DNA of 64,000 nt, taken from Trichomonas vaginalis G3. Taxonomy: Eukaryota; Parabasalia; Trichomonadida; Trichomonadidae. Positions 1 to 64,000 of the stretch are shown here, one piece after another (position 1 is the first letter of the stretch; every line of letters begins with the position of its first letter). The DNA is taken from the NCBI RefSeq assembly GCF_026262505.1, contig NC_067203.1:12164392-12228391 (forward strand), written 5' to 3'. Made by a program: the position numbers and the translations under genes. The notes below the pieces were generated by a model. The model was given only the letters and a program-made list of their open reading frames with translations, did no database searches and had not been told where the DNA came from.

Positions 1-1725
1 CACCCATCTTCGTTTGGAAATTCCAGTCGGGAATATATTTGGAAACAAACCTCATGTATGCAGCGTTAAAGGTCGACATAGTATATCTTTTCATCTGAGT
101 CGAAACTTTGTTTCGCAACCAAATTGGTCCAGTTTGTGGGAAATTTCAAGTGAGTCTCTTATCTTTCGAAAAAACTTCTCCTGTTATCTCATAAACATCG
201 TCGAAGCAACTGTTTATATTTAAAAACCTTCTGGACCTAACTCAGATGCTCTCCATACAATTTGGACGTCAATTTGGGTCTCAATGGAAGTTGTTTATAG
301 CATCTTGAAGTTCTTGCAACCTCATTGGAAGTTCTTCCTGGTTCAGGTTTGGTATCCGAACCAATCCCACTCCTGTGGAATTGTGTACTTCTTTTGTTAC
401 TAGAACTTTGTCTGGAACAACTTTTGGTCTTGCTAACAATAGAAAAGTTTGTTTTCGTCTTTTGGTACAAAAAGTTTCTGTCAGCTTGTTATCTTGGAAT
501 TGGTTCCAACAAACCTTTCTCGAAAAGAATGTTTACAGCTCTGCAATGTTGCATTGCCTTTTTCCGAAACAATGGGTTTGTTAAGACTTTCGTTCAACAT
601 GAATGGGTTGTGGGACAATTACCAATCTTCAACCATTGGTTAAATTGAACTCAACCAACATTAGTCGTCATGTGAAGAACCTTAAGCTTAGGTTAGTAGT
701 TGGGGACTCGGATATTGACATTTGCCAAACGGTGCAATTTTTTTGCCCAATTGACCGTCTGAGAATGTACCTTGTCTTCACACCATGACTCAAAAAAAGA
801 TACTTCATCTTCTCATCTTGTAAAAACAAGGACCAGAGTTTTCCTGAGACATGTAAGAATGGCCCAAAGGTTCGTTGACAATTGGTTTCATTGAATTGTA
901 AATTCCATTACCTTGTCAAAGTCCAATATCAGACTTATTTATGAAGGGGAAGTATCCAGCATGTTGTCTGACTGCATTGAGGGTTAGGTTTTGGTTACCA
1001 TCGAACTGACACTTGCAATTTCTTTCAATTGCATTCAAAAATGTCTGAGTCGGAGTCAAACCAATTGTTCTCTCTTTGTAGTCTTGAAAGCGTTCAAGAA
1101 GTTTTGCGGCTGTTTGTTCTCCATTGCATTGTGCATAGTAAAAAATGTGACCCATCCAAATCTGTTATGGTCAATCTGAGATTGTGTCCCTTCTTTTCCC
1201 GTCTTGTTATGGCAGCAAGTACCACCCAGAACCTTTCTTTGTTCTTTCTCTTTCGTCAAAGTTACTGTAAAGGTCTCGACCAGATGTTATTTGATTTCTA
1301 AACTGTTTTTTTTCCCCCCACGGGGGAATACCCCTTTTCAATATGATATCTTGTTCTTTCCATGGGAAGCAGACATTCCTCTGCACTTACCTTTTTTTCC
1401 TTTCTCAAAGGGATGCATTTGTTCGTCATGTTTCCAGTAGAATCTGGCAAGCCGTCGTGTTCCTTCAACTTGAGGTTCACTAACATCGAAAGGCATGTTC
1501 AGAAGACGTTCTTCTTCTAACCTCTCTAGTCTGTTGCGGGATAATTGGCCACGTTGCTTTTCCAAATCATTTCGTAAGCGGAAGACCAGACAATTTTGTC
1601 ATAGGACTTTTATGGGTCTTTCCCTTCCTATATTTAAACTTTCTTCGAAAACTCTCCAACATATTTTTGTAAAACTCTGCTTTTATTCTAGGCAGACTTT
1701 CTATCCATTCCTTATATGGGGGCAT
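1..1725 (-). pseudogene. Family B DNA polymerase, frameshifted partial copy
   Basis: The reverse strand matches the polymerase gene at 61519-63123 almost base for base, with extra inserted bases (for example gggg for ggg). The piece covers the N-terminal region and motif A, where the same YVDLNAAYM-type sequence is encoded near 60-100. Motifs B and C would lie left of the window edge. A readable N-terminal part on this strand lies at 916-1155. No frame stays open for more than about 80 codons. The putative start, by alignment with the other copy, is the ATG at 1725. The gene would be a protein-primed polymerase that copies the element. Confidence 0.75.
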
Positions 1726-1767
1726 TTTTATAAAAATAAAAAAAATATTTTTTTTCTACTTTACATA

Positions 1768-2366
1768 AACCGCCTGCTTGCCATAGTCTTTTACGCAAAC
1801 CCATTTACCAGCTAATGAAGGTTGACTTATGTTTAGTTTTGGAAACTAAAACTTTGGTTTTGTTTATCTTCAAGTTTTTGGTTTTTCTTCTTCTATCGGT
1901 TTTTTCGTCACTTTTCGGTTCCTCTGATTTACTTCACTTGCAGGAACAGTTGTGTCGTTCAAACATCTTCATAAATACATATCCATTTGTTATTCTTTCA
2001 ACTTTTGTGTTTGTTTGTAAAGTTTTAGAATATTTTCGACTCTAAGTCAATGAGATGTTCTTATAATGAAATGTTTTGCGTCAGTGAAGTAAAACTTTCC
2101 ATCTGTCTGTCTCGAAGCTCCTTCAGACTTCAATATTCTTATTTGTGAGAGTCTGTTTTTCTTTTTGAGATAACTAGCCGTTTTCCATTTTTATGAAAAA
2201 GTGACTTTTGTAGTAGGGTATTGTATTTCCAGACCCTGGGCACTTTTCTATTAATTTTGAATTTTTCTCTTCATCTGTAAGGGTCTTTGACGGGTTTTGG
2301 AAATGGTCTGAAACTTTTGTTTGTGTGTCAAATCAGTTTTCAACCAGTTTTCAACTTCTCGGTCAT
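1768..2366 (-). pseudogene. Polymerase-adjacent acidic/basic protein, frameshifted copy
   Basis: This is the counterpart of the gene at 63157-63736, in the same place just upstream of the polymerase. The N-terminal start (MTEEVE type) is read on the reverse strand from about 2366, and the C-terminal AGGYVK-type end lies near 1770. Several one-base insertions split it. I do not recognise a domain. In the better copy the protein has charged, Lys- and Glu-rich ends and a Pro/Lys-rich tail. It could be a DNA-binding or terminal protein, since it sits next to a protein-primed polymerase, but that is only a guess from position. Confidence 0.55.
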
Positions 2367-2382
2367 TTCATTCTCAGGTAAA

Positions 2383-2548
2383 AATTTTTAGTGTTGGTTG
2401 TTTTCAAAAACTGGTTGTTTAGGTTTTTTAAGTCGGTCTAAAAACTTCCTGAGGTATAGGAAGAACTTGACAAACACGTTGTGTAAACTTGCTGGAAGTC
2501 GACAAATCCATCTTGAACCCATTTGGTCTTCATGCTGTATTGTTTCAT
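2383..2548 (-). pseudogene. Small 50-codon protein, frameshifted copy
   Basis: The reverse strand matches 63756-63908, where a clean 50-codon frame exists. Extra bases in this copy break the frame. Gene order and spacing to the neighbour at 1768-2366 are the same as in copy 3. Function is not recognised. Confidence 0.5.
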
Positions 2549-2554
2549 GTTCAT

Positions 2555-3300
2555 GCTCAGTAAAAAAACTTACATTCCCCCACGTTTTAGGCGTTGAGGT
2601 TGGTTATTGTTTACCATTTGTTGCATGGTTATATCCTCTGTTTAAAGAATCTTTCACCTTGTCCATATAGTGTTTCTGCTTTGGTTATATAGTCATTTGC
2701 TTTTGTTATAATAGTTTCCTGCTTGTCTTCCTACATTGTCCATTCCATCCTTGAACTTTTCCTCTTGTTTCAGGATTTGGATAAGATTGTTGCGTGCATC
2801 TCGTGCTACATCCCAACCTTTTCTGTACAAGTTTGTATTAATAGGTTTGTGCTTTCTTCTTTAAAGTTATACCTAATGTACTCAAAAAATCCTTCCTTCA
2901 ACTCAAATTACCACCTCTGGCTATTGTTCCCACTGCGGGCAAAAAAATCTGGATGCAACTCCTTGTATGCCCAAATAAACCCATTTCTTATGGTTAAAAA
3001 ATGACGAATCCGAACAAGGACCCTATGTTCTAAGCACAAAGAAAAGCACTCATGATTAAAAATCTTTGTTCAACACCAAATGCTTTGTTTTATGGATATC
3101 TTGGAAAACATTTCCGAGAGTTAGAACAGATGGACCACCATACTGGTTAATTATTTGTTGGTAAAACACAAGATACTGTGAAGCCATACCATTACAGTCC
3201 CAAAAATATTTAGATGTGAAACCTGCTTTGACAATATTCGTTGGACAAATACCATCCAACAAAATGACAATCTGACTGTTGAAAAGTTCTTTCAAATCAG
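2555..3300 (-). pseudogene. Unidentified helical protein, frameshifted
   Basis: Reverse-strand frames give connected coding-like stretches. Near 3056-3295 there is a 79-codon open frame rich in aromatic residues. Around 2680-2830 a strongly helical stretch follows, with KGWDVARDARNNLIQIL and later GRQAGNYYNK. The downstream end, rich in Gln and Asn, matches the gene fragment at the right window edge (63915-64000), so the gene order of copies 1 and 3 agrees here. At least four frame changes are needed to join the parts. I do not recognise the family. An internal virion protein is possible, but there is no direct support. Confidence 0.45.
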
Positions 3301-3559
3301 ATTGATGTAAAAAAACTATCTGCGTTCAAAAAAATGCTAAAACCAATATTTCATTGTCGACCAAAAACCATTCTGGCTCTTGGTGTCATTGACGGTTGTA
3401 TTAAAAATGTTAGAGACTAAAACCAACCACAAGGTGGTGAAGGCAAATTGAAAATTGTCATATGACGACAAATATAGGAACTTCTCCATGGACAAAGATG
3501 AGACAAGTTTTAATATTTACAATTAGCAACGTAAACAAAAGGTTTTGGGAAAACCACTC

Positions 3560-4060
3560 CCCCGAAGAAATGAAAAAACAACCCTGACTTAGAGAAGACT
3601 ATATTATTTAATAAATGTTAGTCAAAAGAGACAAACAAGAAAAAGATTGCCCGGCTTCAAACTTCGAAAGGTGGACAAAGTAATAAAAATAGGAAATACC
3701 TACAACGCGACCCCCATTATGAATAATACTATGACTATGACAAAAATGGGGAATCGACCAGGTACTCACATTTCGTGTTTTCTTTAAAAATAGAAGAAAG
3801 TTATACAGAGAATATTATGAAGTTTTAGGCAAACATGCAAAATGTACACACTGCAAGGCAGAGAAATTAAACTACTACTTGTCAGACTCGTTTCAAACTT
3901 GTTCAAAGTTCAAGGTGGTATACTTTCAAAGACAGTTCCTACAAATATAAGGGACAACCCTGAACGAATTATGCTAAGGAAGTTGAATGAAAATGGACGG
4001 ATTAAGCAATTCTTTACCATGGGGCGTAAACTGTCATGTAAGGTGGCATGATTTCTTTAC
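3560..4060 (+). pseudogene. Unidentified plus-strand coding stretch, frameshifted
   Basis: Short overlapping plus-strand frames look coding: one around 3725-3830 is rich in Tyr, Asp and Asn, and one at 3800-3950 includes CTHCKAEK, a Cys-pair motif that might bind zinc. The frame ending at 4051 has 69 codons. This gene is convergent with the fibre remnant to its right. I cannot name it, and insertions prevent a reliable product length. Confidence 0.35.
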
Positions 4061-4299
4061 TTTGTCCCGTGTTGCGTATATTCCTGAAACGTGATGTGTA
4101 GGTTTTCCTCCTCCCCTTTCAGTGTTACTCCAGTAACAATTTATTTAGCAAAAACTTTAACGTTGTCTTAACATTCATATCCTTTACCCTTTTGTCATTC
4201 CTAACCAAATCCCAAAAATCTTATGGACCTATGCCAAACCTGCTTGAAGATGTACTTAAATCTATGTAGTACTGTGTGCAGGTTAAAATTTTCACCTGA

Positions 4300-5110
4300 A
4301 ATCTTTTACTTCCACCTGTTTCCTTTGAAGAGTTTGCACAATACAAAAACCTGTCGACTATTTGAGTCCAAGTTTCCAAAACCCAGAACTGTTTCTGGAT
4401 TTGTTGAGTTCATTGACGATAAATAGAGCCTATAGGATATAATGGTTTGAAGCATTTTCTGTCTTTAATGTTTGAAGCTCTGTTTGTTCTGCTTTCTTGT
4501 CTAACATTGCGGGTAGTTCATATGCTTTCAAAGTTTCTGGCATGACTCTTCGATATTTCCTGCAACTCTATCTTAAATTTGTTAAGAGTATCTTTATACG
4601 CTTGTACTCGGATTCTCTAATGGTGCCAACTTTAACCAAGGTCAAAGTTCAATATTATGTCTGTCTGCTGTAAAAAGGTTTGTAAAAACTTGTATGTGTA
4701 TGAGTCTATTTGCTATTCTTTCTCTAAACTCATCGTTTAACATAAGTTTTTATCTGCTTTAAGGGTCTAAACATCCTGGAAACCCATCCTGTTATCAGCT
4801 TTATTTTTAAAATCTTCGATTGTCCATTCATGATACCATTCAGCCCTTTCTATAATTTCATTATTCTTTTTCATCCACCATATTCCTTATCTGCTTTCTT
4901 CTCTAACTTACTAGCCACATAATTCCTTTATCCGCTTTCTTTTCAAGGGCTAACGTTTAAGGTCTGTTATTTCAAGATATAGAATGTATATGAGTCTCCT
5001 TTTGACATATTTCGTTTTCAGCTCTTTCACTTCACTTGACATTTTATTGTCAACATATGTTTTGTCTGCTAGTTCAGGATTGAGTATGTTCTTTTGTTGC
5101 ATAAGCATTG
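4300..5110 (-). pseudogene. Phage-like fibre protein remnant
   Basis: The reverse strand matches 34530-35100 in copy 2, including the segment for the YPIGSIY collar motif and parts of the 'KADK' stalk repeats. The match runs in the same orientation as copy 2's fibre gene, while the methyltransferase end of this copy is inverted relative to copy 2, so the two copies differ by an internal rearrangement. The gene is fragmented by insertions and by apparent loss of the C-terminal His-rich part. Its role would be as a receptor-binding fibre of the virion form. Confidence 0.6.
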
Positions 5111-5578
5111 TTTAGTCTTTCTTCTTCTTTTGCTATTGCCAATCGTCACATTTCTTTGCTCAGCTTTGTGTCAACATCTGGTTTTCAAAAGAAGTCATTT
5201 ATAGGTTTTCTTCGTTTTAAAAGTTTCCTTTTGTTGGATTTATTTTACAGACAGTATTGTTCTATCTTAGTCTTGCAAATAGAAAACTCATCTTGTTAAA
5301 GGGTTTAATGTTCAGTTTTTAAGTTTCCTTCTTTCAATGGACTCAGATATCTACTCAGAATAGTTTGAAAAGTTTGGTTGTGTTCTTTATTTAGAGCTTG
5401 CATTAATGAGTTTGTCGGTGTTGTTGTATTCTCTTATGGAAGCAAATCTTTCGAAATTTTTATTATAGATAAAAATTGCCTTTCAAAGAAAAAGAAAATT
5501 CAAGGGAGTGGCTACAACTTAAACCATTAGGATAACTTTTATAATGTCGGTCAAAAGTTTGACTTAGATACTATAAGC

Positions 5579-6356
5579 ATGAAGGCTATCGTTTTGGACT
5601 ACCCATTAAGATGGTTTAAGAGAACCCATCGTCACAAAAAAGCTAAATTGGCTTTCGTAGAATAAAATTTGTGTTCTGTAGAAGATAAAAGTTTTTCCAT
5701 TTATGTAAGGTTTCATATTAGATCTATATATCTGAAGGGAAACGTTAAAAATGTGGGGAAAGAAAATTGAGCTAAAACAAGTTTGACCTTTCCATCTTTC
5801 CTACAGACTGCGTTAAAAAATATAGAAGATAAAAATTATTCTGTTATGCAAAAATATGCTGATGAATATGCAAATACGAGAGCACACTTTATGTTTGAGA
5901 ATTTGTATATACAAAAACCAAAATTCACAAGTGTCATTTTCAAATCTACGAAAACCAATCCCAAATAAAGACGAACAAATATATACAGAATTCACTGCAT
6001 GGTTCATGGTTATTATTTGCAAAGAATGTTAAATCAGAAAGTCAAACTTCCTTTAGCAAATATTTAACAGTCGATATGCAAGAGGATTGAACCATATTTA
6101 TTTAAAGATGTTTTCGACCCAGCTGGCTATTATTGTTCATGCTTCATTTCTGGCGCCCCAAAACTCTTCTTATGCTTGGGCAAATGGGACTTTACGAAAC
6201 CTACAAAGTTATACGAACCGCCGAGTGGAAGTATTTCAGACTTTCAAGTATGTTTTACTTACAGATGGAAGAAAAAAGAATAATTCCATTTATTACCATG
6301 CGTTTTACTTAGAACTTTATTTCATATACAACTACTATCGAACGATAAAAATATAA
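5579..6356 (+). pseudogene. Hypothetical element protein, frameshifted
   Basis: Plus-strand frames include a 28-codon start segment at 5580-5664 (MKAIVLDYPLRWFKRTHRH), an open stretch at 5783-5968, and the C-terminal part at 6087-6356. The last 40 codons match the C-terminus of the reverse-strand gene at 27355-28334 in copy 2, but the parts before that do not look alike. That suggests a recombination boundary inside the gene family. It is convergent with the pVI-like gene to the right, as in copy 2. Function unknown. Confidence 0.45.
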
Positions 6357-6359
6357 CTT

Positions 6360-6605
6360 TTTTAAAATATTTACCGGTTGTGGTTGCCAACTTGACTGTG
6401 GTGCAGGTCAGGCTGTTTATTACAGGAGCTTGTTTCTTCTGTTCAGGTCCTTTAGGTATAATACCACGAACTTGACCTACTCTTTTTACAATATTTTTTT
6501 GACACCGTTCCCAAATTCCTCTTCCTACGGTTTTTATTTTCCCATCCATATACCTCTTCCAACTCTTTCTGAAGAAGTTTTCCAAATACTGCTGAAGAAA
6601 CCCAT
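6360..6605 (-). pseudogene. Small amphipathic basic protein, pVI-like, copy 1
   Basis: The reverse strand encodes a short protein beginning ENFFRKSWKRYM and continuing with KRVGQVRGIIPKGPE, then a Pro/Thr-rich tail. It is the counterpart of 27117-27355. The aromatic and Lys-rich amphipathic start followed by a Gly-rich helix resembles the membrane-active N-terminus of adenovirus protein VI in style. This is a similarity of composition, not a proven homology. An in-frame start could not be fixed because of indels. Confidence 0.4.
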
Positions 6606-6622
6606 TTACTAGTAGTAAAAAT

Positions 6623-7012
6623 CTAATGTCCCGCCTAGTCTCTTACTTGTTTCCTGTTTTGAGTTCCATGCATTCTTTAAACTGGAGCTCATACATTTCT
6701 GTTTCTCCTCTGGTTAGAAAACATATTCTGGTCAACTCCTGTGTTCGCGTCACTGCATAAGTTGTTTATTATCCCACTTCAGGGTTGTATAAAACTCTTT
6801 TCCATCTCATATTGCAATACCATGGTGGAAAACCTCTAACGCAGCGTTCATTACATTGGCCCAGTTTTGCTTTGTACATTTTTTTTTTTTTTTCTGTTTT
6901 GGCCAAACTTGACCCATAGTTGCCATTGCAGTTGTATTCTAACTTCATTTGGAATATCTCTGGGTTTGGTTGTCCAGGTTGCTGTGCATTCGCCTAGCTT
7001 CTGTGCGTCCAT
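6623..7012 (-). pseudogene. Hypothetical 119-residue element protein, copy 1
   Basis: This is the counterpart of 26739-27099. The start reads MDAQKLGECTATWTTKP on the reverse strand from 7012, close to the copy 2 version. Insertions, including a run of 15 Ts at 6878-6892, break the frame. The C-terminus (Arg/Lys-rich) lies at about 6625-6680. Family not recognised. Confidence 0.5.
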
Positions 7013-7041
7013 TTTAATATTAGATAAAAATATCTTTCGAG

Positions 7042-7176
7042 TACATATACTGAACATTTTGCAGGCATTGGTTTCATCTTCATATTCTCTGTACTTTTTC
7101 TGCCTACGTCAAATAAATAAATGGACACAATGGAAAAAACCTTAAAAAAACAAGTATTCCTATTTTCAAACCACAT
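7042..7176 (-). CDS. Small membrane protein, copy 1
   Basis: A reverse-strand frame starts with MWFE at 7176 and matches the 43-residue protein at 26584-26715. The N-terminal hydrophobic stretch is followed by a charged tail with PMPA. It lies between the methyltransferase and the 119-residue gene in both copies. In copy 1 insertions change part of the hydrophobic segment and extend the reading frame past the normal stop, so the C-terminus shown here is not reliable. Role unknown; a single-span virion membrane or host-membrane protein is plausible. Confidence 0.5.
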
Positions 7177-8029
7177 TTACTTACTAATAAAATTTCTTTG
7201 TTATGACACTTTTTCTCCCAGTTTTATAGGACCTCTCTCATATTCTATTTTGTCATATATAAAACTTCATAGTCATGTAGTCCTCTAACCATCTCATAAC
7301 GGTTTCCAAAACCACTTTTATCGGACGTGTTAAAGTAAAAGCATGGAATGGTTATTGTAAAACGTCTAAAGGTTTCTAAAGAGTTCTCTCATAAGTCCAG
7401 TCTACTTGGTATTGAAATCCCATGGTTATAGAAACGGCGGTCCCACTAAAAGAAAACATTTTCCTTGGTCTTTATATTTTTCATACAACTCTGTCCAATT
7501 GACCATCTACAAACCTATTACCCTCAATATATTTTTCTATTGTTCTTCTTTGAAAACATTTTTGTATTAGTTAAGATATTAAAAACTTTTGACATAAGTG
7601 TTTCCAATGTCATGAACTCTTATAGCACCACTAATAATTAGTTCTAGCAGATATAACTATCCCAGTCTTTATATATTCTGCTTTTTTCAAAACCTCTCTC
7701 ACATATTTTCTTATCTAATTGGTATACGTTCCATCTTACCTAATAGGTATCTTTCTTTTAACTCTTTCAATATATTAGTTTGTGTCTGGGTATATGTTTG
7801 GAGACGGTTTCATATAGTTGTCGAAGTCATTTTGCATATAGTCTTTTGAGTCTGGGGAAATATTGGCTATGACATTAAAATGGGATATATAGAAACTTTC
7901 CACCGGAAACAATCTACAAAGTTTAGACCATTCGGTAGTTTCTTAAGTTCTTCAATTATAATATTTTTACAATCTACTTCTTATTTCCAAAAGAACCGGT
8001 AACGGTGGTTTTTTGTTTTTAAAATTCAT
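7142..8029 (-). pseudogene. Dam-type DNA adenine methyltransferase, frameshifted copy
   Basis: The reverse strand matches 25772-26614 of copy 2, in which the FVDLFGGSF (motif I) and DPPF (motif IV) signatures are legible. In copy 1 the corresponding stretches are present but split by indels; the start (ATG at 8029) and the first residues of the FFGNKSR-type motif are recognisable. It is the last gene before the TIR, as in copy 2. Product: an S-adenosylmethionine-dependent N6-adenine DNA methylase. Confidence 0.65.
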
Positions 8030-8119
8030 TAAATTATAATAAAAAAAATTGTTGTTACCCTGAAAAGTGACAGAAAAGTACAAACATGAAAACAATAATA
8101 TAAATCTTGTGAAAGCGAC

Positions 8120-8257
8120 ATAAAAAGTGGACCACCATTTAATATGATGTAATAACAACGGTTTGGTTTTGTCACCGGAAGCCCCCGAATATAAACTTCA
8201 TTTATACTAAACAATCTTCAGGGCTAGAAGGGGCCAGGCCCCCTGGAAGCCCCTCAT
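8120..8257. repeat. Terminal inverted repeat, right end of copy 1
   Basis: The sequence from 'tttaatatgatgtaataacaacgg' to the terminal 'ggaagcccc' matches the right end of copy 2 (42473-42672) and, inverted, the left ends of copies 2 and 3. The outermost part forms a GC-rich nested hairpin (GGGCT..AGCCC around AGGGGC..GCCCC). It lacks the second GC-rich block present in copy 2. I could not define a target-site duplication with confidence because the left end is not in the window. Confidence 0.75.
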
Positions 8258-8475
8258 ACACTGACCTATATAAGTTAAAATAAATAAATAAAATACCGAA
8301 AATGGAATGTAATTAATTCAGAAAAAATTGAATTAATTGAATAAATAGGCTTTGAAATCATAGATAATGCTGAATGTATTGGACGTTCGTACAATTTAAA
8401 TTAATAGAAGCGTTTCAAATATATTAGAAAGAAAAAAAAGCATCAATAATAAACCAGTTATAACTAATATAATCA
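8258..8475. other. Host flank between TIR and repeat gene
   Basis: AT-rich DNA with no clear open frame. It may include the 5' part of the repeat gene that follows, in which case copy 1 landed inside or just upstream of that gene. No promoter could be identified. Confidence 0.4.
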
Positions 8476-11400
8476 ATTGTCAATACCGATGAAGGGTCAA
8501 GCAAGCAGAATCGAGGAGGCAGGCAGTCTTTCTTTTTTTTCTGTTTTTGTTTTTTACAAGCTCTCCTACCAAGATCAACTAAACAAGAAGATTAGAGAAA
8601 CAGATTTTTCTGCAAGCAAAACATCACCAAAAGTATAACTACATTTTCACCGATAATGACCAAGCTGCTCTTCGAGATCAAGATTATTGCCAATGTAATT
8701 AATGATAAAATTAAGAAATTTCACAGAAGACCAAATTTACACGCAAGGAAAGATACATCACAGTAAATGTTAGTGGTGATTGTAAGTGGCGCTTACAAGA
8801 CATTTACATGTCGGTCATTTAGCAAACTAATCAAACAGTAGATTCAAGTGGACCAACAATTTAAGATCTGAGGAATTCAAAAAAAGGAAATTCAAAATTT
8901 CTATCCAAAAATATCAGAAGCGGTGCTTCAATTGTCAAATACCATGGGAAGGTCAAGCAAGCAGAACGAGGAGGCAGGCAGTAAGTTACAAGCTCCTCCA
9001 GCACACCAGATCCCCAACCCACCCACCACTCCAGCCCACCCACCTACCACACCAAGCACCCAAAGATAGAAACAGGATTTCTGCAGCAAAACATCACAAA
9101 AAGTATACACATTTTTCACCGATAATGGACCAAGCTGCTCTTCGGAGACAACGATATTGCATGGTAAATAATGATTTAAAATTAAGGGGAAATTCAACAG
9201 AAGACCAAATTACACGCAAGGAAGGATACATCACAGGGTAAATGTAGTGGTTGTGTAAGTGGCGCTACAAGAATTTACATGTCGTCATAGCAACTAATTC
9301 AAACAGTAAATCAGTGACCACAGAAATTTAGATCTTGAGAATTACAAAAAGGAAATCAAAATTTACCAAAATATCACAAAGCGGTGTTCAATGTCAAATA
9401 ACCGATGAAGGTCAAGCAAAGCAGAATCGAGGAGGCAGCAGTTTACAAGCTAATGATAGAAAACAGGGATGGATCTGCAGCAAAAATCACAAAAAAGATT
9501 GTTATACTAACTTTTCACGATAATGACCAAGCTGCTCTTCCGAGACAAGATATTTGATGGTAATAAGATAAAAATAAGGAAATTCACAGAAGACCAAATT
9601 TACACGCCAAAGAGGAAGCGATAACATCACAGTAAATGTTAGTGGCTGTTAAGTGGCGCTTACAAGACATTTAACATGTCGTCCATAGCAAACTAATCAA
9701 ACAGTAGATCAAGTGACCCACCAGATTTAAAGGAATCTGGAAGAGCAGGAATTCAAAAAGAAAATCAAAATTTTATCCCCAAAAATCACAGCACCGGTTG
9801 CTTCATTGTCAATACCGATGAAGGTCAAGAAGCAGAATCGAGGAGGCAGGCAGTTTTTTTTTTTTTTTACAAGCTCAAAAGTAGAAAACAGGGAATCTTG
9901 CCAGCCAAACCATCACAAAAGTTATACTACATTTTTCACCGATAATGACCAAGCTGCTCTTTCGGTATCAAGATATTCGAATGGGTAATAATGATTATTA
10001 AAAACTTTAAGAAAATTCACAGACGACCCAAAATTTACACGCAAGGAAGAATACATCACAGTAAATGTTAGTGGTGTAAGTGCGCTACAAGAACATTTAC
10101 ATGTCGTCATAGAACTAATCAACAGTAGAAATCAAGTGACCACAATTTAAGATCTGAGGAATTTCAAAAAGGAAATCAAAATTTATCCAAAAATCAGCGG
10201 TGCTTCAATTGTCAATCCGAATGAAGGTCAAGCAAGCAGAATCGGAGGAGGCAGGCAGTTACAAGCTTCAAGATAGAAACAGGGATTCTGCAGCAAAACA
10301 TTCACAAAAGGTATTACTAACATTTTTACCGATAATGGACCAAGCTGCTCTTCCGAGATTCAAGATATTGATGGTATATGATAAAATTAAAAATTCACAG
10401 AAGACCAAATTACACGCAAGAAGGATAACATCACAGTAAATTGTTAGGGATGTAAAGTGGCGCTACCAAGACATTTACATGTGCGTCATAGGCAACTAAT
10501 CAAACAGTAGATCAAGTGACCACAGATTTAAAGATCTGAGGAATTCAAAGGAAATCAAAAATTTATCCAAAAATCAGCGGTTGTCTTTCAATTGTCATAC
10601 CGATGAAGGCAGCCAAGCCAGAAATCGAGGAAGGCAGGCAGTTACAAGCTCAAGGATAGAAACAGGATCTGCACAAACATCACAAAAGTATACTACATTT
10701 TTCACCGATATGACCAAGCTGCTCTTCCGAGATTCAAGATATTGATGGTAATAATGATAAAATTAAGAAATTCAACAGAAGACCAAATACACGCAAGGAA
10801 GGATACATCACAGTAAAATGGTTTAGTGGTGTAAGTGCGCTACAAGACATTTTACATGTTCGTCATTAGCAACTAATCACAACAGTAGATCCAAGTGACC
10901 ACAGATTTAAGATCTGAGGAATTCAAAAAAGGAAATCAAAATTTATCCAAAAATCAGCGGCTGCCTTCAATTGTCCAATACGATGAAGGTCAAGCCAAGG
11001 CAGAATCGAGGAGGCAGGCCCAGTTACAAAGCTCAAAGATTAGAAACAGGGATTCTGCAGCAAACATCACAAAGTATACTACATTTTCACCGATAAGACC
11101 AAGCTTGCTCTTCGAGATCAAGATATTTGAGGTAATAATTGATAAAATTTAAGAAATTCACAGAAGACCAAAAATTTACAACGGCAAGGAAGGATGACAT
11201 CCAACAGTAAATGTTTAGTGGTGTAAAAGTTGGCGCTACAAGACATTTTTACATGTCGTCATTAGCAACTAATCAAAACAGTAGATCAAGTGACCACAGA
11301 TTTAAGATCTGAGGGAATTTCAAAAAGGAAAATCAAAAATTTATCCAAAATCAAGCGGTGCTTCAATTGTCAATACCGATTGAAGGTCAAGCAAGCAGAA

Positions 11401-12870
11401 ATCGAGGAGGCAGGCAGTTTTACCAAGCTCAAGGAATAGAAAAACAGGCATCTGCCAGCAAACATCACAAAAGTATACTACATTTTCACGATAATGACCA
11501 AGCTGCTCTTCGAGATCAAAGTATTGATGGTTAATATGATAAAATTAAGGAAATTCCACAGAAGGACCAAATTACACGCAAGGAAGATACATCACAGTAA
11601 ATGTTAAGTGGTGTAAAAGTGGCGCTACAAAAGACATTTACATGTTCGTTCATAGCAACTAATCAAACATAGATCAAGTGACACAGATTTAAGATCTGAG
11701 GAACTTCAAAAAGGAAAATCAAATTTATCCAAAAATCAGCGGTGCTTCAATTGTAAAACAATACCGATGAAGGTCAAGCAAGCAGAAATCGCAGAGGCAA
11801 GGCAGTTACCAAGCTCAAGATAGAAACAGGATTCTGCAGCAAACATCACAAAAGTATACTACATTTTCACCGATAAATAGCCAAGCTGCTCTTCAGATCA
11901 AAAAGATATTGATGGTAATAATGAAAAATTTAAGAAATTCACAGAAGACCAAATACACGCAAGGGAAGGATACTCACAGGTAATGTTTAGTGGTTGTAAG
12001 TGGCGCTACAAGACATTTACATGTCTAATCAACTAATCAAACAGTAGATCAAGTGAACCACAGATTTAAAGAATCTGAAGGAATTCAAAAGGAAATTCAA
12101 AAATTTTATCCAAAATTCAGCGGTTTGCTTCAATTGTCAATACCGGATTGAAGGTCAAGCAAGCAGAATCGAGGAGGACAGGCAGTTACAAGCTCAAGTA
12201 TAGAAACAGGACTGCAGGCAAACATTCACAAAAAGTTATACTACATTTTCCACCGATAAAGACCAAGCTGCTCTTCGAGATCAAGAATATTGATGGTGTA
12301 ATAATTGATTAAAAATATAAGAAATTCACAGAAACCCAAAATTACACGCAAGGAAGGATACATCACCAGTAAATTGTTAGTTGGTGTAAAGTGCGCTACA
12401 AGACATTTACATGTCGTTCAAGCAACTAATAAAAATAGATTCAAGTGACCACAGATTTAAGATTCTGAGGAATTTCAAAAAGGGAAATCAAAATTTATCC
12501 AAAAATCAGCGGCTTGCTTCAATTGTCAATTACCGATGAAGGTCAAGCAAGCAGAATCGAGGAGGCAGGCAGTTACAAAGGCTCAAGATAGAAACAGGAT
12601 CTGAGCCAAACATCACAAAAAGTATACTACATTTTCACGATAATGACCAAGCTGCTTCTTCGAGATCAAGATATTTGATGGTAATAAATGATAAAAATTA
12701 AAGAAATTCACAGAAGACCAAATTACACGCAAGGAAGGGATTTACATCACAGTAAATTGTTTAGTGGTGTAAGTGGCGCTACCAAAGACATTTACCATGT
12801 CGTCATAGCCAACTTAATCAAACATTAGATCAAGTGACCACCAGATTTAAGATTTCTGGGAATTCATTAA
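8476..12870. repeat. About 11 tandem units of a ~366-bp coding repeat
   Basis: The marker 'ccaagctgctcttc' recurs at about 8669, 9129, 9527, 9949, 10340, 10717, 11099, 11499, 11882, 12271 and 12651. Observed spacing is mostly 377-400 bp, consistent with a 366-bp (122-codon) unit inflated by insertions. Units 1, 2 and 4 contain extra low-complexity inserts (T-runs near 8528-8550 and 9856-9869, and a CCCACC-rich patch at 8990-9060) that the others lack. The last unit diverges at about 12870. Confidence 0.85.
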
Positions 12871-14190
12871 AATCATATTTGGCAATCATGAGCATCCAAA
12901 CTATAATTTAATTCAAACTGACTAAAAACGTTTTATTAATAAATTCCTTGATACCAATTTCTCTTGGCCAATTCACAATACGATTTTCCAAGTTTCAAAT
13001 CTAAGGATTTATTCGATTCGTGGCTGCTAGGCAGACTTACCAAACCAGATTCTCTTTTCATGGATACAATTTACATGTTTCAACTTTTACTGAAAATAAA
13101 CTATTTCAATGCAAATTTCCCCGATACAATCAAAGCCTCCGACTTATCATCCGATATTTGGTGCTTTAATTTTTGATGATACAATTGTCTTCTGAACAAA
13201 AAAATTTGATAATAATTATTAATTTGTGCCCCTCCAACCATTTTCAGATTTTTAAAGATATTGAATTCTGATAAAAATTTTAAATATTCAGCTGATCAAT
13301 TTAATCATTCTTTCATTTAAAGCTGATGGTAGTAGAAAGATGCATGCCTCAAAGGCTTCTCCGATGTATCAAATTAACCTCTCAAACACCAGAACCTGCT
13401 TTGTTAACTAAGAATGATGATGGAACTCTATCCATCAATTTTACAATTTCATAAGCTCCATTCCGAAATCCCCTTAATTAACCAACAAATCACAGTCAAA
13501 TTATCTATTACAGATCATGCTCGACCAAAAAGCAGGAAAAGCATTAAAGATTGATGTATAAACAGTCGCCATACATAACAGAATCACCAGATAATTCTAA
13601 GGTTTAAAGAAGCATATAAAGCAGAAGAGCCAATCGTTGTTATTATTCAATTAAGCATTTTTGAGGAAAAGGACAGGAAAATTGAATATAAATTCTATGA
13701 AGATCAAAGTTATATTCCACTTCCTGAAAAGAATGTTAAAGAAATTCTAGCGGTCGAAGTACATCTTCTAAGAAGCTCCCTAGCTGATGATGGGCAAAAC
13801 ATATCAACTTTACCATAACCAGCTCTAAAATCGATGAAATTAGAGATTCAAGAAGAAGCTAAGCTTCGATCAGAACTGCTCAGATTCCGTATGAAACAAC
13901 CACCTTCAAAGTCTTCTCTAAAGAGATTAAACTTGAGAAGACAAAATATGTTTCAGGAGAAACAAACCAAATCCAACATCATCTCCTTCTAAGGGAGGAT
14001 TTTATCTGGCGGCCAAATTGTAGGAATTGATTTGCCGTTCTTCTTGGCATGTTATTATTGTACTTATGGTCTTTTCATTTTCCCTGTAAGAAACCACAAA
14101 TTGATAGATCTTCTTTCTGATTGGAAAGAAGATTTCTGCGTTCTGGTGTATATGTTTAACTTCATTGATCTTTATTTTATTTTTGTAAAA
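8476..14190 (+). CDS. Putative tandem-repeat surface protein (frameshifted by indels)
   Basis: This looks at first like satellite DNA, but the consensus of the repeat units has one frame open across the whole unit and into the next one. The repeat is about 122 residues, with stretches such as KVYYIFTDNDQAALR and GYITVNVSGVSGATRH, which look like beta-sandwich extracellular repeats. After about eleven units come non-repeat coding segments, for example an open frame at 13578-13818 and another ending near 13960 with YVSGETN. Then follow a Ser/Pro/Gly-rich linker (NPTSSPSKGG), a hydrophobic stretch with VLLGMLLLYLW near 14030-14080, and a short basic tail. This is the layout of a single-pass trichomonad surface antigen; the P270 immunogen of T. 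vaginalis has comparable tandem repeats, though I see no sequence match to it. The start is not identified. Most units carry one or more indels, so no long frame survives in the raw sequence. Confidence 0.6.
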
Positions 14191-16480
14191 GCATTTTCTT
14201 CTATAACTAAAAGCATAATATTATCAATTGATTATTGTATCACCTGACAGAAAATGTTTTAATAGTTGTGTCTGTTTCTCATATCTTTAAAACAAGTTAT
14301 TAAAATACTTTGTTCTTAAGCAAAACCTAATAATGGCAGTATTTAATCCATTTATATTTCATCATAAATTTCTAAATCACAATCAAATAGGTCAGTTATT
14401 CTAAATTTAATATTTGATAAATCTATTGAATTGAATGAATAAATGAATTTCCCGATAATTGAAAACGGGATATGATTAAAGAAAATGTGTTTAAGGTTGT
14501 GAGATTAAAAATGTTTTGTATTGATGGGTAAGAGTTAGGGTCTAAATTGTTTGATGTGAAAAATCTCATGAGTATTAACTTTTTATTCACATTTGATTAA
14601 AATGAAATTGGAACCAGTGTTCAGAGAAATACAAAACATCCCCAACATCTTTTTTCAAAATTTAATATCCCCAACAATGAACGAAGATGAGGAGTTTTAA
14701 CCAAAATTTAATTTTTCAGGGAAATTTTATAAGGTTATTTATTTCTCCAAGTCAAACAAGTTATCAGGTTTGTTGATTTTAAAATTTTCTTCATACATAC
14801 GATAAATGATTCATTTAAATAACTTAAAATTTTCATGTTAATATCCCATCGCTATCACTTATTTAAAAACATATTCATACGTTTTTTCAGGTCATCTTTA
14901 ATAAATGATATATGAATCTGAAGGGTCTAAAAGAATGGATTAAATTTATCACTCACAGAACACGAGAGTGAAACAATTATAAATTCCGCTAAAACTGTTA
15001 ATTATTTCACATTTATTATTCGAAATAATATTGATAATTGACATTTTTTATTTACGAATATAAAAATATGGGTTAAAGCGTTATTATTCCAGTGATTAAT
15101 TAAAACTAGAATAAGATTACCTCAAGAATTCATAAATTCAACGAATTAAGAAATTCATTTCATGTTATTGAAATTTTAGTGTTTTCAGAAAATATGAGTC
15201 AGTGTTCATTTTCATCAAACAGGTTATATTTCGCTTCATTCAATAGTCAATCAAACCCATATAATGACCCATTTCATAAGATTTCAGATGGTATTAAAAA
15301 TGTTAATTGATAGATTAAAAATATGAACGGATTGACAAATAAATCGAATTTTCTGGAATTTGGTTTTAAATATCCGATGGAAATAAGATTGAAGTTAAAG
15401 ATAAAGCTTGATACTATTACAAACAATTACATGACCGAATCCGGATAGTGGGGAACAAAAAGAAATAAAACAAACGATAGAAACTGGTGAAAAGGTTCAA
15501 TTATTATTTGATTATGATTCAAAGGATATTATTCGATAATGTTAATGCTTGAATATTAATAGGCCTTAACAAAGAATTTTGTCAAGTGATATTTTATATT
15601 TCATCAACTATTTTATTATTTAAATATCATTATATGTTAAATGAAGTTTTCAGTTGTTGTTCCGTTCTTGATATCTTAATTGACTTAATATCCTTTATTA
15701 GGATTTATTTTTGCAACTGTTCCGCAGCCATTGAAAACCTCATCATCTATGAAAAATTGAATCTTAACGTCTTGAATCTTGAACATTCACAAGAATTGGC
15801 GATAATGTGATTAATGATTCATAAGGTAAAATGATTAAACCGGATTTGATCAATTAAATCTTATTATTGATCAAATTATTAAATTATTATATCACGGTAA
15901 ATTTTCATTAATTCAGAATTAATGTCTATTTATATGGGTTTCTCGATGTCTTGATTGAAGAGGCGGGGGGATATGTTGGATAAGTGGGAATTTCAAACAG
16001 GTTCTTTTACCGGGTTCAGATAAAATTGGATTGACGGTCTCCATCTCTTTATTTTGCTCCTCCTCCTTTTTCGGTAAATCACGAGTTAATTAAATTTTGG
16101 TTGAGTTGCTGACCTTGTTAATTTCAGTGCTAACATTAACTTTAACATTTTGAAATAATTCGTTTGATTTATCCATCATTTTACGTTATAAAAACCAACC
16201 GTAATTCCTTCTGCATTTTTTGCGTTAGTGTTTCTTTTGACTGGTGAACGTCTTTTTCATTTATATTCGAATAAAAAAAATATATTTCAAACTTTTTATT
16301 TTGCTGGGAAGTTTGTTTTGAATCTATTAATTCCTGTATTTGTTCTTGAAGTTGATTTTAGTTGGTTCATTGTTTAAATTAAAAGACCTAATATTATTTC
16401 ATTAAATATGCATTTCTTATAATCATCTATTTCTCAAATTTTTCTTTATCTGATTTCCCTTAACTAAATCATAAGTTAAA
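14191..16480. other. AT-rich host DNA, no gene recognised
   Basis: Both strands are dense in stops. The short open frames at 14032-14247 and 15586-15810 are hydrophobic and AT-driven, and the first of them overlaps the membrane segment of the preceding gene in another frame. I see no RNA gene, repeat array or TIR here. Confidence 0.5.
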
Positions 16481-16499
16481 CCTCGTTTGCTGATATTAA

Positions 16500-19400
16500 T
16501 GGGTTTCTTAATTTAAATCTTTGAATGCTTGAGATAAAAAGCAACTTGTATGCAATTCTTGCCTACTATAATTGGTTTTGGAATTGATGTTTAAGTTCAT
16601 CTTTAACATTTTGCGAAAACTGGATCGAATAAAGCAACTTTTAAAGAATTTCTTAGCTGAAAATTTCAGGTCTATTATTTTGCATATTGACCAATCAAAC
16701 TGGTTTAGAATATCGTGGTAATCCATCCGGTTCCCTCTTCAATAGCATTTAATTCTTAAAATGAAATAAAGAATATATTGGATTATTAACCGGGATGATT
16801 ACATTGCGACCATTTTCACCTTCTCCAATGTATGTTTAACAGCTTTTCCATTTTTCATCAAAATTGGCAAGGATAACGTTCATTATATGCTTTTACGGTT
16901 TAGGGATAATCAGTTATAGTTTAATTTATAACCATTTATGACTTTAATATTTTCCTTGACCATCAGTACGAAAACTTCATTTATACCATCAGGTTTTCCA
17001 TTTTTGACCCGTAATGTCTGCTTCTGTGCTTCCCAATTTGACCTTTGGACGTTATGGCATATGCTTGAGCTTCTGGTAATGTTAAAAACGTTTCTCATTT
17101 GGTTTAACATCTTTTTTGAAGACCAGCAACAATATGAACTAATTTCTTTCATTCCCATTCAGGAACTTTTCATAGTTCTATTATATGCACCCTTTTTGTT
17201 TTGTTTCTTTTTTTAATGGAACCTGTTAGAAGATTTTGCTATTCTCTGTCATGTTTAATTATAAATAAAAAAATAAAAATTAATTATAAAAAGTTAAATC
17301 AAATTTAACACCTCCTTTATTTAAATCACTATTATTTTTCCATGGTTCACCTAATTTGCTGTGATATTGTGTTAAAGTTCATTAATGCTCATGGTAAATT
17401 CACTTGATAAAGCATAACGTCAACTGTTGACGACTTAAACCCACTGAAAATGAAAAGGAGTTGATAGATTTGATTTAATGTTTGTGCTTAATGGCTTTCT
17501 GAAGTATTGAACAGCCATAAAGAAGAACACTGAATGCTGTTCGACATTGAGTTAATAACGATTAAAATATGATTCTCATTTGTTATTAGTTTTTTGATTT
17601 CACTGCATCCAATCTAGAAAAATGATAGTGAATGCAAAATTTCTCTATCAAAATTTTGAAATTAGAAAGTGTTTCAAAAATTCATCCCGTTGTTTCTCAA
17701 AAATTTTATCCCTATCCTTACTTCTTGATTGTATTATATAATTTCTTTATAACATTAAAAAGTTTTTTTAAATAATCGTCTGCTTCCTTCTTGTGATAAA
17801 TAAATAATTGGAATTTTGACATAAATGCTTTTAAAGATTCAAATGTATCATCTGAAGGTTGAACCTAGAACGGTTGATATAAATTAACACGTTGTGAATA
17901 GGGTGAGTGTTAAGCAATAATGATAATTTTGTTATATCGTTAAATGTTTTACCTTTATTTTGTTTTACCCAATTTGCTGCAAGTGATTGGAATTTTAAGT
18001 AACATTCAGAAATGGGAATTTTTCATTAATTTCCTTAGATAGAGCATTTCTATTATCACTCAAATGCTTCATTAAATTCATTCATCTATGTATGTATTAT
18101 ATACTCCTGCTAATTCTTCATAAGGAGTGTATTGAATTTAAATCCCATTTAATCAAAAATAAATATAATTTTTAAAACATTCTATTCATCAATTATTCAT
18201 CATATGGAACTTCTATTACTGTTTGGTGGTGTACCTGTGATGATATTTCAAAACTTCGTCCGGTGTCCATGTCCAATACGTAGTCCTAGTTAAACCAAAA
18301 CTGAGGGAGGATTTGTCACCTCTTGACAGTAAGTGTCATTTCACCTCCTGAATGATTGGATAAGCTTTCACTTGTACTGTAAACTTGTGAGTTTGAAAGT
18401 TTCTAATCCATCAAAGAATATTACCGCCCCCCATCACGTTGAACTGGAATAGTGCATTAAGAATAACGTTTGGTCTTTCCATGTTCTAGCTAATGGCGTG
18501 GCCATTCATCTTGCATTCAGTGGTCTAGTAATGAGTCCTCGTATTCTTCTGTGCATTTCATTCACTCCATTCTAAATCAGGCTTTTGGAATCATACGTGT
18601 TAAAGAGAATATGTCACCCACTGTGGGTCCCATGCTTGATCGGGAAGTTTCTGGAATCTATAAGGGACCTTGAAACTCGAAGCATTGATTTTTCTAAAAC
18701 TGTTCTTTTGCATTGCATTCTTCGGAAATGTTAACACAACATCTGTTAACATTATGAAGAAGCGTATGAGAAATTCTGAAGCTGATACCTTCAGGAGTGA
18801 TGCAACCTCCATTTAGTGAACGAACGTCAATATGTGGCTGAGCTGGGGAATCATGAATGGATCTTCCTACTGATTAACGTGGTATAGCTTTAACTGATTC
18901 TTCAATAAACCGGTTATCCTGGTGTAATGATTTATCCTCTAAAACTTCCATCTTTGTGCATGAAATAATAACGGTCACAACTTGTTGCGTCGCAGATGTA
19001 GCGGCTAAGCATTGTAATAAAATTGGCAGGGAAGTCCGATTTGTTGGAATTTGCGATCATATTTATTAAAAACATGATCATAATCTCTCATAATTTTCAT
19101 CAGTTATCTTTTCATAAAAACGTATATTTTTGAAATCAGGCAACTCTTTAACGGGTCAACCTGAAAAATACTTAAAAGTATCCCTGAAAACATTATATTT
19201 AATAATGATAATCACAAATTGAATTTAGGGATAATCATCGGAACGCCTTGAAATGATACAAATCATTTACCCGGAATTAATTCATATTCAAAAGTGACAT
19301 CAACTTCTTCATTTGCTTTTCTCTGAAAACTTCTGAAGGGTCAATATATTTACCACATACTGAGTTAATCATATTTTTGAACATTACTATATATAACGAA

Positions 19401-19870
19401 TGAACAAACTTTTTAACTTTCCTTTCTGATTTTGGTTTATATGTTTGCAGATGCGAAAATGATTACGGGCGCAATCCATCTGAAGATAACCGGCATCACC
19501 GTCTTTCGGTTTCTACTTCTTAATTGTTATAAAGCTTTTGATTTGATGATTTGTAAACCAACGAATAAAACGCATGCAATTTAAAAGCGCATTCACATGT
19601 GAAACTTTATTTTGAAAACCTAGAGTTGCTTTAACTTTGGCGTTTTAATATATGTGTCACCTAATTGGTTCACATCATTGAGCCGGATTTGTAATTCTTA
19701 AATGAGGGTTTGTTTATCATTGCAAAATATGGAGCATCAGAGTTCATAGCAATGAACTTTCAAGTTCTCTATAATATCCTTCTACGTCATTCTTTGCGAA
19801 ATATTTCAAATTTATCTTTTTCGAATGAATGAAACACATTTCCATTTAATCGGTTTAGTGTTTTTGGCAC
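16500..19870 (-). pseudogene. Frameshift-riddled large reverse-strand gene(s)
   Basis: The reverse strand has many open, non-random patches in changing frames. Examples are one around 18830-18990 (starting KMEVLEDKSLHQ), one at 18700-18830 (with DVRSLNGGCITPEGISFRI), one near 18250-18340 (YVLDMDTGRSFEISSQ) and one near 19300-19390 (MINSVCGKYIDPSEVF). They are spaced as if one or two long proteins had been read through an indel-rich sequence. I do not recognise the family. Position downstream of a pVI-like peptide gene raises the possibility of a capsid gene of another virus-like element, but nothing in the residues proves it. Confidence 0.4.
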
Positions 19871-20254
19871 CAAATAGTTAGTTCGTCACTTATTAATAAA
19901 AATAAAAAATCAAAATTTAAAAGATTGAAAATGAATTTTTTAATTTAATGAATTAATCAAACTATTAGCTGCAGATATATTTAAGAAACTGTGGGATTAA
20001 AGTAAAAAGAGGAGCCGAGTAAAGTTTTGGGAAAACATTGAAGAAGGGGAGCCAAATTGGATTATTTAGAATAAAAAAAGCAATTTATTTGACGTTGCTG
20101 AATCAATAACACAAAAGCTGCCCAATAAAGAGAAGTTTTTAAATAAAGGAAGAAAAAGTTTATTCAAAGACTACAACGATACTAAGATAAAAATAATTTT
20201 AAGCCGCTAAGCGGTGAGATGTATCCATAGGATACTCATTTTAATTTTTCCAAC

Positions 20255-20500
20255 TATCTACCTTCCTATTTATTAAGTATTCTTTCAGCAATTTCACCAA
20301 GCTCGTTTACCTGCTTGTGCTCCCATCGCCGGATTACCTGCTTTAGTACCTAATTATCCACCTATTGATAGTTCCTGCCGTTTTCGCTACTTGGTGGCCA
20401 AAAAAGTTTGCAACGGGTTTTAATAATCTTTTTTAAAACCCAACCCGCAGGCTTTCTTAATTCCATCCCATAATTTTTTAAAGGAATCCTGCCGCCATTT
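20255..20500 (-). pseudogene. Small amphipathic protein, pVI-like, frameshifted
   Basis: Successive reverse-strand frames give KKLWDGIKKACGLGFKK, then KPVANFFGHQVAKTAGTINR, then GNPAMGAQAG and finally NELGEIAERILNK before a stop. A short Lys/Trp amphipathic start followed by Gly/Ala-rich helices is the style of adenovirus-type protein VI and of the peptide at 27117-27355. At least four one-base shifts join these parts. It is divergent from the gene at 20590. The find suggests that part of the 'host' segment is itself virus-derived. The assignment is tentative. Confidence 0.35.
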
Positions 20501-20589
20501 CTGATTTAATATTAATTAAAAATATATTTTCATTCCACTTATATTTCTAATTTTTATTTAATTGATAAATGAAACCGATTTTTAAAATA

Positions 20590-20944
20590 AATGAAACAGA
20601 GGAGGAAGAAATAAATGAAAGTTGAAAAGTTCAAACAAAAAATAAACGTTGTTTTAAACCAATTATTGTGAAATAAAAATTTTTTCATCTGTTGAAGAAT
20701 TTAATGACTATTTATGCTTAATAATAAAAAAAATTATTTTGAAGAATTGCACAACGTGTTTAATTGAATAAATGTTTAAAGTTTGATTGGATTCAAAAAT
20801 TTCAAAAAATAAAAGGAGTGGGGTTAGTTTGAAATCTATTCCTCAATCAAGAACACTCTTAATAAAATTGATGATTTAACCAAAAAGCAATATGAAGAGA
20901 TTGAAGAAAGAATGAATCAAATAATATTTCATAAATTCAAATAA
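20590..20944 (+). pseudogene. Small acidic/helical protein, frameshifted
   Basis: Plus-strand patches include NETEEEEINES at 20590, FSSVEEFNDYL near 20685, and an uninterrupted 36-codon C-terminus at 20834-20944 with NTLNKIDDLTKKQYEEIEER. The last part is coiled-coil-like. It ends just before a convergent reverse-strand gene. Function unknown. Confidence 0.4.
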
Positions 20945-20963
20945 TTCATTAGTTCTTAAAGTT

Positions 20964-21200
20964 CTATGTTGAACTCATCAATTCATCTTCATCATTACCA
21001 TTACCATTACCTTTAGCGAGTTTATTTACTCTTTCAACTTTATTCTTTGATAAGTCTTTCGTTTAATTTTTTCTGAATTTTTTTCGTTACCAAGTTCTTA
21101 AAAATTTTACATGGATGATATTAAACCCGTTAAATTCTTTGTCCTCAGTTTTAATCATTTTAATCTACAAAAGAACTTTAGTGAGGTTGGTTTGTTGTTT
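20964..21200 (-). pseudogene. Basic protein C-terminal part, frameshifted
   Basis: Reverse-strand frames give DKEFNGFNIIHVKFL and then DLSKNKVERVNKLAKGNGNG ending in DEDELMSST before a stop at 20964. A Gly/Asn patch and an acidic tail follow a Lys-rich region. Convergent with the previous gene, with a very short gap, as in a compact viral genome. Upstream end not defined. Confidence 0.35.
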
Positions 21201-21249
21201 AAAACCATTTATCATTTAATATTTGTTATTAAATTTCAATATCCGGATT

Positions 21250-23200
21250 AATTTCCCAAATTTTTTGAAATTTTCGGAATTAATTTACAATCAACATGCA
21301 AAAGCAATAGGTTTTAATATTAAACGTACCTTTATAAAATAAACTTTGTACGCAACATCAAAATAAACGTCTTATACTTGTTTAACCTGAGTTTGAGAAT
21401 TAGTTGAAAGTTTATCCATTAATTGATTCACAGTCACGGAATTTGACGGCTCATTTCTTACGAATTAAAAAAATTAAATATTCAAAATTGTAAGACATGA
21501 ATTTTTAAAGTATATTTTTTTAAATTTTTTTTTATTTTTTTATTTCATTATTGTAGTGAATCTTTTATTCATGAAAATAATTATTCTAATTTCTTTTACT
21601 CTCTCGTAAACATACTAGATTTGAAGAATTCAGAAACATTTCCCATAAATCTCCCTAAATGTTTTCTTATCCCTAACGTGTGCCAAGTTATTTATATTGA
21701 AAAACTGAATAAACTTTATCTTTTACTCTTGCGTAGACTAACTTTTTCTTCACGTTCCAATATATTATATTCTCAGTTTTGATTTTTAGTATTTTTCATA
21801 TTCATTAACGTTTATAATTCACAGTCTTCTTTTTTTTTAAATTGATGTTTAAGATATTCAGGACTTTAATACTCTACGTTTATATGCTCCTAAACTTATT
21901 TTCTAAAGGTTTTTCTACAAAATTTAGGAATTCCATCCTCTTAATGTCATCAATGATTTCCATTTCATTATTTTTCACTTTCTCTTCTCGTTTTATGAGG
22001 TCTTTTTGATTATGCACTCCATTGATTCCACTGAAAATTAAATATTTCTTTTATCATTATATTTATACCTCATTAGACTTTATTTTGGGCTTTTCATATT
22101 CATTTAATAATTCACAATCTTCATTTTTTAAATTTGAAGTTTTAACCCATTCAGGAATTTAACCAATGTTTAATTAATCGCGGAAATCTGACATCATCTA
22201 TATATAGCCTTCCTTTTATAAAAGATAAAAAATAAATTATTTAAAATTTAAATGTTAATTTTTAATGATTTATAAATAAATTATTATTTTAATGCATCGA
22301 TCTATATATTAGATGTAAACAAAAAAAGTCACTAACCCGTCATATCCTTATTACTTATTTTCTTAAGAACTTCATATTCGGAAATCATATATATAACAAA
22401 TAGTTTAAAATTTATTTTATAATTTCATTCTGTAAAATGGCCATTAAATAAAAAAAATCTCTACCAAATTAGAAGAAATTATCTGAAAATACTTTTGCTT
22501 AAAGTTCTCTGTATTACTTTCTCTTTTTAATCTATTTTGGCACCTCTACATGAACTATTATTATATGTATTATAGGAAACTTCATTCTGAATATCCAGTG
22601 TAGAGCCACATTCTGATATAACAGATTGTCTAATATTGTGATTTTTGAGTATTTTAAATTAAATATTAAACAATGTAATCCAAATCAAAGATGTTTTTAC
22701 AAAGTTGATAATAAAATTTTGAAAAAATGCCGTAAATAGAAGCAAATACTTTATAAATAATAATGACCATGATTGACATTTATTGCAAGAAGATGGCTTT
22801 TATGGTCATTCTTTGTGAAAGATTTCTTACAAATTGGGGCAACAAATGTTGTCCATCGCGTTCTAACATGAATGGCATACAGCATTGACCCAAGTATTAA
22901 GATAGAGTCTCTTCTATTATATTTGCACAACGGGACAAAAGCAATCTGTTTAGTATTTTTTGACAGCCAGGGCTTCAGAAATTCTTTTTATCAATTGCAT
23001 CAGGCATCCAAAAATCTCTTAAACTTTCTACTTTCTTTTGTGCTCTAAAGTTATCCTCCTTTAGCGCTTTTCAATTCGAAGTCCTGCATTTCCTACTCTT
23101 GGGCCATTTATAGTTTCATTTTCGCTTAATTGTTCGATTTCTTTTCTTTCTTTTCATTCCGCAAACTTTTTTGTCTTCAGCAGCAGAAAATGTATCTATT
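21250..23200. other. AT-rich interval, no gene supported
   Basis: Very AT-rich on both strands, with poly-A/T tracts (for example 21515-21545). I find no convincing open frame, RNA gene or ordered repeat. Region 22800-23200 may hold the decayed 3' end of the reverse-strand gene that follows. Confidence 0.45.
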
Positions 23201-23207
23201 CAAATCT

Positions 23208-24877
23208 TCAGCATTTGGTTCTTGACTTTTCTGCGCATTTTCTGAATTCTTCACCGCTTTCTCTTAGGTTTGTCCGCCCATTTCGCCTCTCTTCCAAATG
23301 GAGTCCATCGAAAACAGCAGAAAGAGCGTTTTTCGTATTTTTCGACATCAAACATTTGTTCCATCTTTTTGCATCACCACTTTCTTTCATCGAGTTTCTT
23401 GTTGAGCAATGAGTTCCGAACAATCTTTGCGTTTTTCTTCTGTTTGGATCTGGTTTGACAAGCTCTGTTGGTTCATCACATAATTTTGCCAATTGTTGTC
23501 TTTCATTTCGACATTCTTGTACAAAACTAAATTGGCTGTTTAATCATTGGATTCAAGACTGGAATTCACTGTTGATGTATTTCTTGAGTTTGTCTCTCGA
23601 AACGTTGTACCATTGTACTGCTTTCTCGTTGTTGAGAAGGAACCTAAGTTTCGGTTCAGCATAAACTTTTTGGTCAACAAATGTTTTTAGTTCTTTCTTT
23701 CATCTTTGTATTTCGCCTTCTTTTCTGGCAACTGTTATCGTTCATATGTTGATAATTGTTGCCCATTTTTCTTTGACAGCATCTGTGCCTGTTGCATAAC
23801 GTTTTAGATTGCTCTTGCACTGCTCTAAAATTCTGTTGGAACCACTTGGTAAAATCTTTTTTGAGCTTTCATGGCTTTTAGAGCGGTTTACAAGGAAACT
23901 TGCATTGAACTTTTGACGCCGGAAAAGAAAGGAGAGTTAAACAAGAGCTGGGGCAATCCGCAATCCTGCTTGTAGGTCAATTTTGATCAAATGCGTTATA
24001 ATCATTTCTTTCACTTTCTGTAATTTGAGTGGTGTAAACGAGTAACATTGCAAACGACGAGGATTACGTTATTAATTAAGGATCTGGAGCTCAATTGTTT
24101 CGCTCGTCTGGTGGTTTTCCGAGAGTGTAATTCGTTTGTTAACCATTTTGAAAAACCGAGAAAAATCTTTTGGTGTTCTATATCGACCTTTTCTTTTTCT
24201 GGGTTTGACATCTTCTGGTTTGGTTACTTCTTTCCGCTTTTTCTGCATTGCTGAAATCCTCCTGAAGTTTGGTGCTTTTGATCCTTAAGGAATGTAACAA
24301 ACTCTGATACTCTCTTTTGGTACTTGTTGGTTGTTTGGTTTCGGGGCCTCAAAAGAAACAGCGCAAGATTGAATTAAATTTTGCAAATCTCGAACCATAT
24401 TTGTAGCCATATCCAAAGTCTTCCTTGCTTTCCTGTGAGGTTGGAATTTTCGGAAATGAATGCCAATTTTTGAAGGGAATTTACATAGACTTTGTTGGTA
24501 TCTGGATTACCTCAGATAATAAACTATTCGGCAAAAATGAAATCACAAAGCGAGCATTCAGATGATCGAAGTAATTTGAAGGCAATTTTTCGGATATTCT
24601 TGTCCTCTTTTTGATATTTTTAAATCAACATTTAAATTCCATGTGTTTAATTCTCTTGCTGTAAACGCAAGATAAGATTTCGGCTGACAAACCAACATCT
24701 TTCAGTAATGTCATTCTTGGAGTTTCCTTTTCTATCTTATTCTGGAAGGAATCATTCCTTCGATTCTAAGTCATTTGTTAGAAAAAAAAGCAATAATCTT
24801 TGAGTTACTGGAATCTTACTGATCCAATGTGCATCTAAGGCCCAACTTATAAGAAACGAACTAACATTCTTTACCAT
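23208..24877 (-). pseudogene. Host-type coiled-coil protein gene, frameshifted
   Basis: The reverse strand opens with an ATG at 24877 and 41 clean codons that include FLISWALDAHWISKIPVTQ. Further patches follow in other frames, such as TLLKDVGLSAEIL (near 24690), MATNMVRDLQNLIQ (near 24410), a basic KPRKRKGRYRTPKDF stretch (near 24200), and the Arg/Glu-rich frame at 23208-23492. The order and spacing suggest one protein of roughly 500 residues with a helical N-terminus and a charged coiled-coil C-terminus. I do not recognise the family. The density of frame changes is like that of the repeat gene, so sequence error is as likely as decay. Confidence 0.45.
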
Positions 24878-25175
24878 GATTCAATTTAGGTATAGCAACT
24901 CATACATCAATTCAACGATCTATTTATTTAAAATATCAAATTTGATTGCATCATTATTAATATTGATGGCTATAATATGTTGAGAAAACATACTCAAAAA
25001 AGAGTATTCAACACTAATTTCTAAACTAATATCTTTACTTAAAAAAATCATTCACGCATTAATCATTTTGTACTGTTATCTTTCAAGCCTCACATGAGTA
25101 CAATTTATACTTTTAAGGCTTTGTTTTAATTTATTATTATTAAATTGAAGTTTTAATTTGAATAAAAAAAAAAAA

Positions 25176-25325
25176 AAGGTAGTTGGGGCTTCCAAGGCAC
25201 TTCGTGCTCTAGCCCTGATGATGTTTAGTAATAAATGAAGTTTTTATTCGAAAAATTGTAGTCTTTCTGCGGTCGAAAACATTATATAATTAATGGTGTC
25301 GCTTTTTCACAAATTATATATGTTT
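25176..25325. repeat. Terminal inverted repeat, left end of copy 2
   Basis: Starts after a 14-A run with GGTAGTTGGGGCTTCC, then a hairpin-like core and 'gatgatgtttagtaataaatg'. This is inverted relative to 8185-8257 and 42600-42672. Further inside, 'ttaatggtgtcgctttttcacaa' matches copy 1's right end. A poly-A tract directly precedes the TIR here and at copy 3 (44725), so it may be part of the element or a preferred target. Confidence 0.8.
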
Positions 25326-25339
25326 TCATGTTTTTGGAT

Positions 25340-25740
25340 CAAAGCATGAACCGTACATGTTTGTCAAGACTTCTTCTTCGTAAATTTTTGTTCAGGACTT
25401 TCATCGTAATGGAGTGTAAAGGACCAAAAAATAAAGTTTAGGTAGAAGGTTAGATTCTAACCTTGTTTTCAACCTCTTTTCTACCCTCATGAATTTTCAT
25501 GATTTCTTCGTACATGTTTTGTCAAGACTTTCTTCGGTAAAATGTTTTGTCAAACTTCTTTCGTAAAATTCAGACAAAAATATATGTTTAAGGTGAAGAG
25601 GTGAGCATCTCACCTGTTTTCTCACCTGTTTTCTCACCTCTTGAATTTTCCATGATTTAATGTTTTGTCAAGACTTCTTTCGTTAAAATGTTTTGTCAAG
25701 ACTTCTTCGTACATGTTTTGTCACTTTTCTGTCACTTTTC
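25340..25740. promoter_or_regulatory. Repeated 24-bp motifs and palindrome upstream of methylase
   Basis: Variants of ATGTTTTGTCAAGACTTCTT recur about five times (near 25355, 25515, 25540, 25660 and 25690). An AGGTGAG-ATCTCACCT palindrome with one extra base lies at 25599-25615, followed by two TGTTTTCTCACC copies. The block sits between the TIR and the methylase ATG. I infer a control region or replication site. No protein is encoded. Confidence 0.5.
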
Positions 25741-25771
25741 AAGGAAAAAACATTTTTATTATTATATATAA

Positions 25772-26614
25772 ATGAATTTTACAAAACCTCCGTTACCGTT
25801 CTTTGGAAATAAGAGTAGATGTAAAGATATTATATTGAGAGAAACTTAAGAAACTACCGAAATGGTCTAACATTTGTAGATTTGTTCGGTGGAAGTTTCT
25901 ATATATCCCATTTTGTGTCATATAATTTCCAGACTCAAAGATTATATGCAATGACTTCGACAACTATATGGACCGTCTCAAACATATTCCAGACACAAAC
26001 AATATATTGAAAGAGTTAAAGAAAAGATACCTATAGGTAAGATGGAACGTATACCATTAGATAAGAAAAAATATTGTGAGAGAGGTTTTGAAAAAAGCAG
26101 AATATTATAGACTGGAATAGTATATTCTGGCTAGCTATTATATAGTGGTTCTATAAGAGTTCATGACATTGAAACACTTATGTCAAAAGTTTTATATCTT
26201 AACTATACAAATGTTTTCAAAGAGGAACATAGAAAAATATATTGAGGGTTATGAGTTTGTGAGATGTTATTGGACAGATTGTATGAAAAAAATATAAAGA
26301 CAAGGAAAATGTTTTCTTTATAGTGGACCCGCCGTTCTATAACACACATGGGATTTTCAATACCAAGTAGACTGGACTTGAGAGACTCTTTTAGAAACTT
26401 TAGACGTTTTACATAACCATCCATGCTTTTACTTTACATCCGATAAAAGTGGTTTGGAAACCGTTATGAGATGGTTAGAGGGACATACATGACTATGAGA
26501 TTTATATATGACAAGATAGAATATGAGAGAGGTCCTATAAACTGGAGAAAGTGTCATAACAAAGAAATTTTATTAGTAAGTAAATGTGGTTTGAAATCGG
26601 ACTACTTGTTTTAG
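25772..26614 (+). CDS. Dam-type DNA N6-adenine methyltransferase (frameshifted)
   Basis: Residues near the N-terminus read PLPFFGNKSRCKDI, resembling motif X of Dam-family enzymes. FVDLFGGSF at 25870-25899 is the SAM-binding motif I, and DPPF at 26326-26337 is catalytic motif IV. HPCFYFTSDKSGLETV near the C-terminus fits the usual end of the domain. About 280 residues in total, a normal length for the family. Several one-base indels split the raw frame, the same gene being present at 7142-8029. Start: the ATG at 25772, first in frame with motif X. It overlaps the next gene by about 30 bases. It would methylate adenine in element or host DNA. Maverick-related adenine methylases are known in T. 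vaginalis. Target site unknown; see the AGATCT palindromes. Confidence 0.83.
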
Positions 26615-26715
26615 GTTTTTCCATTGTGTCATTTTATTTATTTGACGTGGCAGAAAAGTACAGAGAATATGAAGATGAACCAATGCCTGCAAATGTTCAG
26701 TATATGTACTCGTAA
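26584..26715 (+). CDS. Small single-span membrane protein
   Basis: A 43-codon frame with MWFE, then a hydrophobic segment (IGLLVLGFSIVSFYLF, residues about 5-20), then a charged tail ending in YMYS. The reading frame overlaps the end of the methylase gene and is conserved in copy 1 at 7042-7176, which supports it being real despite its size. No signal peptidase site is evident, so a signal-anchor type is likely. Function unknown; a virion membrane or lysis-type role would be a guess. Confidence 0.6.
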   Translation: MWFEIGLLVLGFSIVSFYLFDVAEKYREYEDEPMPANVQYMYS

Positions 26716-26738
26716 GAGATATTTTTTATCTATATTAA

Positions 26739-27099
26739 ATGGACGCACAGAACTTTAGCGAATGCACAGCAACCTGGACAACCAACCCAGGAATATTCCA
26801 AATGAAGTTAGAATACAAACTGCAATGGCAAACTAATGGTCAAGATGCCAACAGATGTACAAAGAAACTGCCATGTCAAATGACGCTGCGTTAGGTTTGC
26901 CACCATGGTATGCAAATATGAGATGGCAAGAGTTTTATACAAACCCTAAGTGGGATATAAACAACTTTATTGCAGAGACGCGAAACACAGGAGTTGACCC
27001 AGAATATGTTTCTACCAGAGGAGAAACAGAATGTATGAGCTCCAGTTAAAGAATGCTATGGAACTCAACAGGAAACGCAAAAGGCTAGGCGGACATTAG
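26739..27099 (+). CDS. Hypothetical element protein, ~119 residues (frameshifted)
   Basis: Starts MDAQNFSECTATWTTNP after a TTTTTTATC promoter-like box 10 bases upstream. The middle part (26855-27049) reads LPPWYANMRWQEFYTNPKWD and DPEYVSTRGETE, and the C-terminus is basic (NRKRKRLGGH) in a third frame. Two indels separate the parts. A copy with the same order lies at 6623-7012. Trp/Tyr-rich middle and basic tail suggest a structural or DNA-contacting virion protein, but the family is not recognised. Confidence 0.55.
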
Positions 27100-27116
27100 A
27101 TTTTACATATAGTAAA

Positions 27117-27355
27117 ATGGGTTTTCTTCAGTAAGATAGGAAACTTCTTTCGAAAATGTTGGAGAGAGGTATATGGAATGGAATAAATCTGCGGAAAGAG
27201 GAATTTGGAACGGGTCAAAAATATGGTAAAAGAGTAGGTCAGTTTGTTGGTATTATACCTAAAGACCCTGAACCAGAAGAACAAGCTCCTGTTATACAAC
27301 CAGCCTGAACCTGCACACCAGAGCTGTGGCAACAAATCCACCTAATCAAAAAAAT
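27117..27355 (+). CDS. Small amphipathic basic protein, pVI-like (frameshifted)
   Basis: Frames read in turn GNFFRKCWRE, then YMEWNKSAERGIWNG, then KYGKRVGQFVGIIPKDPEPE and a Pro/Ala/Gln tail. The copy at 6360-6605 has the same architecture. An aromatic, Lys/Arg-rich amphipathic helix at the N-terminus is typical of membrane-lytic minor capsid proteins such as adenovirus protein VI, reported in several Polinton groups. The similarity here is in pattern only. Convergent with the reverse-strand gene at 27355. Confidence 0.4.
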
Positions 27356-28334
27356 TATATTTTTACCGATTCGAAGATAGTGTATATGAAACTAAGTCTA
27401 AGAAACGCATGTATAATGGAATTATTCTTTTCTCCATCGTAGTACATACATACTTGAAAGTCTGAAATACTCTCACTTGGTGGTTCGTATAACTTTGTAG
27501 GTTTTTCGTAAAAGTATTTGCCAAGCATAGAAAGAGTTTTTGCGCACCAGAAAATGAAGCTTTATGTTTGTCAAGAAGAAGTCATAGTGCATTTCAACAA
27601 TACCTGCAGCATTTGCTTCTATCTCTGATATAAAGTTCTCCTTCAAGAGCTGATGTAGTAATGTTCCAATATTATTGAGGTTTAACGTAGAACATTCATA
27701 CTTTCCACCAAGTTTATAACATACCATCCATCTCTGTTGTTGAGTTTATTTTAATTTTCTCTAAGAGTCTCATGAAAACCTTACCGAAATGTTTGTGTAA
27801 GTAGTCTCTGTTTGGTTCATCTAAAGCTTCGATGTTAAAGTCAATGAGTCTATTGCCTGACTTCACATTTCTCTTCCTATTCTCTTCATCTTTCTTTAAC
27901 CATCTCTCACCTTCTTTTGGTTTGTCGTCAATGGAACGAATGACATCGTTAGCTTTGCGAACTTGTTCTATAGCGCTCTTAAACATCTCTCTTCTCTGTT
28001 GTTTCAGTGTGTCGTCTCTTCTTCTTGTTTCACCAACGTTCGCATTTGTTATGTCAAACATTTCTCTTCTTACTTCATGAGGTACTGAACGTCTATGATA
28101 TAAGTCAATAGCAATGTCATTTAAAGGAAATACTCTTGCATGAACTTCGTCCTCGCCGCGTTGCGGCTTTATGAACTCATGAATTTTATCGTAACTTATT
28201 GCACCATTGTAGTCTTTAATGAAGTCAGCGAGTGCTTTTTTGTTTGTTGCGTAATGAATTGCAACATCTATGTTAGCTTCTGTAAGAAGTTGTTTTATTT
28301 CCGAGTGTTCTAACTTAGACAACTTCCGATACAT
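27355..28334 (-). CDS. Hypothetical element protein, ~320 residues (frameshifted C-terminus)
   Basis: The 206-codon N-terminal frame (27714-28334) is clean and highly charged, with an Arg/Asp-rich middle (ETRRRDDTLKQQRREMF). A second frame continues from about 27727 with CYKLGGKYECSTLNLNNIG, and a third gives YEPPSESISDFQVCMYYDG up to the stop at 27355. The last part matches the C-terminus of the copy 1 gene at 5579-6356. Start choice: the ATG at 28334 follows TTTTTTTATTTCCTAC, a variant of the element promoter box. Family not recognised. Confidence 0.6.
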
Positions 28335-28424
28335 CTTTAGTAGGAAATAAAAAAATATTTTTTGAAAAAATTAGATTAGATTTTTTTAAGTTATTTTTCA
28401 AAATAATTTAATATTTTTATTTTA

Positions 28425-28898
28425 ATGAAACACATGCAAGATTGCAAGTTCTTTTCATACAATGCTCTCGCTACTGCCATCAAGAATGAGTTCAATAATG
28501 CTTCAAATGTTAATGTTATCTTTAACAAGAAGTTTGTGAAAGAATCTAAGTTTGGTCAGTATGTCAGACCATTAGCTATCGTCATTGACCGCAAACGTTA
28601 TACTTCACAAGAGTTAGCAGTAGTTTTGAAACAAAAGAGTTTCTTCGTGAATGTCAAAGATACTCATTATACTGTCATAAAGAACTCTAACATTGACTTC
28701 TTCAGTATTGCTTTAAATCTTTCCGAACAGAAAGAATATAAGAAGGGTGAAACAAATGTGAAATATTATCCTTCATCTCTGAAGACAATAACGAACAAAG
28801 ATGTTATACAGAAATTCTTACCAAAGGTTGAAGAAGCTTCTATTGACATTGACGAAGGAAGTGAAATGGTTGAAGAAATTGACCCTGACGTCATTTAA
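28425..28898 (+). CDS. Hypothetical element protein, 157 residues
   Basis: An intact plus-strand frame divergent from the preceding gene, with only 90 AT-rich bases between the two starts. It is basic in the first half and ends with a strongly acidic tail (EEASIDIDEGSEMVEEID). Two possible ATGs lie 9 bases apart; the first is taken. No motif recognised. Confidence 0.7.
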   Translation: MKHMQDCKFFSYNALATAIKNEFNNASNVNVIFNKKFVKESKFGQYVRPLAIVIDRKRYTSQELAVVLKQKSFFVNVKDTHYTVIKNSNIDFFSIALNLSEQKEYKKGETNVKYYPSSLKTITNKDVIQKFLPKVEEASIDIDEGSEMVEEIDPDVI

Positions 28899-28916
28899 GC
28901 AAAAATATATTTTTGT

Positions 28917-29132
28917 TTATTCTTCATATCGATATTTTACAACAATTCCCCAATGTATAAACTTTTCATACGCTTTTTCATAAGCTTTATATACCTTCAG
29001 AAATTTTGCATAATCTTTAGAAGCATTTAGATATTGTTTAAATGCTTTGTATGTCTTCAAAAATTTTGCATAATCTTTTACATGTTGTTCGTTCTCTTCT
29101 TCTGTCATGAGTTCCGAATATTCTAAATTCAT
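28917..29132 (-). CDS. Small protein with an internal duplication, 71 residues
   Basis: The reverse-strand frame contains KDYAKFLKTYKAF and KDYAKFLKVYKAY, two near-identical 13-residue helical segments 25 residues apart, plus further YEKAYEKF. The DNA repeats too ('cttcagaaattttgcataatctt'). Upstream is ATTTTATCTCATATGAAAG, a good match to the element promoter box. An alpha-helical hairpin is likely. Function unknown. Confidence 0.6.
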   Translation of the reverse strand: MNLEYSELMTEEENEQHVKDYAKFLKTYKAFKQYLNASKDYAKFLKVYKAYEKAYEKFIHWGIVVKYRYEE

Positions 29133-29184
29133 GTTCTTTCATATGAGATAAAATTTTATAAAAAAATAAAATTAGCTTAGATTT

Positions 29185-30010
29185 TCATTCTTCCTCTTTG
29201 AAGTTATCGAAATATTCTGTTATTTTTTCCTTCAGTAATGGTAAGTCTTCTTTGAATGTAAGTATTGTGCAACCTTTGATGTCATAGTGTGTTTGAGGAA
29301 GAGTACTTTTGACAATTTCCTTTATTTGCTCATTCGGTGTCATTGAAATCGGTAAGTTTTCACGATAGAACCAGTTTCTGTCAGATTTATATATCTTAGC
29401 GAGGTCGTAAAAGCTTTTTGTTTCTTCTGACTAAATGCAACATAACCATATCTTTATCTTCTTCATTTTCCATCTCTTCAGTATATATCATATACTTATA
29501 ACTCTTTTCCTTTCCTTTTGGTACTGAACGCGGTATTCTTTTCTGTATGCTTTTGTCTTTGGATTCAATGACTTCATCTTTTGCATGAAGTTTCTTTTCC
29601 ATCTCTCCACGTTCTGCTTTATATAGTTCATCTAACATCATGAAAATATAACAAGCATAACGAGGTGAAGCCCACATTGCTACAGCGTTTACTAAAAGTC
29701 TATGAACATAATAACCTTTCAAACCAGGAGCCAAATTCTTGCGATTTTCGTACGGAATCTCTTCTCTCGGTTTTCCGAGGGAAGCAATCATATGAGGAAA
29801 TTCTTCTAAAAGTTCTTTTGTCTGTTGGTTTTCAAACCAATGATATGCTTGCTTTGTAGAACGAAGAGCATTCATTATACTTTGCATTTGGTACATGTCA
29901 TCTTTGACCGAACGAATGAGGCGAAGTTGTTTGTTATATTGTATGTACTCGTATTCTTCATTTATGGCTTCATGAACGATAGCAATTGTTGTGTTCTCTA
30001 ATGTTGACAT
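29185..30010 (-). CDS. KilA-N domain protein (one frameshift near the C-terminus)
   Basis: The segment around residues 95-130 (GYYVHRLLVNAVAMWASP followed by RYACYIFMMLDEL) is the core of a KilA-N DNA-binding domain, common in large DNA viruses and phages. A charged coiled-coil (AERGEMEKKLHAKDE) and a basic region follow. The homologue at 56314-57207 stays open to the end, and comparison shows a 2-base net deletion near 29415 ('gctttttgtttc' against 'gcttttgttgtttc'), after which the frame continues to a stop at 29185. Start: the ATG at 30010, 12 bases after TTTTATCCTGTATG. It likely acts as a DNA-binding regulator. Confidence 0.82.
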
Positions 30011-30117
30011 TACTGTTCTTACATACAGGATAAAAAAATAAATAAAAATAAAATTAGCGTTATTTTTTCTGAGATAAACACTATTTCTTCACAACATTAA
30101 ATTTTATCCTGTATGAA
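30011..30117. promoter_or_regulatory. Divergent promoter with mirrored start boxes
   Basis: Both flanking genes begin just after TTTTATCCTGTATG, one copy on each strand (reverse complement 30015-30028, forward 30102-30115). In between is a short hairpin (AAAAATAAA..TTATTTTTT). On the reverse strand the ATG inside the box is followed at once by a stop codon, so the next ATG must be the start, which fixes start choice for the related genes. Confidence 0.6.
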
Positions 30118-30492
30118 ATGACTTTAAAAAGATTATTGACTGACTTCGAATACTATCTCATTGACGCACTGACAGACCCTCAAAACTGTGTTGAAAGTTC
30201 TTTAAGCTTTAAGATTGAAGGTACGACGCATTTTGTCTTCACTTACGTATTGAAAGAATATGACCGTTATCATAACGAAGTGAATCAAACACTAATAAAA
30301 TTTGTAGATAAAAAATTGGTTAACAATGAATATTTTAAACGTGAAGACCCAAACACTGCTGGAGATGATGAAGAATACAGACAAGTTATTGAAAAAAATA
30401 ACGCAAGATTAGATGCAATAGAAAAGAAGTTTAATGAATGTCTTACAAACACGTATGAATATCTTATGCGGTGGGAAGCCAGATGGAAATAA
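30118..30492 (+). CDS. Hypothetical element protein, 124 residues
   Basis: Intact frame directly after the start box. The segment FVFTYVLKEYDRYHNEVN followed by TLIKFVDKKLVN resembles LKFCFWEYDKNHKT and LKFVNDRLVD in the reverse-strand gene at 54916-55386 of copy 3, so the two are distant homologues with alpha/beta character. The C-terminal half is helical and charged. Function unknown. Confidence 0.7.
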   Translation: MTLKRLLTDFEYYLIDALTDPQNCVESSLSFKIEGTTHFVFTYVLKEYDRYHNEVNQTLIKFVDKKLVNNEYFKREDPNTAGDDEEYRQVIEKNNARLDAIEKKFNECLTNTYEYLMRWEARWK

Positions 30493-30525
30493 ATTTACGT
30501 CAAATATGCAATTTATAAAATCTTA

Positions 30526-30606
30526 TGTCGACAGGCTACGTAGCACAGTGGTCTAAGGTGGTGTTATGGGGGGTTAGGGTCTGTGGTTCGAACCGCGACA
30601 GCGCCG
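30526..30606 (+). tRNA. tRNA-like sequence with A and B box
   Basis: TAGCACAGTGGTCTAAGGTG at 30541-30560 has the form of a tRNA D-arm (A box), and GGTTCGAACC at 30585-30594 has that of a T-arm (B box), at the usual distance. CTGT and ACAG flank the B box and can pair. The acceptor and anticodon stems do not fold as a normal cloverleaf and I cannot assign an anticodon. It may be a degenerate or divergent tRNA, or a pol III promoter for a small RNA. It stands alone between two coding genes. Confidence 0.4.
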
Positions 30607-30905
30607 TATTTTCTTATTTTCTTTGTTTGTCTTGTTTGTCGTGAAAAAAGTGTCATAAAAGTGCTCTATCTTCCACGGGAATAAATAAAAAATTTACTTT
30701 ATTTCTTCTTTATTTCTTTGTTCCCGTGGAAGAAGGGTTTTGCTGTTTTTTCTGTTTTTTCTCAGCCGAAATCAATGATTTTTTCATTTTGGAATCCTTA
30801 GCGAATGAGGAATCTTTTCTCTCGTGGAAGCTTTGACCAAAAATATAATTGAGGTGAAGAGGTGAGATCTCACCTGTTTTTTCACCTGTTTTTTCACCTC
30901 TTTTT
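30607..30905. other. Intergenic stretch with hairpin and AGATCT palindrome
   Basis: Contains a near-perfect inverted repeat around 'cttccacgggaataaa' (30669-30685) and 'tttgttcccgtggaag' (30717-30732), and the AGGTGAGATCTCACCT palindrome (30860-30875) followed by two CACCTGTTTTTT copies. The 3' end of the next reverse-strand gene lies at 30906. No protein frame is supported. Confidence 0.5.
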
Positions 30906-31845
30906 TCACAAGCGTTTTACATGAATTGTACGATGTATATTTGAAATCCTAAACAATTTCGTAGCTTCTATTTCTTCTGTCAGTATGTCAAAAGTTTTAA
31001 CAATACCGAAGGTTTCTTTATACTTCTTCTTGACGTCAGACAGAAGGAAATCTTCTGCTGTTGGATAGTTTTTGTTCAGAAATGCTAACATGTCCATTTT
31101 ATCTTCTGCTGGTTTTTCTGCTTCTTTCTTTAAGTCTGCATAGTCGTTTCGCATACGTTCTATCTCTTTGACGGAGTAGTTATATTTCCTAATTGCTGCT
31201 TTACATTTAGAACATTGCGGCATCGTTTTTGCGTTATACATTGAAATAAAACCAGCTAAAACAACTAAAGCGTCAATTGCTCTCTTCATCTCAAACATAG
31301 CGGGTCTTATTTGTTCGTTCCATACTTTGCCTCTTCTATCTTTATCTCTTATTTCCCAAACACATTTTGCAACTAATGAAACAAAGTTATCGTAAGTCTT
31401 AAACTCCTCAGATTTATATATGTCAGAAATGTTTTTATAAACCATGTCGCAATCTTTGTCCATAACTTTATGGTTGCAATGAAAACCAAGGAATTCATAA
31501 TTTACTTTACGTATGAACTTCTTTATTTCTACTGAATCAGTAACTTTAACTTCAATTTCGTCGAATTCAGGAATAGTTAGTTTTTGCTGTTGGATTTCAG
31601 GCAATTTGGGTAAATGGTCAATAATGTCCTGCATGTCATAAAGATATTCTTCATTTTCTTCATCCTGTGCGGTACAGTCTAAATTACTTGTTAAAAGTTC
31701 TTGCTTTATTCTTTGTATTTCTGTTTCGAAAGTAAATGAAGAAGGAATGAAGTTTTTTCATCTCTACTAACATAGATGTTGGATTCATGACTAACGAGTT
31801 TGGTGCTGTTGTTTGAATTGTTGTTGTGCCGATTGTTGAAATCAT
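30906..31845 (-). CDS. Hypothetical element protein, ~310 residues (one frameshift)
   Basis: The 242-codon frame (30906-31634) has no good start box, but frames upstream continue with TSNLDCTAQDEENEEYLYD and, past a one-base shift in an A6 run near 31755, reach the ATG at 31845 (MISTIGTTTIQTT), which follows a TTTTGTATAAAAG box. Middle: a Cys pair (PQCSKCKAAIRKY) that could be part of a zinc site, and a Trp-containing helical region. The rest is charged and helical. Family not recognised. Confidence 0.6.
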
Positions 31846-32043
31846 ATCTTTTATACAAAATAAAAAATAAATAAAAATAAAACTAACTTTATTTTTTCTG
31901 TCTTAAGGAAATTCATGAAAATTCACGGGGTGAAAAAACAGGTGAAAAAACAGGTGAGATCTCACCTCTTCACCTTAAACATTATTTTTGGTGAAAAATG
32001 ACCAAATTTCATGAATTTTCACAAAAGACCAAAAATAAACGCT
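31846..32043. promoter_or_regulatory. Promoter hairpin and AGATCT palindrome
   Basis: Next to the start of the preceding gene is the AATAAAAATAAAACTAACTT element, seen also at 30015-30070, 32680-32715 and 57230-57262, which can form a 9-bp stem. Further left are two AACAGGTGAAAA copies and AGGTGAGATCTCACCT at 31952-31967. Confidence 0.5.
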
Positions 32044-32346
32044 TTACATGTATTTTTCAGCAACTTCGTCAAATAATTTTATAGCTTTATCTATCTCATC
32101 TACTTCAAACGTTTCTTTACCTTTCATGGGAGCACCATACCTTTTCTCAAACTTTTCAAGTAGTTCTGTTTCTGCAGCTCTCATATCATTAACGAACACA
32201 ACCTTGACTCTATTGACTGTACTGTCATATCTTTGAGTTATATTATATGTTCTTCCTATCTTATATTCTCTTTGTATTGAAGTCCTTCGGTTTCTGAACG
32301 ATGTAAAGTAAGCCTTCACTGCAACGTTCTGAGTCGAATGAACCAT
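32044..32346 (-). CDS. T5orf172/GIY-YIG-like domain, 100 residues
   Basis: YKIGRTYNITQRYDS followed by an alpha/beta segment, then AAETELLEKFEKRYG and GKETFEVDEID, is the pattern of the T5orf172 (GIY-YIG-related) domain found at the C-terminus of KilA-N or Bro proteins in DNA viruses. It is in the same frame as the KilA-N gene upstream, separated by one TAA and a Leu codon, so the two may originally be one KilA-N-T5orf172 protein. Whether the ATG at 32346 is used as a separate start is not certain. Confidence 0.7.
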   Translation of the reverse strand: MVHSTQNVAVKAYFTSFRNRRTSIQREYKIGRTYNITQRYDSTVNRVKVVFVNDMRAAETELLEKFEKRYGAPMKGKETFEVDEIDKAIKLFDEVAEKYM

Positions 32347-32349
32347 AAG

Positions 32350-32655
32350 TTATGAAGTTATATCAACAACTGGGTCAATCCATAACAAAACTATTGGTAT
32401 AAGACTTTTGTCAATGAGATATGCTCTTGTTCCATGAAATGCTACTGATATCATAAGCTCAGGATTTCTTGTCAAAATTTTCTGAGTTGAAGCATTTCTA
32501 ACCCAGTCGTTTGTTTTCTTTCCAGATGGTGTTATAATGTCTGACAAAGAATATTTGTTGTATTTCTTTGAGTATCTTACGTTTAAATCACCTATTCTAA
32601 CCACTTTGGTGTCATTGTCTATCTTTCTAACTGTTTCAAACTCAATGTTTGTCAT
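32350..32655 (-). CDS. KilA-N domain protein, N-terminal half
   Basis: KYSLSDIITPSGKKTNDW, followed by NASTQKILTRNPEL and later GTRAYLIDKSLIPIVLLW, is a compact KilA-N domain. The start is taken as the ATG at 32655 after TTTTATTTTGTATGTAAAG, by analogy with the related genes at 30010 and 57207. The frame ends at a TAA after IDPVVDITS; the T5orf172-like frame starts two codons later in phase. A nonsense change, readthrough or two cooperating proteins are all possible. Confidence 0.78.
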   Translation of the reverse strand: MTNIEFETVRKIDNDTKVVRIGDLNVRYSKKYNKYSLSDIITPSGKKTNDWVRNASTQKILTRNPELMISVAFHGTRAYLIDKSLIPIVLLWIDPVVDITS

Positions 32656-32699
32656 TACTGTCTTTACATACAAAATAAAAATTTTTCTTAGAAAAAATT

Positions 32700-33106
32700 A
32701 GCGTTATTTTTTCTAACTAATGAAATTCATTATTTTTGTGCTGAATTCAATAAAAATAAAGTTTATGTTAGCATGTTAGATCTAACATTCTACCCTAAAA
32801 ATTTTTTTTTATTTTTTCTATCTTAAGGAAATTCATGAGAATTCATGAGTTTTTGACGAAGTGCAAAAGTTCACTTCGTGTCATAATGCAAAAAAATAAT
32901 GCTGAAAACACACAAAATTCATGAGTTTTTGACGAAGTGCAAAAGTTCACTTCGTGTCATAATGCAAAAAAATAATGCTGAAAACACACAAAATTCATGA
33001 GTTTTGTGTGTTTAGACCATGTTAGAAAACAGGTGAGATCTCACCTCTTCACCTAAAATATATTTTGTCTGATTTACATCTAATGAAAAAGTTTAGAAGA
33101 ATTTTC
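32700..33106. repeat. Intergenic block: two palindrome types and a 76-bp tandem repeat
   Basis: ATGTTAGATCTAACAT (32773-32788) is a perfect 16-bp palindrome with an AGATCT centre. From 32841, a 76-bp unit is repeated just over twice (starts 32841, 32917, 32993), each copy carrying the hairpin CGAAGTG..CACTTCG, which recurs at 57304-57330 in copy 3. A second AGATCT-centred palindrome, AGGTGAGATCTCACCT, lies at 33031-33046. No protein is encoded. Confidence 0.75.
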
Positions 33107-34172
33107 TTATTCTTTCTGGCATATTTTTGTTTTCCAGTACTCCCGCTCTAATGGTCCCAGATGTGTTGGCTTTGACTCTCTCAAGTTCTTAGATGGTATA
33201 ACATCTTCAACACCTCCTTCATATCTTACTTTATAAGTGTCATCGTTTATGTTGTAGTCAAGTATTTCAATAACCACTCCTCGCTTTGCTTCGTCAATGG
33301 TTTCAGCAAGTTTGCCATTACTACTTTCAACTAATTTATGACGAGGATAAACGCAATAGAGTCGTCAGCAGCTTTTATAAGATATCCATTACCTTGCGTA
33401 GAGTCTACGATATAATAATTTCGACTTAACCTTAAACGTTTCTTTGTCAACGGTTTGTCGTCAAGAACTACACGAACTTTTGTACCAGGAATGAGGTAAA
33501 TTGTGTTGAATTTCTGATATTTGTGTTTGACTTCGTTTCTTTTGTATATACTTTTCTTCTTGTTGTTGTGTCATTGAATTTGGTGTATGTCTGTTGTAGA
33601 ATGTGTTGAGGAATTTATACTTCGAGAAATGTTTTCATTGTTTCTTCGGTAAAGTCTCGCTCTTGGTTTAAATCTCTGAGCGTCCTTATGAAGCGGTTTA
33701 TGATGCCGAGTATGTTATGGTTATGGTCTTCAGTAGTGTAGTGAGTTATGTTATGCTTAATGAGAAATTCTGTGATTTCATTGCTGAGGTATGCACTGTC
33801 TTGGTCTGATGTTAAAGTACTTGGGTTATGTTCTGCTACAAACTTTTGTAAAACTCTTAACACTTCACGAGTTCCTTTATTCCTCATTGGATATGCATAT
33901 GCTTTACGAGTGTTAACATTAATGAAGATGAGGAATGGGTTATGTCCTCCTTTTCTGCTTTGAATGAGAGTGTCAAATTGGTATGCGTCAGGAGCGTTGG
34001 AGTAAATTGGTAAAAAGTAGTCGTAAGGGTTTTATTTTTGTTTGATGTACAACATTTTTGTCAAAGAACCTTTTAACTTCAGCTCTGTTAGTAAATCCCA
34101 ACTCTTTGCAGCTTCATTGAACTTCTTAAATGACCTCCATGGATGTTGTTCGAATACTTCTTTCAAGCTCAT
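33107..34172 (-). CDS. Retroviral-type (rve) integrase, frameshifted
   Basis: Reads from an ATG at 34172 (MSLKEVFEQHPW), then RAEVKRFFDKNVVHQTKIK, an rve core, and a C-terminal region (KLVESSNGKLAETIDE, VVIEILDYNINDDTYKVRYE) like the small beta-barrel or chromodomain of Maverick integrases. Core Asp residues are visible in YQFDTLIQ and LTSDQDSAYLS. At the position of the catalytic Glu, 35 residues later, the codon at 33696-33698 encodes Asn (LGIINRF). At least three indels separate the parts; the longest open piece is 33615-33887. It would insert the element by a cut-and-join reaction. With an Asn at the catalytic Glu and broken frames, this copy is probably inactive. Confidence 0.83.
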
Positions 34173-34212
34173 TTATGTAAAGTTAAAGATTTTATTCTAG
34201 GCTCAAGCGCGT

Positions 34213-35845
34213 TCAATGAACTCTATACCATGCGAATACAGTCATAAATGGTGGCATGTAATCTGCACCCGAGCCTGTTGGATTTGTTGTGAAAGTATGG
34301 ACATGATTTCCTGCGGTTCCACAGAAAATACCTGCGCTTGAATCTACTGGGTCACTTGAAATATCATATCTATGCATTCCCTGTCTATCCGAACCTGCTG
34401 CAAGATTTGTATAACCTCTTTTTGTTATTGAATGTGAATGACTACCTGTTGTGTTTGTAGTTCCTGTATGAGTGTGCGGTGGAAGGTTTGCTTCAGTAAT
34501 TTTCTTCGAACCTCCTGTTTGCTTTGAAGAGTTAGCACAGTATAAGAATTTGTCTACAATCTGCTGCCATGTACCAAAACCTAAACTGTTGCTGGATTTG
34601 TTGAGTTCATTGAAGTATAAATAGAGCCTATAGGATATAATGTTTGAAGAATCTGAGTCTTTAATGTTTGAAGCTCTGTTTTGTCTGCTTTCTTGTCATA
34701 TAAATCTTGAGCAGTGAATTTAATATTATGTTCATCCTTCATGACATAAACATCTTTACATCTAATGTTTCTCATCGTCGTTATGTCGTCATCCGATGTT
34801 AAACCTTGTGGAAAGTTAGGAGGTTTACAATATAATGCATCCCCACCAGTTCCTTCAACCGTTCCTTCAATACTTTCTATAGCAACAGTTGTGAAGAAAT
34901 CATGTGTATGGTTCTTGTCTGCTTTTTTATCTAACATTGCTGGTAGTTCATATGTTTCAAAGTTTCTGACATGACCTTTGATATTATACATTTGTTATTT
35001 AAGGAGTTTAGTGTATCTTTTACGCTTGTACTTGGATTCTCTAAAGGTGCACTTGAACCAAGGGTATAGTTCAATATTATGTCGTCTGCTCTAACAGTAG
35101 TGAAGGATTTATGTGTATGGTTCTTGTCGGCTTTACTGTCTAATGTAGCTTGAAGTTCATTTATATCGGAGATGCTGTGTTTATGAGATTTCAAAACTTT
35201 GTTCATTGCTTCGAGTTCAACTTTGTCAGCTTTACTTTTAATAGCATCTTCAAACGTTATTTTTGACTTAACTCTCAAAGTAAATCTTGGTTCAAACTAA
35301 TACACCGTTAACATTGAAAGTAGAGGCATAAATTTCACCGGTATAACCAAATGCTTCTGGTGCTTTAGCTACATCATACTGTACAGTACAGCTTATGTCA
35401 TAACCTTTAGCACGAATGTATTTATATCTTCTTTCATTAACATTTTTTGTCTTCGCTTCATCACTTCGTGTTAAATATCCATGGTAGTCTGTTATAATCT
35501 GTTCGTCTGAAGTTATATAATGAACGTGGTTCTTGTCCGCTTTACTATTTAATGTAGCTTGAAGTTCATTTATATCGGAGATATTGTGTTTATGTTCTTT
35601 ATCTGCTTTTTCGGCTAATTTCTCTTCTATCTCATTTATTTCAAGTTCATGCCTACCACCACCTCCCGAAGAAGTATTTTTCTTCAGCTCTTGAAGAACG
35701 TCCACTTCGCCATCTTTGGTGTCAATAATGAGACTTTGAGTTAAAACCTTTCCTGTCTTAATGGATGTTTGTAAACTTCTTCTTCACCGTGTTCGGGGTC
35801 ATGGTCGTCATCATATCTTGTGAAATCAGAGATGTTGTCATACAT
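34213..35845 (-). CDS. Phage-like fibre protein with tail-collar C-terminus (frameshifted)
   Basis: N-terminus acidic (MYDNISDFTRYDDDHDPEHG). The shaft has three or four copies of a 'HKHNISDINELQATL' plus 'SKADKNHTH' unit, as in trimeric coiled-coil phage tail fibres. The C-terminus reads TLYPIGSIYTSMNSTNPA, then GFGTWQQIVDKFLY, LPPHTHTG and a final PPFMTVFAWYRVH, the layout of the phage tail-collar or short-tail-fibre domain with its His-rich metal site. Four or five one-base shifts break it. Starts 15 bases after the stop of the next fibre gene, so the pair is likely co-transcribed. Horizontal acquisition from a bacteriophage is a fair inference. Confidence 0.78.
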
Positions 35846-35859
35846 TAAGCATATCTGTC

Positions 35860-37156
35860 TCAAAGTTCTGCTATTTGAAACTGGAACGAAAGATATACAG
35901 AACTTTCATCATCTCCTAAAGTCAAGTCTGCTTTCTTAAGTATTTCTTGAATGTATGCAATGAGAACAGAGTACCTTGGAAAATATTCGAACAATATTTC
36001 ATTAGCTGTTGGTTTTGGTGGTTCTTCTGGAGTTTCTGTTGTTTCAGTTCCTTCTGTTGGAGTTTCTGCATCTCTTGACTTCAATGCTCTTGCTCTCAAA
36101 GACCTAAATGTTAGAGCACCAGGTTTTACAAAGGACTTTATAAATGCTTTAATAGTTCCTGGTAAGTTATTGTTAGCATTAAGTAAGTTCCTTATGCTTC
36201 CATCATGTACGTCCATAGCACTATGTAAAAAATCTATACTTTTCTTGTAGTCAGCAATAGACTGACTGTGATTTTTTAAAGATTTGTCAATACCTTTAAG
36301 CCAATCTTCATGCATGTCTGATACTGAGCCAAGAATATCATTTGCTTCCTTTAGTGTATTTTGTGCTTCGTAAAGTATCCAATCCCGTACGTGCATTGTT
36401 TGCTATACGTCTTACAGTATCTATTTGACTCCTTGTTTCTTGCATCCAACCAGATAAAGTTTTAATAGTATCCGAACCATTTGAAATGAAGTTCAAAGCA
36501 TTTTTAACGTCATCTAAAGCTTCTTCACCAAGTACTGCCCATATCTTTCCGATTTGGTATTGAAGAACTCCATATGAAGCAGCTGTTAAACCAGTATTTA
36601 TAAGGTCCATATCCATGATTTAGCAGTTTTTCCATCCTTTCCATCCTTTCCATCCAAACCGTTCTCGCCTTGAGGTCCTTGTATTCATTGTATTCCTTGT
36701 GGTCCTTGAGGTCCTTGAGGTCCGGTGTCACCCTTCTCTCCTTTCAGTTCATCTTTATGTTCGTTATAATATTCTAATGTCATAAGGTGTACATCATTAC
36801 TGCTACCAGCAACGCCAAGAATTTGTTTCTCATTCATGACTAAATTCTTTAGGCATTTAATGTTGTCGTCAAATCGAAAGCTCTTTAACAATTCAATGAG
36901 AACATTTAATACTTTCACTAATGAGGCATCTACTGTAGAATTTATATATTGCACCGTTCCATCATTTATGATAGGAACTTTACTTATTGTAATGAATGGG
37001 TCATAAGTGTTAAAAGTATCGAAATCAATGACTTTTTAGTTTTTCCATCGTCAATGACTAAATCATTGCCTTCAATGGTTAAAGTTGATTTTCGTTTACT
37101 AGTTCATGTGCTCTTCTTGCTTCATTTGTTTCATACGCATATGCAGCAATAGTCAT
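35860..37156 (-). CDS. Collagen-like fibre/stalk protein (frameshifted, one nonsense)
   Basis: Starts at the ATG at 37156 (MTIAAYAYETNEARRAHELV), preceded by TTTTATTCTCATT. After two frame changes comes DFDTFNTYDPFITISK and the open piece at 36685-36954, which ends in a collagen-like run (GEKGDTGPQGPQGPQG). There, a Gly codon is replaced by TGA at 36685-36687, but the Gly-X-Y pattern goes on (QGENGLDGKDGKDGK). The helical part (36338-36616) and a long coiled-coil C-terminal half (35860-36396) with Glu/Pro/Thr linker follow. This is a stalk or fibre partner for the downstream protein. Confidence 0.68.
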
Positions 37157-37173
37157 ATTTTAATGAGAATAAA

Positions 37174-37938
37174 ATGTTGTTCTATTTGCAAAGTACAGAC
37201 CCAAACGAATATGGAACAGTAAAGCTTCAAACAAACTTAGGTCTTCAGAATGAAGCACTTGCTTTCAGAGTTGTTGACTTCAATACTATCGCAACTTTTG
37301 TCATAACAGATGAAACAGATTTCATAGAGATTGAAATAGATGACAAAAGAAGTTTTATAACATTTCCTAACAGAGCAGAGTATAGAATAGATAAAATTGC
37401 TGGAGTCATAGATACTCTCATAAATGAAGAAACTATTGACAACATAGATGTCGAACTCTCTTCTGAGGGAACATTGAAGTTCAGTAGCAAGAAAGAGTTC
37501 AAGATAACACGAATGAGTCATAGAGTTCAACTTCTTTTAGGAGCATACCATATGACATTTCCTTTGAAAAGTGTTGACAAAACGATTGAGATGAAATCTG
37601 TTCCATACGTATGTTATGGCAATTGTTTATACATTGAGTCTAAAATAGCTAATGTCACAGGCATTTCAGGAGTTAATAGTAAAGGTTCAGTAGAGTATAA
37701 ATCTTTCTGTTATGAAGTAAATTCAATGTTCATTCCAAACGTTCCTGTCATAGCAACTCATTTAGGTAAATGGGTTCGCATTAGTCCTCATAATTTGAAA
37801 GACATGCAATTCAGACTTGTTGACTTTCAAGGAGAGCCTGTAGAACTGAAGGCACCAGTGCGAATGACTGTTGAAGTTGACTTTTTAGAAAATATTAAAT
37901 GCAACAGCTTACAAGAGAACTCAGAGCTAAAAATATAA
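37174..37938 (+). CDS. Minor capsid (penton-like) protein candidate, 254 residues
   Basis: Intact, beta-rich frame. The C-terminal segment (MQFRLVDFQGEPVELKAP followed by VRMTVEVDF) closely parallels ITLTLVDANFVPVKLLCP in the copy 3 gene at 52381-53180, and both share a preceding SVPYVCYGNCLYIES / SVPLTLSTPILYIVS pattern. The final strands have the 'LxLxDxxGxxVxL' form seen in the single-jelly-roll minor capsid proteins of Polintons. Start: ATG at 37174, divergent from the fibre gene with only 17 bases between starts. Confidence 0.55.
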   Translation: MLFYLQSTDPNEYGTVKLQTNLGLQNEALAFRVVDFNTIATFVITDETDFIEIEIDDKRSFITFPNRAEYRIDKIAGVIDTLINEETIDNIDVELSSEGTLKFSSKKEFKITRMSHRVQLLLGAYHMTFPLKSVDKTIEMKSVPYVCYGNCLYIESKIANVTGISGVNSKGSVEYKSFCYEVNSMFIPNVPVIATHLGKWVRISPHNLKDMQFRLVDFQGEPVELKAPVRMTVEVDFLENIKCNSLQENSELKI

Positions 37939-38141
37939 AGTATGAATGTTATGTATTAGGTCATGAACTTTGGTTGTTGCTGTTTGATGAAACAAATGAG
38001 TTAGTTATGTCAGTCAAGAGAACAGAAAAATATTGTGTTAGTGAAAACTGCACCAAGTCAATAAGATTAGGTTTGCATTATGAAGATGAGTTCGATACTG
38101 TTGAAGAAGTTTTGGATAGATATTACAAATTGCTAACTTGA
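37899..38141 (+). CDS. Hypothetical element protein, 80 residues
   Basis: Begins inside the 3' end of the preceding gene (40-base overlap), in another frame. Residues KNIKYECYVLGHELWLLLFD and EVLDRYYKLL parallel NNIDFISYKGLYTLFE and EVLLHFQKNF in the frameshifted copy 3 gene at 52036-52368, which also lies between a CCG-type gene and the minor capsid gene. Small alpha/beta protein, function unknown. Confidence 0.6.
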   Translation: MQQLTRELRAKNIKYECYVLGHELWLLLFDETNELVMSVKRTEKYCVSENCTKSIRLGLHYEDEFDTVEEVLDRYYKLLT

Positions 38142-38200
38142 AATTTTTTGACTGACGGCGCAAAGCGCCAAGATGGGCTCAAAGAGCCCTCCTGACTGCT

Positions 38201-38815
38201 TTAATTTACTAAAACATATTTCAAGCAAAGTTTATATTCTGTTGAAAGTTTTGTATATTCATTCGAATATTTATACTTAAACTCAACTCCTGTAGTTCCT
38301 GGTGTTTCAATGATGCGGATGTTACCTATTTTCATGAATGGTGGCGTTTGACCACAGCATTCGATTTCAGGGTCGAGATAGTCAATGACACATTGTTTCC
38401 CTGTTATTCGTGAGATAACATTTTCAAGGTCCTCCTTTGTTAGAATTATTTGGTTCTTACTTATAAGATTTGTCAAAAGCTTCTTATCGTCTTTGAGTAA
38501 AATTGTTTGGTATAACTGAAGAAGGTAATGGTCTACGTTATCTGAAGGATTTGTTTGAACATTTGTGTAAGGATTGTCGTTGGCTTCTCTTGAAAGAATT
38601 TGGTCCAGTGGTGGATACTCTAACTTAACATCTGATGTAGCGTTAGCGTTTGAAGCTGTGTTTAAATTCACGGATTTCAGCTCTGGTTCTGGTTCTTTCA
38701 AACACTCTGAACTATAGTTCTTTATGACAATATTGTTTGTCGTTCGTGAGTCAACATTTGATGTTGGTTCAATTGGAACATTAACGGCACCAGCTAAGAT
38801 GGATTTGCTTCTCAT
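38201..38815 (-). CDS. Hypothetical protein with Cys-Cys-Gly motif, 204 residues
   Basis: N-terminal half low in structure (Asn/Ser/Thr-rich), C-terminal half helical, then PEIECCGQTPPFM. The copy 3 protein at 51551-52039 has the same plan, with PDISCCGVSYNSL near its end and an unstructured Thr/Val-rich start, so they form a family tied to the capsid gene block. The Cys pair could be a disulphide or metal site. Start at 38815 after TTTTTATTCTATATGAA. Confidence 0.65.
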   Translation of the reverse strand: MRSKSILAGAVNVPIEPTSNVDSRTTNNIVIKNYSSECLKEPEPELKSVNLNTASNANATSDVKLEYPPLDQILSREANDNPYTNVQTNPSDNVDHYLLQLYQTILLKDDKKLLTNLISKNQIILTKEDLENVISRITGKQCVIDYLDPEIECCGQTPPFMKIGNIRIIETPGTTGVEFKYKYSNEYTKLSTEYKLCLKYVLVN

Positions 38816-38849
38816 TTCATATAGAATAAAAACCTTTTATATGTATGAA

Positions 38850-39242
38850 ATGAACAATATACTCGACAAGGGTTTGAATGTAAAGCTAACGAATGAAAAT
38901 ATTGTTGAATTCACTGAGACAGGTGCTGTGTATAAAGATGTAGAACTACTGAACAAAAGAGCTAAGGGAAGAAGCAGGAATATGAACAAAGGGTGGAAGC
39001 CTATAAAAATTTATGTCAATGATGGCTCAGGAGGTTCAAACATAAAGTATGCAGAAAGTTATAGAGTTTATGCTCTCAAAGGTGAAAAGCCTTCATTTAA
39101 GAACAGCTATTCTAACGCATATCCTCAAAAGTTAACAGATGGAGAAGTGGATGATATGAATGACAGCAAAAATATTAACAGAAATGGCGACAGAGATGCA
39201 TGGAATTTGTTTACCATCAGTCAATTGAAGGTTAAACTTTAA
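38850..39242 (+). CDS. Hypothetical element protein, 130 residues
   Basis: Divergent from the preceding gene. CTTTTATATGTATGAAATG places the start at the second ATG (38850). It is basic in the middle (NKRAKGRSRNMNKGWKP) and Gly/Asn-rich, with IYVNDGSGGSNIKYAES. A small DNA-binding or virion protein is possible. It ends 4 bases into the convergent ATPase gene. Confidence 0.65.
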   Translation: MNNILDKGLNVKLTNENIVEFTETGAVYKDVELLNKRAKGRSRNMNKGWKPIKIYVNDGSGGSNIKYAESYRVYALKGEKPSFKNSYSNAYPQKLTDGEVDDMNDSKNINRNGDRDAWNLFTISQLKVKL

Positions 39243-40126
39243 AACAATGTTGGTCGTTCCCATGGAATATTTTTGACTTTAATGGTATTAGTCATGATAT
39301 GAATCTCAAGGTATGAACGAGGAGAGATGAGAGACTTATATGCTTCCCAAATTTCTTCAAAAGGTAATGTTATACCTGACTGTTTCCAAATGAGTTCAAT
39401 ATCATAGCGTGAGAAACCTTGAAAGATAACGAAGTCAGTTATGAGACGTTTTATGTTTAAAGCTAAAAACCTCCATGTTTGCATAAGTATTGCTACAGTT
39501 AAGTGGTAATGTCTGACTTTAGTTATGATGTTAGCTAATGGTGAGTCAGGCTTTGAAACTAAACCTTTTCCGGCGAAGTCGTCGCAAACTAACAAAGTAT
39601 TTGAAGGATATTTTTTGAAGGGGTATTTTGAAAGTTTTGACAGAATGTAGTTTGTAAGTCGTTTCATATCGTAAACTCCTGAGTATTGACGTAAGTGGTG
39701 TTTGTCAATAATTCTTTCCATCTCCTCAGAAGTCTTTTGCATTCCTGACTGTATAAATTCAACGATGGCATAATATTTTCTCTTACGTCGAATGTAACGT
39801 TGAAGAAATTCAATGAGTTCACTGTCTGGAACTTTAACGACAGAGGCTTGAACTTTTGACATAAATGTTTTCGCTGTTGAATCCATAGAGTCTGAAGTTG
39901 CTGATATAATGATTTGGTCATAGTAAGAGTCGTTTCCTAAACGTTCTGTTATGAGTATATGACGAATGAGGTTGAATGTCTTTCCTGACCCCATCTTTCC
40001 ACAATAGAAATACACACCATTTGAACAGAACTCATAATCTTTGCGGAAAGGAAGAATAAGAGAAGAGTTAAGTTTGTCTGTAGTTTCATTCATGTCTTCA
40101 TCTACGTCATGTATTAAATGCTTCAT
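39239..40126 (-). CDS. FtsK/HerA-type genome-packaging ATPase, 295 residues
   Basis: Intact. Walker A is GKMGSGKT (residues about 43-50) and Walker B is NTLLVCDDFAG, as in the A32-like packaging ATPases of Polintons and large DNA viruses. A conserved later segment (LTVAILMQTWRFLA) fits sensor motif III. The gene at 55423-56297 is its counterpart. It would pump element DNA into a preformed capsid. Start at 40126, 14 bases from the divergent ATG at 40141. Function is secure from the motifs. Confidence 0.88.
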   Translation of the reverse strand: MKHLIHDVDEDMNETTDKLNSSLILPFRKDYEFCSNGVYFYCGKMGSGKTFNLIRHILITERLGNDSYYDQIIISATSDSMDSTAKTFMSKVQASVVKVPDSELIEFLQRYIRRKRKYYAIVEFIQSGMQKTSEEMERIIDKHHLRQYSGVYDMKRLTNYILSKLSKYPFKKYPSNTLLVCDDFAGKGLVSKPDSPLANIITKVRHYHLTVAILMQTWRFLALNIKRLITDFVIFQGFSRYDIELIWKQSGITLPFEEIWEAYKSLISPRSYLEIHIMTNTIKVKNIPWERPTLF

Positions 40127-40140
40127 TTTATCTCCATTAA

Positions 40141-41024
40141 AAATGCAAGTCAGAAATATTCAGAACATAGCACCGAGTCTAACTGATAAGAGTATAAAGA
40201 TATACTATGAACATGTTATGATGAAACCAACCAAAATTCAAGAAAGTCAGTATACTTATGAATATCCAAGACACTGGGTAGAGTATGTAGGAGGTGAGAA
40301 AGCTATTGAAATCAGACAGGTTCGAAGTATTCCAGCAGGAAGAACAATATTATTGAAGAACTTTAATGTTTTGAGGTATAATGATGAAACAAAGAAGCAA
40401 GATAGTTTCCCTGTTGCTGTGTATGTGAACTTAGATACAGGAGATGACATGAAAGTTTTTAACACAAAGCTTCAAACGGTAGTGAGAGAACAACTGACTG
40501 CGGAAGGACATCCATTACCTTCAGAAGTTACCATAGCATATAATTTTGAAACAAACTCAATAGATTTTAAAGTCATCTCTGCAAAGAAGTCAGGTTTTAC
40601 ATTTAATGAAGCAGATGTATATTCGAATGAAAACTTCAAAGCTATTGCATGGTTAGATAATGACGATTGCTTTAAGAAAATATTTAAATACAGTGACTCA
40701 ACGATGTCAATAGATGACCTTCGTGGAATGTTACCATCGACGTTTACAGTAGAAGGTTCAGCAGGATTGCTTACAAGATTGTCAATTGGTGGTATTTGGT
40801 CTCGTGAGAACATTGTTATAAAATCCAGTATAAGTGAATTTGCTGAAGAATCTATATTATGCCTTTCAAACTACATGTATTCGCCGCCGAAGCATTATAG
40901 TATAACAAACTTTGTCAGTAAGTTTAATATAAGACTTGTCGAACCTTCTTCAATGAAAGATGTTGTGCTACCTAAAGATGGAAAGGATGGACTCATTATT
41001 GAGATGATTTTAATTGCATATTAA
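40141..41024 (+). CDS. Hypothetical structural protein, 294 residues
   Basis: Intact. Start is the ATG at 40141, since the longer in-frame extension runs into the divergent ATPase gene. Beta-rich with few Cys and several aromatic strands; ends SMKDVVLPKDGKDG and a hydrophobic strand. It lies between the packaging ATPase and two small structural-type genes, so a virion role (fibre, penton or scaffold) is reasonable, but I do not recognise the family. Confidence 0.6.
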
Positions 41025-41249
41025 ATGAGCTTGTTCTTAAAGGTCGTTCATGATGAAATAACAGTTGTAGAAGATGTTAGCAATTGTTCAGACATTTTGA
41101 AGCGTATAGATGATATAAGAAATAAGTTAGATAGACCGCAAAGCGGTGAGGGCGAAGCCCGTGAGAACGTTTATGTTTCATTGACTTTCTCCAGTAACGA
41201 GAACTTTTATGAGATAATATTGAAGAGAGATGATTTTAATATGGTGTAA
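41025..41249 (+). CDS. Hypothetical element protein, 74 residues
   Basis: Starts directly at the base after the stop of the preceding gene and ends directly before the next ATG, so the three genes are tightly coupled. A coding insert PQSGEGEAR corresponds to 'ccgcaaagcggtgagggcgaagcccg', GC-rich unlike the neighbours, and similar in style to the TIR hairpin. Function unknown. Confidence 0.6.
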   Translation: MSLFLKVVHDEITVVEDVSNCSDILKRIDDIRNKLDRPQSGEGEARENVYVSLTFSSNENFYEIILKRDDFNMV

Positions 41250-41777
41250 ATGGTAGCTTGGGCAGCTTTAGGCGCAATGGGAACAAAAGCATTAGCATTT
41301 GGAGCAAAAGCACTTGGAGCTTATGACGCAGTAAATAAAATGAGTGGAGGAAGGGTTTCGAAGACATTAGATGCAAATAAAGGGAAGATTGGAGGCTGGG
41401 TTGCAAAGAAGTTAAGATTAAATAAAATAGGGCTCATAAATAAAGCATCCAATTTGGTTGCGACTGAGTCAGAAAATGCTTTAGGAAAGGACGATGAGTT
41501 TGCAAAACACACAAAAGACTTTAATGACCAGATGAAAGGTGAAACAATGCATTTAAATAGAGTCGATGGAACTAAAGAAAATGTTTCTTCTCCACCAGTA
41601 GTTCTTCCGTATGGTCCCTATGGAATGTATGGAAACCCTTACGAAAGACCATTTGACCCATTGACTGGTGGAAGTAACTGGTATCATTACGGCCGAAGAA
41701 GAAAGACAGTCAAGTTGGAGACAGACGTGAAGAAAGCAACTAAAAAGAAACCAAGGAAGAGAGTTATAAAGCAATGA
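41250..41777 (+). CDS. Small capsid/core protein candidate, 175 residues
   Basis: N-terminus small-residue-rich and amphipathic (WAALGAMGTKALAFGAKALG), middle helical and basic (GGWVAKKLRLNKIG), then a Pro/Tyr/Gly segment (PYGPYGMYGNPYERP) and a strongly basic tail (KKATKKKPRKRVIKQ). The Gly/Ala amphipathic start recalls virion membrane-active proteins; the tail would bind DNA. It could be a protein VI- or core-type component. Supported by position after structural genes, not by a named domain. Confidence 0.5.
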   Translation: MVAWAALGAMGTKALAFGAKALGAYDAVNKMSGGRVSKTLDANKGKIGGWVAKKLRLNKIGLINKASNLVATESENALGKDDEFAKHTKDFNDQMKGETMHLNRVDGTKENVSSPPVVLPYGPYGMYGNPYERPFDPLTGGSNWYHYGRRRKTVKLETDVKKATKKKPRKRVIKQ

Positions 41778-41918
41778 ATTCAACAGGGTGAAAAAACAGG
41801 TGAAAAAAGAGGTGAGATCTCACCACTTCACCTAAATTTAAATGGATGTTTTCATACGTGTGAGGGTGGTGATATCATTAATTTTTTATTTTATTTTTTT
41901 TATTTTATTTTTATATAA
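41778..41918. promoter_or_regulatory. AGATCT palindrome and AT tract before last gene
   Basis: Contains two GGTGAAAAAA copies and AGGTGAGATCTCACCA at 41810-41825 (15 of 16 positions palindromic), then 40 bases of T-rich DNA ending in TATATAA directly at the ATG at 41919. Confidence 0.55.
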
Positions 41919-42239
41919 ATGACGAAAACTATTGAGATAACAAACTACAACGGTCATGAGTTCAAGAATTTATTCTTCGTTCCTCGTGAAAATACATTCT
42001 ATCAGATACGAGGGAGAAAAGGTAAAGTTAGTTTGAGCGTTTATGACTACAAGCATAATGGAAAGTTTATACAAGCATATGATACAAACGGTAAGCGTGT
42101 TTCATTAGCTTTGTCAAAACTTACAGGTATAAACTATGACAGTGATTTTGACCTATATGAAGAAGAAAGTGAGTCAGAAGATTATGAGCTGTTATATGAA
42201 GCACAGCAATGGGAGGAGTTGCAATACTTTTGTAAGTGA
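41919..42239 (+). CDS. Hypothetical element protein, 106 residues
   Basis: Intact. Small, beta-rich N-terminal half (KGKVSLSVYDYKHNGKF) and an acidic C-terminal half (DLYEEESESEDYELLYE). Last gene before the right TIR. No motif recognised. Confidence 0.65.
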   Translation: MTKTIEITNYNGHEFKNLFFVPRENTFYQIRGRKGKVSLSVYDYKHNGKFIQAYDTNGKRVSLALSKLTGINYDSDFDLYEEESESEDYELLYEAQQWEELQYFCK

Positions 42240-42363
42240 GAACGTTTATTTTTACATTAGTGAGGTGAAGTGGTTGGCGGCTTTGTAAATATTTAAGGTT
42301 AAGTTAGTGTTGTCGTTTGTGTTGTAAAATATACGTTAACGGTTTTGTAAAGTGTCAAATTCA

Positions 42364-42410
42364 CATATCAGGGGTAAGGAGGCGCGCAGTGCCTCCGTAC
42401 CCATGATATG
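42364..42410. repeat. Subterminal hairpin
   Basis: CATATCAGGGGTAAGGAGGC pairs with GCCTCCGTACCCATGATATG around a 7-base loop, with a few mismatches. It lies 60 bases inside the TIR-proximal block and is not seen at the left end of copy 2. Possible protein-binding or replication structure. Confidence 0.6.
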
Positions 42411-42472
42411 TATACTAACTTACGTGGCATTTTAAGTGAAGTTAAAAACGGTTTTTGACAGATGTTTATATG

Positions 42473-42672
42473 ACACCATTAATATGATGTAAATAACAAC
42501 GGTTTTGGTTTTGTCACCGGCTGGTCGGCTGGGGTTCGGTCCTCCTCTTGGGTCTTGGGCAAAATTTCTTAGGGCTAGAAGGGGCGCAGCCCCTGGAAGC
42601 CCTCCGAATATAAACTTCATTTATACTAAACATCTTCAGGGCTAGAAGGGGCGCAGCCCCTGGAAGCCCCCA
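42473..42672. repeat. Terminal inverted repeat, right end of copy 2
   Basis: Two similar GC-rich blocks (42570-42605 and 42639-42670) each contain AGGGGCGCAGCCCCT, separated by 'gaatataaacttcatttatactaaacatc'. The sequence from about 42423 inward matches the start of copy 3 (45060-45118) in inverted orientation. The outer end is GGAAGCCCCC. Confidence 0.8.
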
Positions 42673-44724
42673 TTGCCTTGCCTTTATATTGATATAATTT
42701 TCAATTGTTCTTTCACTTCAATCCAATATATATATAAAAACCATTTAAAAGTGCACATTTAATACTTTTTGATCTAATTAAATTTCTTTTCAAACATTCA
42801 TAATAAACATTTTCAAAAAAAAATTCAATTGCTCATCAAAAACTTCAATCCAATATATATATAAAAACCATTTAAAAGTGCACATTTAATACTTTTTGAT
42901 CTAATTAAATTTCTTTTCAAACATTCATAATAAACATTTTCAAAAAAAAATTCAATTGCTCATCAAAAACTTCCAAATTGAAAACAATTTAATTAATTTT
43001 TTTACTAAAATCCTCAATATTGCCCTAATTGTTTGATTAAATTTCCAAATTTTACCGAATTAGATTTTACACTTTTCTGACTTTTTGTCAGGGAACGAAG
43101 CGACACAAAAAATGTGGGAAAGTGTAATTCTCAGTAATATGATTAATTTTTCCATTTAACGCCGAACAGCATTTGAATCAAAAATAATCGCATGGCTGAG
43201 AATTTAATTTTTGGAATTCAATATTAAAATTATTCTTCTCTTCGATCAATGATAAATCTAGAAAATCATTTTCACAAAACTTTCTGAATTCTTCTCCGTT
43301 GAAAAGTTTCACGTTATATTATGTATTTCATATTTTCCTAACTATCATATATTTATTTTCAAACAAGAATTAATAATATATTGCAACTCAAAATTAAATT
43401 TTTTCTAAAGATTTTTGACGTTATGTATTTTAAAGAATTCTCGGCAAACATTTATATAAATGATTTTATTTTTGAAGTTTTTGAAGTAAATTACTCGAAT
43501 GATTCAAATTGGGTATGAAGAATCAGTATTTAGGTTAAGGATCTCGTATGGAGAAAAATCTTCTTCAACTCTAAACTTCAGTTTGGAGACACTTTACAAA
43601 TTGTAAACTTCAAATTGGCAAAATATATATATAAATATCAGTCCTGTTCCTAAATTTAACAAGCTTGTGCTCAAACTTGATATGTAGGAAGTACTTAACA
43701 TTTAATTAAGAATTGGCAAATTATATCAAGGAATATTTTTGTAATTTCATGAATAATATAAATGAAAGTAATCAACATAGAAATGCGAAAGCAAACTCCC
43801 TTAGGCTAAACTGATTTTATTGGGAATCAATGAAAAATATTTTAGATTTAATTTTATCGATGATCTAAGAGAGATCATTAATAGATTAGATGAAAACTAT
43901 AGTAGTTTTATTCGTATTATCAAATAAAGATTATTTTAAATTGAATATGCATAAAAAATCTGTGATATGATATTTTGTGGTAGTGACTAATATCTATAGT
44001 TGAAATATAATATAAACTCGCCATAAATGCTGATTAGCATTCAAGAAATAAAAATTCAAATAATATATCTAAATAAATATTGGAACTATTTCTTGGGATC
44101 AGTAGATCATTGAAATCCCAAAAATATTGCCCATGAAATCAAACATTGGAAGCTCATCTTGATAGAGAACATATACAAAAAAAATATTAGAGAGTTTTAA
44201 AAATTATTTAAGGGTGCACCCGTATGTACGTTTATTTGAGAGGAGGAGGATTACCCTCTCAATTTTGAGGGATTCGTTAGTTTATTTTCTCGATGAATAT
44301 GCAATAAAATTTGATTTTTACCTTATCAATATACTTCATATAATATACACATGTTCATGTAAAAACTTTTTTCCAAAATCCTCAAGAATTAAGGGATTTT
44401 TGAATTTTAAGAATTTTTTTCGAATTTTTTCGAAAAAAAAAATATTTTCAGAACAGCCTTAACGGCTAAGATTTAGGAACAATGTTAAGTATCAAAAAGA
44501 AAGGAGGTCTGATATAGACAACATATATCGTTGAAGGTTGAAAAAATCTCTAATATTTGAGCCCAAAATTTCAAATTTTAATTTTTTGAAAAAAGAGGCC
44601 ACCCGTATGTACGTTTATTTGAGAGGAGGAGGATTATATTTTTGAAAGGGTGAAACATTATGAATATGTTAATTATATAATAATATGTATTATTATAAAA
44701 AAGAAAAAAAAAAAACAAAAAAAG
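42673..44724. other. Host DNA between two Mavericks; short repeats, no gene
   Basis: AT-rich with no supported coding frame. A 127-bp unit starting 'cttcaatccaatatat' is duplicated in tandem (about 42715-42841 and 42842-42970). A 37-bp direct repeat 'cacccgtatgtacg..gaggaggaggatta' occurs at 44216-44252 and 44600-44636. Short frames at 44214-44462 are rich in Phe/Ile/Lys and not convincing. Confidence 0.55.
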
Positions 44725-45108
44725 GTAGTGGGGCTTCCAGGCGCGTTGCGCCCTCTAGCCCCGAAGATGTTTAGTATAATGAAGTTTTTTTTTTCTTGGG
44801 ATGGGCCTCCAGGCACTTCGTGCCCCTCTAGCCCATAAAAAATTTCTGAGGACGAGCCAGCCGGTGACTTTTTTGTAGAGCACTCAAAATAGTATAACTT
44901 TGTCCGGACAAGTAAGGGTCTATCGTCGCTACAGGAAAAGTTACGGGCGTTCAAAGGAAGTATACTTTGAGAAGCCTTTTCTCCATTTTAAAACAAGATA
45001 GGATGGTTATTTTACAAAACTAACAACACTTTGACCGAGTAGTTTTTTGTGCTGAACAAAAGTGTCATATAAACAACCGTCAAAAACCGCTTTTTAACTT
45101 CACTTAAA
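44725..45108. repeat. Terminal inverted repeat and subterminal region, left end of copy 3
   Basis: Two GC-rich blocks (44732-44766 and 44801-44834) face each other like those at the right end of copy 2. 'gccagccggtgac' and the last 60 bases ('aaaagtgtcatataaacaaccgtc' through 'cttaaaatgccacgtaag') match 42423-42530 inverted. A poly-A-rich tract precedes the first block. Confidence 0.78.
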
Positions 45109-45528
45109 ATGCCACGTAAGCTACGTAAGAATATACGTAAGAGGAAGAGAGCATTGAAACATCCAATAGTAAAACTGACACCACAACAACAGTTGCAACA
45201 ACAAATTATGAATGACCCCACTATGTTGCAACAAATGTCAAGCAACCCTATGCTTTTAAACCGAGTTATAGGTGCACAGAGTGGAGGTTTAAGAGCGGCA
45301 CTTTTAGCGAAAATGGCAGGCTATGGTGGAGCTGCAGACGGAACAGCTTATAACCCTCAAAGTCAAATGAATTTGAGTTCACTCAAAAATCAAATAACAG
45401 ATGTCAAAAAGTCAAACATAGACATACAGAAACAAATAAGTGAAAACGAAAAGAAACTAGAATATGACAGACACACAAAGAAACTAAATGAGTTAAACGT
45501 AGAGAAAAAGAAGAAAGAAGTGTTGTAA
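45109..45528 (+). CDS. Basic, Gln-rich, coiled-coil protein, 139 residues
   Basis: N-terminus RKLRKNIRKRKRALKHP, then a Gln-rich patch (QQQLQQQ), a Met/Asn-rich helix, a Gly-rich link and a C-terminal coiled coil (about residues 90-139) full of Lys and Glu. Its first 12 bases are part of the sequence shared with the end of copy 2. The arginine/lysine start suggests DNA condensation in the virion, as in core proteins; this is inferred from composition. Confidence 0.65.
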   Translation: MPRKLRKNIRKRKRALKHPIVKLTPQQQLQQQIMNDPTMLQQMSSNPMLLNRVIGAQSGGLRAALLAKMAGYGGAADGTAYNPQSQMNLSSLKNQITDVKKSNIDIQKQISENEKKLEYDRHTKKLNELNVEKKKKEVL

Positions 45529-46614
45529 GACGAGTTACGGAAAGTGAGGTGAACCGAAAAAGTGACACTTATTTGGTCGGATAAATTCCCTATATATTTA
45601 CTTGTCAAAAAAAATCAGACTTTTTTTGCTTTAAAAAATTTATAAGTTAATTATTGAGAACGAAGGTAAAAGGAAATGGATATCTCTTACCTTTCATTCC
45701 CTCGAGAAAGTTCAAAAACTTGGGTGCAATCAGTTCTGATTGCACCCAAGTTTTTGAACTTTGTATAAGGAATTGTTGGCTATGATGTACTGATCATGAA
45801 TCAGTACATCATAGCCAACAATTCCTTCGCAAACAGCGGGAAACTTTGTCCGAATAGTTTAACATTCAGACAAAGTTTCCCGCTGTCAGAGAGGGAATGG
45901 AAGGGTAAGAGGTATATATTCATAATGTATACCTCTTACCCTTTCATTCCCTCGAGAAAGTTCAAAAACTTGGGTGCAATCAGTTCTGATTGCACCCAAG
46001 TTTTTGAACTTTGTATAAGGAATTGTTGGCTATGATGTACTGATCATGAATCAGTACATCATAGCCAACAATTCCTTCGCAAACAGCGGGAAACTTTGTC
46101 CGAATAGTTTAACATTCAGACAAAGTTTCCCGCTGTCAGAGAGGGAATGGAAGGGTAAGAGGTATATATTCATAATGTATACCTCTTACCCTTTCATTCC
46201 CTCGAGAAAGTTCAAAAACTTGGGTGCAATCAGTTCTGATTGCACCCAAGTTTTTGAACTTTGTATAAGGAATTTTGGCTATGATGTACTGATCATGAAT
46301 CAGTACATCATAGCCAACAATTCCTTCGCAAACAGCGGGAAACTTTGTCCGAATAGTTTAACATTCAGACAAAATAATTTAAAATAATGAAAAAGTTGAT
46401 TTGTGAATCATTGAAATATTAATGCTGTTATATATATATATATCAGATGATATAAGATGATTTTTTTAAATAAAAAATAAAATTTAATTTTTTAATTGTT
46501 AAAATAAGAATAGTAAGCTTGACAAGTAATTTAAGTTTTTGCTTTGTAAAGTTATTTGGTTGGCAAATGCATTGTGTCACTTTTTGTTTGAGTTCACTTT
46601 CCGTAATTTGTCTT
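45527..46614. repeat. Large imperfect palindrome around the hairpin array
   Basis: The 42 bases at 45527-45568 ('aagacgagttacggaaagtga..aaaaagtgacac') and the 41 bases at 46574-46614 are inverted copies of each other at about 85 percent. They flank the whole hairpin array and end exactly at the stop of one gene and the start of the next. Confidence 0.75.
45683..46374. repeat. 250-bp tandem array made of four consecutive hairpins
   Basis: The unit repeats with exact 250-bp spacing ('ctcgagaaag' at 45701, 45951 and 46201), about 2.8 copies, nearly identical. In the first unit: hairpin 1 has 27-bp perfect arms (45707-45733, 45736-45762) with a 2-base loop. Hairpin 2 has 28-bp perfect arms (45767-45794, 45800-45827) with a 5-base loop. 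Hairpin 3 has 18-bp arms (45833-45850, 45869-45886). Hairpin 4 has 26-bp arms with one G-T pair (45891-45916, 45928-45953). Spacers are 4-6 bases or less. The 46200 copy lacks one T in hairpin 2 and stops inside hairpin 3. The open frames through it are a by-product. Function unknown. Confidence 0.92.
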
Positions 46615-49279
46615 ATGATAGAAGAACAACTGAAAGAACTAAGTACAGAGGAATATGCGAAAAAAGTGTCAGAAAAAGCAGCAGAAGTAGCAAAAATGGA
46701 ACAAGATGTTATAAATTTGAAAAACCATACTACTCAATATAAAGTACTGAAAGATGAAGAAATAAAACAAAAAGCCCTGAAGACATATATGGATAGCGAT
46801 GAGTATAAAAAAGAAGTTGAAGCAAATGTAAAGGCAGAAAAACTTTTACAGTTGCAAAACCAAACCGTACAGTATGAAAACTTAGCACAAGAAAGTAAAA
46901 ATAACGACGCAGCCATGCAAAAGGCAATGAAAAGCGCAGAATATATAAAAGCTAATAATGACTGGTTAGATGCCCAAGCCAACGCTAAAGCAGCCCAACT
47001 TATAGGGTCAATAAGGACAAAAATACAAGCGGATGAAGACAGTTCAAATGAAGCTTTAATGAATGCTGACTTTAAGAACGCCTTCGAAGCTCTTCATAGT
47101 AAGGTGAAACTAGTGAACGACTTCTCATCTGGAAAGAAACTGAAGTCTGAAGGTTTCGACAACGAGTTAAGAGAAGTAGCACAAAATATGACGAAAATAA
47201 CAGATGCAGCAACGAGACAGGCAGTTCAAAGTGCCTATGACGCCGTTAGAGCAACTGTTGTGGAAAGTCAAGAAAAAGAGTTACAACAGACCAAAACAGA
47301 CCTAGTAAATGCTTTCTTAAGAACGAAAAGTCAGGTAGGACATTATGCTGCAGATGGAACATATGTGCCAGCTGGTGGAACTTATATACCAGCTGGTGGA
47401 ACTTATATACTAGCTAGTGGAACTTATATACCACCAAACCCTCCAAGAGAAGCACCTGCACCAGGACTACCTAAAACATTTACATCGTCACATGAACACA
47501 GACACAGGCATGCACCAAAACCAACACAACAACAACCAACACAACAACCAACAGTTCAAAACACTGCACCACAACCAACAGTTCAAAACACTGCACCACA
47601 ACCAACAGTTCAAAACACTGCACCACAACCAACAGTTCAAAACACTGCACAGCAACAACCACAAACAGAGCAAGGACATAAAAGAAGTAGAGAACAAGGA
47701 AACCAAGAATTCTTAAAAATGCTTAAGGAAGACTATGGTTACCCAGATACTCTTGACTTTAGTGACAGATATAAAGAAGCTATTAGAAAGTTCAAGGAAG
47801 GAAATACTGACCCGAACCTATTTAGCTTTATGGTTCAGCACCAAATGGGATATAATTTCAAACCTGGAAAATACAAGCTCGCTAAGGGATATGATTTAAT
47901 AGCATATCATCCAAATGACATGGATGAATTTACTCCAAGATATTTGGTGTCAGAGATAAATGATAATTCAACTATCTTCATGAAACGCGTAAAAAATAGA
48001 GACGGAACGAAAGAAGAAAGGGTTATGAATGCGGATGGCTTAAATAGGGAACTTGTTAAAAACGGTCTCGGAATATATGAAATGCCAGCAGATGAGGTAC
48101 AAGAAACTCCACAGGAAGAAGTTCAGATACAACCAGACATGGAAGAAATAGTTCAGCAACAACAGCTAGAAGAGCCTGAAGGAAACAAACAAGTCCATCC
48201 TTTGGAAACTAACTTCACAGAACTAGATGAAGATTTGGAACAGCCGAAAAATCTTGACCCTCAACAAGAGTATGCGGAGAATATGGAATCTTTCCAAGAG
48301 TCTAAGAAAAATTCGGCTGACATAGTAGAAGAATATCGAAAAATGTTCGCCGACATACAAAAGACTCCAACATCAGATGAAAATATTCAGCATAGAATGG
48401 AAGAACTGAAAGAAAGTGTACGCAAATACAACAATCCTTTTTACTTACGACCATATAACGTTCAATCTTTGGCTGAACTCGGTGAAAATAAAAGGTTAAA
48501 TTTCAACAAAACATATAGAAATGAAACATTGTTTAAAGTTCATTCAGAACCTAACCAAGATGGAAACAAACCTACTTTTGTTTCTGCAGACTATGGAACT
48601 ACAATGAGATGGGGTCATAAAGCTAATCCGGATAGGTGGTTCATAAACTTACAACCACAATTCCAAGAAGTTGTAGACGCAATGGAAGTGAATGGTGAAC
48701 CAGATATAGCTGGTATTTTCAGCGCGGCTTTAATGCCATTGAAAGATATGAAAGATGCAGATATTTTGAACCAGTATGAAATGAACATGGCTGATGGAAA
48801 TATAACACCTGACGTTCTAGAACATTTATCTCAAAGAACTACACAGAACCATAGAGATGGTATATTTGGTGAAGAGTTTAGAAAGAAAGTTAGGGAGAGA
48901 GAAGGAAGAGAACCTATTGTACATGACCTTGCAAACGAAAGTTTGCAAAATGTCATAAAAACTTACTTTGCAGACAATGAACCGAGAAGGGATGAATATT
49001 TAAGAAAACTCAAATGGACAGTACCAAATGAAATGTTAGTATTGAAAAACATGTTCCTTGACAAAATAAAACCAACTACAGAAATAAATGACGCAAGACT
49101 GAAACATTGGGTAAAAGCTTTCCCATTCACAAAAGATATTATTGGTAACATGGAAAGAAAACCAGAATGGCTACAAAAACATATATTTGGAAACGAGCAT
49201 ATTCCATGGACAAGCTCTGTTTGAAGAGCTTGAACCGGAAACTCAGGAAAGAGTCATGCAAACAATACGCGAAGACTAA
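46615..49279 (+). CDS. Large repeat-bearing element protein, ~887 residues (one frameshift)
   Basis: The frame reaches back to 46519, but the ATG at 46615 follows the flank palindrome and starts a normal helical domain (MIEEQLKELSTEEYAKK). N-terminal 250 residues: Lys/Glu/Gln coiled coil. Then a GGTYIPA-type 8-residue repeat (about 47365-47430), a His/Pro stretch, and four copies of PTVQNTAPQ (27-bp repeats, about 47549-47650). The C-terminal 500 residues look folded, with RYLVSEINDNSTIF and SADYGTTMRWGHK. A one-base shift near 49207 changes the end; the other frame continues with ALFEELEPETQERVMQTIRED to 49279. Likely a structural or scaffold protein; family not recognised. Confidence 0.7.
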
Positions 49280-49322
49280 ATACAAACTATGACAAAACTT
49301 TCTAGGATATAGGTTACCTGAG

Positions 49323-49584
49323 ATGGGCGACCAGAGCCCAAAGGCAAAAAGGACATGGGAAATTTACAACATACTAGGTGAACATGAGGCAAAGATGCAA
49401 CGACTTGAAGCAGAGGGCAAGTTACCAAAAGCGACACCAAAGAAGAAGAGTAGAACAAAGTGAAAATAGTGAAGAAGTAACTTCATCTAGTGAAAGTAGT
49501 GGCAATGAAGGAAAAAGAAGAGTTAAAAACTCAGTCAGGAAGAAAGTAAAGCTTGGTACGAGTGGGTTCTATTATGATATATAA
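49323..49584 (+). CDS. Small charged protein, ~86 residues (one frameshift)
   Basis: First frame starts MGDQSPKAKRTWEIYNILGE at 49323 and ends in Lys-rich KATPKKKSRTK; the second frame continues with Ser/Glu-rich SENSEEVTSSSESSGNEG and a basic end. Ends 32 bases before the capsid start. Unstructured, alternating basic and acidic parts. Function unknown; a scaffold or core protein is possible. Confidence 0.5.
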
Positions 49585-49615
49585 ATCCAACTATTCTATA
49601 TTTTACCCATATGAA

Positions 49616-51220
49616 ATGTACGCCGCTCAGAATATAACGCCAACAGTTTTGGATGCCATGAACGGAAATGTTTCCGAATGGTATAACGAATGCGACAATG
49701 CCATTAGAAGGTCAGAAATAGTTCCTGGAACTTACGAATATACAACTGCTGTTTCTTATGGAAACGTAGGTGAGTTTGGAGAAGGTTCTTCAACAACAGT
49801 AGATATTGCTTGCGACAGGTTTCATATTATTTCTATTGACAACTCATTCTTATACGTGGAACAAGACATTGAAATAAAACCTTCTGCCAAGTTGTCTGAC
49901 AAGAAAGGTTGCAATGGAATTTTCTATGTCGGATACCAATATGCTCCAGAAGTTTTCATGGGATATAAGATATATTCTAACTCTGACTTAGTTCAAACAG
50001 TAACATGGGCAAACTATGAATGGTTCGCTTTGAGAAACTCAGTACAACCACAAGCTAGAGAACAAACAGACCAGTATGCAAATATTGAGAAAATAAGAAG
50101 ACTTGACCCTAACGTTCCAGGAGTTTATGTTAACCTTTCTGGTTCAGATGGAACTGCTGCCACTAAAGTAAAACTGAAACTTAGAGTTCCTTTGTCATCT
50201 TTCCTCATCTTCAGGTTTTTAAGATACTTGCCAAACTGGGCAGGAAAAATTTCTATCGAACTTACTCCAAGCAAAAATAACTTAGTCATTGCACAACACA
50301 AGACCCATTCACTATTACAGACGTAAAGGGAACAAATCAAACGTCATTCGCCGAATTTTGCAAAGACAAAGTTGACTTAGACTTTGGTTTCTCAAACTTC
50401 AACAATGAAGTAAACTATTTTTCAATGCTGCTGGAACTGCTTGGGACCCAGTTAAGTTCACATGCGAAAAATTTGAATGCAAGAGAATAGAAAGCAGACT
50501 TGCAGTCTATATGTTGGACCCAGATATTTCAAATGCTTTAGCTGCCAAATATATTGCAGTTCCACTTATGTTCCCTATACACCAAATATCTGTCAAAGAC
50601 TTTGCAGGTGAAGTTGGAAACCAAAGTGCTGACCCAGGTGCAAGAACAGATATTGCTTTAACAACTGCAATGAAACATGCAGATACTATGTTTGTACTGT
50701 TCAGACGAACTATAAATGACTATTCTTGTTTCTACAACCCCGGTATTAAATATCATATAAACATAGATGGCAAATATTATCCAAGAGAAGAATATTCTAC
50801 AGTTGAGGATATGAGGTCATACAACTTGACATTAGATGCTATGAACTTTAACAACAACTTCACAACAACCATTAACCCTGAAATGCAAAGTTCTATTATG
50901 CCATATGTGAAAGTATGGACTCATACAGGAGGTCAAAAAACTCAATATACAAATGGAGACCGTTCAAAACTTTTGGCTTGGCATTCCATTTGCTGACTCA
51001 GAAGACTTTATGGGTGGTATTTCAACTGTTGGTACTGTACAAATACAATATACTGGTGACAGAGACGGTCCAGATGAACTGAGAGCAAAGAAGTTTACAA
51101 AACCAATAGCACTTTTCACGGAAATGCTCTTTTGAAGATTCGTTCGATGAAACCTGCTGGGCTCCTCAGATTGGCATAACGACAGCTTCCATCGAGCAGA
51201 TTTTGGCAGCAGGTCAGTAA
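49616..51220 (+). CDS. Major capsid protein candidate, double jelly-roll type (frameshifted)
   Basis: Start is the ATG at 49616 after TTTTACCCATATGAAATG. About 530 residues over four frames: 49616-50326, a bridge at about 50300-50420 (DPFTITDVKGTNQTSF), 50400-50996, then 50985-51140 (GIPFADSEDFMGGISTVG) and a last frame ending at 51220 with EQILAAGQ. Many beta segments with FLIFRFLRYLPNWAGKI and NPGIKYHINIDGKYYPREEY; the second recalls the P-x-G-x-Y-I-DGKYYP region shared by Polinton capsid proteins. Length and position (next to minor capsid, ATPase and helicase genes) fit the major capsid protein. Frame breaks are single-base. Confidence 0.72.
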
Positions 51221-51286
51221 GTTGTTCTTGAACTGACTTCTCTCCGTCAAATATTGACAGTACGCCAGTTTTGACATAATATTGTA

Positions 51287-51532
51287 TTATAAACTTACCT
51301 TTAGAAATATCTGTAAGTTTTTTGTTATATTTTTGTCTGCTTCAAGAACTTTCACCATTTCAGTTATACCAACTTTCTTTGCTTTATGAAAATATTTTGG
51401 TTCAGCAAATATTGCTATTCTATAACATTTACCATTGTTTGTATAAAGAACTATTCTGTCAATGTATTTGTATTGTTTGTGTGTGTAAACTTTGTTCTGC
51501 ATCAATTCGAAGAGATACTCGAATACGTCCAT
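51287..51532 (-). CDS. Hypothetical element protein, 81 residues
   Basis: The only reverse-strand gene in the block 45-55 kb. A small alpha/beta frame with YIDRIVLYTNNGKCYRIAIF, and Lys-rich ends. Divergent from the next gene, with starts 18 bases apart, each with a TTTTA(T/C)T box. Function unknown. Confidence 0.55.
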   Translation of the reverse strand: MDVFEYLFELMQNKVYTHKQYKYIDRIVLYTNNGKCYRIAIFAEPKYFHKAKKVGITEMVKVLEADKNITKNLQIFLKVSL

Positions 51533-51550
51533 CTTTTTATTCTAAGTAAA

Positions 51551-52039
51551 ATGTCATTTCCGAAAAATAGAAGCGTGAGTGTTTCAAAAGGTTTAATGGC
51601 GGTGGCAGATGTGAAGTTAAATTCACCAACTCAAACAAACAGTCAAAGTGTTGTTGTCAATGTCAAAGACAGAGATGTTGAAGTGGGGAAACCATACGAG
51701 GACGAAGATGGTATAACAATTGTTCCTGTAAAAGAACAACCAACATATCCTGAAGTTAGCAGAGACTTAAGTTCTGTTGCAGATATTCGAAACGACTACC
51801 AACAACTTAAAGACAAACTTCAAACTCAGGAGAAGATTTGTCAAGCTTTAGGTATAATGTTAAACTTGGTCGAACACAACCCTGTAAAAGTGAACTCATA
51901 TGTCATTGCACCTCATGAAGTTTTGAAAGAACTATTGAAACTTTTGACAGAGGCAGACGATATAAACATCAAAGAAATAGAACCCGACATTAGTTGCTGT
52001 GGTGTTTCATATAATTCATTGACAAGATATACGTTATGA
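51551..52039 (+). CDS. Hypothetical protein with Cys-Cys-Gly motif, 162 residues
   Basis: Start at 51551, because the in-frame extension runs into the divergent gene. N-terminus Thr/Val-rich and flexible; then a coiled-coil-like part (DYQQLKDKLQTQEKIC); then PDISCCGVSYNSL near the end. The family member in copy 2 is at 38201-38815. Its stop overlaps the next ATG (ATGA), a sign of coupled translation. Location between capsid genes suggests a virion or assembly role. Confidence 0.65.
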   Translation: MSFPKNRSVSVSKGLMAVADVKLNSPTQTNSQSVVVNVKDRDVEVGKPYEDEDGITIVPVKEQPTYPEVSRDLSSVADIRNDYQQLKDKLQTQEKICQALGIMLNLVEHNPVKVNSYVIAPHEVLKELLKLLTEADDINIKEIEPDISCCGVSYNSLTRYTL

Positions 52040-52368
52040 AAGAGGTGAAAACGTTGAACTTAAAGTATAGTTTCCCAGACGTCATAAAAATATTTGACGA
52101 CCACAACATTTCATTAAAATTTATTTGCTAAGTAAAAATGTCAAAACTTCTTGAAGATGTTTGAAGAAAAATAATATAGACTTTATTTCATATAAAGGAC
52201 TTTACACACTTTTTGAACGATATGAAAGACCCTGTTTTGTTTGTTCGTGTAGACAAAGGAAAGTTCTATGTCTTTACAAAATATTTGAACTTCTTAGACA
52301 GAGAACTTCAAGAAACGCCATGTGAAAGTTTAGATGAAGTTCTTCTCCACTTTCAGAAAAACTTTTAA
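52036..52368 (+). CDS. Hypothetical small protein, frameshifted
   Basis: Frames: MKEVKTLNLKYSFPDVIKIF from 52036, then NNIDFISYKGLYTLFE, then DPVLFVRVDKGKFYVFTKYL to DEVLLHFQKNF at the stop at 52368. Two shifts join them. Copy 2's 80-residue protein at 37899-38141 has the same pattern. Function unknown. Confidence 0.5.
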
Positions 52369-52380
52369 ATATATATAAAT

Positions 52381-53180
52381 GGCAGAAGACATAATGGTTT
52401 ATACTATTACGACTAAAAACCTGAGTCATATAATTCTATAACAACAAACTTACAAAGTCCTCAAGGACGATATTGTAAACTAACTTTAAACAATGACGAC
52501 TAAAGCCTGTTTTGCTCTTTTGACACCAGAAGACTTTATTGTTGTGAATGGCAAAAAATACTCCTTTGAAGATACTTACTCAGATATACCACCAACAGGT
52601 TTTGTTTGACTTATTTAATACTTTAAGTACGGGTGTAACATGTGCTGCAACTAGAGCAGGTTTCATTATGTTTGGATGTCCGACTGAGTTTACTATAAAC
52701 AATATGAGCTATAATACAAAACTTATTTCTGGTTTTTACTACCAACAGTTTTCCTATAACAGGAAAAGGTGTCATACAAGGAATGTCTGTTCCATTGACT
52801 TTAAGTACACCTATTTTATATATTGTTTCAAACTTAGGTTCAAAGTGCTATTCGAATGTCGACAGAAACTATTATGACCAAAAGATACTTATGCGTATAA
52901 ACAATACTTTCTCTGCTGGTTTGCCTATTGTTCATTCGAAATGCAGAATTTTCAACCTTAGTGAACTCAAACACTTTGGCAAGTATAACGTTGACATTAG
53001 TTGACGCAAACTTTGTTCCTGTAAAACTTTTATGTCCTATGTATTTGTCAATGACGGCAGAAAGTTTCGAATTGGAAGATGCAACTGGTGAAAGTATTGT
53101 ATTACAAGAACAACTTCAACAAACAAATAGCTCAAGAACAACAAATGCAACAAATGGAACAACAAAGTCAAGAATAAAAA
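52381..53180 (+). CDS. Minor capsid (penton-like) protein candidate, frameshifted
   Basis: Starts MAEDIMVYTITTKN after TAAATATATATAA. Middle pieces: LTPEDFIVVNGKKYSFED, GVTCAATRAGFIMFGCPTEF, VIQGMSVPLTLSTPILYIVS. Final piece: SITLTLVDANFVPVKLLCP and a Gln/Asn/Thr tail. The last part is clearly related to the copy 2 gene at 37174-37938. At least four indels. It would form the capsid vertex with the major capsid protein. Confidence 0.55.
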
Positions 53181-53205
53181 AATATTATTTTTTTATTTTT
53201 ATAAA

Positions 53206-54445
53206 AATGTACAGAATAGATGTTTCAGATTTTTATGACTTCCAAGCATTCAGAAATATGTGTCCATTCGAGACTATAACAAAGCAGTCGAGAATTTGAA
53301 ACGTTTAGTCATTTATGTCGACTCTGCCCCAGAATGTTATGTCATGAAAGAATGGGATGTTGTCTTTAACAAACCAAGAGCAACAATAGTTTCAGAACAA
53401 GAATGTAGACAAAAACTTAAGAAAATAAAAGTTGTACAAGTTGGTATGAAAGATGTTAGATGCTTGGGATATCTTATTGTCAAAACTTGAAGATTTTTCA
53501 GTTCGTGTATAAAGTTTTTATACACCTTCTCCAAACTTCTATTCTATCTTCACTGGATATAAATACGAACAAGTAGAATGGAAAGAAAATATTATAGAAA
53601 GCTTGGTTTAGACCATGTCAAAGAAATTATATGCAATGGAAACGAAAGAGTCTATGAGTATATTCTTATGTTGGTTTCAAACATTCTTACAACATCCAAG
53701 TGCTAAAAATGAAACTGCTCTCATTATAATTGGAAAACAAGGAACTGGTAAGAACACATTCTTTACAGATATTTTGTGCAAACTGTTAGAAGGTTATTCG
53801 AATCCGAATATGACAAACTTAGAAAACATCTGTGGCAAGTTTAACTCCTCAATAGAGAATATGAAACTTATAGTTTGCAATGAACTTCAAAGTATAGATA
53901 CAACAAAAGTTTTGAACTCAGATGCTTTGAAGAGTCTTATAACAGACAAAGTTGGAGTTGTTGAAAGAAAGTATAAAGACCAAAGAGTTTGTGAAAATGT
54001 TGCAAACTTCATTATGGTTTCAAACAATACTGTTCCGATGAAGTTAGAAAGTTCTGACAGAAGATATGTAGTTGTCAGAACGTCAGATTCTCATATGCAA
54101 GATACAGAATATTTTGACGACTTAGCAGAAACTTTGACATCTGACTTTTACAACCACTTGTTCTCATATTTTATGACATTAGATATTTCAAAGTTCAATC
54201 CAAGACAAATTCCACATACCGAAGAGAGACAAACATTGTTAGAAGCAAACAAGAGTGTATATGAACAGTTCATAGATGAAACTGACTTTGTGTCATTAGA
54301 TGAAAGGTCATTGTACGATTCGTATAAACAATATTGTCAAGAATATGGTTATATGACAGCGTCTAAACGTACATTCTTGGCAAATGTCAAAAGTCTTTTA
54401 GATGTTCAGAATGGTGTATATACAAAGAAAAATTTTTCTGAGTAA
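53206..54445 (+). CDS. D5-like superfamily 3 helicase (frameshifted N-terminal part)
   Basis: The intact C-terminal 276-codon frame (53615-54445) carries Walker A IIIGKQGTGKNTFF, then an SF3 motif B (MKLIVCNELQS), motif C (VANFIMVSNNTVPMKLESSD), and the Arg-rich RRYVVVRTSD, as in poxvirus D5/Polinton helicases. Upstream frames give SIRDYNKAVENL, VYVDSAPECYVMKEWDVVFN, FYSIFTGYKYEQVEW and DHVKEIICNGNERVYEYIL, typical of the D5N region before Walker A. The start at 53206 follows a T-rich run ending in AAAA. Three or four shifts before 53690. It unwinds DNA for element replication. Confidence 0.83.
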
Positions 54446-54480
54446 ATTTAAAAAAAATATTTTTTTATCCGATAGAAAAG

Positions 54481-54898
54481 ATGACAAAATTCATCTCAGT
54501 AAACAAGTACATGTCAGGACTTAAAGAAGAACTAGACCCATTCACATATTTGAATGTTTACTTCTACCATTTTGAAAAGTCTTCATTCAGCAAAGTTTGG
54601 AACATCGAACCAGTTAAGTTTGCTATTGTGACTAAAAATGGTGCGAAATTTGAAGACTTAGACATAGAAGGTTTGTTAGCAGTCAAAGAAATTTTGACAG
54701 AAGGTTCTCAAACCTTAAAGAAGGCAAAGCATACAAACTTGTTATACCTTATGAACCAAAGAAGACAGACGACTATGAATATTATGAGTCTAAAGTTGTA
54801 GAAGTTCAAGGTAAATTGGGTAAAAAGATTTTAGAGTCTAAGCCAGTGTTTACTCCTAAAGAGGAAGAGAACATTGACATTGACCCAGAAATGTTCTA
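54481..54898 (+). CDS. Hypothetical element protein, ~138 residues (one frameshift)
   Basis: Start after TTTTTTTATCCGATAG, a good promoter box. The first frame (106 codons) includes TYLNVYFYHFEKSSFSKVW and KFAIVTKNGAKFEDLD. After about 54740 another frame goes on with YEPKKTDDYEYYESKVVEVQ and ends EEENIDIDPEMF at 54898. Acidic tail. Function unknown; it follows the helicase gene with 35 bases between. Confidence 0.6.
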
Positions 54899-54915
54899 AA
54901 AATAAAATTTTATTT

Positions 54916-55386
54916 TTACATGTCAAATTTCTTTTTCTCTGGAACTGGTTCAGGTTCTTTCTTCTCTTCTTCGACTTTCTTTTCTTCTTCTACTTTCTTT
55001 TCTTTCTTTTCTCTCTTCTTCTTCTCTGGTGGAGTTATGTCAAATTTGGCGCAACTATATTTATGTAAAAGTTCTTTGTCCTTTAATAGCTCATCTATTC
55101 TGTTTTCTATTTCATCTTCAAGAACAGCGCATGTGTCTTCTTTGCATTCTAAGAACTTTTGTTGGACTTCATCTTTCCAATCGGCGTCATCTCTGTCAAC
55201 AAGTCTGTCATTGACAAATTTTAAGACTGCTCTTTGTAATGTTTTATGGTTCTTGTCATATTCCCAGAAACAGAACTTTAGAACAAATTCACCTTTCTTG
55301 TTTACACTATGTAAGATTTTATGGTCGACAGATGTTTTGCTGTCGAAAAGCTTGTCTCGAATATAGATAGCGAAATCGCTAGACAT
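54916..55386 (-). CDS. Hypothetical protein with Lys/Glu-rich tail, 156 residues
   Basis: Related to the 124-residue protein at 30118-30492 in the segment FVLKFCFWEYDKNHKT and LKFVNDRLVD. The C-terminal 45 residues are KKEKKVEEEKK-type repeats (two copies of EKKVEEE with 7-residue spacing). Divergent from the ATPase gene; starts lie 36 bases apart with the TTTTATC-type box on this side. Function unknown. Confidence 0.65.
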   Translation of the reverse strand: MSSDFAIYIRDKLFDSKTSVDHKILHSVNKKGEFVLKFCFWEYDKNHKTLQRAVLKFVNDRLVDRDDADWKDEVQQKFLECKEDTCAVLEDEIENRIDELLKDKELLHKYSCAKFDITPPEKKKREKKEKKVEEEKKVEEEKKEPEPVPEKKKFDM

Positions 55387-55422
55387 TTTCTAAAAGATAA
55401 AAATTTTAATTTTTCTAAAAAT

Positions 55423-56297
55423 ATGTTAGAAAAAAAGTTTGCTGACATTGACAAGAAATTTGAGAATGTTTTAAACAAGAACAAGAGGAAGTTAGAAAAT
55501 GCTCAGATAAAACCTATACATGACAAGTTCTTATTTGCTCAGAATGGTATAACAGGTCTAATTGCACCACCTGGGTCGGGTAAGACTTTCACTTATCTTA
55601 AAATGGCTGCACAACAACAAGAACTAGATGAGAAGAACCATTCTATGAGTTGGTTGTTATTTGTAGTACTTCTGGTCAATTTGACCAAACCGTCAATTCG
55701 TTCAAAGATATTATAAAGAAGTCTAAGTTAGTATGTATAAAGGATACTGAGTTGTTAGATTGGATAAAGAAGTACCAAAGAAGAGTTTTGAAGTATAATG
55801 CTATAAATGAGTATATAAATTCTAAGTTTAAAGACCCAAATGAGGAAATGCAGAGAATATTAGAGAAGAAACACTTCAGAAACAAACAGAAAGAGATAGA
55901 ATACATTTCGAAGAAATTGCAATCTTACGATTGGAAGACATACCCTCATAGATGTCTTCTTATCTTAGATGACTTTGCTTCTCATCCTTTGCTTAAGAAT
56001 AGAGAACAAGACATGTGTCGAATTCTTAAGAAGCTCAGACACTTTAACATCTCAGTTGTCATTTGTGTACAGACAGCAAAGAGTTTAAGTAAGGATGTTA
56101 AAAGAATACTTACTGACATTATACTTTTCCCCGGATTGTCCGAAGACGATTTCATGGAACTTATGAAAGAGTCCATGGCAGGTAAGTTTGACAGACATGA
56201 ACTATGGGAGAAGTACAAAGTCATACAAGACCCTCATACTTCTTTCAGAATTCATCTCTACGCAAACAAAGTTCAAATTGTAAAAAGTCAAGCTTGA
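55423..56297 (+). CDS. FtsK/HerA-type packaging ATPase (one frameshift)
   Basis: First frame to about 55670 has Walker A in GLIAPPGSGKTFTYL; the second (from 55650) has Walker B in CLLILDDFASH and the later VVICVQTAKSLSKD. Both halves align with the intact copy 2 protein at 39239-40126, though the two are clearly diverged. One base shift around 55660 is all that separates them. Role: DNA packaging. Confidence 0.86.
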
Positions 56298-56313
56298 AAA
56301 ATAAATGGTTCAT

Positions 56314-57207
56314 TTACTCTACTTGTTTGAAGTTGTCAAAATACTCTGTTATTTTTTCCTTTAACAATGGCAAATCTTCTTTGAATGTAAGTATTGTACA
56401 ACCTTTCATATCATAGTGTGTTTGAGGTAACGTATCTTGAACTATTTGTTTCACATCTTCATTTGGGGTCATTGAAATCGGTAAGTTTTCGCGATAGAAC
56501 CAATTTCTGTCAGATTTGTAAATCTTAGCAAGGTCGTAAAAGCTTTTGTTGTTTCTTCTGACTAAATGCAACATAACCATATCTTTATCTTCTTCATTTT
56601 CCATCTCTTCAGTATAAATCATATACTTATAGTTCTTTTCCTTTCCTTTTGGTACCGAACGTGGTATTCTTTTCTGAATGCTTTTGTCTTTTGCTTCAAG
56701 CTTGTTCTCTAGCTCTTCGCGTTCTTGTCTGTGAATTTCGTCAAGAAGTTTACAAACATACCAAGCATAACGAGCTGAAGCCCACATTGCTACAGCATTT
56801 ACGAGAAGTCTATGAACATAATATCCTCTCAAACCGTTTGGCAATTTTTCACGATTTTCATAGAGTTTTGGCGACTGGGGTTTTTTACCTACTCGCTGTT
56901 CTTCACTGTTTTCATAGAGTTTTGGCGACTGCGGTTTTTTACCTACTCGAGTTTTTGCGACTACGAGAAAATCCGTAGTCGAATTTTCAGCTTCATTTAA
57001 TAGTTCAATAGTGCTTTGGTTCCTAAACCAGTCTTGTGGTTTCTTAGTATCTGGAGCAAAACATGCTGTCAAAATACTTTGCATTTGGTACATATCGTCT
57101 TTGACCGAACGAATGAGACGGAGTTGTTTGTTAAACTGTATGTACTCATATTCTTCATTTATAGCTTCATGAACGATAGCAGTTGTTGTGTTCTCTGTTG
57201 TTGACAT
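56314..57207 (-). CDS. KilA-N domain protein with internal duplication, 297 residues
   Basis: Intact homologue of the gene at 29185-30010. Start taken at 57207, in line with that gene. KilA-N core: GYYVHRLLVNAVAMWASA, then WYVCKLLDEI. Before it, VGKKPQSPKLYENSEEQR is followed directly by a second VGKKPQSPKLYEN copy, a coding duplication at 56855-56955 not present in copy 2. The C-terminal third (DLAKIYKSDRNWFYRENLP) is conserved in both copies and is probably a second domain. DNA-binding regulator likely. Confidence 0.83.
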   Translation of the reverse strand: MSTTENTTTAIVHEAINEEYEYIQFNKQLRLIRSVKDDMYQMQSILTACFAPDTKKPQDWFRNQSTIELLNEAENSTTDFLVVAKTRVGKKPQSPKLYENSEEQRVGKKPQSPKLYENREKLPNGLRGYYVHRLLVNAVAMWASARYAWYVCKLLDEIHRQEREELENKLEAKDKSIQKRIPRSVPKGKEKNYKYMIYTEEMENEEDKDMVMLHLVRRNNKSFYDLAKIYKSDRNWFYRENLPISMTPNEDVKQIVQDTLPQTHYDMKGCTILTFKEDLPLLKEKITEYFDNFKQVE

Positions 57208-57369
57208 ATCTGTCTTTACATACAAAATAAAAAAATAAATAAAAATAAAACTAACTTTATTTTTTCTATTTTGTATAAAAGATATGATTTCAGGGATTTT
57301 TTTTACGAAGTGTCAAAGTTCACTTCGTCAAAAAATAACAGTTATATAATGAAAAAGTGTCATTTTTTC
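57208..57369. promoter_or_regulatory. Divergent promoter with two box types
   Basis: On the left, TTTTATTTTGTATG (reverse) and the AATAAAAATAAAACTAACTTTATTTTTTC hairpin element. In the middle, the hairpin ACGAAGTG..CACTTCGT at 57304-57330. On the right, AAAAAGTGTCATTTTTTC ending at the ATG at 57370; this second box type also precedes 57605 and 60680 and contains a TCA initiator-like core. Confidence 0.55.
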
Positions 57370-57564
57370 ATGTCCGAAGACTCGAAGGTGCAACACTTCC
57401 AAAATACCGACGAACTCAGAAGAGCAGCATGGCAGTATCTTCTTGACAACTTCTTTGAGTTCTCCAGGTACACCTTGGAAAATGCTGAAGAACTCCGACA
57501 CAGAGAATTTGGAGAAATTGCACTCCAATACTACCTTGACAAACAAAGGGTAAACAAAGGGTAA
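57370..57564 (+). CDS. Hypothetical small protein, 64 residues
   Basis: The start is set by AAAAAGTGTCATTTTTTC-ATG. Helical throughout (DELRRAAW, FEFSRYTLENAEELRHREF). First of a block of small genes with higher GC than the rest of the element. Function unknown. Confidence 0.6.
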   Translation: MSEDSKVQHFQNTDELRRAAWQYLLDNFFEFSRYTLENAEELRHREFGEIALQYYLDKQRVNKG

Positions 57565-57604
57565 AATAAGACTAAAAACTTAACATTTAAAAAGTGACAT
57601 TTTT

Positions 57605-57805
57605 ATGAGCTCCGAGTCACCGAGAAAACTTGGTCAGATGTTAGCAGCTTACTTCCCTGAGGAGGATGGAAGCGTTACATACATCAGGTTCAAAAACAAC
57701 GAACCTGGAATTGCGTACAAAATTCGCAATTACATGACCATGGAAGAGTACGAAAGGTTCCTACAAGAGAAACCAGCTCTAAACAACTCAGAAAAGAAAG
57801 AATAA
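57605..57805 (+). CDS. Hypothetical small protein, 66 residues
   Basis: AAAAAGTGACATTTTT stands directly before the ATG at 57605. Residues GQMLAAYFPEEDGSVTYIRF and MTMEEYERFL suggest an alpha/beta fold with an acidic/basic tail. Function unknown. Confidence 0.6.
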   Translation: MSSESPRKLGQMLAAYFPEEDGSVTYIRFKNNEPGIAYKIRNYMTMEEYERFLQEKPALNNSEKKE

Positions 57806-57821
57806 AAAGTTTAACTCGTAA

Positions 57822-58440
57822 TTGTTTTTTTTTTACTTGTATGGGCAAGCTGCAAATGAAGTCGACTATCTCAGTCTTTGTTTTGACGAGCTGGACGGCT
57901 CTTGCGAGTACGTCTGTTTTGCGGTCTCCAGCTGGTGTCTGACCTTCGTAATTGCGCATGTTCTTGAGAGCTCCAACTGTAAATGATTGTAGGATGAAGA
58001 GTCTCTCAGACTGCTTGAGGTAGTCTTCACGGTCACGAACTGAATCTGTGGTACGAGTCGAATCGGTCGATTTGAGGGAAGAGACTGAAGCCCGTCTTCC
58101 ATAGGGGCTGTGGCATAATCTTTGCGTAAGCGGTTCAGACCTTCTTCGAACTCTTGGTCTCTCTTCGATTTGGATTGAGATTGGAATTGCTGGGGTGGAG
58201 CTTGCTGGAACATCCAAGGTTGGGGAAGTAAGGCATAGGCTGAGGAGGAGGGTAGTTCGGGAAGCCTTGTGGTGGGTAGTAACCTTGAGGTGGAAATTGG
58301 TAGTAACCTTGAGATGGAAATTGGTAGTAATTTGGTGGAGGGACTTGCTGGAACTGAGGTTGCTGAGGAGACTGTTGTGGTTCTGCAGCTTTCGGTTCTT
58401 CTGGCTTTGGAAGGCATTCAGGAAGAGGAACGTCAGTCAT
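57822..58440 (-). CDS. Pro/Gln/Tyr-rich protein with helical C-terminus (frameshifted)
   Basis: From 58440: acidic start, QQ/PP-rich part with three YYQFPPQG-like repeats (the DNA repeat 'ggtagtaaccttgagg' is visible), then SKSKRDQEFEEGLNRLRKDYA in a second frame, then DREDYLKQSERLFILQSFTV and EIVDFICSLPIQV in a third. Two or three shifts. Possible virion or capsid-associated protein with a low-complexity N-terminus. The 3' end, in an A10 run, is not certain. Confidence 0.5.
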
Positions 58441-58448
58441 CCGTTTGT

Positions 58449-58672
58449 GTCCTGTCGGATGGAAAATATTTTCCTGTCGGAAGGAAAAACTTTTCCTGTC
58501 GGAAGGAAAAATTTTTCCTGAAGTTCGACCAAAAAGTTCTCAATTTTCGAAAATTTGAATGGTTTACGGACGGACAACTGGAAGAGTTCTTCCTGTCGGA
58601 AGGAAAAATTTTTCCCTTTGTCCGGAAAATTTTTTCCAGTTGTCGGGAAAATATTTTCCTGTCGGATGGAAG
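58449..58672. repeat. Iteron-like array of TTTTCCTGTCGGAAGGAAAA
   Basis: Near-palindromic 20-bp units, whole or partial, at about 58449, 58469, 58492, 58588 and 58652, with looser forms at 58619-58650 ('tttgtccggaaaattttttcc', 'agttgtcgggaaaa'). The array fills the gap between two divergent genes; some copies run into the 5' end of the gene at 58666. It could be a promoter with repeated operator sites, or a replication-origin-like iteron set. It is not seen in copies 1 or 2. Confidence 0.7.
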
Positions 58673-59040
58673 GACTCGGAATGCCAGAAGGATTTGACGA
58701 GGCAATTTACCTTATAGAGATAAATGAAGTTGTTAAGCAGTACTTGCGCAGGGTAATGAAGCCCAAGGTCAAGTTCACCGCTATTTCTGGAAGGGCTGTC
58801 TTGAATCTCGAGACTTCGACTGGAATTCCAATTCAAATACCAGAAAACACTCCTTTCGATGGCATAAAGGACGCCAAAAGAGAAGCTCTTGTTAAGTTCC
58901 TAAACAAACGTCCTTGGATAAAAATACCAAACAAGGAGAACCCCCTACCCCATATGAAATTGGCAATTCAGTCTCTCCTTCACTTCTCGGGTCAGCCGTT
59001 CTTCATAACCTCAGAAGGCGACATCCAACCAGTACTGTAA
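58666..59040 (+). CDS. Hypothetical protein, 124 residues
   Basis: Starts at the ATG of the last iteron (GTCGG-ATG). Beta/alpha mix, with IEINEVVKQYLRRVMKPK, an EALVKFLNKRPWIKIPNK segment and a C-terminal HFSGQPFFITSEGDIQP. The frame open upstream of 58666 is only iteron sequence. Function unknown. Confidence 0.6.
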   Translation: MEGLGMPEGFDEAIYLIEINEVVKQYLRRVMKPKVKFTAISGRAVLNLETSTGIPIQIPENTPFDGIKDAKREALVKFLNKRPWIKIPNKENPLPHMKLAIQSLLHFSGQPFFITSEGDIQPVL

Positions 59041-59081
59041 ACCTTAACGTTTAGAGTAAAAACATTTTTTTCATTTTTTGA

Positions 59082-59357
59082 ATGAAGCAAGTTAAATTCG
59101 TCCCACACCAATCTCAATGGACCGATGAAGAGTTTCAAGCCATAGTTGAAGGCGTTGAGAACGATATAGACGGCGAACTTGAAGGAGCTCAAACCACAAT
59201 TGCAACCAAAATTGCAGAGGTCAAGGAACAGATAGCTCCACTTAAAGCTACCAAAGCTACTCTTGACCTCATGGATAGTTACCGTTTAGATGTCAAGAGT
59301 GGAATAAGACAATTAAAATTAAAACTCTTAAACTACGAAGCTATACTCCAAAGTTAG
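59082..59357 (+). CDS. Coiled-coil protein, 91 residues
   Basis: Starts after TTTTTTTCATTTTTTGA, a TCA initiator-like site a few bases from the ATG. A Trp/Phe-rich start (SQWTDEEFQAIVEG) is followed by a helix of about 60 residues (KIAEVKEQIAPLKATKATLD). Function unknown. Confidence 0.6.
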   Translation: MKQVKFVPHQSQWTDEEFQAIVEGVENDIDGELEGAQTTIATKIAEVKEQIAPLKATKATLDLMDSYRLDVKSGIRQLKLKLLNYEAILQS

Positions 59358-59361
59358 CAGA

Positions 59362-59664
59362 ATGAGAAGACTTTACCAGAGCTACTTACATGTAAGGGAC
59401 TTACCTTCAAGCAGTCCGACCAAAGATGAATTTTCTGACATTGTCCCAATTTTGTCCGAAAGTCAGCTCAGATGTTTCGAACTGCTCCCAACATATCCAG
59501 AATATGAACGTTTGCCAGAACTCTTCCGCAATCTCAAAAAACGTTTTTTGGTTCTCATGTTCGAAACTTTTATCGGAAGAGACAACAAACGTTCAGAAGA
59601 AGAACAAGATATTATTTTAAACTTGTTGTATGACATAACTGTCATAACAAGCTTTTTGAAGTAA
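59362..59664 (+). CDS. Hypothetical protein, 100 residues
   Basis: Follows the preceding stop by 4 bases, so it is probably co-transcribed with it. Helical; contains PTYPEYERLPELFRNLKKRF and a C-terminal DIILNLLYDITVITSFLK. Function unknown. Confidence 0.6.
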   Translation: MRRLYQSYLHVRDLPSSSPTKDEFSDIVPILSESQLRCFELLPTYPEYERLPELFRNLKKRFLVLMFETFIGRDNKRSEEEQDIILNLLYDITVITSFLK

Positions 59665-59695
59665 AACCGCCATTCTCAAACCACTTCATTTTTCG

Positions 59696-60367
59696 ATGTC
59701 CGAACAAGCACCGAAGCCGAACACAATAGCAGATGTCCTTTCAAGGTTGCCAGACAAGCGCCCAGTTCAAATTCAAATTGCCCAATTGAAAGCTCATCTG
59801 ACAAACACCATTAAGACTCTCCAAAGTAGTCTTATGACAGAGATGACCAATCTCAAAGCCGATGTCCTCATGAACCAAGCTTCCAATGAGAAATGCCTGA
59901 ACGATTTCACGGAAACCTTGCGCAATTACGAGAGAAAACCGAGACCTTGCCAGACTCATCTACCGTTTCTTCGAAGAGATAGACGCCATCTGGAAGGTAC
60001 TCGGAAAGGACAGAACATGCAACACCGTACTTCGTGAACACAGAATTCGAAGGTATTATCAAAGAAGAGGAAGAAGAGGAAGAAGAAGAGAAACACGAAA
60101 AAGGAAGTTTGGGCAACCCTTGTTGCCGATGACCTTACGAAATTTCCCAACCCTACCCATAAAATCCGCACAAGGAGACGGCAAGGTTCTTACCCCAGTC
60201 CTCAACAACTTGGGACACTTGAACCTTAACCTTCGGAATCGCGGTTCAATTCCATGGGCAAGCTTGTCGCAATTCAATGGGTTCCAAATCCAGACAAGAA
60301 GACGAGGGTCAGACACATTGACGGTGACAAGCTCAACAACCGTAAGGAGAACCTCGAGTGGTTCTAA
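59696..60367 (+). CDS. Helical protein with HNH-endonuclease-like C-terminus (frameshifted)
   Basis: TTCATTTTTCG precedes the ATG. The first frame (MSEQAPKPNTIADVLSRLPD onward) is helical; a second frame gives LARLIYRFFEEIDAIWKVLG; a third has a poly-Glu run (IIKEEEEEEEEEKHEK). The last frame reads VLNNLGHL-type text, then KLVAIQWVPNPDKKTRVRHI followed by DGDKLNNRKENLEWF before the stop at 60367. The N-P-D-x-K..HIDG-x-K-x-NN..NLEW pattern is that of HNH homing-type endonucleases. At least three shifts, or two separate genes. Likely not functional as read here. Confidence 0.55.
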
Positions 60368-60416
60368 GAGTAAAAAAATTTTATTTTAGGGGGAAACCCC
60401 AAGTAAATTTAGGTGT

Positions 60417-60680
60417 TTATTTGGATAAGTATGTTAAATTAAGGGTAATTTGCAAAATTAGTTCCCGACCTTTGAATTGGGCTCTTTCGTTATCCCAGTT
60501 GCGTAGGAGGTCGTCCCAGAGGAGTTGGTAGAATTGCCAATCCAAGGACGATTTGTCCTCCCAGGCATTGAGGATGTACTGCTCGTAGAGTTTCATGACC
60601 TCTGCCTTGCACCAGACACCCTCTCCCTTGGAACGTAAGGCTTCTTCGAAGTGCTCGAATGCGATTGGCTGCGTGACCAT
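60417..60680 (-). CDS. Hypothetical protein, 87 residues
   Basis: Start at 60680 after AAAAAGTGTCATTTCGG, the second promoter type. Trp-rich (CKAEVMKLYEQYILNAW, SLDWQFYQLLWDDLLRNW). Helical, acidic/neutral. Function unknown. Confidence 0.6.
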   Translation of the reverse strand: MVTQPIAFEHFEEALRSKGEGVWCKAEVMKLYEQYILNAWEDKSSLDWQFYQLLWDDLLRNWDNERAQFKGRELILQITLNLTYLSK

Positions 60681-60710
60681 CCGAAATGACACTTTTTGTC
60701 CGTTTGGTCA

Positions 60711-60956
60711 ATGTTCGTGTCTCGTGCCATAGTCGACGAAAATACAGACAAACAGGTTATATATGAGTTTGAGACCAAGAATGGTGTAACTCGACCTGTC
60801 CGATTCAAAGACTCCGAGGGCGACCATGAAATTAAACGGAAATTAGCTAGGAAGGAATATAAAATGGACTGGTTGCCACCACCTCCACCTCCACCACCTT
60901 TACCTGTTCCTCAAGTAAATAAGCCTTTCCCGTTCCCAAGAATTCCCACATTTTAA
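60711..60956 (+). CDS. Small protein with a poly-Pro segment, 81 residues
   Basis: ATG at 60711. N-terminal beta/helical part (TDKQVIYEFETKNGVTRPVRF), a short basic helix, then WLPPPPPPPPLPVPQ and a Pro/Phe end. Poly-Pro tails are frequent in viral proteins that recruit host SH3/WW or profilin partners; this is only a possibility here. Convergent with the polymerase gene. Confidence 0.6.
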   Translation: MFVSRAIVDENTDKQVIYEFETKNGVTRPVRFKDSEGDHEIKRKLARKEYKMDWLPPPPPPPPLPVPQVNKPFPFPRIPTF

Positions 60957-60979
60957 TTCAAATTCGAATAAAAATTTTT

Positions 60980-63123
60980 TATTTCATGCAATGTTTTATT
61001 TCTGTGCCGTCTTCAAGTATGCCCCAGTACTTACGCTTGGAGAGGACATGAACTTCGAAAATTTTGTCTAGCTTAAAAAGACCCATCTTTTCACCGACCA
61101 TCCCATTTCAATGAGTTTGTTGTATCCTTCTTCGTTCGTCATGAGTGCGTCAATGTTCTCATAGTAAACCTTCACTTTGGATTTGACTTCGGAGAAGAAT
61201 TTGTTGTAGTTGTCAAGGACTGCCTTTGCGAACTGAGGGTAAGACCAATGTTCGACAATAGGTTTTAATGTGGTTACTAAGCCACTTTGACCTTGAGTGA
61301 ATTCGTACTTCAAAACAAAAGGAGAAAACCTTTCAACAAAGTTGTCGACCTTCTCATAATGTTTACTCTTCATCTCTTGAGGTTTCTTAATGGAATATCC
61401 CCATGTCGAATTCATAAGCAATTTGAGTGTCATTGCAAGTTTGGGGTTTGAAGCTTTCCTAATATCATACAGTTGTTGTATGACTTTTCCAACTGTATAG
61501 TTCCTTCCCGGGAACTCACCATCTTCGTTTGGAATTCCAGTCGGAATATATTGGACAAACCTCATGTATGCAGCGTTAAGGTCGACATAGTATATCTTTT
61601 CATCTGAGTCGAACTTGTCGCAACCAATTGGTCCAGTTTGTGGAAATTCAAGTGAGTCTCTTATCTTCTGAGAAACTTCTCCTGTTATCTCATAAACATC
61701 GTCGAAGCAACCTGTTTCATATAAAACCTTCTGACCTAACTCAGATGCTCTCCAATACAATTTGACGTCAATTGGATGTCTCAATGGAAGTTTGTTTATA
61801 GCATCTTGAAGTTCTTGCAACCTCATTGGAAGTTCTTCTGGTTCAGGTTGGTATCCGAACAATCCAACTCCTTTTGGAATTGTGTACTTCTTTTGTACTA
61901 GAACTTTGTCTGGAACAACTTTTGGTCTTGCTAACAGTGAAAAGTTTGTTTCGTCTTTTGGTACAAAAGTTTCTGTCAGCTTGTCATCTGGAATTGGTTC
62001 CAACAAACCTTTCTCGAAAAGAATGTTTACAGCTCTGACAATGTTGCACTTGCCTTTTCCGAACAATGGGTTTGTAAGACTTTCGTTCAACATGAAGTGG
62101 TTGTGGACAATTACAATCTTCAACCATGGTAAATTGAACTCAACAACATAGTCGTCATGTGAAGAACCTTTAGCTGTAGGTATGTTGACTCGGATATTGA
62201 CATTTGCCAACGGTGCAATTTTTGCCAATTGACCTCTGAGAATGTACCTTGTCTTCACACATGACTCAAGATACTTCATCTTCTCATCTGTAACAAGACC
62301 AGAGTTCCTGAGACATGTAAGAATGCAAGGTTCATTGACAATTGTTTCAATTGAATTGTAAATTCCATACCTTGTCAAGTCAATGTCAGACTTATTTATG
62401 AACGGAAGTATCCAGCATGTTGTCTGACTGCTTGAGGGTTAGGTTGGTACCATTCGAACTTGACACTTGCAATTCCTTCAATTGCATTCAAAATGTCTGA
62501 GTCGGAGTCAACCATTTGTTCTCTCTTTGTAGTCTTGAAAGCGTCAAGAAGTTTTGCAGCTGTTTGTTCATTGCCATTTGCATAGTAAATGTGACCATCC
62601 AAATCGTTATGGTCAATCTGAGATTGTGTCCTTTCTTATTTCCGTCTTGAATTGCAGCAAGTACCCATGAAGCCTTCTTTGTTCTTTCCTTCGTCAAAGT
62701 TTACTGTAAAGGTTCGACCAGATGTAATTTGACTTCTAACTTCACGTACTTCTCATATGCATATCTTGTTCTTTCCATGGGAGCATGACCATCCTCTGCA
62801 CTACCTTTTTTCCTTCTCAAAGGATGCAATTGTTCGTCATGTTTCCAGTAGAATCTGGCAAAGCCGTCGTGTCCTTCAACTTGAGGTTCACTAACATCGA
62901 AAGGCATGTCCATAAGACGTTCTTCTTCTAACCTCTCTAGTCTGTTTGGATAATTGGCACGTGCTGTTTCCAAATCCATTTCGTAGCGAAGACCAGCCAG
63001 TTTGTCATAGACTTTTATGGGTCTTCCTTTCTTATATTTAAACTTCTTCGAAACTCTCCAACCATATCTTTGTAACTCTGCTTTTATTCTAGCAGACTTT
63101 CTATCCATTCTATATGGGGGCAT
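60980..63123 (-). CDS. Family B DNA polymerase (protein-primed type), frameshifted
   Basis: About 710 residues from MPPYRMDRKS at 63123. Main open piece 61068-62378. Motif A: IYYVDLNAAYM (near 61590). Motif B: KLLMNSTWGYS (near 61400). Motif C: YYENIDALMT (near 61150), with Asn in place of the first Asp of the usual DTD. The true C-terminus is in another frame from about 61090 to the stop at 60980 and contains the expected Lys-rich motif (SKRKYWG). N-terminal pieces are at 62396-62697 and 62701-63123. I see no clear exonuclease motifs. At least four one-base shifts, one in a G-run next to motif C. The enzyme would replicate the element from a terminal protein. Confidence 0.83.
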
Positions 63124-63156
63124 TTTTATAAAAATAAAAAAATTTTTTTTCTTTAC

Positions 63157-63736
63157 TTAACATAACCGCCTGCTGCCATAAGTCTTTGACGCCAACCCAT
63201 ACCAGCTAATGAAGGTTGACTTGGTTTAGTTTGGAAACTAAACTTTGGTTTTGGTTTATCTTCAGTTTTTGGTTTTTCTTCTTCTATCGGTTTTTCGTCA
63301 CTTTTCGGTTCCTCTGACTTTACTTCACTGCAGGAACAGTTGTATCGTCAACATCTTCATAAATATCATATGCCATTTGTTTTTGTTTTCCTTTCAACTT
63401 TTTGTGTTTGTTGTAAAGTTTAGAATATTTCGACTCTAAGTCAATGAGATGTTCTATAATGAACTGTTGGTCAGTGAAGTAAACTTTTCCATCTGTTGTC
63501 TCGAAAGCTCCTTCAGACTTCAATATTTTATTTGTGAGAGTCTGTTTCTTTTTTGAGATACTAGCCGTTCCATTTCTATGAAAAGTGACTTTATAGTTAG
63601 GGTTTGTATTTCCAGACCTGGCACTTTCTATTATTGAATTTTTCTCTTCATCTGTAAGTTCTTTGACAGGTTTTGACAATGGTTCTGAACTTTTTGTTTG
63701 TGGTGTCAAATCTACCGTTTCAACTTCTTCGGTCAT
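63157..63736 (-). CDS. Charged polymerase-adjacent protein, ~190 residues (one frameshift)
   Basis: Starts MTEEVETVDL after TTTTTTACTGAGATGAA. Helical middle with LIDLESKYSKLYNKHKKLKG, then a shift near 63335 ('gcagtgaagtaaag'), and a C-terminal frame with Glu/Lys/Pro repeats (EEPKSDEKPIEEEKPK) ending GMGWRQRLMAAGGYVK at 63157. Conserved in copy 1 at 1768-2366. Adjacent position to a protein-primed polymerase makes it one candidate for a terminal protein. Confidence 0.6.
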
Positions 63737-63755
63737 TTCATCTCAGTAAAAAATT

Positions 63756-63908
63756 TTAGTTTGGTTTGTTTTCAACTGGTTGTTTAGGTTTTTTAAGTCG
63801 GTCTAAAACTTCCTGAGGTATAGGAAGAACTTGACAAACACGTTGTGTAACTGCTGGAAGTCGACAAATCCATCTTGAACCCATTTGTCTCAATGCTGTA
63901 TTGTTCAT
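63756..63908 (-). CDS. Small basic protein, 50 residues
   Basis: A clean reverse-strand frame (MNNTALRQMGSRWICRLPAV to the end KQPVENKPN), just after TTTTTTACTGAGATGAAATG, which also stands before the next gene at 63736. The shared box makes the small size credible, and copy 1 has the matching sequence at 2383-2548. Function unknown. Confidence 0.6.
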   Translation of the reverse strand: MNNTALRQMGSRWICRLPAVTQRVCQVLPIPQEVLDRLKKPKQPVENKPN

Positions 63909-63914
63909 TTCATC

Positions 63915-64000
63915 TCAGTAAAAAACTTTACATTCCCACGTTTGAGGCGGTTGAGGTTGGTTATTGTTTACCCATTGTTGTGCATGGTTATATCCTCTGT
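63915..64000 (-). CDS. C-terminal end of a gene cut by the window edge
   Basis: A reverse-strand frame enters from the right and ends with HAQQWVNNNQPQPPQTWECK and a stop at 63915. It corresponds to the start of the region 2555-3300 of copy 1. Gln/Asn/Pro-rich tail. Confidence 0.5.
   Translation of the reverse strand, partial: RGYNHAQQWVNNNQPQPPQTWECKVFY

Follow-up and report, generated by a model that had tools for sequence, protein, structure and literature searches.

The array of hairpins in the window, by which we mean the whole 64-kb stretch of Trichomonas vaginalis DNA analysed here, is an insertion and is not a component of the Maverick in which it lies. It is likely that the array forms the core of a non-autonomous IS481EU-type element inserted in a Maverick gene, that its repeated module is older than this element, that the hairpin arms are kept paired mainly by switching between arms, and that duplication sets the number of units. 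The kind of insertion is ordinary and its core is unusual: a mobile, ordered module of four hairpins that is common to several transposon families and whose arms co-evolve. The coordinates of the features in the window are collected in Table 1.

Table 1 The hairpin array, the element that carries it and the Maverick gene that it splits (window positions).
Feature	Position	Strand	Basis
Split Maverick gene, 5' part	45109..45520	+	ORF; contiguous with 3' part at empty sites
Target-site duplication GAAG, left copy	45517..45520	+	
Non-autonomous IS481EU-like DNA transposon (group A), 1,100 bp, carries array	45521..46620	.	Flanks, ends, empty sites
Left terminal inverted repeat region, TGTTGTAAGACGAGTTACGGAAAGTGA...	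45521..45568	+	Inverted repeats I12, I21
Tandem array, about 2.8 units of 250 bp, four hairpins each	45690..46373	+	
H1, unit 1: 27-bp arms, loop TT (2), perfect	45707..45762	+	
H2, unit 1: 28-bp arms, loop CATGA (5), perfect	45767..45827	+	
H3, unit 1: 23-bp arms, one mismatch, loop AGTTTAAC (8)	45833..45886	+	
H4, unit 1: 30-bp arms, two mismatches, loop CAT (3)	45891..45953	+	
Right terminal inverted repeat region, inward TATCATAAGACAAATTACGGAAAGTGA...	46574..46620	-	
Target-site duplication GAAG, right copy	46621..46624	+	
Same Maverick gene, 3' part, Pfam DUF4106	46621..49224	+	PF13388, E 2.6e-269

The first-pass annotation described tandem 250-bp units built from four back-to-back hairpins, and this was confirmed by TRF and by a hairpin scan, at about 2.8 units. 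TRF reported a tandem array at 45675-46373 with a period of 250, 2.8 copies and 99% matches. The two full units (45690-45939 and 45940-46189) have the same sequence and are followed by a truncated third. All 10 hairpins found at the threshold of the scan (score 14, loop up to 30) in the 64-kb window fall within the array. Hairpin H3 had been given 18-bp arms and an 18-base loop; the hairpin stands, while those dimensions correspond to the same hairpin cut at its mismatch, beyond which the arms reach 23 bp and the loop shrinks to 8 bases. Both mismatches in H4 are G.T. The DNA fold of one unit had an energy of -111.8 kcal/mol (z -27.6), as compared with a mean of -21.97 and a standard deviation of 3.25 for 200 dinucleotide shuffles, none of which folded as well (0/200).

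Several other repeats were seen in the window. A tandem array with a period of about 381 bp at 9063-12866 is unusually rich in indels (82% matches, 15% indels), and two tandem duplications are perfect (42715-42973, 127 bp; 32840-33005, 76 bp). Poly-A tracts leading into a GC-rich stretch, GGTAGTGGGGCTTCCAGG..., occur repeatedly, at 25161-25265, 42513-42670 and 44697-44792 and in the sampled loci L009, L033 and L045. Two related ORFs about 27 kb apart (29396-30010 and 56314-57225) share stretches that are 75-94% alike, and the second of these contains a KilA-N domain.

Proteins encoded in the window match DUF4106, DUF4107 and DUF3839, families typical of T. vaginalis, and the Mavericks and IS481-like elements agree with published accounts (PMC7845603, PMC10045372). 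The array had been placed between two genes, and this proved wrong: it sits within an insertion (45521-46620) that splits a single gene. Two other Maverick copies, at L014 and L030, have this insertion site empty, and at L030 the ORF that precedes the array in the window and the DUF4106 ORF that follows it form one open frame. Because the two flanking "genes" are contiguous at these empty sites, they are one gene. The ends of the element in the window are TGT..ATA, and its terminal inverted repeat regions contain the inverted repeats I12 (45526-45560/46581-46615, 80%) and I21 (45557-45568/46574-46585). The DUF4106 gene has received three separate insertions in three Maverick copies (window 45520, L014 and L030): the left flank of L014 has a second group-A copy in the gene at another point, and L030:2920-4125 is a different element inserted at yet another point.

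The first-pass annotation considered the array as a Maverick/Polinton feature, such as a replication or packaging signal. The Maverick around the array, and the Maverick sequence adjoining it at many other loci, speak for this reading. Against it stand the target-site duplication, the empty sites at L014 and L030, the differing insertion points, and copies such as those at L010 and L027, where nothing in the 2.5-kb flanks matches the window. A Maverick-encoded signal was ruled out by the empty sites together with the dispersed copies; the packaging signal found no support, and we assign the reading as a whole practically no probability. The earlier text had itself remarked that presence of the unit as a general genomic MITE would make it a passive insertion, and this is what the genome shows: a search of it (180.85 Mb, 86 contigs) for the unit returned at least 351 matches, its own included (the best 40 of 911 candidate places scored).

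Copies were sampled in 36 stretches holding 41 arrays, which with the window gave 42 arrays. The number of units per array ranged from 0.74, in an array that adjoins an N run, to 13.75. The 42 arrays were divided into 21 with the left flank of the window (group A) and 21 with other flanks (group B). Twenty other arrays match the left flank of the window up to about 45521, and in 14 of these the right end was likewise found, within 2.5 kb. In group A, likeness to the window stops near 45521 on the left and at 46620 on the right, beyond which there is unrelated DNA or other parts of Mavericks. In group B, 19 of 21 arrays have a common right flank and the other two end at N runs; these arrays are not independent, because a single cluster on C4 (10.34-10.71 Mb) supplies 11 of them and the tandem block L027 on C3 another three. 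At L016:542-6672, opposed arrays are flanked by N runs, possibly assembly gaps, and at L038:98-1196 a hairpin tandem array of different sequence (period about 132 bp) lies beside a group-A copy.

An exact 4-bp duplication borders 11 of the 15 group-A copies with both ends read, nine identified by script and two, L016.0 and L016.3, by eye (ATTG/ATTG); since these two have a common flank, the count by distinct sites is 10 of 14. Among the remaining four, L014 was off by one base, L038 had three of four bases, and L025 and L032 had no duplication. The count leaves out six of the 21 group-A copies, in which the right end was not found within 2.5 kb (L009, L019, L020, L023, L028 and L033). A 9-bp match at L014 had raised the possibility that the element of the window was a Mutator-like element (MULE); this was rejected on the grounds that 4 bp is the commonest exact duplication length (nine of 15 copies by script, and 6 to 9 bp in 0 of 15).

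That the repeat was made or multiplied by the assembler is very improbable. Tandem arrays are error-prone and unit numbers may be wrong, N runs lie beside the opposed arrays of L016, and the sampled loci are partly non-independent (the C4 cluster and the L027 block). Against an artefact speak the many arrays with differing flanks, unit numbers and internal variants, as well as single-unit copies within MULEs.

The affiliation of the element was established through a fuller copy. Locus L046 (C4:17013180-17015510) contains a 2.3-kb group-A copy with both ends, a GTAT duplication, hairpins H1-H3 only and an ORF of 328 amino acids. The best NCBIfam match of this ORF is IS481 (E 2.2e-23; its 83 bits fall short of the bacterial cut-off, 224), and its match to the Pfam rve integrase core (5.7e-10) is over the cut-off. 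A second IS481-like ORF, in L025, shares 41% identity with it over 143 residues. Since the L046 copy combines the same ends and three of the hairpins with an IS481-like transposase, the window element is assigned to the IS481EU/Banshee type of T. vaginalis. Published features of IS481EU include TNT..AYA ends and duplications of 4 or 15 bp (PMC10045372). This terminal signature is present in groups A (TGT..ATA) and B (TGT..ACA) and in a further element described below, element C (TCT..ACA); in another, element D, one side ends ..AGA, which departs from it. Duplication lengths near 4, 15 or 24 bp, the range used for IS481EU, were found in all four: 4 bp in A and C, 15 bp in the one group-B copy read (L021), and 4 bp in one copy of D. 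The terminal inverted repeats of group A, about 48 bp with mismatches, agree with the expectation of mostly under 50 bp.

The likeness to the IS481EU (Banshee) elements of parabasalids thus extends to the ends, the short terminal inverted repeats, the 4- or 15-bp duplications and, in the fuller copy, the IS481-like DDE transposase (PMC10045372); the hairpin array comes on top of these features. Word searches found no "hairpin", "palindrom-" or "tandem" in the main text of PMC10045372 and no "hairpin" in PMC2725143, and literature searches over titles and the starts of abstracts returned no described hairpin array in IS481EU-like elements. The transposase gene has the hairpins on its 3' side in L046 (A), in L031 (B), where an IS481-like ORF stands between the group-B left end and its array, and in the L025 element (E), which has one clear hairpin 3' of its IS481-like gene. 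On C4 (G000, 16.98-17.18 Mb), IS481-like ORFs of about 225-326 amino acids recur, many at steps of about 6.3 kb, which suggests a large tandem repeat carrying a transposon.

The module is not confined to this family. Locus L045 contains a Mutator-like element (MULE domain PF10551, E 8.6e-8, at L045:7308-8609) that carries the unit in inverted orientation, 5' of its gene, with the H1 loop AA. One end of the MULE lies near q991, a query position in the copy search. Among the 40 MULE copies scored, 17, including that of L045 itself, run uninterrupted through one unit, 20 have between two and four units in tandem (four at C5:24130-27492), one covers the unit in a shorter match, and two stop before it. 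Element C is inserted in the MULE transposase gene of L045 and consists largely of hairpins homologous to H1-H4; its core has at least 39 other copies, at 98-99% identity, among the matches listed. In L030, element D repeats a 250-bp unit 3.9 times in tandem. Its four hairpins are different ones that keep to the same alternating types, and at least 489 matches to it were counted. Likeness to the hairpins of the window was scored against 500 palindrome-preserving shuffles and gave z values of 13.8 for C and 6.2 for D. For element D the assumed order of hairpins scored 47.25 and the order with H1 and H3 exchanged 47.75, and because the exchanged order scored slightly higher, H1 and H3 are indistinguishable there. 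Alternation of the two hairpin types through strong divergence is nevertheless supported for this element by the sequence comparison. The 250-bp four-hairpin module probably predates the window element, being part of the 3' region in several IS481EU-like transposons.

Elements C and D are strongly diverged in sequence, yet their arms still pair. The hairpins of A, C, D and other copies were aligned in the assumed order, with 4 to 9 sequences per hairpin. In the four alignments 92, 98, 90 and 96% of cells pair, and 15/30, 13/23, 19/28 and 14/27 pairs have changed on both sides (61/108 in total). For the number of paired cells, the both-side changes and the covariation score, 0/500 shuffles reached the observed value in any of the four alignments, and for further pair types, as many as observed arose in 52/500 shuffles for H3 and 17/500 for H2; these shuffles ignore relatedness, and the fractions are not probabilities for related sequences. 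As a control that allows for relatedness, the partner column was slid by 1 to 3 positions, whereupon pairing fell to 26-54%. The substitutions were tallied after four MULE rows had been dropped as near-copies of group A. Of 581 cells, 524 are Watson-Crick, 12 G.T, 14 A.C and 31 other. Pairwise double changes comprised 180 of transition type and 194 of transversion type, and comparisons with one side unpaired gave 60 G.T, 67 A.C and 126 other; these pairwise counts depend on the assumed hairpin order and are not independent events. The changes are thus compensatory, rich in transversions and without an excess of G-U.

RNA stems under selection show a G-U excess and a bias towards transition-type changes, unlike the pattern found here. 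The substitution pattern accordingly argues against selection on one RNA strand and is consistent with change at the DNA level. It bears directly on the proposal that the module is transcribed and works as a hairpin RNA, as a source or a sponge of small RNAs. Stems of 23-30 bp could serve as Dicer substrates. T. vaginalis has a Dicer orthologue and two PIWI-like Argonautes, and small RNAs of about 34 nt cover its transposon genes (PMC7845603). The near-equal numbers of G.T and A.C, the equal share of transversion-type double changes and the Rfam search count against the proposal, which we consider improbable. That search returned 88 weak matches, mostly to miRNA hairpin models, and none at the gathering score; a conserved RNA family was ruled out by this result together with the lack of G-U excess. 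The H3 core also gave 0 matches to the viral contigs of IMG/VR, in which records of this genome may be absent.

Loops supplied a second kind of evidence. They were tallied in array orientation after identical arrays had been removed (50 distinct arrays kept of 63). Loop H1 was TT in 119 and AA in 24 of 143 copies, and H2 was CATGA in 144, TCATG in 7 and CATG in 3 of 154. For H3, 122 of 129 copies had AGTTTAAC, 4 had GTTAAACT and 3 had indel forms. The flipped loops are exact reverse complements that stand next to unchanged arms in near-identical copies, and no loop differing by a single substituted base was seen among the tallied copies. No inversion of the H4 loop was found among 125 copies (identical arrays not removed). 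The number of independent inversions is smaller than these counts, since one inversion may be passed on by descent or by conversion. All four combinations of the H1 loop with H2 pair 22 are present, and therefore recurrence or recombination is required. Correction of the arms is not fast, because mismatches persist in many copies: G.T at H4 pair 10 in 101 of 117 (identical arrays not removed) and C.A in H2 in 29 of 154.

Template switching between inverted repeats has been described as leaving homogenised arms together with inverted spacers (PMC8604942, PMC8794818), and both were observed here. The Discussion of PMC8794818 favours an interstrand route, and that paper describes loop inversions as very rare in rRNA and the role in maintenance as less clear. 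Flipped loops beside unchanged arms point to template switching between arms, or to cruciform inversion; the latter, or recombination between arms, would leave an identical trace. In the proposed mechanism, DNA synthesis (or strand exchange) would switch from one hairpin arm to the other. The switch would copy one arm onto the other, so that the arms stay complementary, and would occasionally flip the loop to its reverse complement, while tandem duplication would determine the number of units. The arms change together at the DNA level, probably because copying switches between them. We infer that the agent is template switching in replication or gap repair, and that it would be sufficient without selection on structure.

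The first-pass annotation took the intact arms as a sign of use. This does not follow: perfect arms need no direct selection, because an inter-arm process acting on DNA appears to keep them alike and to flip the loops. Its related idea that the palindromes act as hairpins or cruciforms holds in an evolutionary sense. The palindromes might still be selected as DNA structures, as a cis-acting part of the transposon, for example a subterminal site that the transposase binds or bends, or a cruciform required for excision or gap repair. In three elements (L046, L031 and L025) the module is found on the 3' side of an IS481-like transposase gene, and hairpins adjoin the left end in all 33 group-A copies inspected, of 40 listed (20 in the loop tally, 12 with arrays and L046, with the remaining seven outside the count); losses of hairpins are under-sampled there, because the 169-bp probe for group-A copies ends at the array. 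The alternation of two hairpin types through strong divergence and the strand-symmetric compensation also favour such selection. Against it, the number of units varies from 0.74 to 13.75, the unit is 5' of the gene in the MULE, and the loop inversions reveal a structural mutation process that acts anyway. On balance we regard selection on DNA structure as possible and somewhat unlikely. A fuller version is unlikely as well, by a shade more: that four alternating hairpins per 250 bp form a functional DNA-structural cassette of several IS481EU-like families and a MULE, in which structure and not sequence is conserved, which would be extruded near one end to aid gap repair and internal deletions or the transposase, and which template switching would keep perfect.

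The lengths of the elements read range from 847 to 5,559 bp, and the right edge of the group-A array varies (for example GTTTCCC, as also in L046, ACAAA, ACATT and GTATA), with these four junctions falling inside H3 or H4. The hairpins may act as breakpoints when short derivatives arise; the junctions themselves are no test of this idea, because copies were sampled on account of their hairpins.

Template-switched inverted repeats share with the present hairpins their matched arms, compensatory multi-base changes and spacer inversion (PMC8794818, PMC8604942), and the coding palindromes of Nematomorpha are likewise long and perfect (PMC6649704). In those systems each hairpin stands alone, in an RNA gene, in yeast coding DNA or in a mitochondrial gene, whereas the array studied here is an ordered four-hairpin module that is mobile and tandemly repeated. 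The CMITEs of corals resemble it in having an internal region that is common to MITE families and more conserved than the terminal inverted repeats, and in forming tandem arrays (PMC2872659). They differ in that they are related to piggyBac and that the MITE itself is said to form the arrays, and their abstract mentions neither a series of hairpins nor covarying arms. Bacterial REP/BIME palindromes are composite palindrome arrays tied to a transposase (PMC2817692); they differ in being bacterial and in using a tyrosine transposase, and are likened here by description only.

Covarying stems are normally taken as proof of a functional RNA. Here hundreds of copies display strong, strand-symmetric covariation with flipped loops, as template switching at the DNA level predicts, and this natural data set makes a debated idea testable by long reads. 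The pattern of loops and arms offers a mechanism by which perfect palindromes could be long-lived without direct selection. Within one genome, two unrelated transposon superfamilies have this hairpin module in common, and a link between short derivatives and hairpin-rich breakpoints appears possible.
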